From positions 310,001 to 374,000 of the forward strand of contig CM057130.1 of the NCBI GenBank assembly GCA_029964075.1: 64,000 nucleotides of DNA. The letters are read 5' to 3'. Positions 1 through 64,000 of the stretch are shown here, piece by piece. Numbering within the stretch: the stretch's first letter is position 1; every line of letters starts with the position of its first letter. Under the pieces are notes generated by a model. That model was not told the origin of the DNA and searched no databases. It was given only the letters and a program-made list of their open reading frames with translations. This DNA is from Patiria pectinifera (Eukaryota; Echinodermata; Asteroidea; Valvatida; Asterinidae). The position numbers and the translations under genes were made by a program.

Positions 1-3000
1 GAACTTTAAGCTCTCTGGCATTTTAGAGCAAATCTGGGGTCTTTATCTTAAGATTTGTCCTTGAAATTCAGAGGAGATCTTGTAGGTTATTAATATTTTT
101 AAAGAAAAAAATCAAAATTGTTAACTTAAAAAAATTAACATTTCACAACCTGTGTTTCATTGCTTATTCCTTCCTCCATGTTGGAATCATGTTCATTTGT
201 GCCTGGATTATTTTCATTGCGCCACCAAAATTATCAAGACTGGAATTAAAAATATATTTGAGGTCGGTGATTCCACTTTATACTTGACATACATCCATTC
301 CGCCTGGCTGGCCGAACATGGCGCCGTGCTCACGCTACTGCAGAAACAGAAATTCTCTTTCTCCTGCGATGTTTGTTTGGTAATATTTTTCTACATCATC
401 ATGCTGTATGATCATGCTGTATGTTAGCTAGCTGCTGGTGTGTGTGCATTTTGATCACACATGCATCGGAAAAACAGGATTCTGGTCAAGATTTTGATAT
501 TAGAAGCTATGTATTAAATTGTGTTGATTAAAATGGCGTGTATGATAAATATATTGTGCGTATCAGGGGCTAAAAATGTGATCGGCATTTCTTTTGTCGG
601 CGTATCGGGCAGATCATGCCGTTTATCGTGGGGAGAACCATGCGATCCGTCCGCCGGCCACAGGTGCCGATGCGATGCGTTTGTGCAAAAAAATAGTCGT
701 AGTTTGAGAGTTCAAGTTTTGAGATCGTCGTGATGATTAGCCCATTTAACACAGGTATGTTTGTGTAATCAAAATCAGCTTCAAAAAGTGGTGAATTTTT
801 TGTTTTTGTTTGTGGCAAATTATTAGTACTTGAAATGTGATTTGTCAATTATCAACCTTCAAAATGCAAAAATAAAAAAAAGTTTAGTCAATTCGGTGGA
901 AAAAAAAAAAGTCGGTCGGGTTACCGTAAACACACCATTTTTTTTGTTCGGCCTTACAATAAAATACCATATTGCCAGGGTACCATATGTCTGGCAAAAA
1001 CAACATTTTATTCCACGCCTGCAAAAGTGGCTCATTAAAATCATTCATAAATTAGCCAGCCAATTACTGCAATCTGATGCAGAACATATCCCCCAGGGCA
1101 ATAGCCTGGCCAAACCCAGCCTATTGCAAGCCAACATGGCACGTAATTTTGCCAACAGTCAGGGTACGTAGAGGGCTTTTCTCAGGCTAAGTAATTAGCA
1201 GACAACAAGGTGCAGATTTCATCATGTCTACAAGCCAAGGAGTTTACAGACACCTTTTGTCGGCTATCAGCCTTTCTATCAAAAGTCACCAGACTTGCTT
1301 GACATTCATATTGAAGGTTTCTTTTTTTTTGGGGGGGGGGGGGGGGGTGGTGATGGTGGTTTGACCTACATTAAATTTAATTTGTAAGAGAGTAGAAGGA
1401 TTAATTTAATTCAATCAGTTTGTAGTGTGGTCACATAAATTTGCTGCATGAAGTCATGCATACCAATACATACATTTGTGTACCCGTAGGAGGTACATGT
1501 ACATGTTCCGGTACACATAAAAAATTATATACAAGTCGTCAATTTCGATTATTTTTTTAATAAAACGATATTCAGATTGAAGCCATGGAACATGATTTGA
1601 GGAAATCTTCAGACACCCTGTTTGGCCTATTTACCGGTATTTACCTGTAAATGCATAAAACATCAACAACGTGGATGCCTTGCTCAATTCTAAGGCAAAT
1701 TTAGACTTACAATATATTCAAATATGAAATACCGGTACATAAATTTGCTTTCAAATTTTCATTAATTTAAATTTAACCATTGCTGGTTCTGCCAGTGGTA
1801 CATGTAACGGGTCTATCAGAAATTTGACAGACCAACATTATCAATAACTGGTGTTGGGCATTTACATGTAGAGTACACATATCTGCAATATATTGGTTTG
1901 TTACATGTACACTAATTAATTTACGAAATTAAAATATGAACAGTGCTTTACACATACATCTGTAAACACAAGTCTTAAGAATTCAGCTGAAGGCAAATAT
2001 CAACACTACATTGTACACTGTACTGGCATACCGGTATGCCTAAACTACAGGAAAAAATGAAGCCTTCACACACTTGCAATCCTCATACTGTCCCACAATG
2101 TTTTGACACATTTACTTTGTACGTGAAAAATTCTCCTGAAAAGCAAAATAAACAACCTAACCTCAGGAATTTAGTGCAGACCTACATGTACGTTTTACTA
2201 TTTCTCTCAACATCTACCTGGTACATGTCATGCATTCCTGTACATGCACCGGTAACATTTGGGACAAGCCAAGAAAGAAGTAACATTTCTTTGTTTGGTG
2301 TATAAAAGTTTTAAAATATAAGCATGATTATGCAAAAAACATTGTCACACAAAAGGTCCTCCATCAGTGAAAGCTGGAAGAAAGTTGAACACTACACTGT
2401 ACATTGAAGCTTTCATTGATTTATGATAATTGTGAGGGGCTCACTGAAGTTGTTTATTTGTGGACAATTAAGTTCTGATTCCTGTCATCTTTGGCTGGGC
2501 TGGCGTGTGCCATTGGCCTTCAAACCTTCTCTGAGTAGAGTGCAATACTTCAGGTTGAAGCACTTCTAAAGCAGGCAGTCATCTAATCAGGTTAATGGTG
2601 TAGGCGGAGTCTATACCGAATATGTCACCGTGATGTAAACATTTGGGGATGATTAATCAGTGCACCAGAGAGTCTTCTATCCAAGGCAAGTTGTCAAACA
2701 AGTACTGAATCGCAAACAAAATTCTCATCTCTTCAATTGAGGACTAAGCTGCAGGCAAAAACCAGCAGATGCTACATGTATGGTAACCGGTAACAGACAT
2801 CACCTTACCAAAATATGCTTCACTGTGCAGGAAACCAGTGGCACATGTTCTTTGTACCCTAATGTACATGTACCGGTACATGTACCGGTACTTGGCATTG
2901 ATCAAATCCCGGCCAATAATAGTGGTTGGATTCTATCTTCTTGTATGCTCTACAATCCTCCAAAATTTGATGAACCTGAGGTTACAGTAAATGCAGTGCC

Positions 3001-6000
3001 ACCAAAAAATTATATGGATCATTGTACCACAATTCGAGACAACTTGGTTTCAGATGTTGAAAATCTGATTTGTCACTTGTTTTTTTCCCCACAAGTTACC
3101 GGTAGGGCTGGGCAGGCGTAGCCTTGACTATTGGTCCATGGGCATTGACAATTGTACAAATCCTATTGATTGGATGGGTGTTACATGTAGTTTTCATTGA
3201 TCAATTCTCATTGATCAGTGGTTTCCCACTGAGTCAGCTTGGACGACTTCACAATGTGCCACGTACCACTACATGTGCCCGGTGCACGTATGGTGATCTG
3301 AGATTTGTAAGGTGGGCTGAAAATTCATACAATAAAAAAAAGATGAACGGAGTGAATGGAAATATTTCTATGTAATGCCCACACATGCAGCGCAGTACAA
3401 TGCATCAGAACTTCATTGTACCGGTATTATGTCAGATTGCAAGGGAGTTGCAAGGTTAAATACGGAGTAGGCTACTTGTGCATGTGCAATAGTGCTATAA
3501 ATTTGCATTCTTCACGTCACAAACACAATAAATTCTTATACTTGCATTAAAAGTGCCCTCGTATGCAAGTCTTAACCCTAACCCTCTATGGTGTGTGAAA
3601 AATGGTATTAACTTTAGAGGATTCATGACTATTGCTTTGAGAAGGGTGTGTCCGTATCATCCCTGTAATTATAAAGGTCAATGCAAACCAAATTTTTGGG
3701 TGCAGAAAAAAATGGACCACTGCCAGGTTTGTCTAGCCAAATCTGATGCAGTCTATCGGGTCTACAGAGCAGATTAACCCCCAAATCTTTCCTGGCTTCC
3801 TCCTGCACCCCTTACTTCCTTTCCCCAAACATTTCATGTTTTAAATAGTAGTTTCCAGGATGGGGCTGTACCGTCTTGAAGATATTGACTTTACTCAGTC
3901 TCATCCTGTCTGGCTCCATACGACATTAAACCTCTGACAAAGGTAAAGTTACCTCCTTGGGCATATTTGCTGGGAAATTTCCTGCATCACTTCAAATCCT
4001 GCACTGCACAGGAAACCAATGGGGCATTCTTTGTACTTGAGAAGTTTCAAGGGAATGGAGGCTCAATTTGTAAATCCTGCAAATTCTCCAAACCGCCCTG
4101 CAGCACTAGCTATGGTTTAATTGATTTATGGTGAAGTAATGTATACAATGTCATACAATTTAATACAAACTGTGCTAATATGTTAGTGAACTATTGGGGA
4201 AAGACTATCTCACCAAAAACAATAATTTAATCAAAGGGTAAACATGTTCTGGTATGCACTGTAATAATGGTATTCACTCTTGAAAAGACCTCAAAGGTCT
4301 GTGCCTGACTGTCACTTAGTGTCAGTGCATGTTCAATTTCAATGAAATGAAGTTCTGATTTGGTGATCCTTTTCCCAATTCCTTTTTTTTAGGAAAATAG
4401 ACTGTGCACAGTTGTTTTCTGAGTAATTTGTTTTTCAATCTGAAATATATTTTTTCCTTTTACAATTTCAATCTGCAGCTTGCAGTCATTGTGGAAATCT
4501 TTCAAAATACAAATTTAATGTACTTCCTACAGTCGATTATATACGTACATGTACATGTACCAGGGACATTGAATCATATCAATCAGGCAACGCTGCCAAA
4601 ACACTAACCATCAATTTTCATTTCAATGACAACAACTGGACAGTTTGCGGACAAAAATAGCAACAGGAACTGTCATGACGAGCGCCGTTATGAATGCCAA
4701 GTATTTTTAATAACCATAACACATAATCACACATGCCACATGCTTTTGTTGAGGTAGAAACTGCCATATTTTATTCTTCAATTTGTTGCAAGGCTGTGCT
4801 TCTACCGACTCCTATTAAAATATACACAGTACACAGTGCTCGCACTACCCTCATCCACATGCACGTTACGTACATGTACATACACTGTAGATGTAGTACA
4901 CTGCAGACAAAGACTGCAAAATTTCTCCTTATAACAATTTTATCAGAATATTCATACATGTATATCGTCTGAAAAGACTTAAGACTTGCCATACGGCAAC
5001 TTTTTTTACTGCTGAGACCAAAAAATCAATATTTTGCACGAGGATACTTGTACCGGTACTTAATGGGTTATCAGATTTTAATTTTTAAAGGGGTGCACTT
5101 CATGAAACAAAAACACTGTAATTGATCCTGAAGTTGTTTCTGAAATCACTACAGTAATTTTTCATAATTTTTACAAGCCTTCACTTTTTGTCATTGTTTT
5201 GTAATCATGATGACGAAGTCACCCTACTTGTATCTTTTGCCACTTTAATCAAAACAATAGCAAATCATCTTTGACAACCACAACACTTTGGCAGGCAATT
5301 ACTTTGGGGTCTTCTTTCGCTTCTTTGATTCCAAGGGATACCGTATCGTCGCGTAATCGGATATGGAGTGGCCTAATGGTATCGCTACCGGGGTGTTTGA
5401 TCTAAGGAGGGGCGAGGTGATATTAAGAGTAATGGGAGGAGGAGGGGAGGCAGATTGGAGGCAAGATTGGAGCAGCAAGGAGCAGTAACTGTGTGCGATG
5501 CTGGCTTAACAATGCTTCCATGTTGTTGCCCTGAGCAAAATGGGACTCATGGGCATACTGGGTAATGGGCTGCAATCAAAAACGTGTGGATTTCGCAGGC
5601 TGATGGATGCTGCTTGTGCAATGATTACCACGGTCTGTGATCTATGGGAACATACGGAGGATATTGAATGTCACCAATTTGGGAATACAGACATTCGGGC
5701 CTATAGTTTGAATGATTACATACACACTGTCCCCGTACATACCGGTATTAGTACATGTACCGGTACATGATGGTCCTTGTAGTCTTTGGGACTGACTAAA
5801 ATTCATTCAAATTCAAGTGTTCCATTCAAACTAAAACCGCATCACCAACAAAATGACAAAAAAAAATGTCCATTTTGAAACTTTATACAAACATGTTAAT
5901 GTACCGGTAAATCCCCTGCCTGTTCCCCTGCATCCCAAACTACATAACATACTGGTACTGTACCAGTACCCTGTGCCCAGGAGCCAGAGGCGATTGACCA

Positions 6001-8010
6001 GTCCAAGCATCTGTTTAATCCCTCTATGGTCCAAGTCAGGATCAAGCAAGCCTCATAATCTGATAAAGCTACAGTGTACTTAAAATCTATCTTGATGGTT
6101 TCAAGTGTTCATGGACACTGAACACTATACAGCTTGTAACCCTAATCCAGCTGAATAGGATGTCATAGTCCAAAACAATTGGGCCAAGTAGCCAATCAAA
6201 CCTTGGCATATAGCCAGGAAAGTTTTTTTCTGGAACAATACATGTACAGTATCTGGAAATTGTTAACAGTTTAAAATCAAAACAGGAACACATGTGTGTG
6301 TATTTATTCAATGGGCAGAATGCAAGGCGAGCAAAAGTAGGAGAAACTCTGTGACATACTGGTACACATACCATACTGGTACACATACCATACAGGTACA
6401 TCACACATACTTTTTTTAGTACCGGTACATGTATGGTACCGTACATGTACTGTACAGTAAGCATTTTGCAGTACAAGCTAGAAGTAAGACTGATGCAGTG
6501 AGTACATGAACAACCACACAACCCAAGGAAAAAAATGACCAAATGCTCTACCGGTAGTTCTGCCTTTAGAGTTCTGCCTCATATAGCCTACCGGTACATG
6601 TAAGCCCCCTACACATTAAAAAAAAATGTAAAGTGTTGTCATGTCTACCATGTTAACCTTCCACCCCTGTGACAGTATGCAGATTACGGGATTGAGCTAT
6701 TGTAATGAATTAATAATGAACCTACATGTGCATACTGTACAACCAGTTTTTTTCAATTTATGATACAGTGTTGTTTTTCAGTAAATGTGCATCTGTCTCA
6801 TGTTCACTTACCGGTACATTGTGGAGGTACCGGAACCTGTTTCAACATGTAAGGAGCACAACTAGTAATGGACTATTTTTACATGTACATGTATGACAAA
6901 AAATATGCTTTTGTGTGTTTTGTTGTTCGTGTTTATAAAGAATTACTGATCGGTGACGAACTGCGTTCACTGTGGTGTGCCAAAGTGTGCACTATTCGAA
7001 AGTCAGTATGAACACAGCAATCACAGGCAGTCATACCAGTATATATGTACATGAACTCAATGATTCAGAATAACCTTTGGCCATCGAATCAATCTGTAGT
7101 TTCAACCAGACAGGTACATGTACATGACTATATACACAGGTACAGTACAAAAGTACACTTGTATACTGTACGGTACGTGTACAGAAATCAGGCATTTGTG
7201 TATCATGATACATTAGGCACTGATTTACAATTTGCTTGTGGCATTCCTCAAAAGATAAACCAAGACACAACTCCACATGTCATTTTTTTAAAACTGCTAA
7301 AAGACTGACTTTGGTCATTTAAACACCAGCTTACACCTTCAACTTTAAATATAACAATGGTCATACAGGGATAATTGGGTGGACTGTATACATTTTGTGG
7401 ATGTTTTGTCGGCTACCAGTGCAAATCGAAGGGAGTGGGACCCGTTGGACGTTTGAAGTAAAATGTTTGTTCCCAGATGACTTGAAAGCAAAACTTCCCT
7501 CCACAACACAGACCATGTAGTATAGTTTTCAACATGTATGTGATTTAAAGCCCCGCAAAAAAGTCCCTTTCAGAGTATTGAGCTATGAAGAAAATGGAAT
7601 AAAATTGACAGAAACTGATTAAAAAAATTTCTCTCTCTTCATTCAGTTGTTGTTTTAAAACATCTCCAACCGTACAGGCATATTTGCCAGGTCTCCCACC
7701 TTTCAGCTGCTGAAAATAACCTCTAAATCTGGCTGCATCAAAAATATATCATGTGTCAAACATGTTAATTTTGAACGTCATTATTGACATAATTTTGATC
7801 AGTGAAATCTGAGAACATTGACAGAAAGTGCACGATGTTCGACATATTCGAGAATCCTGAGGCGTGTTTAGGGGGTCTTACCCCCTCCCCTTGTGTGGCA
7901 AATAGGAGACTCATGCAGAAAACACAAAATGAAGTACCTTGGCAACAATGAGGATGCAATCAGGTACTATTATGCAACATCACAAATGTAAACCATACTG
8001 AACGCCTTAC
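1..8010. other. Gene-poor stretch rich in ATGTAC / CCGGTA palindromic words
   Basis: I found no supported coding exon here on either strand. Open frames are short and low in coding character. The stretch has a G homopolymer (about 1330-1347), a CpG-rich patch (about 570-740) and unusually frequent palindromic words built from TACATGTA and TACCGGTA, especially 1500-6900. If the exon at 8011-9868 is correctly oriented, its next exon should be on the minus strand here or further left. I looked for the conserved pre-PDZ sequence and did not find it. Confidence 0.6.
560..754 (+). promoter_or_regulatory. CpG-rich patch, possible promoter-proximal first exon
   Basis: An otherwise AT-rich area contains a cluster of CpGs (for example gtcggcgtatcgggc, gatccgtccgccggcc, gatgcgatgcg) followed by a consensus splice donor acacag|gtatgt at 754/755. 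An ATG with good context (aaaATGGCG) at about 532 opens 67 codons, but they end at tga before the donor. This may be an unmethylated promoter with a non-coding first exon of a plus-strand transcript, or only a CpG-rich relic. Confidence 0.2.
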
Positions 8011-8195
8011 CTGTTCTGCAATTTCCTCAGCTGTCTCTTGATCCTCATCTTCATCTTCTTGTGCCGAGTCAATAATCTCAATGAAAGCAGACCTTCCCCT
8101 GCCACTGATTATATTCCGAGCCTCCTGACTCAACTGCAGCTCAAGTTCTTTGGTATCCATCTCCTGCTCCTCCATCTCTGGCTCTGAGTCCTCAT

Positions 8196-8226
<31 letters not shown>

Positions 8227-9868
8227 ATTGGTTATCGCCGTCTCTTTGGTCTGCATGGCAATCTCCAATTTATCCAAGACCTTGCTCCTGATTTCCTCAT
8301 TCTGAGGACTCTGCTCAGTGGTTGCATAGTGGGATGCGGTCAGGCCTGGTTCATCCACATGGCCTGTTGGTGAATGGAATGTTGGGGAAGCATCTCTGAA
8401 AGTCTGGTGGCTTGCCTTGACCTGGGATTCCCCTGTAAGGGGGCCTCTACCAGGGGCATCAGTCCGAGTTGACACGATGCTCGAATCCCACGTGGGGCTC
8501 GCTTCGGTCTCCTCAGCTTTTGCAGCCGACACAGTGATCTCACGCTCTTCAACAGTGGTATCAGAGGCAGAAGCCTGAGTGCTGTACTCAGAAGACATCT
8601 CTTCGCTATCCTCATCTTCATATTCTCGGGAGTAGCGACGAATGCCTGCTCGGAGTTTGTGAGAGGGACCAGCCGAACGCAACACTACAGGCTTCTTGGC
8701 TATAGGAGAAGTTGGAGAGACAGGAGACTTCCTATTCTCAATGTAGGCTCCTCCTTCAATATCAAGACCAAGTTTCTCACGTAAATTGATGTCAGGCTGG
8801 TTCAAGGTTATAAGGGTGGATGCAGAAACAGCCATCTTGGTCTTGGGGGCCTGAACATGATGAATATCTGTGGGACTTGTTTCCCTCCGGACAAAAGGCA
8901 CAGGATCATCCAGGCTTCTTCGTTTCTTCTCCTCTTCAGGTGACCGTGATCGCATACGAGCGCGACGCATAGCAGCTGGTTCCCTGAGATCTTCAGAGGG
9001 CCTCGCCATTCCTCCATTCTCTATGCTGATGCCTTGAAGTGGTTTCATCGATTTTGGTGACGTTGGAGGCGAAGGTTTGGTCCTTTCTGCAGGTTGCGGT
9101 TTGTGAACTGGATCTGTGCTGCCTGACTGGATTGGAGAGTAAAAATCCTGGACTACTTTAGAAATGGGGCCAGCGTTGCGCGTGCTAGTACTATCCGATA
9201 CCTTGGCATCAAAACGGCGTGATGGTTTCTCTGGAACATCAACTGGAGATGGCCGTCCGGAAAGAGTTCTCTTCGGAGATTCATTCTCGCCAGAGCTACA
9301 AGTACCTGTGCTATCTGTGGAAGTATTCCTGCTGTAGCGTTTCTTGTTGACATGAGGACTAGTTGGCGGGCTCAGAGGCTGCTTAGCTGTAGTGGAGGTG
9401 CTCTTCCTTGCTGTAGGTGGACTTGTAGCTCGATTGGTGGCTTCAAAGAGCATCCTTGCATTCTTAAAACGCAACCTGGGATCACCTTTATTGTCTGACA
9501 CCTGATCCTCATATTGGTCCTCGTTGTGCTGCTCATGTGCTAATACATTCAGGTTGAACTCCTGGCTGGATGGACGTTGTCTACTGGAATGCTGTGTAGT
9601 TGTTGTAGATTGCTGAGGTGGAAGGGCCACGCCGTTTGCTGTGTTGATCTTGGACCTGTGCGGGGGTTTGACATCTTGGGCTGGGGCTTCAAACAGGTGG
9701 CGTAACTTACTGACTTTGGCACCTGGAGTGGTAGTGACATGCATCTCCCTGGCAACGGAAGATCTCTTCTCAGGGTTGACACTGCCAGTGGTGACCCCAC
9801 TACCGGCGCTGCCACTGATTCTGGTTGACATGGTGGCTGACATCTCTATCTCATCATTCCCAAGGGCT
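8011..9868 (-). CDS. Large N-terminal coding exon, probable neurabin/spinophilin (PPP1R9-type) disordered region
   Basis: This is a single large exon: the minus strand reads a pyrimidine-rich tract ending ttgcacag just above 9868 (acceptor) and gcagaacag|gtaagg at 8011 (donor). From the first ATG at 9843 there are 611 uninterrupted codons ending in phase 0. The protein is disordered, with many SP/TP sites, a basic RRARMRSRSP stretch, a poly-Glu run near residue 540 and a second acidic tail near 595-608. Short motifs KVSKLRHLFE (about 43-52), RLRFKNARMLFE (about 123-134) and SRRFDAKVS (about 208-216) resemble, from memory, the actin-binding N-terminal half of vertebrate neurabin. There the acidic tail directly precedes the PP1-docking segment. 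No KIxF docking motif is present here. The frame stays open above the ATG to the acceptor, so translation may begin in an upstream exon. The family call is inferred; the coding status is firm. It lies on the strand opposite to the PDZ exons. Confidence 0.7.
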
Positions 9869-10764
9869 CTGTGCAAGAACAACGCGATAAAAGAAGATGA
9901 CAGTAAATCAGTAACATCAAAATATCAAGTCAAAAGAGTCCAACAATTATTATTTCGGAAGACATTACAGTTTTTTCCCTGAGCACTGTTAGGTTACATG
10001 TTAATGTACAAGTACATGTGCTCTGGAACTGAACCAATTTGATTCCTTACATATTTGTATATATCCCCTGTGCACTACATGTACTTCTACGTGTACACGA
10101 TAATTGCTTTTTAAAAAGTCCAGTCAACTGTGACAATAACTGATGAAACCAACACACTTTGTTAGGAACGCCTTATGCCGCACAAAACATTTGAACTGAG
10201 ATTCAGTGTAGACCAAAGAATGACTGAAAAGAAAAATACACGTACATGTACATGTACATGTGTGAGTCTTGATCAACTCACAACCCACATAGTGTTCAAC
10301 ATGCATAATATGGGAAAACCCAGACTGACATACATGCAGTTGGAACCGACATAGAAATCGGTTTGATTATGCACAGAAATTCTTTTGAAATGTTAGACAT
10401 GGCGCCAAGTGCTTGGTAAACACACATTGGGTGCAGGATAAATAGTGCCACACACAAATCATTTTATATTCAGCATCATTACCAAACAAAAATGCCCAAT
10501 ATACACAGACACATGTAGTTATGTGCATACCTAGATGAGTTTGTCCTGGTACAGTGTATAGGATAAACAAGTCAGGTGTGTTTACAAACACAAATGCCCC
10601 GCAACTGTGACTGTTCCCATGACATAACACCACTCTTTTAACATCAACTTACAAGTACTGTACCTTGGTCACATGGAACGTTCATTGACAGCATTAGTGT
10701 CTTCTGTAGGTTTTATATGAATTAATCCCTAATCCCTATGATCTCAGAATAAATACAAGATTTG

Positions 10765-11527
10765 TATTGTTTTAGCCACTGTGACCTTGACCCTTGACCT
10801 TTCGACCCCCAATGCGATAGGCCTATTTGGATTACCAAGAATGATCTACAAACCAAATTTGAAGTTCACATGTGAGGAATTTCTCAAGTTATCGCGCTGA
10901 CAAAATTTCTTTTGTTTTAGTCACTGTGACCTTGACCCTTGACATTAAATGCAAAAGGATTGTTAGGATTACCAAGAACAATACACAAACCAAATTTGAA
11001 GTTCATATGTAAAGTATTTCTCAAGTTATCACGCTGACAAAATTTCTTTTGTTTTAGTCACTGTGACCTTGACCCTTGACCTTTCGGCCCCAAATGCAAA
11101 AGGATTGTTAGGATTACCAAGAACAATACACAAACCAAATTTGAAGTTCATATGTTAAGTATTTCTCAAGTTATCGCGCTGACAAAATTTCTTTTGTTTT
11201 AGTCACTGTGACCTTGACCCTTGACCTTTCGGTCCCAAATGCAAAAGGGTTGTTAGGATTACCAAGAACAATACACAAACCAAATTTGAAGTTCATATGT
11301 AAAGTATTTCTGACAAAATTTCTTTTGTTTTAGTCACTGTGACCTTGACCCTTGACCTTGCAAAAGGGTTGTTAGGATTACCAAGAACAATACACAAACC
11401 AAATTTGAAGTTCATATGTTAAGTATTTCTGACAAGATTTGTCCGGACACACACACACACCCACACACCCACCCACGGAAGGACAAGGCGGAAACAGTAT
11501 GCCCCTTCGGCTTCGCCGCGGGGCATA
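10765..11527 (+). mobile_element. Pearl/Helitron-like non-autonomous element with five core repeats and a terminal hairpin
   Basis: About five tandem copies (129-145 bp apart, at roughly 10778, 10922, 11059, 11204 and 11333) share cactgtgaccttgaccctt, 'ttgttaggattaccaagaac' and 'caaaccaaatttgaagttca'. They are followed by an ACAC/CCCAC simple repeat, ggaaggacaaggcgg, and a hairpin at 11501-11524 (gccccttcggc / gccgcggggc). This order (core repeats, microsatellite, GC hairpin with 'atgcccc...ggggcat') is that of pearl/CvA-type non-autonomous elements of marine invertebrates, which resemble Helitron ends. The first core copy is the most diverged and the fourth to fifth interval has a deletion. 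No transposase or helicase gene is present. The left boundary is approximate. Confidence 0.7.
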
Positions 11528-12626
11528 AAAAAAGAACACACACTTGGTTGTTCCTTTGTTTTTGCAGTGGGGTAGCCTACATACTGTACTTTCTGTTTGT
11601 GAACATAAATTTATCTACTAGAAAAGTACAATGCACTTGTACCCTTGAAAACTCTCTTTCATTTGCATGTAAGTCATTGTTTAGCAAAGGTTGTGTCAAC
11701 GGAAACATCTTTTGAGTTCTGTGCGTACAGTATGAACAAAACAATGATGATTTACTTAATCAAGTGTTTTGTCAGGTTATTTATTTTTTAATAGAAATTG
11801 AGGACATTTAGTTCTATTCTAAAGTTTATTCCAGTGTCATGCATACAGTGTAATTACATGTATGTTCTTTTTGTTGAAGAAAAAGTGTTGTATAAAATGC
11901 CTTCAAGATAGTGATGCACTATGTGTCACTAGTATAAAGGACAAGGGTGGATAGGAATTGGATCAATCTTTTCAAATGATATCCGCTTTACACCTCAATT
12001 TCTCCAAAGAACTGTTGACTTCCTTTCTGTACAGTACATGCCACGTGACAACATTTTACAACTTGGTAAAGTCAATTTTTCAAAAAATGCTGTCAGTCAA
12101 AGGAAGGACTGACATGAACTTGCATGCTGTTACATATTCATAGCTGTGCATTTATGTCCAATACACCCAAACACGAAATCATCTCTTCCATTACATAAAC
12201 CTCTGTATCCTCAATGTGCATGAATTCATTCAATTCTGGTTTACCCAATAACAAGTACCACGAAATCCAAATTCCAATTCCATTGACAACGCTGTGTAAA
12301 TTGTGTGCAGGTTAAATGCCAGCTGTTATCCATGAGGAACACGTCATTTCAACAGCAGTCAAAATGTGGTCTAGTGACCACACAACACATTGTGACCAAA
12401 CCCATAGTGCAATGATTGGAATTCTTTGGGTTCCAGAACACAATGAGATTTCACCTTATGTGACCTTGGATTTCCCCTGCAGGTTTCTGCGCTGTTGAAG
12501 ACATATGTACATGTACTACATTTGCAATCATTTCTTTGACTGAAAAACTTGACTTTTGAAACGGCCTTCAAAACATTTGTGTGCACAAACAAACTGTATG
12601 TTTATAAGATTTGAAGATATGATAGC

Positions 12627-12717
12627 AATAAGATAAAGGTTTATGGTAGCACCATGTGACAAATCACTATCTCTAGAGATGTGGCACATGGTGCTTCCTT
12701 AAACCGTTATCTTATAA
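12627..12717. mobile_element. Short hairpin (inverted-repeat) element
   Basis: Two arms of about 35 bp are nearly complementary: the left arm has ataagataaaggtttatgg then agcaccatgtg; the right arm has cacatggtgcttccttaaac then cgttatcttat. About 30 of 35 positions pair around a small loop containing ctatctctagagat. It contains no open frame. It looks like a small foldback/MITE copy; a precursor hairpin of a small RNA is a less likely alternative. Confidence 0.55.
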
Positions 12718-14446
12718 GTATATTGTATATATTTATTTACTACAATGTACCGGTACCTTTATCCAGGGTAACCAAAACAGTTTTTAACTGATTTCCATTG
12801 GGACATTGCATACATTACAACAAATTCAATGAAGTTAACCAAAATGCATTTGACAAGGACACTGTTCATTGATGAAACAGACTACGAAGTGCGAACAATA
12901 TTACTTATAAATACGTCAGACGTATGTTACCAGTACATGTCTTACACTTGAAATAAACCTATTTTACATTATTTCATTTTCAAGCACAAGACATAAATTG
13001 CTGATAACGGGTTGGGCGAAAACCATGCAAAAAAAAATTGGGGGGGAAAAATGGGGAAATTCTGGATCCGGCTACAAATTACTGTGGTAACCAAGGTAGA
13101 ACTCCCTAAATCAGTGCATTCAGAAATTTCTCATCAGAATATGACACAAAAAAGTTTGAACATCCAATCTATTGCTGACATGAGTGCAAATACTAGAAAA
13201 AAACTGTGTTTATACTGGTACTTCCTTTAAAACTTCATACAAGTTATTGCCATAGGAAAACAAACATCATTCTAATGCATTGCAGGACCCTATCCCAATA
13301 CTAAGTGCCTCAGAAAAAATCTCAAGATCCATACGGTACAGGTACATGTATTATGCAGGCATAACAATTTCATGATTAAATTAAATCCTTGCTGATGGCT
13401 GCACCCCATTAAAATTCCCAATCAATAATTCTGTAAATTATTTCAGTCAATGAACAATTTATCAGAGAAAAAGTCACTTCATTGGATATGCTACCCTATG
13501 AGTGCATTACACAAGTGGGATGCATCACAATGATGTCACATACACAACGTGAGTCACATCAGAATAAGCAGTGCATAGCAATACCAAGTATTAAATCACT
13601 ACAGTAGTGAAACTGCATACTTTTTCATTACATATATTTACACCATTATTGTAACACTGATCCTACAATATGTAAACAAAACTGAGCTGTAAAAGCCAAT
13701 AGCAGTTAACAATAAACCACAATAGTAGAACAGTTCCGCTTAGCTGTTTCCTGTAATAAATAAGGGGATAAATTTCAGACCAGTGATGAATGATTGGCTT
13801 CAACTTACATGTACATGTATTTCTGTCATTCTCTTGATATACATACATGTATGTACTAAGTTCCAATGGACAGATAGGATTGACGCTCCATTCATACAGT
13901 GGATACACTGACCGTCCCTTCCTACCGTGCATGTGCATTACATAAAAGCAAACATTATAATCTGGCTTTAAAGGGACACTGCATCCTGGAATGCGCCCAA
14001 TTGGGCTACCAAACACATTTTAAATGAAACAATGTTAATTGGAACTTTGCATTTAGAGGTACCGGTAGGATATAAACGTCCACACAACCATCCTTAAAGA
14101 GACATTTGACAATAAATTTTGTTCTTGCATTTATTTTTTAACACACGAACAAATATTGTTAAAAATACATTGTTCACATTCCTTTACAAAACGTCCCCCT
14201 GGTCTGCCCTACAAAGCGGGTCTGGCCACCTACATGTACCGTATCTCTTGAGGAGGGTGATGCAAAGCCTTGTTATATGTAAATTTCTAATTTATGATGC
14301 GCAAACAATACATGTGCTTCATTCTGCAACATATTCACAAACCATCTGGGGAACTTAGAATGGCAAGTACAAAGTTGATGGATTACATGGATATCAAACT
14401 CATCATGTTTAATTTTTTCTTCAAGAATACAGTCCCGGTGCCACGA

Positions 14447-15500
14447 GACTCAATCGTAGAACAACATTGGATAGAGGCGCTGAGGTGAAGAGGCAAGATC
14501 ACAGACTCAATTGTAGAACAACATTGGAAGCATAGAGGCACTGAGGTGAAGAGGCAAGATCACAGACTCAATCATAGAACAACATTGGAAGCATAGAGGC
14601 GCTGAGGTGAAGAGGCAAGATCACAGACTCAATCATAGAACAACATTGGAAGCATAGAGGCACTGAGGTGAAGAGGCAAGATCACAGACTCAATCATAGA
14701 ACAACATTGGAAGCATAGAGGCACTGAGGTGAAGAGGCAAGATCACAGACTCAATCATAGAACAACATTGGAAGCACAGAGGCGCTGAGGTGAAGAGGCA
14801 AGATCACAGACTCAATCATAGAACAACATTGGAAGCACAGAGGCGCTGAGGTGAAGAGGCAAGATCACAGACTCAATCATAGAACAACATTGGAAGCATA
14901 GAGGCACTGAGGTGAAGAGGCAAGATCACAGACTCAATCATAGAACAACATTGGAAGCACAGAGGCGCTGAGGTGAAGAGGCAAGATCACAGACTCAATC
15001 ATAGAACAACATTGCAAGCATACATTTTGAGGCGCCGAGGTAAAGAGGCAAGATCACAGACTCAATCGTAGAACAACATTGGAAGCACAGAGGCGCTGAG
15101 GTGAAGAGGCAAGATCACAGACTCAATCATAGAACAACATTGGAAGCACAGAGGCGCTGAGGTGAAGAGGCAAGATCACAGACTAAATCATAGAACAACA
15201 TTGGAAGCACAGAGGCGCTGAGGTGAAGAGGCAAGATCACAGACTCAATCATAGAACAACATTGGAAGCATAGAGGCGCTGAGGTGAAGAGGCAAGATCA
15301 CAGACTCAATCGTAGAACAACATTGGAAGCATAGAGGCGCTGAGGTGAAGAGGCAAGATCACAGACTCAATCATAGAACAACATTGGAAGCACAGAGGCA
15401 CTGAGGTGAAGAGGCAAGATCACAGACTCAATCATAGAACAACATTGGAAGCATAGAGGCACTGAGGTGAAGAGGCAAGATCACAGACTCAATCATAGAA
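14447..15500 (+). repeat. 61-bp tandem satellite array (about 17 copies, truncated by the gap)
   Basis: The unit contains actcaatcatagaacaacat, ggaagcatagaggcgctgag and gtgaagaggcaagatcacag, and recurs with a constant 61-bp period. Copies differ at a few sites: cat/cgt/ttg before 'agaac', gcata/gcaca, ggcgctg/ggcactg. The first copy lacks 4 bp. One copy near 15010-15040 has an insertion (tacattttg) with other changes. The array runs into the N gap, so its true length is unknown. Since 61 is not a multiple of 3, it does not encode a repeat protein. Confidence 0.95.
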
Positions 15501-16000
15501 NNNNNNNNNNNNNNNNNNNNNNNNNNNNNNNNNNNNNNNNNNNNNNNNNNNNNNNNNNNNNNNNNNNNNNNNNNNNNNNNNNNNNNNNNNNNNNNNNNNN
15601 NNNNNNNNNNNNNNNNNNNNNNNNNNNNNNNNNNNNNNNNNNNNNNNNNNNNNNNNNNNNNNNNNNNNNNNNNNNNNNNNNNNNNNNNNNNNNNNNNNNN
15701 NNNNNNNNNNNNNNNNNNNNNNNNNNNNNNNNNNNNNNNNNNNNNNNNNNNNNNNNNNNNNNNNNNNNNNNNNNNNNNNNNNNNNNNNNNNNNNNNNNNN
15801 NNNNNNNNNNNNNNNNNNNNNNNNNNNNNNNNNNNNNNNNNNNNNNNNNNNNNNNNNNNNNNNNNNNNNNNNNNNNNNNNNNNNNNNNNNNNNNNNNNNN
15901 NNNNNNNNNNNNNNNNNNNNNNNNNNNNNNNNNNNNNNNNNNNNNNNNNNNNNNNNNNNNNNNNNNNNNNNNNNNNNNNNNNNNNNNNNNNNNNNNNNNN
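15501..16000. other. Assembly gap (500 N)
   Basis: There are exactly 500 consecutive N, a round number typical of a placeholder rather than a measured size. The left edge is satellite and the right edge is unique sequence with no satellite unit. Order and orientation across it are therefore the least certain join in the window. Confidence 0.99.
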
Positions 16001-16083
16001 TGATGCAGAGATGAGGGAAATCTCTAAGAAGCAGAGTTATGAAGCTTTCTCTTATACCGTATAAAAATCACTATTCATTTCAG

Positions 16084-16131
16084 GCCGGCTCTGACAAATT
16101 GAACTCTCGCCACCCTGCCAAAGAGTTTGAG
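16084..16131 (+). other. Possible 48-nt micro-exon
   Basis: Sixteen open codons (AGSDKLNSRHPAKEFE) lie between attcatttcag and gag|gtactg, in phase 0 at both ends, just right of the assembly gap. The phase-0 start would accept the donor at 8011 if the left contig were turned around, but its phase-0 end does not fit the exon at 19867. It could be a small alternative exon of the neurabin gene or a chance arrangement. Confidence 0.18.
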
Positions 16132-19100
16132 GTACTGTTTGTATCTCCAAGCTCGTTAGAAGCTTCAATCTATGCAAATTGACCAGACATCACTTGTATT
16201 ATTCATCCAATTTAAGCTTTGTCGGTTTCAAGTTGCATTCTACGTGCTGTTTTTCGAGTTTCATCAAAAAAACAAAACAGATTCCTTTTTGAAATTGTTT
16301 TTTTTTTCTAGCATTACTGAAGTTATTCACTTTTGAATGAGACATCAACTGAACAAAAATCAGCCCACGTTTAGTTATGCTGGAATTCAGTGACCAGAAT
16401 TAGAAGGTTTTTACTGCGGTGGTGTCACGCTCACGCGCATGCTGCACGCGTTCTTAAAGACGAGGCGCACGCGCATTTTTGTATTCCTGTTGGTCGAAAG
16501 AGCCCGGAGTGCGTGTGTTCTACCGAGTAGACTCATGCGAGCCTCGCGGCCCAATAATAATTCCATCTCCCAAGATAGGCTGGTTCCTGCCCCACACTCA
16601 GTATCAATAATATGCGTCTCTGTTTGTGCCCAAAATGAAAAAGAAAATCCCGAGGGTTGTAGATTCCTCCCCCCCCCCCCCAAAAAAAGAAGAAATAAGT
16701 TTGTTTTGAGGGGGAAGGGGGTGGAATAAAACATACAAGAAACAAACAATTGAATTTGTTGAAGAGCACAGGGAGTGCAAGTTGAATAATGAAGTCCCAG
16801 TAGGAGATTTCTAGAGTAAACATGTTTTGAAGACTTACTTTAAGAGGCTTGGGCTATTGCATTTTGATTTACTAAACTACATGAAGCTGTCCCCTAAGGA
16901 CTGTTGAGAGTTGGGCATCCATAAATTCGGTATTCATTCTGGAGGAAATTGCATGGAATTGGAAACTAAACTTAAGGCTTTTGTTTGAAACATTCAGAAA
17001 ACCAATTTTGATCTTGTTGGCGTAGCTGTTTTCATGAATGTCAACTGGGGATTTATTTGTTGCATTACTTATTTGTTGAAATATGTAAATATCCAGACCT
17101 GTGTGAGATTACATAGCTCCGTCTTATCCAGGCCAGTATGGGATTACGTAGCTCCGTCTGTGTGTTTCATAAGAGTCTGTCTTGGAGGGATTTCTTGAAA
17201 TGTGAAAAGATTTGCAACAATTGTGGCTAATTTGATACACGCTGGAGGAAATTCCAGTCCGATCTGGAAACATACGTAACTCTTGTTTGTGTGTTTTTAA
17301 ACGAGTCTCACTTCTTGAATTTGCAGCATTTCTATCAATATGTTAGCTCATGACAGACTGAATGTAGTTTAATATCGCAATTGTAAAGCAAAGGTTTTTG
17401 TATTTATTGCTGAAATGTAGAATGTAATTAGCTCTGTTAATCACATTTTGCAGAGGAAAACTAAAATTGTATCCCTTTAAAAATATATAATTGTTTTCAT
17501 TACTCATAGAAGCCAATCTTAAATGCAAATTTCTGAGAAGTTTGCTTGAATAGTTTCATTTTTTAAATATGACTCTCCTGCCTATTTTCATCAGGCCAAA
17601 TATGTCCATGTTTCAAACTCTGAAATCTTACTCCCTCAGCTGCAACAACTTGATACAATCCTGTCATCTGATACAATGTTATTAAAAGATTGACCGGCGT
17701 CCGTCTCATTCTAGAATCAGCGCCTTAACTCCCCCTCAAATCTTGGTCAGATGTACGTACGTAAACAATTGTAGCATCCACAAAACCCAGCAAACTGGAA
17801 TGTCCGACCGGAGGCCGGAATTTTTGGTTGACGATTATAGTGTCCAGGCCGGATCAGTTCCTGGTGGAATTGGGATCTTGGACAGGACGGGAGAAGTTCA
17901 AGTTTGTGTTTAGGATTCGGCAGATCAATGACCGAGACTTAATACCGTGCTTAATCCAATTTACATTTTGCAAATGATGAGGATTTCTCTGGCGGATGTG
18001 TTTGTGCTGCTCCCCGCAGGGCTTAGGGGGAGGGTGATCAGTTGTCCAGTCAAGATGCTCGTTATCGCTGCAGTTGCTGACCAAACCTGGCAGGCGTTTT
18101 TCAAAGAGATCTTTTTAACATGTGCCCAAGGGGTTTTCCTGGTATTAAGAAGCCCATTATTATGAAACATTATTATCGGATTATGTAGAGAGTGTTGGAA
18201 TTATTACAGTCACTTCAGAAATCCTGAGTCTTGTCGTACACGATGTTGAATTCCCCTTGTCACATAGACTCTGATCAGCCAATGAGGGAGATCATCTGTT
18301 TCTAATCAAGCATCGCCTTGATGTTAATTGGTTATCAAAATTTCAAGAGGGGTCAGTCAGAAGTGTGTATTAGCACTCTCCATCGTCACGCAGTTGCATA
18401 GTGCTGGCTAACGAGTAGTTCACAAATTTGTGATTTGCATAGAGTTTTATCTTATTGTGTTAGTCTGAGCGGTCGTGCAACTCTTCCTCAGATCACCTGA
18501 TATCCTCAGTTTTTACTTTCCATGTGTGCCATTAAAAGTGAAGAAAAAAAAGTCTGTAGAAAATCTTGTATTTCCTCGTTCTGTGTGACTTCCCTTTTGC
18601 ATGCATTTTTGAAATCCAATCTGAGGTAAATAGAAATTAATCTTAGTTGGAGGTACAACCACCATCTTTGTTGTTTTTCTAGACCATTCTCCGTGAAGTA
18701 ATTAGTAGCAACATAGGGTCACATGATTGTTTGAGGGCATTTTGGGTGGTTTAAATCAACCCTGGTGCTCTACAGATCATGGCAGTTTGCGAGGCACTTG
18801 GCACAATTTGGATTAAACTCTGGGTTCAAGGGTTCAATTCAACCATAGAGCTAGGCCACTATACCTGCCATGGCCCGTCATGGAGGGGCTAAGTATGCCA
18901 CCAGGCCAGTGCGTGCCCAATCAACCAGCGTTTTCATTCCAAGTCATTGCCAGAAACATTTGGATTCAGGCAAAAGATTTACCAATGCACAGGCAGTATA
19001 ATATTGCAGAAATGAAGGGTTTATTTATATCTGTGGACATTGTTGACCAAATTGACAAATGTCAGTATTGAATGGATGCCTTGGGGTTGGCTCAAATGAT

Positions 19101-19866
19101 ATCCAGGAAACTAGGACAGTGTGGACTTTTGGTCTCCCGGTGACATATTTATAGCACTTGAAAATGGAATCATTTCAAGTGATTGGATCTCATAAAATGA
19201 GTTTAAGAGATTTTTTTTTTTTTTCAATATTTTGATGAAGTTTAACATTCACTCACTTCATTTTAAGGACTTAGCATGTACATATATGTGGTTGAAAATG
19301 TTGACAACTCCTATTTATTTCCAAAAGTTGTTTTAAACTTTCAGAGTAGTTTCACATGTACATGTACGATTCGTGGTTGGCATAAACGTCTTATTATTAT
19401 ACCTACCAGTGTCGTATTATTTTACGATAGTTGGCATTTTGAAGAAGCACTTTAAAACAACCTGTTCCTGTTCCAGTCAGCTGCAAACATTAAACAGCAC
19501 TGGTTAGAACATTGAAATCTAGGAAACACCAAAAACAGCCTAGTATAACCATGGAACTAGGCTTCGCCTCGCCCACGCCACTTCACCACCTGGGGTGATT
19601 CATAGGTGGCGCTCGGCTTTGGATCAACTGGTAAACGATCAACTCATGAACACACACACATATTTGGCAGCTTTCACACTTTATAGTACAGGAGGCTCAT
19701 TAAAATAAAAGCCAATTAGGTAGCCCAGTTTCCACAAAGCTTTTTGAACCAGTTACGCATTAAACGGTCTGCACAAATACCTGAGGGCTTTGAAAAGACG
19801 AACATTGTGTATTAGAGATAAGAACACCCCGTCAACACTAAATGGTTTGGCCATGTTTAATTGCAG
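16132..19866. other. Non-coding stretch upstream of the first PDZ exon
   Basis: I see no convincing exon here. The area contains a CpG-rich patch (about 16415-16560, with tcacgctcacgcgcatgctg), a C run followed by A (about 16670-16690), a poly-T tract (about 19209-19224) and ordinary AT-rich DNA. The conserved pre-PDZ exon of neurabin (PP1-docking motif and ELEKRVE segment) would be expected here but was not detected on either strand. Confidence 0.5.
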
Positions 19867-19987
19867 GTGATGACGGCTTGGGCCTCAGCATTATCGGCAT
19901 GGGGGTGGGCGCTGACGCAGGACTGGAGAAGCTTGGTATCTTCATCAAGACAATCACTGAGAACGGTGCTGCTCATAGAGATGGAAG
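19867..19987 (+). CDS. Neurabin/spinophilin PDZ exon 1 of 3 (first half of PDZ)
   Basis: The exon lies between attgcag and gtaggt, and carries 39 whole codons flanked by two partial ones (2 nt at each end). It encodes the start of a PDZ domain, with the carboxylate-binding loop as GLGLSIIG followed by [20 protein letters not shown]. This [19 protein letters not shown] signature is characteristic of neurabin (PPP1R9A) and spinophilin (PPP1R9B). These proteins tether protein phosphatase 1 to actin-rich sites such as dendritic spines and cell junctions. The residues just before (LEKRVE...FPVEL type, with the PP1-docking motif further upstream) must come from an exon not found here. The incoming phase (one base supplied by the previous exon) does not match the phase-0 donor at 8011, so at least one exon is missing between them. 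Confidence 0.95.
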
Positions 19988-20094
19988 GTAGGTAATACAC
20001 CATTTAAAAAGAAACTTGGCCCAATGTCATAGGCCTGCTAAGCACAGTTTCTGTTAACAGATTAATTATAAAAGTAAAAGTAAAGTCTGTCACG

Positions 20095-20335
20095 AGCCAA
20101 TATGTGACATGAAACAACTAAGAATATTCTATTCTCCCTGGATGGTATGCCAGTCCATCGCAGGTTACTCCCCAGCTAATGCCGGTACCCCTTTATACTC
20201 CTGGGTGGAAAGAGGCAAGTGGGGTGAAGTGGCTTGCCCAAGGACACAACATATTGCCAGCAACAGGATTCGAACCCCTGACCCTCTTATCATGAGTCAC
20301 GAATCCTGTCGACAATGTCTCCGTTTATTTCATGA
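20095..20335 (-). mobile_element. tRNA-derived SINE copy (minus orientation)
   Basis: The plus strand carries aggattcgaacccctgaccc, the reverse complement of a pol III B box (GGTTCGAATCC), next to ttgcccaaggacacaac and tactcctgggtggaaagag. This layout (tRNA-like head, then 'tgttgtgtccttgggcaag', then 'cacccaggagtataaa') is that of a widespread family of aquatic-animal SINEs. The A-box end is degraded. It lies in the intron just after the first PDZ exon. Confidence 0.65.
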
Positions 20336-20639
20336 AGACCGTAAGCAGTAAGCACACAAAAGGCATGCTTACCTCAGAAGAAAAAAGTTGCCAAAATTAA
20401 TGGCGTAACAATAGAGATCTTCATGCGCCAACTGTCAGCACGTCCACGCCACGAAAAACGTTGGCACAATTTGCTTCTGTAGTTAGAATAACATTCCTCC
20501 TGACTGTTAAGCAGTGCCTGGTCCCTCAATGTACCGGTAGTCTGTGCAGCAGAGGGCGCTGTTTGTCTACTCTTGAGATTCAGTGTTTGAGGGACACTGT
20601 GCAGGGATCCTGAACCCTAACATCCATCAAAATCCACAC

Positions 20640-20952
20640 CCCTGATTTTGGAGAATTTCGGCGGATTCAGGATACCTCCATATTGAAAAAGTTGGGGGAT
20701 TTTGATGGATTCAGGACAGTAAGCCTAGCGATACTGCAGGATTTTGATGGATTCAGGATACCTCCATATTGAGCAGTTGGGGGACTTTGATGGATTCAGG
20801 ATCTCAGCAGTTTCTCCTTGGCTATATGTTTGGTGTGTATGAGGTATTATGAATTCTGATGGACTCACTGGTGGATTCTGATGGACTCAGGACACCAACA
20901 TTTTTTTGCACGACAAAATTGGTGGATTGTGGCGGATTCAGGATACTTTCTA
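20640..20952 (+). repeat. Degenerate short repeats 'gatggattcagga'
   Basis: About eight irregularly spaced copies of (g)attttgatggattcaggat(ac), several followed by 'acctccatattga', occur within about 310 bp. Variants include cggattcagga and gatggactcagga. The spacing is not constant, so this is a decayed minisatellite. Related words recur at 41866-41925 and, on the other strand, 49740-50185. Confidence 0.6.
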
Positions 20953-22329
20953 GTAAAAGTGCTCAAAGGAGTTAGGGTTATTAAACTACAAGTAGGCCGA
21001 CATGCATGATATCATGTTGTAAGCACTTCCTTTTTGTGAAGGAATGTGCAGAAACTTGTATAGCCTTTCCTTTTTTGACAAGTGCACTTGAGACTGAAGG
21101 CATGATGACAATGCCACTTACTTTTCCTTCAATCTCTCTGTCATTTTATCTGTTGACGGGGTACTAGCACATCTATAGAATCAATATGGTAGGAAGACAT
21201 GTAAGATTTCACGCAAAGGGCTGTGCTTCAGTACAGCAGAACAACTGGAATTTTGTATACATGTAAGCATGACATTGAGGTAGATTTGCATTTATGGTTG
21301 ACAGAAGTACTTGTATCCTTCTTATAGGAAGGTGCTTTATATTTAAAAACAGCTTTAATAATGTCGCACTTTTCCACGGTTCGCAGACAAAATCCCCTCA
21401 TCAGCAACCAAGATGGTGATTTGTTTCCTCCAGGCCAGTGGCAAAGTGTAACGCGTCATGATTTAGGCTCGCGGCTGTTGACACTATACACCACTCCAGC
21501 AAATAAGACATGACTGATTCCAGGCCCACACCTGTAAACTCTATTTACCTTTGCACTTTAATATGCATTACAGCCATATTAATGCTGTTAGCTTTCCCAC
21601 CGGCCGCCCCCAGGCCCCCCCCCCCCTTCCCGTATCTGAATTATCCGCCTTTCCAGACATCAAAGGGTTTTCGCCCTACTCAAGTATTCATGGGCATCCC
21701 AAGCTCTGCAAAAGCCTGCAGACGCAGACGTCGATGCCCCGGAGGCATTAGTGAGCCCACTCCATCCTGCACCACACTCTCTTGGTTTGCCCAGGTAGAC
21801 ATTCTCAACACGTCATTCCTGATTCGGCTTACCGTACATGCAGTCTACTCTCTTAGTTCTGTCCTTGATTTGCCTAGAGAACTTCCCCTTCCGTCTTCTA
21901 ACTCCACCCCCTTCTTTTTTGTCTTCACCACATTGCTTCCCTGTTCTCAAGTGGATCAATTCATCTGACACACTCTGAATGAAGTTAGTGCAGTCTGGAG
22001 CAGTGCAATCGTTGATGGCTGGCCTAGATCTTTGGCAGTTTAAGAAGGTTACAGGGGTGGCACTTTGGTCGCAGAGACTTTGTTGAAAGCCCACCAGCAT
22101 AAACCATTTTATCTTACAGATATACAATGCAGTCCATCATTTGTAATTTGTGCATTTTGTTCGTTTGAAGCAACAAAAGTGTTCAAAATCTAATGAAGGA
22201 TACTGAACAACTAACCTGATGAAGTTTCAGCTCAGCTTCAGCTGTATATTCCGAGAAAAACAGCATTCTAGGATCTCAATTTCAAATCAAAAGTTGCTGA
22301 ATCATGTTTTGAATTGTTTTGAATTGCAG

Positions 22330-22490
22330 CTATACGCGATGTCGCGCACTGATCCGACGAATTATACATGTAGCAACCGCGCGCGCCTGTGCGTCGTGCC
22401 AATGCTTGCGCGCGCTGCGCCGAATAACAAAATGAACTACTAATTTAAATTTTCCTACGGTGCGTCTTAAGACGCACCGTTGGAAAGGCC
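22330..22490. other. CpG-rich patch with a perfect 24-bp palindrome
   Basis: A run of CpG dinucleotides (gcaaccgcgcgcgcctgtgc, cttgcgcgcgctgcgcc) precedes a perfect inverted repeat at 22457-22480 with half-site acggtgcgtctt. One T:T mismatch and five more pairs (tttcc/ggaaa) extend it to 22451-22486. It has no open frame of note. It may be a protein-binding site, a cruciform-forming sequence, or the centre of a foldback element. Confidence 0.5.
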
Positions 22491-24872
22491 TTCTTTCGTT
22501 GATTACTTCAAAATGATAGCTTGCCAGAAAGATTAATTTCACAGGGAGTTTAGTCCACTTACTATCTTTCAACCAAGTTATTTTTTCAACAATAATACGC
22601 CAGTTACTTTTTCAGATGGCTGCAAATGATGGACTATAGCTTTAAAGAGAAATACTGAATAAACAGCACAGAATGTCACATGTCATGTTGATCCTATGAT
22701 CACTTCCAAAGAACTACAGGTACCTACAGCCCCCCCCCCAAAAAAGACCAAAAAGATGAATCCCCACCCTAAAAAACAACAACAAAGGAACAAAAGGACC
22801 AAAAGTACATGTACAAACAAATTTGAAAACGGTATAAATAAACCCTGTAAAAATAAACACTCCACAATTTTGTAATTGATGCTTTTAATATTTTCAACAC
22901 AACCATCCCTGACAACTATGCTTGCATATTACTTTCTCTCACTAACTCAGAGAAGACATTTCCTTTGAAATACACCTACTGACCACTGTGTATCTATTGT
23001 TGGGAATTGAAAACAAGATTTTTTTTATCAGATTATAGACAGACAGATCCCAAGTAGAGACTCTCTCAACCTAAAGCATTGGTCAGATTACAAAGTTTGA
23101 CCGTCCAATCAGCCAGTTCACCCCCTGTAGACACTTCTTCTCTGTACATTTCCGCTTTGCAGTCTGCAACTTCTTGATGTCGCCCCCCCCCTTCTGTTAC
23201 TGCTGACGAGAGCTTATCCTTGTCTCATATCTTTTACAATTTCTCCTCTTGAGGCCCCTCTTGTAACTCATACAGGCACTTAGACTGCCTTCTTGTACCT
23301 CATACGGACACTTGGGCTCCCCTTCAACAAGATTTGGCGTGAGAGTCTCATCAGCACTTCCGTTCATTGCCCCTACTCCCCTGTCCTGCCGTTCCCTGAT
23401 GACAGACATTGTTTGGATGGAACTGCACATAGGGAAGTTAATTTAGAAAGCAGAATCAAGGAATTGTACAAAATTGGGAAATTCAGTCACGATCCCTTGA
23501 TTTGGGAGGCAACACAAAAGATCCCCCTGAATGGAATGCAGAAGCTGTGGCCTACATTTCTGTCCTCTGGGAAATATCTCTGTCGTATTTATTAAATATA
23601 AGGCATCGTAGTTTTTCCTATTCAGTAATGCTGAACTCAGGTTGTCATGTTGAAATGTGATTCCACACACAAAAGTGTACCACTGACTCAACCCCCCCCC
23701 CCAAAAAAAACCCAGAAGAAAACAAGTGCCACCTTAGCAGCACCAAGACTGATATTGGACTCTCTATCTTATTGACATAGAAATAATAGTTACATGTACC
23801 TTTCAGAGTTTGTTTATTAAGCAGGACGTAGCTTGCGAGGTCATCTTGTATTTTTAAGTGTCACCTTATATTTTTGAAGAGCATATTTTTGCTGAGCGTA
23901 AAAATCATTTGAAGTAAACTTGTTCGACATTATTGAATATTTAATATTATACTTCATTCTAAAATATCATTGGTACCCTGGGGATGAAGGTTTTTGGTCA
24001 TTTAACACAGTGTCTGTAACATAAACCGTCCTCTTTTCCTGTAATACAAACACTACCCCGAAATGAACGATTTTTGGTTTAGGTAATAAGAATGGATTTT
24101 TTAACTAACACAATATGAAACGTTTTTACAAAAAAAAACAGAAAAAAGGAAAGTTATCCAACCCTCATCTAATCAAATCAGGCAGTGAAATAAGATAGAT
24201 ATAACGTCACTTTTCATTACTGGCATTCAGTCTCGTCATGATAAAGGTATTAACTGCCAGCGAGTCTGCGGGAACATTGGGCTTGCCTGGGAGCTAGCCA
24301 ACGATGTGATACACTCGGAGAGTCTCAAGCACCGACTGAGCTTGAGAGGCCCCAGATGAAGAGCTAAATTGGATTTTTAAAGTATTTGCCTCTAGATATC
24401 GAGCAGAGAAAATCTCAGAAGGAATAAGAGAAAAACGATGGAGGCTGGCTCTGAAAAGGTTGGAGTTTTGCATGAGTGAACTCTGGCCTTTTCATCCATT
24501 GATCAGAATTGATATTGATATTCTGATGAAAATTTCATAACTTTGTCAGCCTTCAAATGTTGTATGGACTGCTGCTGAAGGCAAATTATTTAGAGTGATA
24601 TATCCAAAGTTGCTAATGGACAGGTTTTGTAAGGTCAGTTTCATTTTTTATATCAAAAGTGGTCATACTTCTGTAAGTTTAAAATGATGAAATTAATTCT
24701 CAAACTTAAGTGAAGTGAAGTAAGACACAGTTACATTGATGATAACATCACCAACCCCATTGAGTTTGATTGCACATATTTTTTGAAAGGCAAATTGTAC
24801 ATGTATACATTTACAAATATAAAAGTACAATTTTGCCTCAGTCTTATTTTGTTTGTATCTCTTTGCCTGCAG

Positions 24873-24977
24873 GATCAGTGTGAATGATCAGATTATTGAG
24901 GTGGATGGGAAGAGCCTTGTAGGAGTTAGTCAGAAGTATGCTGCCGGTGTCTTAAAGAACACTAGTGGGCTAGTCAG
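24873..24977 (+). CDS. Neurabin/spinophilin PDZ exon 2 of 3
   Basis: The exon is bordered by ttgcctgcag and gtaagag, with 34 whole codons plus split codons. The AG left by the previous exon plus the first G gives Arg, so the reading frame continues exactly. It encodes [20 protein letters not shown] and the following AAGVLKNT helix, the central strands and alpha-B helix of the PDZ domain. It matches the neurabin family pattern xVNDxIxEVDGxSLVGVxQ. It ends with an Arg codon split AG|A across a 28.5 kb intron to the exon at 53454. A degenerate minisatellite begins just after the donor. Confidence 0.96.
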
Positions 24978-25014
24978 GTAAGAGCCAACAATCTGTATGT
25001 CTCATCAACTTGGA

Positions 25015-25530
25015 CCAGGCTCAAGGCTCAAGCTCCCATAACCAAAGCGCAAGACATCAGACAGAAGACTTCAAATCCAAATGAAAATGTCCAATGCCCG
25101 GGTTCTAGCCCCAAGTTTCAAGTCCGAAGACTCCAGAGTCAAGGCCCCAGGTCCAGGGCTAAACGTCAAAACCCCAAAGTCCAAGGCCCTAGGCCCAAGA
25201 CCATTTGCACACGCCCCATGACCTAAGGCCCAACCGCCAGGCCCACGGCCGCCCATGGCTCCAGGCCCTAGGCACTAGACCTAAGTCCCAAGGCCCAATG
25301 CCCCAGTCCCATCTCTCAAGGCCCATGGCCCCAGGCCCAAGGCCTGGTTGCCCAAGGCACTATGGCCAAGGCCCACGGTCCAAATCCCAACTCTCAATGC
25401 CCATGGCTCAAGGCCCCAGACCAAATGTGCAAGGCCCCAAATTCTAACTCCACAGGCCCCAGGCCCAACTTTCAGGCTCGAAAGCCCCTCGTCAGAGGCC
25501 CAGGTCCCAAGACCCAGAGGCCCCAACTGC
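25015..25530 (+). repeat. Degenerate 'caaggccc' minisatellite in intron
   Basis: About 500 bp are composed of variants of caaggcccaggccc, ccaatgcccc and ccaagtcccaaggccc. The strand is C-rich and poor in T, and starts 40 bp after the donor at 24977. It opens long frames on both strands (Pro/Arg/Gly-rich), but these are artefacts of composition. Repeat spacing drifts, so slippage products have diverged. Confidence 0.75.
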
Positions 25531-26736
25531 TGTTTGATCAAAACAACATCTTGGATAACTTGTGCAGAAATCTCATTTAATTGATCTCCCCCTGCTCAGA
25601 CAGTAATAGGTTTGCAGTGGATGCCAACGATGCATGCTTGAGTTATTTACAGCTCTGTGTACTAAGTCGGCATTCATAAAACAAACGCACACACAAACAC
25701 GCGCATGCTAACCAACTTCACCACTGGATGTAATTTCAGGCGGCATTCAACCGTGGTATTGTCGGCAGCGTGTAACTTTTTGTCATTTCGGTTTTATCAA
25801 TAGCTCCTGGCATCTTGGTTTTAATTGGCAATCCACTATAACATTATGATAGTCATTGATGTTTTGTTGGCTGTTTTTTATTAATTGGCCTCCAGTGGCC
25901 CAAGTCATCCATTTCTTATCCCAACAACATAGTAACCTTACCAAGTCGTTAAATGCTGGTCGTAAATCATGCTTTGCAATAAAAAAAAATCCGGGTTGGA
26001 TGGATTGCGACAATCCCCACGATCCGCTTATCAGGGCAACGAAATTGAGGCAGTCGAAGAAGTGTGAGTGCTTCTTGAAATAGATGTTACCACAATGAGT
26101 AAACTTTTGAAGTGGCTTTACGTCACTCTTTTCATGTAAGTGCACATGTAAACATTCAGTAGCAATCATTAACAAAAAGAGAGACATAGATCTTGAGACT
26201 TGAGAATCGGTTTGTATTTAAGGAGCTTGTTCAATGGAATTTGTTTTCACAACTTTTTTATTGGAATCCCTATGTAAGATTCTAAGAAAACTCATCATGG
26301 AGAATCGTTAACGGACATTTTTCCACTTCAATTTTTAATGGAAAGCCCTCTTGAACGTGTTCAAATCTTGTGTGTAAGCAGATCAGATCAGGTCATTTGA
26401 TGTTGATGCACAGGGATATGCTATCTGGATTGAAACCATCTCCTTTCTCATTAGCAAGTTATTTCAGAGTTCTATCTTGAATCATCCTGAGAATGTTGCA
26501 ATCACTTGTAAGTCCTCTCCACTAGTAGATAGCTCAACAGGTTCATCCACGATGCGGGATGTCGCAGCATTTGCATTAATCATCCGATACCTTGATTTGA
26601 TCCTTCCAAAAACCAAGCATTATCCATTGGGCTTCCCTTTCTACATCCCTGGAGAAGCATCCAGGAAGGGCAACGTCTTCTTTCCTGGATTGGGTTACCC
26701 CTCAAGAGGACCTCTTCCTATCTCATCAAGACCTCT

Positions 26737-26757
26737 CCCCCCCCCCCCCCCCCCCCT
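26737..26757. repeat. Poly-C tract
   Basis: About 21 uninterrupted C, with no coding role seen. Similar G/C homopolymers occur at about 1330-1347, 21618-21627, 39545-39557, 40827-40837 and 59190-59202, all in non-coding DNA. Confidence 0.9.
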
Positions 26758-27054
26758 TCATAAAAAGAAGAGAATCCAAGATGCAATGATACATTTCCTG
26801 ACTGATTACCATACTTTGATTCATTCCTTGGGAGGCAGACAGCAGTGTATTGTGATATGGAGGATTGGATGAAGCGAAGGGGTCCTCCAATCTTGGCAAT
26901 TGTCTTGTTGTTTGACTTTGCCCAGCTGCGAGGGTTGCTTGAGGCTAGGCGTACCACAGAAGAATGGGGTTATCAATTTACAAGTGCGGACTTTGTGATG
27001 AGCATGCTGTGAGGATAGGTCTGTTCTTTTCACTTCAGATATTGGTGTTGATTT

Positions 27055-27605
27055 TTTTGGGGGTGGGGTGGGGTGGGGTGGGGTGTGGGGGGGTAGAGAG
27101 TTTGTTTGGACTGGAAAGTAGGTGTGGTGGGTCTGAGCTGCTTAGCATTGTAGTGGATTACCATGCTCTCAGATCAGCTAATTGGCTCGTTTTTCATTTC
27201 CAGTCTTGTAAAGCTTGGAATTTCCTCTTTTTTTGTTACTTCCCAGTTGCATATGTACATGTATGGGTGCATTTGCAGACAAATGCATCTTGGGTGTGGG
27301 GGGGGGTAGGGAGAGTTGTTTTGGACTTGAAAGTAGGTGGTGACTGTCTGAGGCTTAGCATTGTTTAGTGGATTACCATGCTAAGGTTACCCTGTGTTGA
27401 ATGTGCATGTAACTTTGGACTAAACAGGTACCAACATGTACGAGGTCCTCAGATCAGCTAATTGGCTCGTTTTTCATTTCCCACTTATGCCATTTAGTAT
27501 TGAGAAGCACTATATAAAGTCTTGTAAAGCTTGGAATTTCCTCTTTTTTTGTTACTTCCCAGTTGCATATGTACATGTATGGGTGCATTTGCAGACAAAT
27601 GCAGA
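27055..27605 (+). repeat. Imperfect tandem duplication with a (GGGGT)n block
   Basis: Two adjacent copies share, in order, a G-rich block, 'gaaagtaggt', 'gcttagcattg', 'agtggattaccatgct', 'cagatcagctaattggctcg', 'cttgtaaagcttggaatttc' and a tail ending 'gggtgcatttgcagacaaat'. Copy one is about 27092-27290 and copy two about 27298-27602. The second has two insertions (around 27383-27446 and 27481-27516). The first begins with a (ggggt)n run at about 27056-27085. Confidence 0.7.
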
Positions 27606-28243
27606 ACAGTATTCCTTAAGGAAACATAGTGGCTTTAAAAATGTAATTCTGAAATTCAAGCAGAATTTTGGGTGTGAAAGAGAACATTATCTAGCAGAGT
27701 CACAAGGGTGATATTAAGGGAATAACAGTGTGAGGAGCCGGTCTTCACTGCGTGATAATGACCGGGGTGTGTGACCGACCGTTGTTAATGGAGAGGGAGG
27801 GTCGTGGTCCGTGGCAGCGATGGTCATTCATTATCAGTGAAGAGACTGGATCCACACCATTATTAATAAATAATAAATTACGAAATAAACAGTTAACAGT
27901 TCCAATTTTGTGACTTCTTTTCTTTTTCCTATTTTTATTTTTTTTGTTCATTTGTTCATGTTTATTATTTTAGTATAACAGCTAAAACGCTAAACTCAAC
28001 AGAAACTGCTGCCGTAGCGAAACAAATTACAACAATGTTTCAATGTTTTCATTTCTTTACCGGCTGAAATCTACGAAATCTCATTTGTTGTGTCCTACAA
28101 GATGCTTACAAAGATGCTTAGTAAAGGAAAATATGTCGGTGGGTGAAGTGTTTCAAAAAAAAAGAAACGGTAGATCAACGCTTTCGTAACATCCTCAGTA
28201 TATGCTGCACTGCTGTACGATGTCGCTTTCAAAAAACTTCCTC

Positions 28244-28266
28244 TGCGCACGCGCGCGCGCGCACAT
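28244..28266. repeat. Alternating purine-pyrimidine (CG/CA) tract
   Basis: An uninterrupted alternation of tgcgcacg followed by (cg)n and cacat, about 23 bp, lies inside a small CpG-rich area (28215-28330). Such tracts can adopt Z-DNA. No gene is visible around it. Confidence 0.6.
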
Positions 28267-29404
28267 CAACAGCAACTGTGTTACGCGCAGTCAGTCTCAC
28301 GCGATGGGGTTGGCGCGGGGCATGTGCAGTGCTCAAGTGTTAAAAGCTACTGCGACTGTTATCTGTTTTTGACCAATCATTGGCTTGGGCTGCATGAGGG
28401 CTGGGCTTGATCTGCTGGTTCGGGGGGGGCTTGGCCTTTGTCCTTTTTTGAGGTCGGTCCCGGTCCATTATGCCCGCCGGCCAATCGATCTCTCGACCAA
28501 TCAGAAACCATCAACTCTCCAAGGTATTTATTAATCATAATTACACTCAAACAGTACACTTTCCTGACTTCAGCCCTGATCACATTAGCACTGATAATAA
28601 CTTTAGGCTTTATAAGATTTTATTGGTCGCTGGTTGCTGTAAAGATTCCCTCTTCCCTGTCGTCTGATTGGCCGGGCTCCAAGTACATATTGATGGGGAA
28701 TGCATTGCTTGTCTGTGCCTTTACAAATTGAATGAATCGAGCCCGAGTTTAGACGTGACAAGAACAATCATGGCAAACTGAGAGAGATATTGATGCACAT
28801 TCCAACTTCCCGCTTGGGCAATCACTTATGGTGAATACACTGATTATCAAAAACTCAGCTGAGAATTGTCAGCGTTGTGTCAAGCCAGCAGGGGATTCAA
28901 TCCTTAATTAAATGGATGACAGCAACAGTTGAATGTCACTTCCGATTCTACCTTGGGATAAAAATTAAAATACCCGAGATATGTACAATGTAGGAGAAAC
29001 CTCAGGCATTGGGGCAACAATCAAACCTGTGCACAATCGATATTTTATATAAAGCCTCTACAAAAAATGACACATGATGCAGTCAGAGCTGGTGTAGCCA
29101 CCTGGACATTAAAAACCATCTGCCTGGCTGTGGTCAGCCCCAGACCTGGCTGGAGATGATGTCAGCTGATGACCACCTGTCTATGTGTCATTCAGAATTC
29201 TGGATGACCAACTTGGCTTGACCATCCTGCTTTCAGTGATTCCTAGAAAAATGGTCACCATTTATGCGCTATCTTGGGCAGCCTGTTCAATATGTACAGG
29301 GCATCATGCGCGCGACTTGCGTAGACTGGGACCACCAATATGCACTGTGGATTTGTTCTACATAAACCTGATAATCCCTAGGCTCCACGTCTTATTAGAT
29401 TGGC

Positions 29405-29702
29405 ACCCTACACCGGAAATCCCAACCTGATGTAGCCTGTAGGGACTGAAATATCAGTTTCCCATCCTTGTTCATTCGTAAACTTTGCTACTGGGATTCT
29501 GTCATCAAATCCTCGCCCAATCACGCCAGTGCATTTGTTCCCTCCTGGTTGTAGTCCATTTGTCATGTTGATGTTGGTTGTTGAGTCCCGGATGTAATTT
29601 GCATGATGTTGTGCCGTATAAGTTGCTAATTTCGGATAGCATGTGGAGTGTAGCTGTGGAGGTTTGAGCAAACAGTGCACACTCCTGGAATTCCTCTGTG
29701 TA
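29405..29702 (-). other. Coding-like stretch of unknown origin, antisense in neurabin intron
   Basis: Reading the minus strand after a possible acceptor gttcctacacag (exon from 29702), one frame stays open for about 95 codons to a stop near 29405. It contains segments such as TGVIGRGFDDRIPVAKFTNE with ordinary amino-acid balance. A second frame of the same stretch is open for about 64 codons. There is no in-frame ATG near the beginning, so if real it is an internal or last exon, possibly of the same nested gene as 30754-31053. I do not recognise it. Chance is a real alternative. Confidence 0.22.
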
Positions 29703-30753
29703 GGAACATCAATCACCAGTCAAACATACCTAAACCTTGTACTCGAACTACTGGCAAGGGAATGTAAAGCTACCCATGCGTGCTTTAATCACAGGACTTG
29801 AAACAGCACATGGGGAAATTACCCAGCTCTTATGTTTTGACAAGGATCCCTGACAAATGAGCAAATTTGAATGTGATTTGTCTGCAGAAATGTTGTAAGT
29901 GGATTGGTTTTGCGTAATTGTCTCAGTGGAGGACAAGCACCAACAAACACTCAGTATGTGGAGATCAGTTTGGTTCAGTCAAAGCAAACACCATGCTCTG
30001 CACTTGCGCTTCCTAAGCCAACTACATATGATCTACACACTGACAGCTACTTGCTATTCCTAGTTTAATTTTGTTTTCAAATGGAAATCATTTTCCTCTC
30101 ATTTTCTACTATAACTATTCCATATTGAATCCCTCACCTTGAATGTGAATTTGATTGCGGCCGTTGCCCGTACAGTTAGACACCTGTAAACATTCTGCAC
30201 TAGCTGATTCCCGCTAAGATTCCATACCAATTACCTCGGCGTGTTTTTCAGATTCCTCACATGTTCCTGCTTCATCACATATCAACCTCAACAACATTTA
30301 GTATGTTTCATGTTGATCAGAAATTTCTGACTTCAATCATCATTCATCTCCAGACAATTTGATGTTTTCCAGACTCAACGTGGAGGCTCCTTTTTTTAAT
30401 ATTGTGGTCTCCGGGAATGAAATAAACAGTTGTAAACTTGATGGGCAAACGCACCTGCTCTTAAAATTTGAGACAATTAGAATTCCAAGCGCAAGCATCC
30501 AAACGGCACTTGCACAATAGTGACAATACTTTCCACACCGGCCTTCCGACTCATCATGGTCTTTTTTTCACCCTGCGGGGGCGTTAGTGTTGTGCTCTAC
30601 AGAAATTCTTACGCATGCCTCACTAAAAAAAAGGGCTCCAATCCAAACGCTTTAGGGAAATAAAAAAATCAATTTTCACTTCCGTACTTAAGTTGATTGG
30701 CAGCCTGCCATCCAAGCATTGTCTCATTACCTTTATGCGTAGTGCTTCATTAC

Positions 30754-31053
30754 CTTGGATAAGAAGTTGTATGTTTTTCCTTCCGCCATTCTTATTTGCA
30801 AGATGTTCCCCCTGCTGGCATTGATTTCTTCCCCGGTCTTCTTCTGATCGCGTATGTCATTGTCAAGTCCCATGTCCATTGAGCCAATTACGCGGCGCTC
30901 AGCGTCTTCCCATCCTTGTTGACAGACGTGGCCGATATTTTCTTCATATGTTGTTGGTGCAGCATCCGCACTGTTCGTTGACCCTCTACTCTCAACGTCA
31001 ATCGCATACCCCTTCCTCGTTTCATCGCCCCCCTCACCAGCTTCATCTGTCAT
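30754..31053 (-). CDS. Probable first coding exon of an unidentified gene nested antisense in the neurabin intron
   Basis: The minus strand has an ATG at 31053 with a purine at -3, then 100 open codons ending in phase 0 at tatccaag|gtaatg, a good donor. The predicted protein starts MTDEAGEGGDETRKGYAIDV and is hydrophilic and acidic, with normal amino-acid balance and no low-complexity run or signal peptide. The DNA keeps well over ten CpGs in 300 bp, unlike the surrounding intron, and the upstream strand is purine-rich (gagagagag). I do not recognise the protein. It lies inside the 28.5 kb intron of the neurabin gene on the opposite strand. I found no convincing continuation exon to the left, although a coding-like stretch exists at 29405-29702. 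It could also be a decayed pseudogene exon. Confidence 0.4.
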
Positions 31054-34000
31054 CGTTCTCTCTCTCTATCCTCAGTCCACTTTCACAGTAGCCAAATTGT
31101 CTAGATTGCCAGACCTATGTTTCAAACAAGCAACCCATCTCAACATGTCAATCAAATGTTTACAAATGGGAACCCTTTCAGCCCAAAACTTTGCGTATGT
31201 TGTCCTTTACCTATATAACAACTCTTTATTTTAATTAAAATGTTTTGAAAAGATGACTTTAGCTTTGCTGTTGTTGTCAATTACAGGATTTACAGAGTGT
31301 TGATCTGTTGTTCATAACAGTGTCCGAACAAGAGTGATTTCATAATTTCGTCACAGTCTGGACCGAAGTGTTATTTTCCTCTGCATGTTGGAGCAGTCTG
31401 TTAGAGCTACATCTGTACATGTGGACGATGACCATTCCCAAAATTCCAAAACTCTCTTCACTTGACACTACATGTAAATCAATATCCTGATGGCTGGAGG
31501 AGTAAACTTGTGTGATATTGGACTTTATTTGGTGTGTAGTTTATTTTTTAATCATTTTGTAACAAAAAGTGTACTTTTGATTGTGGCTGTGCACGAATAC
31601 AAAACCAGTACTTTAAATTTAATAAATATTGTTGTGACATTATTCTCACTGAATGTTGATGATGATATGCATCTTATCCACTATCCATCTCCTCCCATAT
31701 CACTCCTTTTATCATCCCCCTTTCCTCCATCCCACGTCTCCTAATCTCTCCTATTGTCCACATTACTCGCCTCATTTTTTCTCTTCCTGTATCTGGCACT
31801 CTACATTTACACACATTCTCAATCTCATTCAATTCAGAGAGCGAGGACAAAAAAAAAAATCAATCCCTCCTTTTCACTCTCCGTCTTGTCTGAGTCTCCA
31901 GGCAACACTGTCTCTTGTCCTCCTAATCCATCGTTTTAGTCTTCATTCTTGACTTGGGGAACCCCCTAGGCTCACAGGTGTTTGTGCATACAGGCTCCAT
32001 CTGACCTTTCAGGGCTGGGCCAGGGGGCATTTTGATTAGCTTTAAACAAGGAGGCTAGGGGGCATTCCTGCCTGCTTTGGATGTATTGGGGTTGAAGAGA
32101 TTCCCACTGGACATAGTGTGGGTGGTGTGAACTGATTGTGTAAGTTTCCTTGCCTTGCTCATTCTGGACAATTTAGGAGGCAATCTCCAGGCTTTCTGTA
32201 TTCATTGTCTCTTTGTTTGGTTTCATCTTGTTGCTGGAGCCAGGTTATAGACTGGAATTCTCAATGCCTTTTGTGGCTTCAAAAGTCCGGCTGGTGGTCC
32301 CTTGATATTAAAGTATAGTTTGTTTGCAACTAACAAAATTTAAATTAAACATTTAGAGGCAATGTTCCATGGCATGTTAAAGGAATTTTCTTTGCAGTAA
32401 AAATAAACCCACAGGCAGGGCAGTTACATGTAGGGACACCCTTACTCAATCCAAGGCTTGGAAAAAAAGGCAGAAATTCTGTGCAAAGAAAGATTTCTAT
32501 TTTCTAATGATGGAACGTGGGGAGTCATTCATGTTTTGATAATCACTTGATTGAACCCATCCAATTAACGGAGAGTAGCGCTCATCTCCGCTCTGCAGCA
32601 ATGCTCCATTCACATCCAACCACCTTGTACAGCATGGAGTATTTGACTTGAGAGATTGATCATTTCCCCCTGACATAATAACACGGATGGTTGACCAAAA
32701 AGTGCCACTTGAGAGTGGATTTTGTTACCATCGGTCTTGGACCAAGCTACATTGTATGTTTGCAAGATGTCTGCGGATCAACTGAATTTACTTTCACGAC
32801 TGAGCTCCTAAGATCAACCACATCTTGCCCTAGTGATGGCACCCCATTTTTTTGTTTCGCAAGGCAATTAATCTTGTGAGTTCCTCCCCTGTCTCAGGTC
32901 CCCCTGGGCTAAAAGACTAGAACAAGAAATATTAAAATGGAAATGTCAGACATATGGAAACGGGAAGGGAAAATTGGAAGTGGTATTCTGGGAATATCCT
33001 GGCATTGAAGGAATCAAATGCCTTGAACTTAAGGCTACTTCTGGGTCAAGGACTTGTGAGATAAAGGATGCTGTCTGTTGAGGTGAGGAGCGTTATTGTT
33101 CATTTACTCACAAGTTACATAATGACGTGAATTGAAGCGCATGAAGTATGTACCTACATGTAGCTTTAGACGTTGCTTCACATTGCGTAAGGGATACTAC
33201 ATAGTTCATGTTTCATATGATTAGCCATTGAGTTGAGTTGCCATCTTCATTTGATCTTTTAAGCATGCATTATTTTGTCTCTTTATCTATTTCCAATTAC
33301 ATTTTCAATGTAGGCTTACATGCATCCCTAAATGTATGTAGTTTGTTATAGTTTATGAAATCAAGACTGTTTTTCTGTGTAAGGTTCAATCCATGCTTGT
33401 TTTTCTCTAGATGAATCCAAAAAGTAGCTTGTCCTAAACATTTGGTGGAAGTGGTAAGCAGACCCACAAGTTTGACAATAATTTGATTTTTATTTCCCAG
33501 GCAACGGTGGAGATTGTTTTTCCCCTCTCTTCTGAATGGACAGGATATTGTTTAGAATATAAGCCAACACAACCAACTCTGGATTTCTCATCTTTGTCCA
33601 CATTCTGATTCATAGGATGTGGGTTTATAACCACAGTTTGCCTAGAGTAACAGATTAATAGAGTAATGAAATCGTATCAATGTTTAGTAGACGTTAAGTC
33701 CTGCAGTCTAGGGAGACATGCCACTTGTACCCATGTGTGATGGATCGTTGCTGATGCTAGAGTAATTATTTCATTTTAAGATCACCTTACCAGCATCAGT
33801 CTCATCTTTCATGAGCAAAGTTAGTCAGAGATGCAGCTGGTGTCTGATTTCTTGAGTTCTTCAGTACATTGACCCTAACCAGTAGACCTCCTTGGTTTTG
33901 GGGGGGTTTGGGGGGGGGGTGTAGAAAGCTTTGCTTTGAGTCCTTCAAAATTCAACGCTGCTGAAAAAGGATACCAATAATTGGAAATAAGTTATTGTAT

Positions 34001-35941
34001 CTTGTGGTGTCCAACAGTCCTGGATCTATTAAAATACTAATTAAACCAAGTGTCAAGATTTTGTTGGATGTTGTTCTTGTGTTTCATTCACTTCACAAAC
34101 TTAGGACTTAATCTTTTCCATCTTGCTTCAATAAAAGTTGTTTTCTGAAGACAGACAATAATGTGCAGAGTTTCTGTCAATTTATTTTATGTGGGTGGTA
34201 AGTGCCATTGCGTTCACCATTTTGGGTCCATTTTTTTGGACGCCTCATGTCACAATTTTCTACAACGTTTAAAGTGACAACTGCACTGAGGCAACCAGTC
34301 ACCTACTGTGTCATTTCCTAGAGGGTAATATCATGAACGTTAGCTGTTTCCTTTCACCACAGTGTCTGTTAAAGGGAAGCAGGTCACCAGGATTCCTGTT
34401 TTTAGTTTGTGGTTGTTGGTAACATCGGAAGAGGAATGGTGTGGTACCGGTATATCGATTATTTGTCCTCTATTGGAATGCCATAAACATTATCAATATT
34501 CATTATAATCAGTAAAAGTATGTCTGGAGTTCATTTAAACTTGCCCCCAAAATGGAGTTTTGTGTTGCTGGGGGGAACATATTAATGCAAATTTACTAGT
34601 GAAAATGGGGGAAACTGATAAAATTAATAGATCTCACATGAGGAAATACAAAAATGTTTCTAATTTTCACAGAAAATGTTGGGGATTGTGTAGGCCATTT
34701 TTAAATTAAAGTAAGATGATTGTAATGGCGGATACTATACTTCAATGTCACAATCCGTTGATTTTCATTTTTTTTTTTTTTTTTTTCAGTTTTGTGGAAA
34801 ACATTCTTTAATTAATTAAAGCAGGAAATAACTTGTCTCCATTGTCTATTGCTAATGTGCTCTCTTGACCAATCTCCACTGATTTTAATTCTTTTTACAC
34901 CAGACATTTATAATTAGCTTGTATCAATGTATACATGTGTAAACACTTCCCCTGTGGAAACGTGAGTGGTCGGTGTGGCCTAGAAACAGGAATTTCCCTT
35001 TTCCTGTGAAAACATTTCAGCCTGTTAGTTTCTCTTGTCTACCATACCGGTAGGCCTACATGTACTATCATACATAAAAAGTATGTGTGCCTGTACATCG
35101 GTGATCATTCTGCGAAAGCGAAAGAGGTGGTCGGACAAGATACATGTACATTTGTATATTCTTGTTGTTGGATTTATACATGGATATTAAATTTGTGTAT
35201 GTAGATGTAATACATGTGGAAACAATCGTAGATGTTAGTTGGATGGCTGGCAGTAACCACAGGAATCAGCTTCAGTAGGGTGGATATCTTGCTATTGGAC
35301 GCACTGATCCTTTATCACGTTTTGGGAAAAAAAGTTTTTGTAACTACAGAGTCCGTAATATCACATGGCAAGAAGACTGTACAGAATCATCTTCCAGCTG
35401 ATGAGACACAGACTGGTGTCCAACTTGCAATCTCCTGTGGCCATGTGAATTTGTGTCCGTATTGATCTGGCGATAACTGGTGCCCTGCATATTGTCCTAT
35501 TCAAAGTGGATTATACAAGAGGGAACCAGCAATGCTCATGGATTGTCACCGGGGAAAATCATGCTATCTACCGGTACGATGACAAATATCAACAAACTTT
35601 GTCTGAATAGTGGACTGACAAAAATTTATATCAAAAGATTTGGAAAGTAAGAGATATTACAGAATGATGCATCGGTCTAGAAAATGGCAAAATGAATGAG
35701 CTTTGAGTTATAAGACAGATTTTACTCAACTCGCCACTGAGCTACCACGTTACTTGCTCTACTGGAAAATCATTGATGAACAAACAGGTTGAGTGCTACT
35801 TGTTGGAGTTGAATTACCTTGGAGAGAAAAGAACAGCGAAAAAAACTGTTCATTCGAGACTGCCAAGCTGGGATACTTCAGTCTTGTCTCTACCGTCCGT
35901 TTGTTCATGATTGTCAAGGAGTGACTGAACTTCCCCAAAGG
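31054..35941. other. Intronic non-coding stretch
   Basis: I see no supported exon. It holds a pyrimidine-rich tract (about 31670-31930, repeated tcctccc / ccatctcc words), a G-rich run (about 33898-33920), a poly-T tract (about 34770-34787) and scattered tacatgta words. It lies within the 28.5 kb neurabin intron. Confidence 0.6.
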
Positions 35942-36084
35942 ATGGAGTTAGTCGTCAGTCCGGTGGGTGTCATCTTGCGCAGTCCGGAAAGAGGCAATGG
36001 AAGTCGACTGTATCCCAAAGGAATGCGGCCGGATTCTATGGATCTCAGCCGCAGGCGCTTAAATCTTAGCACCAGCCCTGGAAG
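35942..36084 (+). CDS. Possible alternative first exon of the neurabin gene
   Basis: An ATG at 35942 in a strong context (A at -3, G at +4) opens 47 codons that end in GGAAG|gtatag at 36084, leaving 2 nt of a split codon. That phase fits the exon at 53454, where AG+A would restore the same Arg used by the normal transcript. The encoded peptide (starting MELVVSPVGVILRSPERGNG) is Arg/Ser/Pro-rich. The open frame extends upstream to 35813 but without another ATG. The stretch holds about ten CpGs in 140 bp in a CpG-poor intron. Such a transcript would lack most of the PDZ domain. The donor is of moderate quality and phase agreement has a one-in-three chance of being accidental, so this is tentative. 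Confidence 0.28.
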
Positions 36085-36439
36085 GTATAGTACCTTGTTG
36101 AGATAGCGCCCTCTGTTGAGATTATGTAGAGAGCACCAGGCAGAAATATGCTGGGTTTTTTTAGGGCTGTGTAACAAAAAAATTATGAAGGGCAGATCAG
36201 GAATCCTATGTTCTGTGTTCAATAGCTGTTCAAATGAACTTGTTCATGTCGCCATAAATGCCAAAAAGTAACATCTTGAAACAGGTTCTGGTGAACTTCT
36301 TCACCATATTTGACTAGTTCCATCGGTGGACAAGAAATGTTATTGTCCACAATGAGAACAGTTTTTATGTTAAAGAGTACAAGTGAAGAACATTTAAGTT
36401 TTGTATGTAATCAATATGAGCACATTTTCTGAAAGGTAA

Positions 36440-36940
36440 TTCACAGCATTTGCAAACAACAACAAAAAAATACCAAATTATTATGAAATAAATTACTTGA
36501 CTGTAAACAAATAATAGTCTCAAGCATCTTGCGAAATCATGGCACCTGGTGTGCTGTCATTTTCAACAAAAGTGCAATGTTTGTATCAATTTCCAACGAT
36601 GGTCGCCTGACCCTCAATTTCCCAAATTTAGTTAGTCCACATTTTGTTTGCAATCGGTTACACATCCGTGAATGGGTGCAAGCCAGCTAGTCTAGTTTCC
36701 TGACCTAACAATTCCCCGACTTTTATCAATTGCTCTATTTCGTCTGAAGGAGGATCAGGGAAGCAAACTACAAGAACAGCATTTTTACTTGGTTTTTCCA
36801 GCATCTACCGGTATGAACACAAAACATTAAACAGGTCAGTGTAACAATATTTGCTATAAAACACTTACCCACAAATCCATTCATTTCTGAAAATACAGCA
36901 ACAGCAAATGTTGACTATCACCTTTAATAATCCTTTCAAA
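36440..36940 (+). mobile_element. Dispersed repeat, copy A (inverted partner of 42620-43130)
   Basis: This matches the reverse complement of 42620-43130 over about 500 bp. Shared landmarks in order are taccaaattatta, 'ttgactgtaa', agtctcaagcatc, 'gaaatcatggca', 'atttccaacgatgg', 'ggtgcaagccagcta', 'ctacaagaacagc', 'ttggtttttccagcatcta' and 'caatatttgctataaa'. In this copy the frame following the shared ATG is broken by stops. Possible terminal inverted repeats (agcgccctc... at 36105 and ...gagggcgct at 37055) would define an element of about 950 bp, but this is tentative. Confidence 0.6.
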
Positions 36941-37055
36941 CTGTTTCTTTTTTTGGTTTCCAATTTTATTGTTCGTATCTTTGTGGGAGGGGTCCTGAAA
37001 TAATCCAGACTCTCATAATGGTTATTTGCTCTGTACATCAACTGTTGAGGGCGCT

Positions 37056-40000
37056 CTTTGGTGCTACACATGCCAGCCAAACTTGATGAATAAGTCCAAA
37101 CTAATTTACATGTAGATTTGTGATAAATTCAAGTCTGGTATTAAAACGTGACCTTTATTCACGAAACTGGGAAATGACAAAATGCCAGTTGCCTTGAAAT
37201 ACGTTCTCTTCAGACTGTTTTCTTTCTATCCTGGCATTTTGTCAGTGCATCAGAAGGAAGTGACAGGCAGAAAAACCCGTCAGTAATCTGTAGTGACATC
37301 TTGGTGACCCCACCTCAGCGCTTACAAATTATCCATCCATAAATCTGCCCCATCATTTTTTCGTAATTGCAAAATAATACTACCTAACCTCTTCAGCAGA
37401 TGTAAGTTGACACCTCAAGTGTTTGATGACAAGTTTGCGTTCATGTCGTTGCATTTGGTTCATCATCGATGCCACTTCTTCCATTAACTGTCTCTTGGCA
37501 CATTCCCAACTATTTCTACCGGTACAAAGTGTTGTTAGTGTTCATATCATTTTTGGAATTTTAAAACTTGTTTGGTCTTGGACAAAAAAGTCGGACAGAG
37601 TTACAAAATACATGTAAAACCCTCTTTAATTTTTTGTTTGCTGTTTATTTAGCAACTAGAATTCCCCTAAAAGAAAAAATACTACAAGATTCCTCTCGAT
37701 TAATTGCATTTGGAGAATCCAGTACCAAATACACTGTATAACAACAAATTCCCATACTTTTAACTCTCATGTTTTAATTACATTGTATTTTACCATTATA
37801 ATTGTTTTTAGAATTTTCTTGGGAAATGCTGGTCCCCACAAAAGTGCAGTAATATGTGGGCTTCTGAGGAAATTTTTTTTGGGGGGGGGGTTAAACTTTA
37901 TAATGTAATAAACAATGTAATGGAGCATCCTTTGTTTATCAGTCACATGACTAATGATTTGATCCTGGTAATTGCGTTGTAGGTCAGCACAAGATGAGTA
38001 AATGAGCTTATTCCTGCCTGGTCCTCTGCACACTGGTTCCCTTCAGAACTAGACCACTGGCTTGTTGTTGCTAATCTTTCACAAAGTCCCTACTTGAGAC
38101 TGCATGGAGAATGAGTACACTTATATTTGATTGAGGATGAGTTTGGCTGGAACATTGTATGCAGTAAATCCTCATGAGCATTCAAGCCTTACCCTTGTGT
38201 GCCATTCATATCCGAGGGATAACATTGAAGATCTTCCAAGTCACAAATCATTTTTTTTTATTTCTCTGTGGCTGTTACCACTCATCTGCATCCAGACAGA
38301 TACATGTAGATGTCTGTCAGCATCTTCATTGGACCTTATTACATCCAGGGTCAACCCATCCCCCCCTCCTCCTCAAGCCTGAAGCACTGATCAGGAACTA
38401 TGCAGTCATGTCAGTATCTCCCATATATGGTGGACCCCAGTTGAGTGTTCAGCCTGCTTCCAGTGAGCATTCTCCAACAGTTACCGTTGCTGCAAATTTT
38501 CATCAAGTTTTTTCTTTTTTTATCTTAATTTTTTTTTGCTTTTGGTTGTGCCTGGCCGAGCCCAGGTTATATTGCCTGTCTAGATTTTTGGATGGCATCA
38601 ATTTGTGAGGAATGATGGCGGAAACAGCTGTCCACAAATCAAGGTAGGAAGTTATTATGAGATAGATTCCAAGCCATTATCCTCATCTTCGTTCTATTTG
38701 AAGATGGTCGTGGGGATAGATTTGTTTCCCCCATCACACTGTTGATTGTTTTCCAGTCTGGACATGGTATTTCCTTTGGGGCGGTGCCATTGATATAATG
38801 GATTCCAGGCGGATTTCTTTGGGATTCCGCAAGGATAGGAGTTTGCTTTGGGAGGGTGAGCTAGGCTTAATTACAGTGTCACGTTGCAGTGCACCAAATC
38901 ACACAAGTTCACATGCCTCCCCGAGAGTCAGCTTGGATAGTGATTGCGGAATCATTTGTAGCCCTTGAGAAATCGTTGAGGAAGAGTGGCGTGTGTTTTG
39001 CAGAAGTATACTGAATGGTCTGTCTCGTGAAGAGTTTAGCAAGACATTTTGAAACGAACCTGTTGCCAAATCTTTTTTTTTTCTTTTTCTTTTTTTCATT
39101 TTCCTTCCCCAGTGCCTCATGGAGAATATGTAACGTTCAGCAGCTATATTGAAGTTACTAGTTCCCAAAAATATTGCCGAAAGTGAAATCTTTAAAAATC
39201 TAATAATATTTGATTCATTTAGTAATGGAAGCAAGGAGGCAAGAAACTTGACACTGTCAAGATAGCTGTCAAGAAATCTAAGACGTGTTTTTTAACTGTT
39301 CACCATTAATTTTTCCCAGACTTTAAAGTTTTAGATGAGTTGGTGGATTTCTGCTCGATTGATTAGGATGAGTTGTAATGATTTTTTTCTCCTTCTTCTG
39401 TCGATGGTAATTTCAGATGGGAGGGTGTTAAAGTTGGTTCCGATGATAATCAAATGAAGAGCGCATTTTTACAAGGTTTCAGTGCCCGTTTAAACCAAAA
39501 ACAGAGAAACAATTGGGAAACATTTCTGTCACAACCATATTTTGAGGGGGGGGGGGGCTTGGTGGGTTCTCTTAATAGAAAATGTTTTAATAACATGACA
39601 TGTATTTAAATTCACTTTAGAGGAAAGAAAAATTGAAATACGCAACTGCACTTTGTTGATCACAAAAGGAACGAAAGGCAGTTTAAATACAGTACACCAA
39701 ATATTGTCGTCTTTCATAACACTTTCCTCAATATTCAGTCAATGACTTATCCTGATTTCCTGTTTAGATTGGAACAGCTTTCCCAGAAAAGTTTTTTTTT
39801 ATGTACCAGGTACCAAATTAAAAAAACAACAACAACAAGAGAGTTTTTACCAAGAGAAGATTGTTTATGACATTTGAACAAAGACGATCTACTTCCCCAA
39901 GTGGCTGAATGTAAGGGTTAAATTATAGACCACACGAAAATAGAAACGCAAACGATGTTGTTTTTCACTATTATGTAAACATTGACATTTTTAAAATGAC

Positions 40001-42619
40001 ATACCCAAATCCTTTGTCCTTTATTAGAACAAAACCAAATCCCTCTGCTTTCACATGCCATAAAATTGTCAGGTCAACGTTTTAAAGCTTCCTTAAACAA
40101 AGGTCCGTGCTTAAACAGAGGTCCCAGCCTTCAAATGTTTGTTTTTCTATTACCCAAACTTCCTCAATTATTCAGGCATTTCTTGTTTGAGTGCAGGAAA
40201 AGCAAACTTTAATTTCCTTTCCAGCGGTTAATATGTCACAGATTAATCCGAGTTTATGATGGAGAAATCAAGTGGAATATCTTGGTCTGACTTTATGTTG
40301 TTTGAGGTTTCTTTAACAGTCTGGAAACTAATGGTTGCCATCGGATTTCTAACCATAACTATGAAGGGAAACTGTGAGGTTTCAATTCCACTACATTTTC
40401 TGATGGAACAATAGAAGTCCATGTAAACTTGCTGTAGTCATGTTGCCTTGTGAAAGTGAATTTCAAAATGATGTACTCTGTTATTTTTATCAATGTCATG
40501 TCCTTGGCAGAATACGCAGGAAGTATTCCTACTTTCACATTCAGTGCTTGTCATGCATATGATCGCTTGTAATTCAGTAACGCTTGTCATGTTTTGCTCA
40601 GCGGTTGCTTAATTTGCCTGCCTGTGGACAGCAATGTCTGAAATGCCAGGGATTGTGATGGTAAAGTTCAACCAACACTTGTCAGCTGTGTGACACAAGC
40701 AATATGTGGTCCACCCCCACACCCCCCCCCTTCCCTTGGTGAACTGCTCACACTGCTGTACTGTCTGAAATGACAATAATTTGTCATTGGGAGCTAGACA
40801 TGATGTGCAGTGGACCTCTTGCAAAGGGGGGGGGGGGAGTTGTGTGCACCCCAAGGGTTTCCCATTTCCATAGCAACACACTCTGTCATGGCAAGAGTAC
40901 ATTGTAGTTTAATTTTGTCACTCACCAAAAAATGATCTTGTCAGCAGATTATGAACGTGTCAGCAAACAAGTTAAATGTATCATGTAAACGAGTTGGTCC
41001 AATGTCTGGAGTCAGCGCACCCCATCCCACCCCCCCCCCCTCCCCATTTCAGATCGTGCCTATAAGTCCTGTTTTTTTAGCAATTGAAAAAATATCTTTG
41101 AACTGGTATTAATGCCCTCCCCGACGCAAAGCTATCAGCTCCCCAAAGGCACTCTCAAGTTTCCTTTCCATGGGCACATCCCGTCAGTAACCCTTGTTAA
41201 TTCTTTCCTTCATTTTTGTTTTTACTTTAAGTGACTTGTTGATAAAAAGAAATACTTCATTGCTATAAACTGACAGCTGTCAAGCCAGAGTTTGCATCGC
41301 CTTGACACTTATGATGGATGAACATGCCAACCTGCTTCATACAATTACATGCTCCAGTGCTAGTTGCAACACTAAACTATGACCAGAGTATACAAAGGTC
41401 CTGGTTTGGGCTTAAAGTTGCTCTGCAATGCTCTTCAATAAAAAATTTTTTTTTTATATTTCACAACATTTGAATTTGCTTGAACCAAAATCCCCTCCGT
41501 TTTTCATTTGTTGGCCACAACGCTCTGGGAGAAAAAGGCTTTTAGTTTTGGTTGATTTTGCACCTCTAATGCACACAAACATCCCCAAAATAGGCTGCAC
41601 GTTATTCAGAATTTGGGAAATAATTATTCTGTAACAAAATGTGGGAGATTGTTTTAGTTCCAAATTTCAGTTAATAGTGAACAACCGTACTTTTGCTAGG
41701 AAAATAGAAATTTACAAAAGTCTATTTTGAGGGTGATGGGGAGGACAACTTTAAAAAACACAAAACCTGAAACTAACTTTCTTTGCCACATACTGTGATC
41801 CTGCTGAAGCATATCAGTACCCTACAGTAGACAAGTCCTGTTTGAAAGACCGTTTCCTGTATTTGTAAGATTCTGTTGGATTCAGGAAGCTTCAGACTTT
41901 GCTGTTGATGGATCTGTTGGACTCCAACGTTGAACTATTTTTGTTGACCTTTTATTTTTCTTTGGGTTGGCTTCACCCGCTAATTTCTGATTCTGGATTG
42001 CCAATCTTCAGTGATATGGAATTAAATTGAAATCAGTTAGATTGACACTAACATAGGTTTGTACCGATACGTCACTGTGTTAGGATTCGGTAGCTAACAT
42101 TCATCAGGGTCTTCATTTCAACATGAAGAGGTTTTTAATGCGTAGCATTCAAACTCAAAGCCTGATAGATATACATTGTACATCCACTTACAAAACTTGA
42201 AAATAATACAAACATTGATTGACAAAGTTTCATTCAAAAGAAACAATGATTTATTTCACTTTAGCTGCTGATCAGGATGTTTACAAATTTGCCACAGAGA
42301 GGCCATGTGATTTGTTTTCAAATCATTTAAATTTGAACTCGGCAACTTCCCAAAACGTATACTATACACTGATGCAGGAAGATGAAGTGAACGTTGTAAT
42401 ATAATATAGCTCTATGGCATTCAGATGTGAGAGTGATCATAAGTTCATTGACGTATGGTACTCGGTGTGTATCTGTCAGTTATTGCATTAAGATTAGATT
42501 AGGAGACATAATTGTCAGATACATTGACGTATGTGTTTGCTTTTCATTTGACATGCGTCATGAATTTTGGAGAGTTAGCCGATGTGATTAATCTGACAAA
42601 CATTCAGTATTCCTTGATG
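37056..42619. other. Intronic non-coding stretch
   Basis: I see no supported exon on either strand. It has homopolymer G/C tracts (about 37880-37889, 39545-39557, 40722-40731, 40827-40837, 41032-41041), pyrimidine tracts (about 39070-39100) and a small 'gttggattcag' cluster near 41870-41925. It is part of the long neurabin intron. Confidence 0.6.
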
Positions 42620-43130
42620 CAAACAAAAATAGTTTAGTTTTAAAAGTAATTGCAACATTTGCTTTTGCTGTACTTTTCGGAAATTGATGGATTTCAGGGT
42701 TTATAGCAAATATTGTACCTGTTTAAAGTTTTGTGTTCATAGATGCTGGAAAAACCAAGAAAAAAAGCTGTTCTTGTAGTCTGGTTCCCCGACTCTACTT
42801 CAGAGGAAACGGAGCAGTTTATAGATGCCGGGAACCAGTCTAGCTGGCTTGCACCTGTACTGTTCACAGATGTGTAATCGATTGCCAACAAACTATTGAC
42901 AAAGCTAAATTTAGTAAATTGGGATCGGTATTTGAAAAAGTCAGGTTTTTTTCCGAATGATGGTCGGCCAACCATCGTTGGAAATGGATACAAAAACTTC
43001 ACTTTTCTTGAAGATGACAACACATCAGCTGCCATGATTTCACAGGATGCTTGAGACTTTTATTCACTTACAGTCAAATAAGATATTTCTTAATAATTTG
43101 GTAGTTTTGTTTTTTGATGTGTGCAAATAA
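42620..43130 (-). mobile_element. Dispersed repeat, copy B, with a 113-codon open frame
   Basis: This is the reverse-oriented homologue of 36440-36940. On the minus strand, the ATG shared by both copies (at 43035) opens 113 codons to 42694, starting MAADVLSSSRKVKFLYPFPT. In the other copy the same frame is interrupted. The protein is not recognised. The pair could be two fragments of a DNA transposon or a processed insert; the open frame may reflect recent origin or chance. Confidence 0.55.
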
Positions 43131-44457
43131 GTTTATTTTATTGTACAGAAAGATTTATTTGCAAAGCATTCAACATTAATTAATGCAGCACTTTACGTGA
43201 ATGTTTGCATCAATATATTTTTCAATGAGATCTCTCACTTGTGATTGGTCATTATTTTATGAATTTCTGGTGTCTAACAGTTGTTGCCTGCTAAGTGGCC
43301 AAATGATGATGATGATGATAATGACCTCTGTCATTTATTTCAGTTTGTTTCCTGGACTTACATTTTTGGAGTCTGTGGTTCACTTTTGATATTTCCTTGT
43401 TCATTACTATTTTTCTAAATAAAAAGGTTTACAACCAATGAGTCTACAGAATCTCGATAAAAGCTCACTATAGACCACAGCGTACTTGTTTACAGATTTA
43501 AATATTGAGGAAAAAAGCTGTCTTGATGCTGCATATGTACCAGTATATTACTTTAAATATGCTTGAGTTTGAAAATGTACATGTATTACAACAGTAGTTT
43601 GAAAACTACTATTTTGAGGAAAACATGGAAAAAACAATTGGCTCATCGGCAACTGACAGGCATGATGTCACAAGGGACTATATCTCGAAGCATGTGCACC
43701 GTCATTCCTTTGTAATTTCTCCAGCTTTTAGTTTGGGTCACCTAAACTGTGATCATTTTCTCTTTCTTAGCTTCGTTTTTCTATCCCTTCTTTGTATAGC
43801 CCTCACCTTGAGTGGCCCTTAAATAGTACCTTGCGATTTGCAACTCTCATACCAAACACAAGAATTACCACCATCAAAAACAAACATGAATGCTATGCAG
43901 TGTGTATCCCCGTCCCCCAAGGGTCTGACAGAAATATGACCTTGAAAGAATGATGCTCAGACATCCCAAGTATCCGTCTCCCGGACCGCATCCAAGATTT
44001 CCCGCATCCAAGACTTCCGGCCCACATAGAGAACCAAAACCGCAGACCAATCCAAAGATCCCCCCAACCTCCCTCCACTGACTCCCTATGTATTCCTCCG
44101 TGTCAATTGATTGATATCAAGCAGTCAAGGTGAGCTAGATTACTACCAAGATTAGCGGCCGGATCTTCATACTTAAACCATCAACTAACACCGCGTCTTG
44201 ACAAATGGGGATGCTTGCTGATTGACAAAATTTGTAGGGAGAATTTTGTTTCTACCTTCCACCCCCAACCCTAAGATGCCAGGAGTGATGTACATGTACA
44301 TGTAGGAGATTGTCACGCTCATCTGTACCGGTGCTTACTTGTGCAAACCTTGGTTTAACTTTTCCCACCAGCTTGACTGGCTGTGACCAGAGATAAATGG
44401 GATACTATCACAGAAATTACAACACAAAAAGTGCTTTGATATATTTTAATTACCACC

Positions 44458-44699
44458 ATCATCAGACAGCGTCGCCTTCGGCAAACCGGTCACGTTTATC
44501 GACATAATGAGCCAGCTAGTCAAGTCCTCCTCCCGAATCCTGATGCCCCTCGACGAAAAGGTCGTCCCAACATGACCCTGAAAACATCCATGGAGCTAGA
44601 AACTGGTCTGAGCGGTCCATCTCTTTCCAACACTATGCTCGACAGGGACAGTTGGGCCCAACTCATCAAGTCATCATGAAAATGAATGAATGAAGAAGA
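44458..44699 (+). pseudogene. 3' end of a LINE ORF2 (truncated non-LTR retrotransposon)
   Basis: A frame open from about 44458 to a stop at 44677-44679 encodes RQRRLRQTGHVYRHNEPASQ, then APRRKGRPNMTLKTSMELET and a tail with DRDSWAQLIKSS. RRLRxxGHVxR...RxRGRPxxxxK...DRDxW is the typical C-terminal tail of reverse-transcriptase ORFs of several non-LTR clades. Upstream RT sequence is missing, so this is a 5'-truncated copy. A (gaatga)-like tail follows the stop. Confidence 0.65.
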
Positions 44700-44746
44700 A
44701 TGGAGCTTCTATTAGAGCTGCAAATAAAACCAATGCACTTATCAAA

Positions 44747-45009
44747 TGGGCTCCGTGCACAAGTACCCCCTCAACGGTCAAAAAGACAGTGTTTGGGAGA
44801 CCACTGGGAGAGACATTCAAACACATTGCCCAAGATGCATGATGCTCACACGAAGACGCCATGTGTTTGTGCACATTCAGAATATAATTAGACATGCTTA
44901 CTTCGAACTATACGCGCGCCGCAACCAGTCTGCACATGCAGTGTGTCCCATCCAAGAGGCTCTCGAAACTGGGGAAAAAGTGCCCTCTCTTGTTTGCGCA
45001 CGGAGCCCA
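44747..45009. mobile_element. MITE copy 1 with terminal inverted repeats
   Basis: The ends are tgggctccgtgcacaag and (right end) ttgcgcacggagccca, matching over about 16 bp with one mismatch. The 263-bp interior has no transposase. The right end carries 'agtgccctctcttg', shared with copies 2 and 3. No clear target-site duplication was seen (A-rich on both sides). Confidence 0.65.
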
Positions 45010-45071
45010 AAAACAGTTCAGCCCAATTTTTGTTTTGAGTGAAAGTTAGAATTGGTGGCTTGATATGCTTA

Positions 45072-45267
45072 TCCGCTCCGTTCACAAGTACCCCCGTTCA
45101 CAAGTACAGTTGGGGGGGTGCGCGGCCACTGCGTGTACATAGAACAAATCCCCTGGTGTACGCGCGCCACACACAAGGAACGGTGCGCGTCAACCAGCGA
45201 AATGTACCGCCATGGGACGTCGATGCTAGGTAAAAGGGCGCCCTCTTTTGGTAGCGCACGGAGCTCA
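45072..45267. mobile_element. MITE copy 2 of the same family
   Basis: It begins atccgctccgttcacaagta and ends gcgcacggagctcat. Its interior is highly similar to 55824-56061 (shared 'actgcgtgtacatag', 'acaaatcccctggtgtacg', 'acacacaaggaac', 'gctaggtaaaagggcgccct'). It lies only about 60 bp right of copy 1. The left-end segment 'gttcacaagtac' is repeated twice. Confidence 0.7.
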
Positions 45268-46384
45268 TATGAAGACCACAAATGTTTCTACCATTCAATA
45301 AATTTCCCCTTCAAAATCACAGCAACCAGTCGAGCTTAAAAGTCAATCATTGAATTAAAAATTGCTCATTTGTCATTTATTACATGTTAAAGAAGACAGA
45401 TTTGAAAGTTAAATCTTAGAATTTATAAATGTGATCACGTCATTTTAGTCTTTAATTTGAAAATTCAAAAATTCTGTTTAAATCCTTTTTTCCCCTTTTG
45501 ATACAAGTCTTAGCCCTGACACTCAACTCTTGAAATCCCAACACCAAGTTCTTTGGCTTTTTAGTAAAAAAAAAACACACACACACTCAAATCTTTCCCC
45601 CACAAAGCCCTGTGCCTGGCTCTAAAGCTGAAAAGTCTTGACAGACCAAAAGAAAATGAACATCAAGTCGTAACCAAATATCAAGACATCGAAACAAACT
45701 CTGGGCTCGGATAGGAAAACAAATGCCTTCTTCAACCTGGTAAATTGGCCAGGTGCTTGTGTGACATTTTTCTATTAAAATGCACCACCTCCAGATAACC
45801 ATCCACGTCTTCAGTTTCTCAATCATAACACATTACAAGAAATTCTTTCTGGTTAGAAGAAAATCCGGAGCATCTTACCAGAGAGACCTCTTGATATTAC
45901 CCCGCAGGTGTATGTGTTGCATTGGGCAACGGTAACTGGGCCAGAAAATTGAAATGCCTGAGATGTTTCTCCGGTGCGGTCCTTGAATGTTCACGGAACT
46001 AGAACGCAACATGACTGCTATTAGCTATCCAACATAAAGTGTGCCATGTACCGGTAGGTAGATGGTCCGTGGGTAGATGGACCGGAGGAATGTGGCTGAC
46101 TCTCTGAGGGGAGTGCTCGTGGATTTTGCCCGTGATTTGCAGCTTTGAAAAAGCAAAATCTTGTAATCCACACAGCGTCACTGTCAACATGATTATTTGA
46201 CCTATGATTTTGCACACCTGGGATCGACTGTTTGATATGTTGACATTTTAGTAGCTAGAATTATGTTTACTGGATTAATGTATTGGGGGGAAAAGTGTTG
46301 ACAAGGAAAACTAAAAGGGGTGTAAGACCAATACACTTTGGATTAGGATGCTTGCACAGGCATGCATCCTAGCTACATCTAAAC

Positions 46385-46780
46385 TCTACCTCTGTTGACT
46401 ATCCCTAAACCCTGAACTCCTAGCCCCTAGCCCCTTACCCCTAACCTCTGAACCCTACCTATCACCCGCTTATCATCCCCCCTATATTCAACCCATCTCT
46501 CACCCATATACACCCGTCCCTAATTTACCAACCGTACCTTTACCCCTAACCAACCAAACCACCTCCTAACTGTCCGTCTTGATCCATCAATTATTTAACC
46601 CCATCCTTTCAATCTCATAAACCGTGCTCCTACCCAAGCCACCAGTTCCTATCGAACCCATTTGATTGCCCTCACCAACTCATCTCCATGTACCTGTTTT
46701 TTTGTCACTCCCATGTAAATCCCTCTTCTTACCCCCTTAGTACTCATTCCCTGACCAAAACCTACTCACAGCCCCGTCGC
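46385..46780 (+). repeat. C-rich degenerate 'cccctaac'-like tract
   Basis: About 400 bp of C/T/A-rich strand with very little G contain repeated words such as ccctaaccct-like forms (cctagccccta, ccttacccctaacc, tacccctaaccaacc). It has no regular period. It resembles decayed interstitial telomere-type sequence or simple compositional drift. Confidence 0.45.
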
Positions 46781-49734
46781 CAGCCCTGAGCGTCAGGGGG
46801 GCCAAAGTACCAACTAGGTGGGCCCATGGGGCCAATTGCTCGCCAAGGGGCCCGGCCCCACCAGCCCCCCTCCCACTTGACTGACGGGCCTGCGTACTCA
46901 TTACCCCCTCCAACCATCCAAACCCAACCCCAAACTCAATTTTCCAGCCAATGTAATTACCAGCAACATATGAAATCAGATTTTATAAGCAGACGCAAAT
47001 TTGCTTCCGAAGTTTCCAAGAAATGTTTCCTCACATGTTTTTTAAGACGTACATGTGTCAGCAAGGTTTATTCAATTATTTAACGGAACAGGTGAGTAAC
47101 AGCCTTGATAATGAACGGTTAGATCGCCTTCACAAACTGATTACCCCACAAATGCCAGTCAAGTGTCACAGGGCTGTCAGGCAATTGTGGACTGATTGCA
47201 AGTTTATCTTGTTAAGTCTTCCTTGAAGCTGATTTATACTTCGGCTTTTGGGAAAAAAGAAAGAAAAAGCAAACAAACAGAAGGATTAAATTTAAATCAA
47301 AAGGATCAGCCGTCACACACGGCATGTTAAATTGCACAATTGACATGTCTAGGAACCTTGTCCAAATTCCGCGGCTTGGAAAATCTGGAAACAATTCAAT
47401 CCAACCTAACATTTTTTGTCCCTAAAGACATTAATGAAGAATTTTCCTTTCATTTTTTTTTGCTCCTTGAGGTAATTCCAAGAAAGAGCCAATGATGAGT
47501 GAACACTTAAAAATTGTTTACCTTTTTGGGGGGATATTGTGAATCACTATCAGTTACATTTAATAGTGGTCTCTTTTGGGAATTTCAAGTCCATTATTTA
47601 TTTTCAGAAAGCTGGTCTGGGGCAAATGTAATGCCAACTAAGATGCCATGCAGTTCTTCCTTGTGTCCGGTAATCAATTCAATGAAAGTGGGCCCTCATG
47701 TCCTCTATTTGGTTGGATTTTGTCCGTAAATGTTCTGAAAAGAAACAATTGTGCGTCGAAAGAGCACCATTGGTTGAAGGCGACACTCGTGTGAGTGGAA
47801 CCCCCCTCATGGTGTTCATGTGTGCAACTGATCAGCGACCCCAACCGCACTATCAAAACAACAGAATTAAACAGTTCAGAAAAGTATGTCAATTGAAACA
47901 GTGGTCAAAACTCAGGATATAATCCTGATGCTGATAAATGAGATAGAATAAGGGCAAAGGGACATAAGGAACCTTTCTGCCATTTTTCAAATCTAGGCGT
48001 CATGAGCAGGTCAGGCTCCAGCCTCTTGATTTTAGGCCCCTGGATTTTGAGATACAGGCTCAATACTGGAACAGTTTTTGCTGTGGGGACATTAAATACC
48101 ATAATACAAAGCCAAAGTCTTTCCATTTGGTTGAAACATGTAAGGCTTACAAATGGTTGTGAGGAAATAATGGAAGCCAGGAATGAAGTCATCATTTCAG
48201 AAATGGCTGTAATGGTCTTAGTAGTGCTACTTAAGGTTTGGTTAAGGAAGAGATTTTCAAGGACTTAGGAAATGTGATTCCAACCAAATAGACTTGGAGC
48301 TCCATTCTCGACATCACTGTGTGAGCAGTGTTTTGATTGGTCCAAAGTTGAGGCAATTTATTATCGCCGGCCGGCAAGCGTAATGGAAGCATTAATGTGA
48401 AACTTACCCGACAGAATCACCTTCAACCGCTATCCATTCGTCATGGTTACGTGGATTTTATTGGGTCAGCCACGCGAACTGATCGCTTTGCCTTGTTACC
48501 CTGCTCAGTCCACCAGGCTGCCTTCGGCTAAAATAAACCTCCCTCCAGTATCTGAGGAATGCCCCATGCTTCCTTGTAACGCTCTCCTCGTCTTGGGTCG
48601 TCACAATCCTAGATATTTTTGTTGGGAGAATTCCGACATGTGTTGAGACTGGCTTGCATTAATGTCATCAGAGAGAGAGCGCGACCCTGCTGGTCCTGTC
48701 ACATGAGTGATAGGGATTGCTAGGGTCAAGAGCATGGATGCTGCAAATGTCTGAAATGAATTTGAAAACTGGTTATTGAAGTGCTTGTTTAAAGGTGTAG
48801 ATGACATGTAGATATGTATGTATGATCAAGAGCCGAAATCTCACTGGTACAGTCACCATCAAATGTCAGCCTCTAGTTTTCCTGATCTGAGGGTAGATAG
48901 TTGATATTTGGAAGGTATTGGAACTAATACGAGGCAAAGCTGAGGGAACTAGTTTCAATACCCTGCGGAGTTAACATTGGCCATCCACCCTCAAACCAAA
49001 ATCAGAAAACCAATAGCAAGTACATTTTTGTATATGCCTTGTGCACATGTGTGTTTGGCATGTTTGAGGTGCAGATTAAAAGTGCCATTGTAGGAAAGCA
49101 AATGGGTTTGAAACCATTCATTCATCCGTTGACTTTGAACCCAACCAGAACAAAGGATAAGTGATGTTCCTTTACTAGTTAAGTAGAAATGATCTTGTTT
49201 CTTCATCATTTTTCAGGAAGTGGATTTTTAATAAATCAGACCTGCCCCCCTTTTTCTTCAAATTTTTTTGCGGTAGCAAAAATTATCACAGAGTACCAGA
49301 GCGTCAGCTCTGATAATTGCAGCAATTGCAATTTCCTGGGAGCGACATTTGATTTGCGCACCTATATTTTCAGCTGGTCAATATTGGCCCTGACTAGTTT
49401 TAATTGGCCCGGGCAAACAGATGTCAACATAGTAAGCCTTAATTGGCGGCCCGCCCCAAACATATTGATGATGATTGGACCCACATTGTACGCCGCACGT
49501 GTTGGCACGTAATCGTCAAGGACTTTCACAGGAAGCGCTTTTTGAAAAATTGTGTCGCGATAATTGCGATCACATGGCAACAACGAAATGGTTAACAAAT
49601 GCTTCACACACTTCAGTGTTCATTTGTATTGTTACTTATGAAGGAGAGAGAGCCACTGTATAAAAATAGATCTAGGGCAGGTTCAATCACGGAGGAAGGA
49701 CAACATATTTAACCCCGTACTAGCTCCCCAGGAG

Positions 49735-50185
49735 TACGGTACCCTGCTAAATCCAACACAGTCTGACGGTTACTCATAGTTTCCTGCTCAATCCAACACA
49801 GTCCCACACAATCCAACGTACCAAGTTGTTTGGTACCTGAAAATATAAAATGACTGCTGCTCAATCCAACAGAATCCAACTGCCTTATTTTTCTGTTGCC
49901 TGCTGAGTCCAACAGAATGCAACACAATCCAACTGTCCATATTATTGGTTGCCTGCTGAATCCAACTGAGTCCAACTTGGCGTTATTTACCAGCATCCAA
50001 CAGAATCCGACTATGAATGTTTTCTGTTGCCTGTTTAGTCCAACAAATTCCAACTATGTTCCCTTTAAGTTACATACTGAATCCAGCAGATTTCAACAGG
50101 TACACAAGGGATTTACTGCTCAGTTCCATCAGGATCCAACAGAGATGTAAAATAGTCCGATCCTGTTGGATTCAGCAGGGTTAGG
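49735..50185 (-). repeat. Degenerate 'ttggattcagcag' repeats
   Basis: Around twenty copies of aatccaac(a/t)(g/c)a and tgctgaatccaac on the plus strand are spaced irregularly. On the minus strand this reads ttggattcagcag, related to the words at 20640-20952. It opens a 114-codon minus frame with repeated LDSVG units (start codon not ATG), which I treat as a composition artefact. Confidence 0.6.
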
Positions 50186-50948
50186 GTTAAATATTTTCAA
50201 TTTGGCCTGAGGTTTCAGAGACACTGATCCACGTCTGTAATTCCAGTCATAAATCCCCTTCCAATTAAAACAAATAGTTAAAAAATAACAATCCCTATTT
50301 ATTTTTGCGTGTTTTCGGTTTATTTAGGAACATTGTTGGTATTTTTAGTGATGGGCGAGTTATTATAAGCCTTGACATTTTTTTGTCAGTTTTTGAACTA
50401 TTTTCTTTAAATTAGAATCCAACCCTTTAATCAAAGTTTTACAAAAATCACATCAATCTCGCAAAATGAATTTGATCGAAATTTGACAGATGGCTGTCTT
50501 CCATTCCCATTCCCATAGTACAATTGTACACTGGCTCAGCATTCCTGTTCAAGTTGAAGCAAGCCTTACAACTTACTGCAACAGAATCTGGGGTCACTCA
50601 GACTCTTCTTGCTGGCAGGAACTGGCAGTTACTAGTGTAGATCACATGACATAACTTGGACGCTCGTTTGGCGTAGTTGTGGCAATATTAGCCAAGACCT
50701 ATTACCGATCCTGAAGGGAGTGAAAAACAATATGGGCAATGTGAGATAAAGAAACACATGATTAGTGAGGCTCTCTCTGTACAAGTGGTTTTACATTCCA
50801 CTGATTCCCGGCAAAACTAGATTGACAAATTTCAGGTCGTTAAGAATTTTGTATCTTGGGTTGTGTGATTCTTTTGTCATTTCGAAAAAAGTTTGATATT
50901 TCAGTTAAATTTTGTCCTTAATGCGAGAAGAAGTTAGAATGAAGACAT

Positions 50949-51560
50949 TGACATACATACATACATATAGGCATTTTTATAACACCCCACAAAGAACGGA
51001 GCGCTTTACAAAAGCTGACAAAATAATTAAAGATACAAAAAAAAATGCATTGATACAGATACAAAAAAAAACTATACAAGCAAAATAACATATGGCATGA
51101 TTAAACAAATAAATGGGTTTTGAGTCTATTTTTGAAGAGCTGAAGTGTGTTGGCTTCCCGGATGTTACGGGGAAGGGAATTCCACAGCCGGGGAGCAGGG
51201 GCTTGAAAGGCACGATCTCCAGTATGCGACTTAGTTTGGGGGTTATGGAGACGTGTTTTGTCAAATGATGAGCGGGTGGCATAGACAGATGTGTTGAAAG
51301 AGATGAGTCCTCTGAGATATGAAGGTGCCATAGAGTTGATACATTTGTATACCATGACAAGAAGTTTGAAATTTATGCGTTCTCGAATTGGTAGCCAATG
51401 AAGGCGACGTAACAACGGTGTGCTCGGATGGTCACGAGCAGTAAGAAAAATTAGTCTGGCGGCCCTGTTTTGTAGCCTTTGCAGACGAGTTAAGTCACCT
51501 TCATTGACAAATTGGGACCACCAACAGAGAGATGGATAGCTCATATAAGTAGAGGATCAG
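50949..51560 (-). pseudogene. 3' end of an L2/CR1-type LINE (5'-truncated retrotransposon)
   Basis: The minus-strand frame from 51544 to 51101 (147 codons) encodes LQRLQNRAARLIFLTARDHP, LLRRLHWLPIRERINFKLL and RLWNSLPRNIREANTLQLFK. This is the classic C-terminal region downstream of the reverse-transcriptase domain in L2/CR1-like LINEs. It is followed by a 3' UTR with 'gtaaagcgctccg' and 'gttataaaaatgcc', then a (tatg)n tail. The frame is intact to the stop, so the copy is fairly young, but the RT and endonuclease are absent: a dead-on-arrival insertion in the neurabin intron. Confidence 0.85.
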
Positions 51561-53453
51561 TACATGTAGGGTATGACTTCTGTCATTTGTGTTTAACCTT
51601 AACTTAAAAATAGTTGTTTATTGTCAACTAAACAAAAAGTCACTAAAACTGCTTACAACCATTATAGACATAGTTCAAAAGAACACTTTAAAACAAAGAG
51701 CAACAGAAACGACTACTCTCAATTAAAAAAAAAAATCACCCAAATTGTATTTCATGACTGAGGATTTATTGTCCCTCATATGAAGCATTATCGGAAATGA
51801 CCATTATTGCCATCATCATCCCTTTCATATGAAATGAAAGTTATCACAGATGAAATTGCTTTAGACTGAAGCTATTCACAAAGTACACACTACCTTCATA
51901 TTGTCCGCTGTACCATTTCATGGATTATATTAAAAGGGACTTGGTTAACGTTTTGTTTGATGAGGCATTTGCAAGGACGGCCGATAACTTGATCAGGGCT
52001 CCTCACATAAATGTGTACCCAAAATTGGCTTATGTGAAGTCGTGGATGCGTATTAAGGGAATTGCCTGTAGCGCCAACTACATGACAGTAATTGTGATTG
52101 AAAGCCGGTTTAGATAGCGAAAAAGTACACTGACCTTTGTCTGTGCATGGAATAGAACTGTTATTTAGATATCAATTTCAGCGTTGCTTTGTTTCTGCTG
52201 TCAATTGCTGTTTACTCCAATACAACATCCAGGCTGTTGAATTTGGCGCTGGCAATTTTGCAGATGAATATGTTGATGATTTCTTTAGGCACGTGCAGTG
52301 ATCATTTCACTTCCACTTTCTTTGTTTCTGAGTTTTTAATATTTGAAGTACACACTGGCAAAGCGTAGGCGAGTGTATAACTAATAATTCAGTAGCATAG
52401 TCAGTCTTTGTCACCGTTGTGCACTTTTTAATTGGATTGTTATTGGGTTTCGCAGAGATAATTTGTGTAAATTAATGATCATTTATTTATTAACTCTTCT
52501 CCTATCCTCTTTAATTTTGTATAATAGATTTGACCTTACAGTCGTAATAAAGTGTCCATCTTTAGTCGCCACAGGCAATAAATGCAATCATTTATTTCTG
52601 AGCTCATTTTTCTTCTTCATATTTTGTAATTTGTTCATTCAAAATCAGTCAGTTACCTTGCACAGAAATTTAAAAATGTAATTTAACACAAGTTGTTTCT
52701 CTCACATCCTTTTTTTTATATCAAAAGGAAGTTTTCATGAAAATTTGTTTTAGTATGTCATCTTTTTTTTGTGTTACTTCTTTCTGGGAAAAACAATGTA
52801 TGGGGCATCCACTTTTTTTGGAGGGGGACTTTTTTTAATCCCACGATTTGACTGTGGTGATGTGGCTTATTTGCGAGTACTATAATAGGTGTGTAAATGG
52901 CACCATCAACGTCAAAATAGTCTGGTCCCCCCCCCAAAAAAAGATTATTTTTCTGCGGCCAAAAATTTGGGGCAACATTTTTTTTAAAATTCAAACTTGT
53001 GAGCCCCCGACCCTCCCCCCAGCCAAATCCTGGGTGCACCACTGAATACCAGTATGATCATTCCAATGCCCTGTACTCCGTTTGATTTCATGCACAAATC
53101 TGATGGTGTTTTTCTCATCCTCAATTTTCAATTTTCCATAATCCTGGCAAGTTATCGTCTGGAAAATCTCTTCATGCAGAGGCTAAAGTGCCTGTAGACC
53201 AATCCAAGCATGTTATCAATTCTATCACGGTGGCCCTCTGCAATGGCTATGGTATTGTGCTAGCTATTGCTCAGATAATCCGTCTCAGGGCTGTTGTTTA
53301 TACAATAGCGCGCACAATGGTTTATCCATTGAAGGGGGCCTCGTGAGCATACGATACAGTGATCACGTACCTGGGTTCGTCTATATTAGGACATTGGCCC
53401 ATGAGTACATCATTTTTAACTGTTTGTTCTTTGCTTTGTCCTCCATCTTACAG

Positions 53454-53640
53454 ATTCTTAATCGGTCGGGAGAAAGACAGCGAGAACAGTGAAGTGGCTC
53501 AGCTCATCTCCCAATCTCTACAGAACGACAAAAACATGAGGGAAACCACTCCGGTAGAAAGCCCTCCCGAGTCAATGGTATGGCCCTATAACTACAACAG
53601 CTATAGCCCCTCCTCTCTCTTCAGGAGAGCCAATGGCTTT
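53454..53640 (+). CDS. Neurabin/spinophilin PDZ exon 3 of 3 plus post-PDZ linker
   Basis: The exon starts after ctccatcttacag, and its first A completes the Arg codon from the exon at 24873-24977. It ends at TTT|gtgagt in phase 0, with 62 whole codons. FLIGREKD is the last PDZ strand (FxIGRE in vertebrate neurabins), and SEVAQLISQSLQ is the conserved helix that follows the domain in this family. After that the sequence diverges into a Pro/Ser/Tyr-rich linker (PVESPPESMVWPYNYNSYSP). The long upstream intron makes this exon the natural acceptor for any internal alternative first exon (see 35942-36084). Confidence 0.95.
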
Positions 53641-53835
53641 GTGAGTATATGGTCACATGTGGCATGATGGACACGCCTGTGGATGGTTGCTGTGGTGACG
53701 TGCCTGTGATGTACCTTGGTAGATGGATTACGTTGGATTGCGTTGGCTCGTGTGCAATTTTTGAAAAAAGAATGTCTGTTGAAAATATTCCTTTGATGTT
53801 GATGCATGTTGTCAATTTATTTCTGCATGCCATGT

Positions 53836-54313
53836 TAAGCACTGTTGATATCAGAATTGTCAAAAATTGATATATCGGAAATCCAATATTAAAAATATTC
53901 GATATATTGATTATCCCATGTAAAAGTTAAACACTTTGATTAAAAAAAACAATTTTAAGTCCCAAGTTTCCACGGCTTTCTCTGGAGCATATTGCTCAAA
54001 CTTTTTAAAACAAATCTCAGCACTAAGAGTTTGCCCAGAACAGGCGTTTTTTTTAATATAGTTTTTTATAGTTTTATATTGGGGGAGACCGCGAATTCTA
54101 GTGAATGCAGAGCACAAAGCGACACCGCTTGGCATTTCACGATGTTTTTATTTTGAGTCACAAGCACAAGTTGCCACCGACTTTTATTTCATTATACAGC
54201 AAATGATAAATACAAAGTAAAAACATAAATATTTCGATATGATTAACAAATTGCTATTGGCGATATCAAATAATATTGAATAATTGAGTAATATCGATAT
54301 ATCGACGGTGCTT
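53836..54313. mobile_element. Candidate hAT-like MITE next to exon 53454-53640
   Basis: The left end (aagcactgttgatatc) and the right end (gatatatcgacggtgctt) are imperfect inverted repeats, and both ends continue into gatat/atcgata-rich DNA. The flanks gccatgtt and atcatgtt agree at 6 of 8 bases, compatible with an 8-bp target-site duplication of hAT elements. No full transposase frame is present. Confidence 0.4.
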
Positions 54314-55234
54314 ATCATGTTGTTATGTTCAACTCCCTGATGATTGTTAGTATTATCCAGAATTGAAAAAAAAAAAAGACGTAGCCATCTTGTCATTTTG
54401 CCGAGAAAGCCATTTGCACTTCTGAAAGCACGTGTTGGCCTTGTTCTGGAGGTAATCATTTTAACCTGTCCACCGCCCTCTGTAGTTTTTTGTTGACAAA
54501 AATAACAACTGAATAGTCTGAAGTTGTTAATGGGTTATAGAAGTACATGGTCATGTCAGCCTTGATTAATGAAGGAGTTCTGTAATAATTAATTCCTCAG
54601 TACCCCTTACTCAAACCACAAAGCTTAAGCTGACAATAAATTTTGAACTTAAATTTGTTTTCAATTGTCAAAATCCCCTTTGAATGTTTGTCTTGGGAGG
54701 GATGTCATGGGTATAAATTAGCACCTTGAGTACCTAATTGTTGGTAAATACGTGCACTTTGTAAGACTCCGGTAGTATTATTATTATTACTACTATTATT
54801 TCTAAGTTACGCAAAGGTATGCATTATACCAAAAAACACTTTTTTTTTAATGAGGAAAATAATACAGACATGCTGGGCGCATGAGAATTAGGAAGTGGTT
54901 TAACTTGTTGTATTACTCTGTACTCTTGATGTTTTTGTTTTAAATTTTGTTTACTTTACTTTTGTTGTTGTTTGCTTCAGTATATTTAAACGTTTATTAA
55001 AAGTAATAATTGATTTTTATCAGTGTTTCATTGGGTTAGTTGGATGGAGAGGGACTTTCAATGTTTTGTATTCTTTTACAAAACTATGGCTAACTAGTCC
55101 TGTTTTAGTTTGCTTTTATGAGGGGTGTAGTTTCATTGTGATTTATATGAAATGCAACCATTCATGAATACTGAGCAAGCTGCTAATCTCTTATTCTTTC
55201 GTTAATACTTGTGTGTTTACCTTTCCCCATCCAG

Positions 55235-55486
55235 CCCTCACCAGATGATGACGACATGAAGCTGGACACCCTCAACGAATCCTCAGAAGGTGACGAGGAT
55301 AGCCGATTGGTCATCGACACGTTTGATCTGGACGAAAGCCTTAGCAGTGATTCAGCCAGCAAGCCCACATCACCGTCCTCCGACCAGGCACCAGATCATG
55401 CACTGGCTGATATGAGGGTCAAACTGAAGGAGGCACAGTACAAAAACGCTGTGGCTGAGGCTGAGATTGCCAAGCTGAAAATACAG
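55235..55486 (+). CDS. Neurabin/spinophilin acidic linker and start of coiled coil
   Basis: The exon is bordered by ctttccccatccag and cag|gtagga, with 84 codons in phase 0 at both ends. The N-terminal part is acidic and Ser-rich (PSPDDDDMKLDTL, SSEGDEDSRLVIDTFDLDE), like the acidic segment between PDZ and coiled coil in vertebrate neurabins, where an IEVFELxE motif occupies the place of VIDTFDLDE. The C-terminal 30 residues (ALADMRVKLKEAQYKNAVAE and AEIAKLKIQ) match the conserved opening of the family coiled coil (KLxxKxKELQIKHAVTEAEI type). SP sites suggest possible phosphorylation. Confidence 0.94.
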
Positions 55487-55823
55487 GTAGGATAGGTACT
55501 AGACACGTACATTGCACTGAAGGTTTTCTTGTACCGCCAGAGTATTATGCACTACAGGTAGACTGGGTACTAGACATGTACATTGCACTAACAGGTAGGC
55601 ACAGAACACTTACAAAACTTGAGCAAGAACTATCTTGATAGTTGGACACATCTACTGACATTGGTGACCAACTTACCAAGGTCGTTCACATCCTGCAAAC
55701 AATATCCATGCGCATTATAATGTACAGCAGGGACGTTTTGATCATCGTTTAACTAGAGATGTTCACACTGTGCTGTTAGTGCACAGGCGTAAGTTACCTC
55801 ACAAATCAATCGCTAGTCGACCT

Positions 55824-56061
55824 ATCCGCTCCGTTCACAAGTACCCCCTCACCGGCAAAGAAAGTACAGTTAGTGGTGACTGACCCACGCCATCTTGCCT
55901 GACTGCAATATTGCCGTGACGTGCGGCCATACCACTGCGTGTACATAGTACAAATCCCCTGGTGTACGTGCGTCACACACAAGGAACAGTGCGCGTCAAC
56001 CGCCCATGGGACGTCGTTGCTAGGTAAAAGGGCGCCCTCTTTAATTGGCGCACAGAGCCCA
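55824..56061. mobile_element. MITE copy 3 of the same family
   Basis: It begins atccgctccgttcacaagta and ends gcgcacagagccca, and is closely similar to 45072-45267 throughout. It contains an interior segment (gtggtgactgacccacgcca) missing from copy 2. It lies in the intron between the linker and coiled-coil exons. A further solitary end of this family is at about 63663-63697. Confidence 0.7.
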
Positions 56062-56199
56062 TGGTCCATAATTGAGCTTGCACTGTAAGTAGGGCTTGAT
56101 ACCAAATCATTTCAGTTCTCTTTGGATAGGCTGTGCAATATGCCAGACAGAGAACCATAAGTGTACAATGCTAGGTTAATTTGCTTGAAGTATAACGAA

Positions 56200-56272
56200 G
56201 GGCTGGATAGCTCACTCGGTAGATCACTAGAATGGTGTTTGCTGGTCACTGGTTCAAATTTTGAATGTCAAC
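56200..56272 (+). mobile_element. tRNA-like SINE head (degenerate)
   Basis: ggctggatagctcactcggt supplies an A box (tagctcactcgg, 56208-56219) and cactggttcaaatt a B box (56251-56260) at tRNA-like spacing. The acceptor stem does not pair, so this is a SINE head or tRNA relic, not a working tRNA gene. It resembles the copy at 59994-60081. Confidence 0.55.
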
Positions 56273-59200
56273 TTTTTTGGTTCAGTGGAATATTAATTGA
56301 TACATATCTGACAATCTTTTAAAACGTTATTCACCAGTACCTTACATACCATCCAGGAGATACATGAACTCAATATTAGCATCCAACCTGAGCCTATCAG
56401 CGCTAATCATTGTAAGACACCGTGGACCTTTACCTTTATTTTTACTCCTCGTCACAACAAGAAGCATTGTGCCCTCGATGAGCAAAGTAAGGAATGGAGA
56501 TGAGAATGTGTACGTCCCCATTTAAACCAAGTCTCCAGTTCAAAGAAGACAACCGAAGAGTTTAAATCTCCCTTATTTTAATTCACTCCAGACTTGTCCT
56601 TGCATTCTGACTGTCAGAAAACATCTTTTCTGAAATGTTTGTTTGTGATTTGCACAGTGACATGACGTGACCATAGAAAGACAAATTGCAATCGTTGATC
56701 ATAAAACATTGGTAATAAATGGAGGTATTTCATGGATGTGCTCATTTATCGGCCCCAGGCGTGTGGTTGGTTTTTTTTCCCCGTGTATCAGTCACGGTCA
56801 ACTTGGCTGCACTGTCCTAGGAGATATATCAATAGTAGTAACTCCCTGAAGAAGCATGCCACGTGCCTGGAAATGTTGAGATTGCACAATAAATCGTTTT
56901 TGTTTTGGCTGTTTAACTGGAGAAAAAAAGTGAACTCCATATTAATATATTAATCTGTTTGGCATTGTCCCACAGTAATAGCAGCGCAAGAAGTTATCTG
57001 AAGTCATCACTCAGTTGACAGAAGAATGCCAATTGCATGAGAATGTTTAGATTGCACTGGAAAAAAAAAAAAATTTAAAACAAAAGAGAGAAAAATCCAA
57101 AATCGAATGAACTCAGGTTTCTTCTGATTGGCATTGTTCCAAAGTTGTTAACAATTGCCTTGTTGAGTCTGCTTCTTTCCCTCAGAGGGGGAAGTAGGAG
57201 GTTGTTTGCCCCCCAAAATGGTCAGCAGCTTGTTTCCGCTGAGCTTGTTAAGGTCTAAGTGCTCCCCGCTGTGGGGCTACCCCTTCCGCCCCTCATTTGT
57301 TCTTCCATGGGACCTCACCGGATTGAACAACACATCCAGCTGGCTGGGACCCAAAAACAGTCCCCACACTTCCCTTCCTCCTTGCTTACACCTCCGCTTC
57401 ATTTATGTTCCTGATCCTGTGCAGGACTCTGACTTGAGTTGCTTTTGAAGCATTACTGCCAGTGATGCCCCCAAAAGATCAAAATGTTCTACATTTTTTT
57501 TGGGGGGGGGGGCGGGGGAGTGAGGGTTGTCAGCAATTGTTTGTATGTCTGTTTGTTTGTTCTAGAGAAGCTGAAACAGGTGTTCCCACCTCATTGTAAT
57601 GGGGGGGGGGGTGGCTTCCTGTTGTTTTTTTAATTTTGTGAAAAGCTATGAATAATTATGCCAATTTCAAAATTTAGCTATTATTATAAAATCTTCCAAA
57701 TTTTCTGACCGCCATTAAAATATCCGTAATCTACAGACCAGTTTCATTTTGATACATTACGCAGATTTTTGACAAGAAAAGTGGGGGTAGGGTGAGTACT
57801 TTTCAATTCTGGCTATCCCGAATGCACCAGTCATATTTGCAATAATTCATTTTTCCAATATATTTATCAGATCACAATTGAAGTCATCATCACAAATTAC
57901 CTTGCACTTTCCTTCTGGCATTCAGTAAACTTACCATTTAACAAAACTGCCCAAAGCTCATGTAAACCCACACCACGTCTCATTCTCAAAACACCAGAAA
58001 ACAACCCATTTTAACACTTAAGGTTGAATTACATTTTATCCCAAATGTCAGCGTAGGAGTCATATTGCCACCCACGCCAAGAAACCCTGAAGTTATCAGC
58101 CGATTGACAGTCATATATTTCATTAAATACCTGTCAAATAATTTACACATCCATTACAGTCTTCTTACACCAATGCCTTTGTCTGTTCCCCAGAGGCCAG
58201 AGCTAACAATCTGTATGGAGGGAGTCGCCTTGTCAGAGGCACCATTCTGTTTTTTAATAAGAGTCTTGCTATGGGCTTGATTGACTAAGTTACATAAAAC
58301 AACATAGTCACCACATTGCATGATGTATTGAATTTTTCTACTCATGCCACCTCTGGTGTTCCTAACGGCATAGAAGTTAGCAATTTTAAAAGTCAAGTGT
58401 GTGTGCTTTTTTCACCAAACATTGATAGCAATAAATAGAAAGGTGCAGAAATAATTATGTTCTTCAAGAAATAGGACCAAAACTTTAATCAGGCTACTTT
58501 ATTTTTTGTTATCACATCGGGAGAGAACAACTAAAAGGCATGTAAGAACATACGTACCTACCAATTTAACAAGAAAATCCCTGCTCAAAGTTAAGATAGG
58601 ACTGGTACCAAATATCGTGTGGAATTATTCCGCCTGAAATGGTGTCATTTGGAAGAAAAAAATAATTGAAGCTGGTTTATTAACATGCATAAGCAACAGA
58701 ATCCAGTTACAAGATCACAAAAATTGTGCAAGCATTTTCTCTGTTTCTTGAAATGTATAAAATTCATTGAGCTGAAACTTCAACAAGTTAGTTGTTATGG
58801 ACCCTTCTGAAGATTTTGAGCAATTGTGTTGCTTCAGACGAAAGCAACACACAAAAAGCACAAGATCCTGTGTAGCTTTAAAATATATTGAAAATATATT
58901 TTGAGTGTAACCCCCTATATCAATACAACCATTTGCTAGGGGCAAAAATGAAGATCCATGCCAATTTCTTTTTTCTGCATTGACTTTAAACTGAGCGCCA
59001 GCATCCCTGCGTCGGATCACTCATTAAACACTGACGATTTCCCACTTTGAAAAGGTCAAGTCCATTACGTGAGTTCTTGGTCCCATTGAGGAGTGGTCAT
59101 GGGGCCTAATGACAACGTCCCCTCACACCTTGGCTATTACACACTACACAGTCTTTATTATTAAAACTGAACATTGCCATCATGTAACGACCCCCCCCCC

Positions 59201-59651
59201 CCCACCTCCTCACACACACACACTCATTTGGCAGGGGTGTAAATACTTCCCATCACATGACCATCTATACCGGTAGGATCTTGCACACAAGTGCGCCCTC
59301 AGTGATGACAATGGGAGAGATATCGCAGGTCCTTGAATGCCATTTAGCGTTGTGTGGCTGGCGCCCATAAGAACACACCAGGTTGCGAACAGTAAGATGA
59401 ATCAAATGTCCACGTTCAGACTTCATGCTATGAGTGAAGGCTCCAGTCCCTTCATGTTGGTGAAGCTCTCTACATAGTGCCATTTATTGCTCCTGAACAC
59501 AATCCTCTGTCCTTTGTTTAACATTCACACTATTTGTCTCGGAGTCATCCCCATTTGCTGTTAAATCCCAGGTTTGCAACATTGTTAATGTTCCTAGCAT
59601 CGTGACTTTGTGCGTGATCCCTGGCTAAATGGGCTTCTGACTAGCACCCCT

Positions 59652-59682
59652 TGATTATTATTATTATTATTATTATTATTAA
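59652..59682. repeat. (ATT)n microsatellite
   Basis: About ten uninterrupted att units, intronic. Confidence 0.9.
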
Positions 59683-59993
59683 TCATTTCTGGTAATGAAA
59701 CCAAGGATTCCTCAAAAGCACCCTAGGCACTGTGCAAGTTCTGAGCCTGAAGACCTGAGTGAAGACAAATGATGAGAAGACACAGTTTTTAGGGAGGAGA
59801 AAAAAGAAGAAAGAAATATGGGGAAAAACGAATCCAGGAGGACTGAAAAAACCCCATCCACATATTGGCCCAGCCGATTCAACCCGGGTCACAGCGGAAG
59901 GCGAGCAGGCGAGCCACCGCAACCCAACACGCCCGCCAACCTGACTCCCCCTGATATTAAAGATATTAACAAAATGGGGAACAGCCAACATCA

Positions 59994-60081
59994 GGCTGGA
60001 TAGCTCAGTTGGTAGAGCGCCAAACGGCAATCCGGAGATGCAGGTTCAAACCCATACTCAAATTTTTTGTCTTTGTTCAAC
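59994..60081 (+). mobile_element. tRNA-derived SINE copy
   Basis: ggctggatagctcagttggt followed by agagcgcc is a strong A-box region (60001-60012), and gcaggttcaaaccc (60042-60052) is a strong B box. An 'aatccgga' anticodon-arm-like segment lies between them and 'tttgtctttgttcaac' follows as body sequence. The first bases do not pair with those before the 3' end, so it is SINE-derived and not a functional tRNA gene. Confidence 0.7.
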
Positions 60082-63000
60082 TTTAAAGTTATTATAATAC
60101 ACCTAGTCAGTTTCCCTTTGAGGTTTATTTGATAGTTTTTGGTAAGAGGTGTACAATACCTTCAAATGGACAGACTTATGTCAAATTCACCCAAAACATT
60201 TGTTTAAATGCCCCCCCCCCCCTCAATATCATTACCCAATACACCACACCTGATACAGGTCTGGCTTGTTTCAGTGCCAATAATGTTAAATGTTCTGTTG
60301 TGCATTTTTTGTCTGTGGGTGAAGGAGGTCATTAATTTCTTTACTTAAGTGTATTTGCACCTCCGCATTTGCAGATAATCAATTCCCAATCCTCAACCCA
60401 TTTTCTGAAGCCTAAATTTTTTCTGCATTTTTCCTCCGGATAAAACAACAACAGTGCAGACTAAAAGGGTTTCCCCTGCAAATAAATCAAACAAGAAATG
60501 CCCACCCTCAAACACGGATAAATAAAAGCATCCTCAAACAAATGCCTCACGGTGTTTTAACGCCAAACTTACTCTAATAACCCTTGTCTTTTTGTTTTTC
60601 TTCTTATTTTTTTGAGTTGCCTGGTGTATTAAATTGATGAAAAGCAAGCAGCTTTACCTGTCTGTTCATTCAAGCCCATTACTGCCTTCCTCCACCCCCT
60701 CGGTTCAATTGACTTTTTAACCTTAATGGAGTCCCACAAACAGCTTCCCTGGATTTGTTCCAGTTAACGTTTTAAAAACAAAAATAGTGTGGGCTGTTTC
60801 AATTGATCTCGATCATCGTCATTCCCACATGGTGTGGAAGGTTTTTAGGTAAATTGTTTTGAAAACAAGTCTTAAATTTGTGACGTTTTTGAGTAATTTT
60901 TGTTGAAGAATTTATAAATTAATCTACATTTTTTTGGTTGGTGAATTAAAGTTATTCCTCCCTCTCTCTACTATCTTTGCCAATAAATGTGTCCAAAAAA
61001 CAAGATTTAAAAAAATTGACAGAATTACTGAGGAACACACACTAAACAAACCAATAAAAATGGTGATGGTTTCACTGCTTTGCACCAGCATTCACATCTG
61101 ATCTGTCAGCTCTGGGGATTTTCCAATCAAGAACTACGGTATGGTAAACAATTGTTAGACTAACTTTCATGAAATCCAATGTAGTTGGATATTTAAGACC
61201 AGCTGGCTGAACATGGTCGTGTTGCTAGTTATTAATAGCCGTGCGTGCATTTCAAAATGCGTAGCAGGCTAGGACCTGAGGTTTGTGATGATATTTGGTT
61301 TTCATGCAACTAGTGACATTCCCACTTCAATATTAATGTACAGGCACGACATACGTTCAGAATCAACCGCTACATGTAAGTAACCACCGGTCATTAGTCA
61401 AACGCCCATCTTGTGTTAAAATGATGTACAGTCTGGTTTCTTAAACAACAATTAAGTGCAGTCAAATGTCAACCTCTTCAGGACATCCACTTGTCTGTTT
61501 GAATTATCCACTGGGCAGAGAGATTGCTGCTCTTTACCTGTCCTGCTTTCTACCTGGTTATTCGTGTCTCTTTCTCATTAGTAATTGGATTATTTTTTTT
61601 GTTTTATTTTTGGTTTCCTTCAATCTAATATAAAAAATGGTTCCTCTCCCCCCCCCCCCACATTCTCCTAGTGTGTAACGATCATTTGGGGAATTGTACG
61701 CTCGTCACTTTATGGATAATGATGAAAAGATGCCATGGAACAAATAGTTTAAATAGGTTAGCTCATTCTGTATGCTTGCTCATGAAATTCCGATGATCAA
61801 ACATCTTGGTTTTATCAAACATTCTGGCATTTACAAAAACAAAATTCCAAGGCTTGTTCCCCATATCCCCCCGCCTCCCCCTCTGTATATGTGCTTTATT
61901 GAGGCCTCGCTAGCCACAAACTGAAAGGGACTTTTAGAAAATGACTAAGTTGTCCCTCCGCTGTGCATTGATTCCTACACCCACGACCAGTAACCCAATA
62001 CCCAATTCTCTTTATATCTTGTCATAGTTGGCAGATTGGATCGTGAATATTCTCCGAAAGAGTACCCGCCGTGTTTATGTCGATATTTAATACAAACTGA
62101 AATGCAATCGGGGGAATCAAGCAGCAAATTTTATTGAATTATGCCATCCAAAGCATCAAATATCCAGGGTGTTTATTTCAACTTTCAATGGCGGCAAGAC
62201 TCATTGGCTCCTGACCAAGATGCTCCATTGGATTGGATTGTTCCTCCCGTTCTACTTCAAGCTTCAAGTGCAGTTATTCTTGTCACCGATTCCTCTTTGA
62301 TTTTTTAGGCTTGTGTTCTGTAAATGATGCGGTCAGATCAGAAAGTCAGACAGTCAAACATTTTCTTGGTCCAATTATTACCTCTTAGAATTCACATCAT
62401 ACCCTGGATCGACGAGGCCTGCATTAGCCCTCCCATTCCCCACCACCCCACCCCCTCCTCCCTCTCCACCCCCTAAATGTCAGCTTACTCCAGGCTCTGA
62501 AGTCAATCCCTGATGGTCCTCCCTGGTCTTGCCCCAAATTGCCCCCAAATGCGAGAAGATCTCTCTCCCTTAGCACCGTGACAGTCTGAGTATCTGAGGG
62601 ACGCTTTGATGCCCTGGTTTTTAATAACCAAGAGACGCTACGCTGCGGAGGCAGGGGCGGGTTAATGGCTTTGAACTTTACAACGATGTGAACAGTTTGT
62701 GAAAGCCGTTCCCCTATTTGACACCCACAGAGGATGCCGACGGAGACTTGGACTGAAGGAGAGGACTAATGAATCCAAGCTGCATAATTCATCTAGTCTA
62801 GAACAGGCAGTTTTTTATTCTTCTTTAAATACAGGGTGTCAAATTGAAATTGTACTTCGAAATTACATTTTTTTTTTCGTGGGTTGTATGTGTGTGTTTA
62901 TATGCTTTCAAGCTGTTTTAGGTTTTCCAGAGATTTATCAAGAAAACAACAGACCCCTAAACTCATAAAATCAACCAAACTTTTGTATCTTCTGTTAATA

Positions 63001-63114
63001 TAACAGTTGCCTGGATATTTGTGTGTGTATGATTCAAAAAGTGCAAGTCAACAGATGATGGATGGAACTGATTGATTTACTGGGTGATAAAAAAAAAGAT
63101 TCTTAAGAGCATTT

Positions 63115-63470
63115 TCATTTTACCAGAAACAATGACTGTGACAACAATGCCGCCATGACAATAACAACCACGACAGAAAAACAAGGACAATAGAGGCCAT
63201 GACGAAAAAGGAGACCATGAAAAATGTAAACATGGAAAAGGGCAACAAAGTCAATGTTAGACATGAATTGTATGACAAGAAAACATGACAAACCTGACAA
63301 TGCCGCCATGACAATAACAACCATGACATAAAGGACACCTAAGACAGTGGAAAGCATGAAGAAAAAGGACAACATTTCAAAGAAGCCATCACAGTGATGA
63401 CTATGACTAAAATGATAAGATAAAAGTGACAACCGTGACAAAGGTAAACCTACCAGCGAGATCTGAATGC
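63115..63470 (-). repeat. Degenerate 'catgacaa' minisatellite
   Basis: Repeated catgacaa/ccatgaca words include two near-identical segments of 'gacaatgccgccatgacaat' plus aacaacca, about 160 bp apart (near 63142 and 63297). The strand is purine/A-rich. Long minus-strand frames (Val/Met/Leu-rich) are by-products of the repeat. It lies about 320 bp upstream of the coiled-coil exon. Confidence 0.6.
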
Positions 63471-63793
63471 AGAAGTACCCCTTCAGAAGTGACAAATAGA
63501 CAGATCATGGCCATTTAAACATCATTGCCACTGTGTGCTCAGCAGCTATGTGAAAATGTTCAAGGTTTGAGCACATTGTTTGTTTGTAATTGCCGCAATT
63601 TTCGTGAGCCTGTGTGCTTCCATGGTGTGTCCAGCACATTGGAGCTCTCGTTAGTAATCAAACAGCGCCCTCTTCCGCTTGTGCACAGAGCTCATAGCCC
63701 CCTCTATCAATGAGATAAATGAAGATCATTTTTTTCCAACCTGAACTTGCTCAACCTGGTTCCTAATCTCCCTCATTCCCCATCTCTATGCAG

Positions 63794-64000
63794 GTCATGC
63801 AGGCCCAGGGTTGGGAAGCTGAAGAGACCCGACTGAAGCACCAGATTGAGATTCAAGACAAGCGACTGACGCTGCTGGATCAGAAGCTTGAGAAAACTGA
63901 GGCGGACTTGATCGAAGTCCGCAGACTGCTTGAAGAGAACCAGAATCAGTACTCGGTGCTGGATAAGAAGTACCACAAGGCCAAGAAACTCATCAAAGAC
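63794..64000 (+). CDS. Neurabin/spinophilin coiled-coil exon (partial, runs off window)
   Basis: The exon starts after tctctatgcag in phase 0, following the phase-0 donor at 55486, and 69 codons are open to the window edge. The protein is a heptad-rich coiled coil (RLKHQIEIQDKRLTLLDQKL) ending in YHKAKKLIKD. That ending corresponds to the well-conserved KYNKAKKLIKD segment of neurabin I and spinophilin. The stretch from the exon start to LIKD has about the length I remember for vertebrate neurabin, so the dimerisation coiled coil looks intact. Any C-terminal SAM domain (present in neurabin, absent from spinophilin) would lie beyond the window, so the two vertebrate-type paralogues cannot be told apart here. 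Confidence 0.95.

Follow-up and report, generated by a model that had tools for sequence, protein, structure and literature searches.

The neurabin/spinophilin gene of Patiria pectinifera is split over two strands of one chromosome, an arrangement that is most likely a scaffolding artefact rather than biology. We analysed a window of 64,000 bp (C2:310001-374000, where C2 is contig CM057130.1 of a 613.5 Mb genome in 1,020 contigs) together with two unplaced contigs that lie off this chromosome, C797 and C798, the latter of which was read over 10,000 of its 75,000 bases. The predicted exons indicate a single gene that was very probably fragmented by Hi-C scaffolding, with a true order of A(+)/C797(+)/B inverted/C798(+)/D(+), where A is C2 up to 300000, B is C2:300501-325500 and D is C2 from 326001. 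This reading draws on piece lengths, gap sizes, the register of a satellite, the positions, strands and phases of the exons (Table 1) and the single genomic place of each of exons 1-6. The locus itself is biologically ordinary: one normal animal gene, neurabin.

Table 1. Features of the neurabin locus, in window positions unless a contig is named (window position 1 is C2:310001)
Feature	Position	Strand	Details
Piece B, right-hand part	1-15500		remainder lies left of the window and carries exon 2
Neurabin exon 1, N-terminal coding	8011-9868	minus	open frame and splice sites; single genome location
61-bp satellite	14446-15500		17.3 copies, severed at the end of B; continues on C797
Scaffolding gap	15501-16000 (C2:325501-326000)		exactly 500 N; sole N run in the window
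Neurabin exon 2	C2:302777-302875 (B, left of the window)	minus	99 bp, phases 0/0
Neurabin exon 3	C798:61506-61638	plus	133 bp, phases 0/1; 44 residues
Neurabin exon 4, opening portion of PDZ domain	19867-19987	plus	acceptor phase 1
Neurabin exon 5, remaining PDZ core	24873-24977	plus	in frame
Neurabin exon 6, PDZ end and linker	53454-53577	plus	in frame
Neurabin exon 7, linker and coiled-coil start	55235-55486	plus	in frame; probe E 0.038, weak alone
Neurabin exon 8, coiled coil	63794-64011	plus	in frame; probe E 2e-8

The original prediction had placed an N-terminal neurabin exon on the minus strand at 8011-9868, PDZ, linker and coiled-coil exons starting at 19867 on the plus strand, and a satellite with a gap of exactly 500 N between the two groups. 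All of these features were recovered: exon 1 has an open frame bounded by splice sites, the plus-strand group gave PDB matches and in-frame exons 4-8, and the satellite runs directly up to the gap. The reading frame of exon 1 starts at an ATG at 9843 and extends for 611 codons, with the acceptor CACAG before 9868 and the phase-0 donor GTAAGG after 8011. Exon 8 ends 11 bases beyond the window, at C2:374011.

Neurabin and spinophilin (PPP1R9A/B; Spn in the fly) share a common order of a PP1-binding segment with KLTF, then a PDZ domain, then a coiled coil, and nothing in the portion read here, exons 1-8, is unusual in comparison with this family. When the PDZ domain was compared with the PDB, using a query with a small joining error, the best matches were neurabin/spinophilin chains (E 8e-35 to 2e-29). 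The eight best sequences were neurabin, spinophilin or LP20995p, which we take to be the fly spinophilin orthologue, and the next PDZ family was Canoe/Afadin (from E 2e-13). The protein spliced from exons 2-6, a query free of this error, aligned with neurabin-1 (9gsu_C) over 147 residues, interrupted early on by a single gap of one residue (E 1e-64), and the spliced protein aligned with 3hvq_C without gaps. A predicted RVxF-type PP1-binding stretch, RKLTFSKAPIR/VYATW, aligned to both chains. On the spliced protein, Pfam profile PF17817 scored 88.1 bits (cut-off 23.6), compared with 16.8 bits for exon 2 alone, which is below the cut-off, and 62.7 bits for exon 3 alone; exon 2 accounts for profile positions 6-39 and exon 3 for 40-71, with no overlap and no residue lost between them. 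Exons 7 and 8 matched a spinophilin probe and continue the frame, consistent with the C-terminal coiled coil of the family. The family also has an N-terminal F-actin-binding region; exon 1 had no Pfam match at E values up to 1. To our knowledge, a SAM domain occurs within this family in neurabin-1 only.

As assembled, the PP1-binding segment, which lies N-terminal to the PDZ domain in the family, is absent between exon 1 and exon 4. Splicing of exon 1 straight to the PDZ exon was ruled out, because the donor at 8011 is in phase 0 and the acceptor at 19867 needs phase 1. Exon 4 requires one base of the preceding exon, and exon 3 supplies that base from C798. Exon 2, whose translation is RHIAELSALSDTDDEDVIHRKKRKLTFSKAPIR, is positioned downstream of exon 1 in the direction of the gene. 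It was first picked up with a PP1 probe as a weak tblastn match (E 1.1) that ranked beside chance matches of similar score, and it was accepted because its splice sites, its phases and its fit with exon 3 support this match. The same probe was searched against C797, B, C2:326001-394000 and C2:200001-300000 and, chance matches aside, yielded nothing but the exon 2 motif on B, while all matches from a motif scan for missing exons were judged to be chance. In the restored order, the introns would measure about 15.1 kb (exons 1-2), 63.8 kb (2-3) and 17.2 kb (3-4), as calculated from the exon coordinates on the assumption that no further piece is missing. The proposal that inverting the left contig would put all exons in one order was therefore right about the inverted piece and wrong about inversion being sufficient, given the phases of 0 and 1. 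Similarly, an assembly error had been correctly located at the gap, but its extent is greater, since exon 3 on C798 and the 25-kb C797 were also removed, and what had been taken for a contig is a 25,000-bp cut piece.

A second 500-N gap is found outside the window at C2:300001-300500; the region C2:200001-394000 contains just these two N runs, each of 500 N. The gaps at C2:300001-300500 and 325501-326000 therefore delimit a left-hand piece, B, of exactly 25,000 bp, and the two unplaced contigs have lengths of 25,000 bp (C797) and 75,000 bp (C798). C23 is also a 25,000-bp piece, and the distance from C2:1 to the end of A is 12 x 25,000 bp, where A is putatively one piece. Of 39 further unplaced contigs that were sampled, 19 (10/19 + 9/20) are whole multiples of 25,000 bp in length, or 16 of 34 without the five (C794-C796, C799 and C800) that were picked for their proximity to C797 and C798, and four more of the 39 have lengths divisible by 1,000.

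3D-DNA inserts 500-N gaps and edits assemblies with a coarse step of 25 kb and a fine step of 1 kb. A literature search found no publication on the gap and editor defaults of this program among the papers listed; from the gap size and editing step, we infer that 3D-DNA was used here. An input contig, from which all five pieces would derive, was very probably chopped on a 25,000-bp grid, whereupon the scaffolder very probably dropped C797 (25,000 bp) and C798 (75,000 bp) among the unplaced pieces and reinserted B back to front, flanked by 500-N gaps. Small inversions and debris are both known from Hi-C scaffolding of the 3D-DNA type and both fit the present case, which differs from the usual error in that one gene was struck three times, with one piece inverted and two removed. 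According to the accessible part of its description, the published P. pectinifera assembly was built with NextDenovo, 3D-DNA v180419 and manual curation that removed ambiguous fragments, and comprises 615 Mb in 22 pseudochromosomes and 1,458 small scaffolds (PMC10511450). Small inversion errors are ascribed to a weakness of existing Hi-C methods in the available portion of one article (PMC6719893), and an excerpt from another describes debris as surplus sequence relocated to the genome end, whose status as a real error it calls debatable (PMC11514472).

The two removed pieces fit the locus through the register of the satellite and through the order and phases of sarcoglycan and neurabin exons. 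Apart from B, the 61-bp satellite was detected at a single site, the terminal 535 bases of C797; this two-site count is not a census, because the search skips very common words. When C797 is set against the satellite end of B, the two parts form a single array of 26.0 copies in which the unit spacing across the cut is exactly 61 bp, like 23 of the 25 spacings overall (the others are 67 and 60). Of 61 shifts tried, shift 0 alone was consensus-like (0.967, next 0.770). This continuity, by which the satellite runs in register into C797, also bears on whether neurabin was disrupted in this individual by a genuine inversion, fixed or polymorphic, of about 25 kb. Such an event is very improbable, as both ends of the piece are 500-N gaps at an exact 25,000-bp spacing and exon 3 lies off the chromosome entirely, even though P. 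pectinifera has a heterozygosity of 5.16% in the accessible text of the assembly paper (PMC10511450) and an inversion heterozygote could therefore mislead Hi-C ordering.

The join between A and C797 is bridged by a predicted sarcoglycan alpha/epsilon gene on the minus strand of C797 (4754-13787), with matches at 13.7k, 7.6k, 5.8k and 4.9k (PF05510, E 4e-9). A cytoplasmic exon of this gene lies at C2:298809-298982 on the minus strand of A, about 1 kb from its end, and was weak at discovery (tblastn E 0.075). The exon matches on C797 and A were each found once among the candidates scored, and the donor of the transmembrane exon on C797 and the acceptor of the cytoplasmic exon on A were judged by eye to be phase-compatible. 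The joined protein aligns with alpha-sarcoglycan (9c3c_a) beyond the A/C797 join, where the query is about nine residues shorter. In a comparison of five sarcoglycan readings with Pfam, one reached the cut-off (PF05510) and another matched PF20989 below the cut-off, while PF05510 was the only match of the joined protein. With four exon matches on C797 and one on C2, the predicted sarcoglycan gene, like neurabin, was severed during scaffolding. Over 200 bp, the AT skew is 0.51 at the end of A and 0.45 at the start of C797, compared with 0.11 at the present left end of B. Values of at least 0.45 occurred in 9 of 1090 windows, and this likeness is minor support for the join because the next window was equally high in only one of seven cases. 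Elsewhere in A, C2:289207-290923 is a long simple array in which several frames stay open, for up to 539 codons, and which was judged to be non-genic.

For the joins B/C798 and C798/D, the supporting evidence is how neurabin exons 2, 3 and 4 succeed one another in order, strand and phase: an exon on the minus strand of B with phases 0/0 is followed by a plus-strand exon on C798 with phases 0/1 and a plus-strand exon on D that starts from phase 1. This chain suggests that the three pieces adjoin with nothing else missing. A comparison of the cut ends for shared repeats found no sequence feature crossing B/C798 or C798/D, and returned, besides the satellite, one 22-bp match shared by D and the end of C798, which was judged to be chance. 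It is unlikely that the restored order is right and an extra piece is nevertheless missing at B/C798 or C798/D: the lack of a feature spanning either join, and a possible short exon close to the left end of D that the order leaves unplaced, would accommodate one, but the phases of exons 2, 3 and 4 match at their junctions, no stretch is lost where the protein is aligned with neurabin-1, and the pieces are whole grid units. The possible exon, just right of the gap on the plus strand (16085-16132), is 48 bp long and in phase 0, reads AGSDKLNSRHPAKEFE and has plausible flanking splice signals; it could be an alternative exon or chance.

The genome-wide searches score the best candidates only, so that each single count applies among the candidates scored. 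A genome profile search with PF17817 gave one match, exon 3 on C798 (three candidates scored). The spliced 790-residue protein from exons 1-6 gave ten matches from 27 candidates across the 613.5 Mb genome; six of these were exons 1-6 themselves, at one location each on C2 and C798, and the other four, on C1, C3 and C8, were 29-45% identical in the PDZ part. A pair of neurabin paralogues facing opposite ways, both partly seen, had been offered as an alternative to an assembly error, and would explain why the exons lie on different strands at a distance of 10 kb. The single location of each of exons 1-6 and the one PF17817 match argue against such a pair, as do the complementary exon sets and their compatible phases, which leaves it with hardly any credibility. 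The window's own PDZ domain was absent from the 70 matches of a genome search with PF00595, a search that is uninformative on paralogues because the PDZ exons of the window are split. A stretch of C1 with PDZ matches is present twice, about 250 kb apart and in opposite orientation (8294601-8295800 and 8297001-8298500, versus 8550651-8552150 and 8553401-8554600), with identities of 93.6% (1501 bp) and 86.4% (804 bp). This repeated stretch is either an uncollapsed haplotype placed inverted or a genuine inverted duplication.

In the restored order, sarcoglycan (minus) and neurabin (plus) are head to head. A sarcoglycan alpha/epsilon gene and a single neurabin gene probably formed a linked head-to-head pair that predates the vertebrate duplications, perhaps held together by shared regulation. 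In human, SGCE and PPP1R9A are presumably head to head on 7q21, and SGCA and PPP1R9B presumably neighbours on 17q21. SGCE and PPP1R9A share one imprinted cluster on 7q21, as stated in the available part of a published account (PMC3820666). A literature search, judged by title and the start of the abstract, found no publication on the sarcoglycan/neurabin pair among the papers listed.

The value of this case lies in its warning about this assembly. Automatic annotation would probably report a neurabin that lacks its PP1-binding part and, on the chromosome, probably only the tail exon of sarcoglycan. As 19 of the 39 sampled unplaced contigs fall on the 25-kb grid, other genes may be similarly cut and have lost exons, and wherever this genome appears to show a lost gene, a split gene or a small inversion, the unplaced contigs of grid length should be consulted first.

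Two minor features were observed around the neurabin exons. A 145-bp tandem array of 4.9 copies is located 5' of exon 1 (10755-11430), and a short open frame on the plus strand of a neurabin intron (44440-44679) was judged by eye to resemble a fragment of a reverse-transcriptase element.
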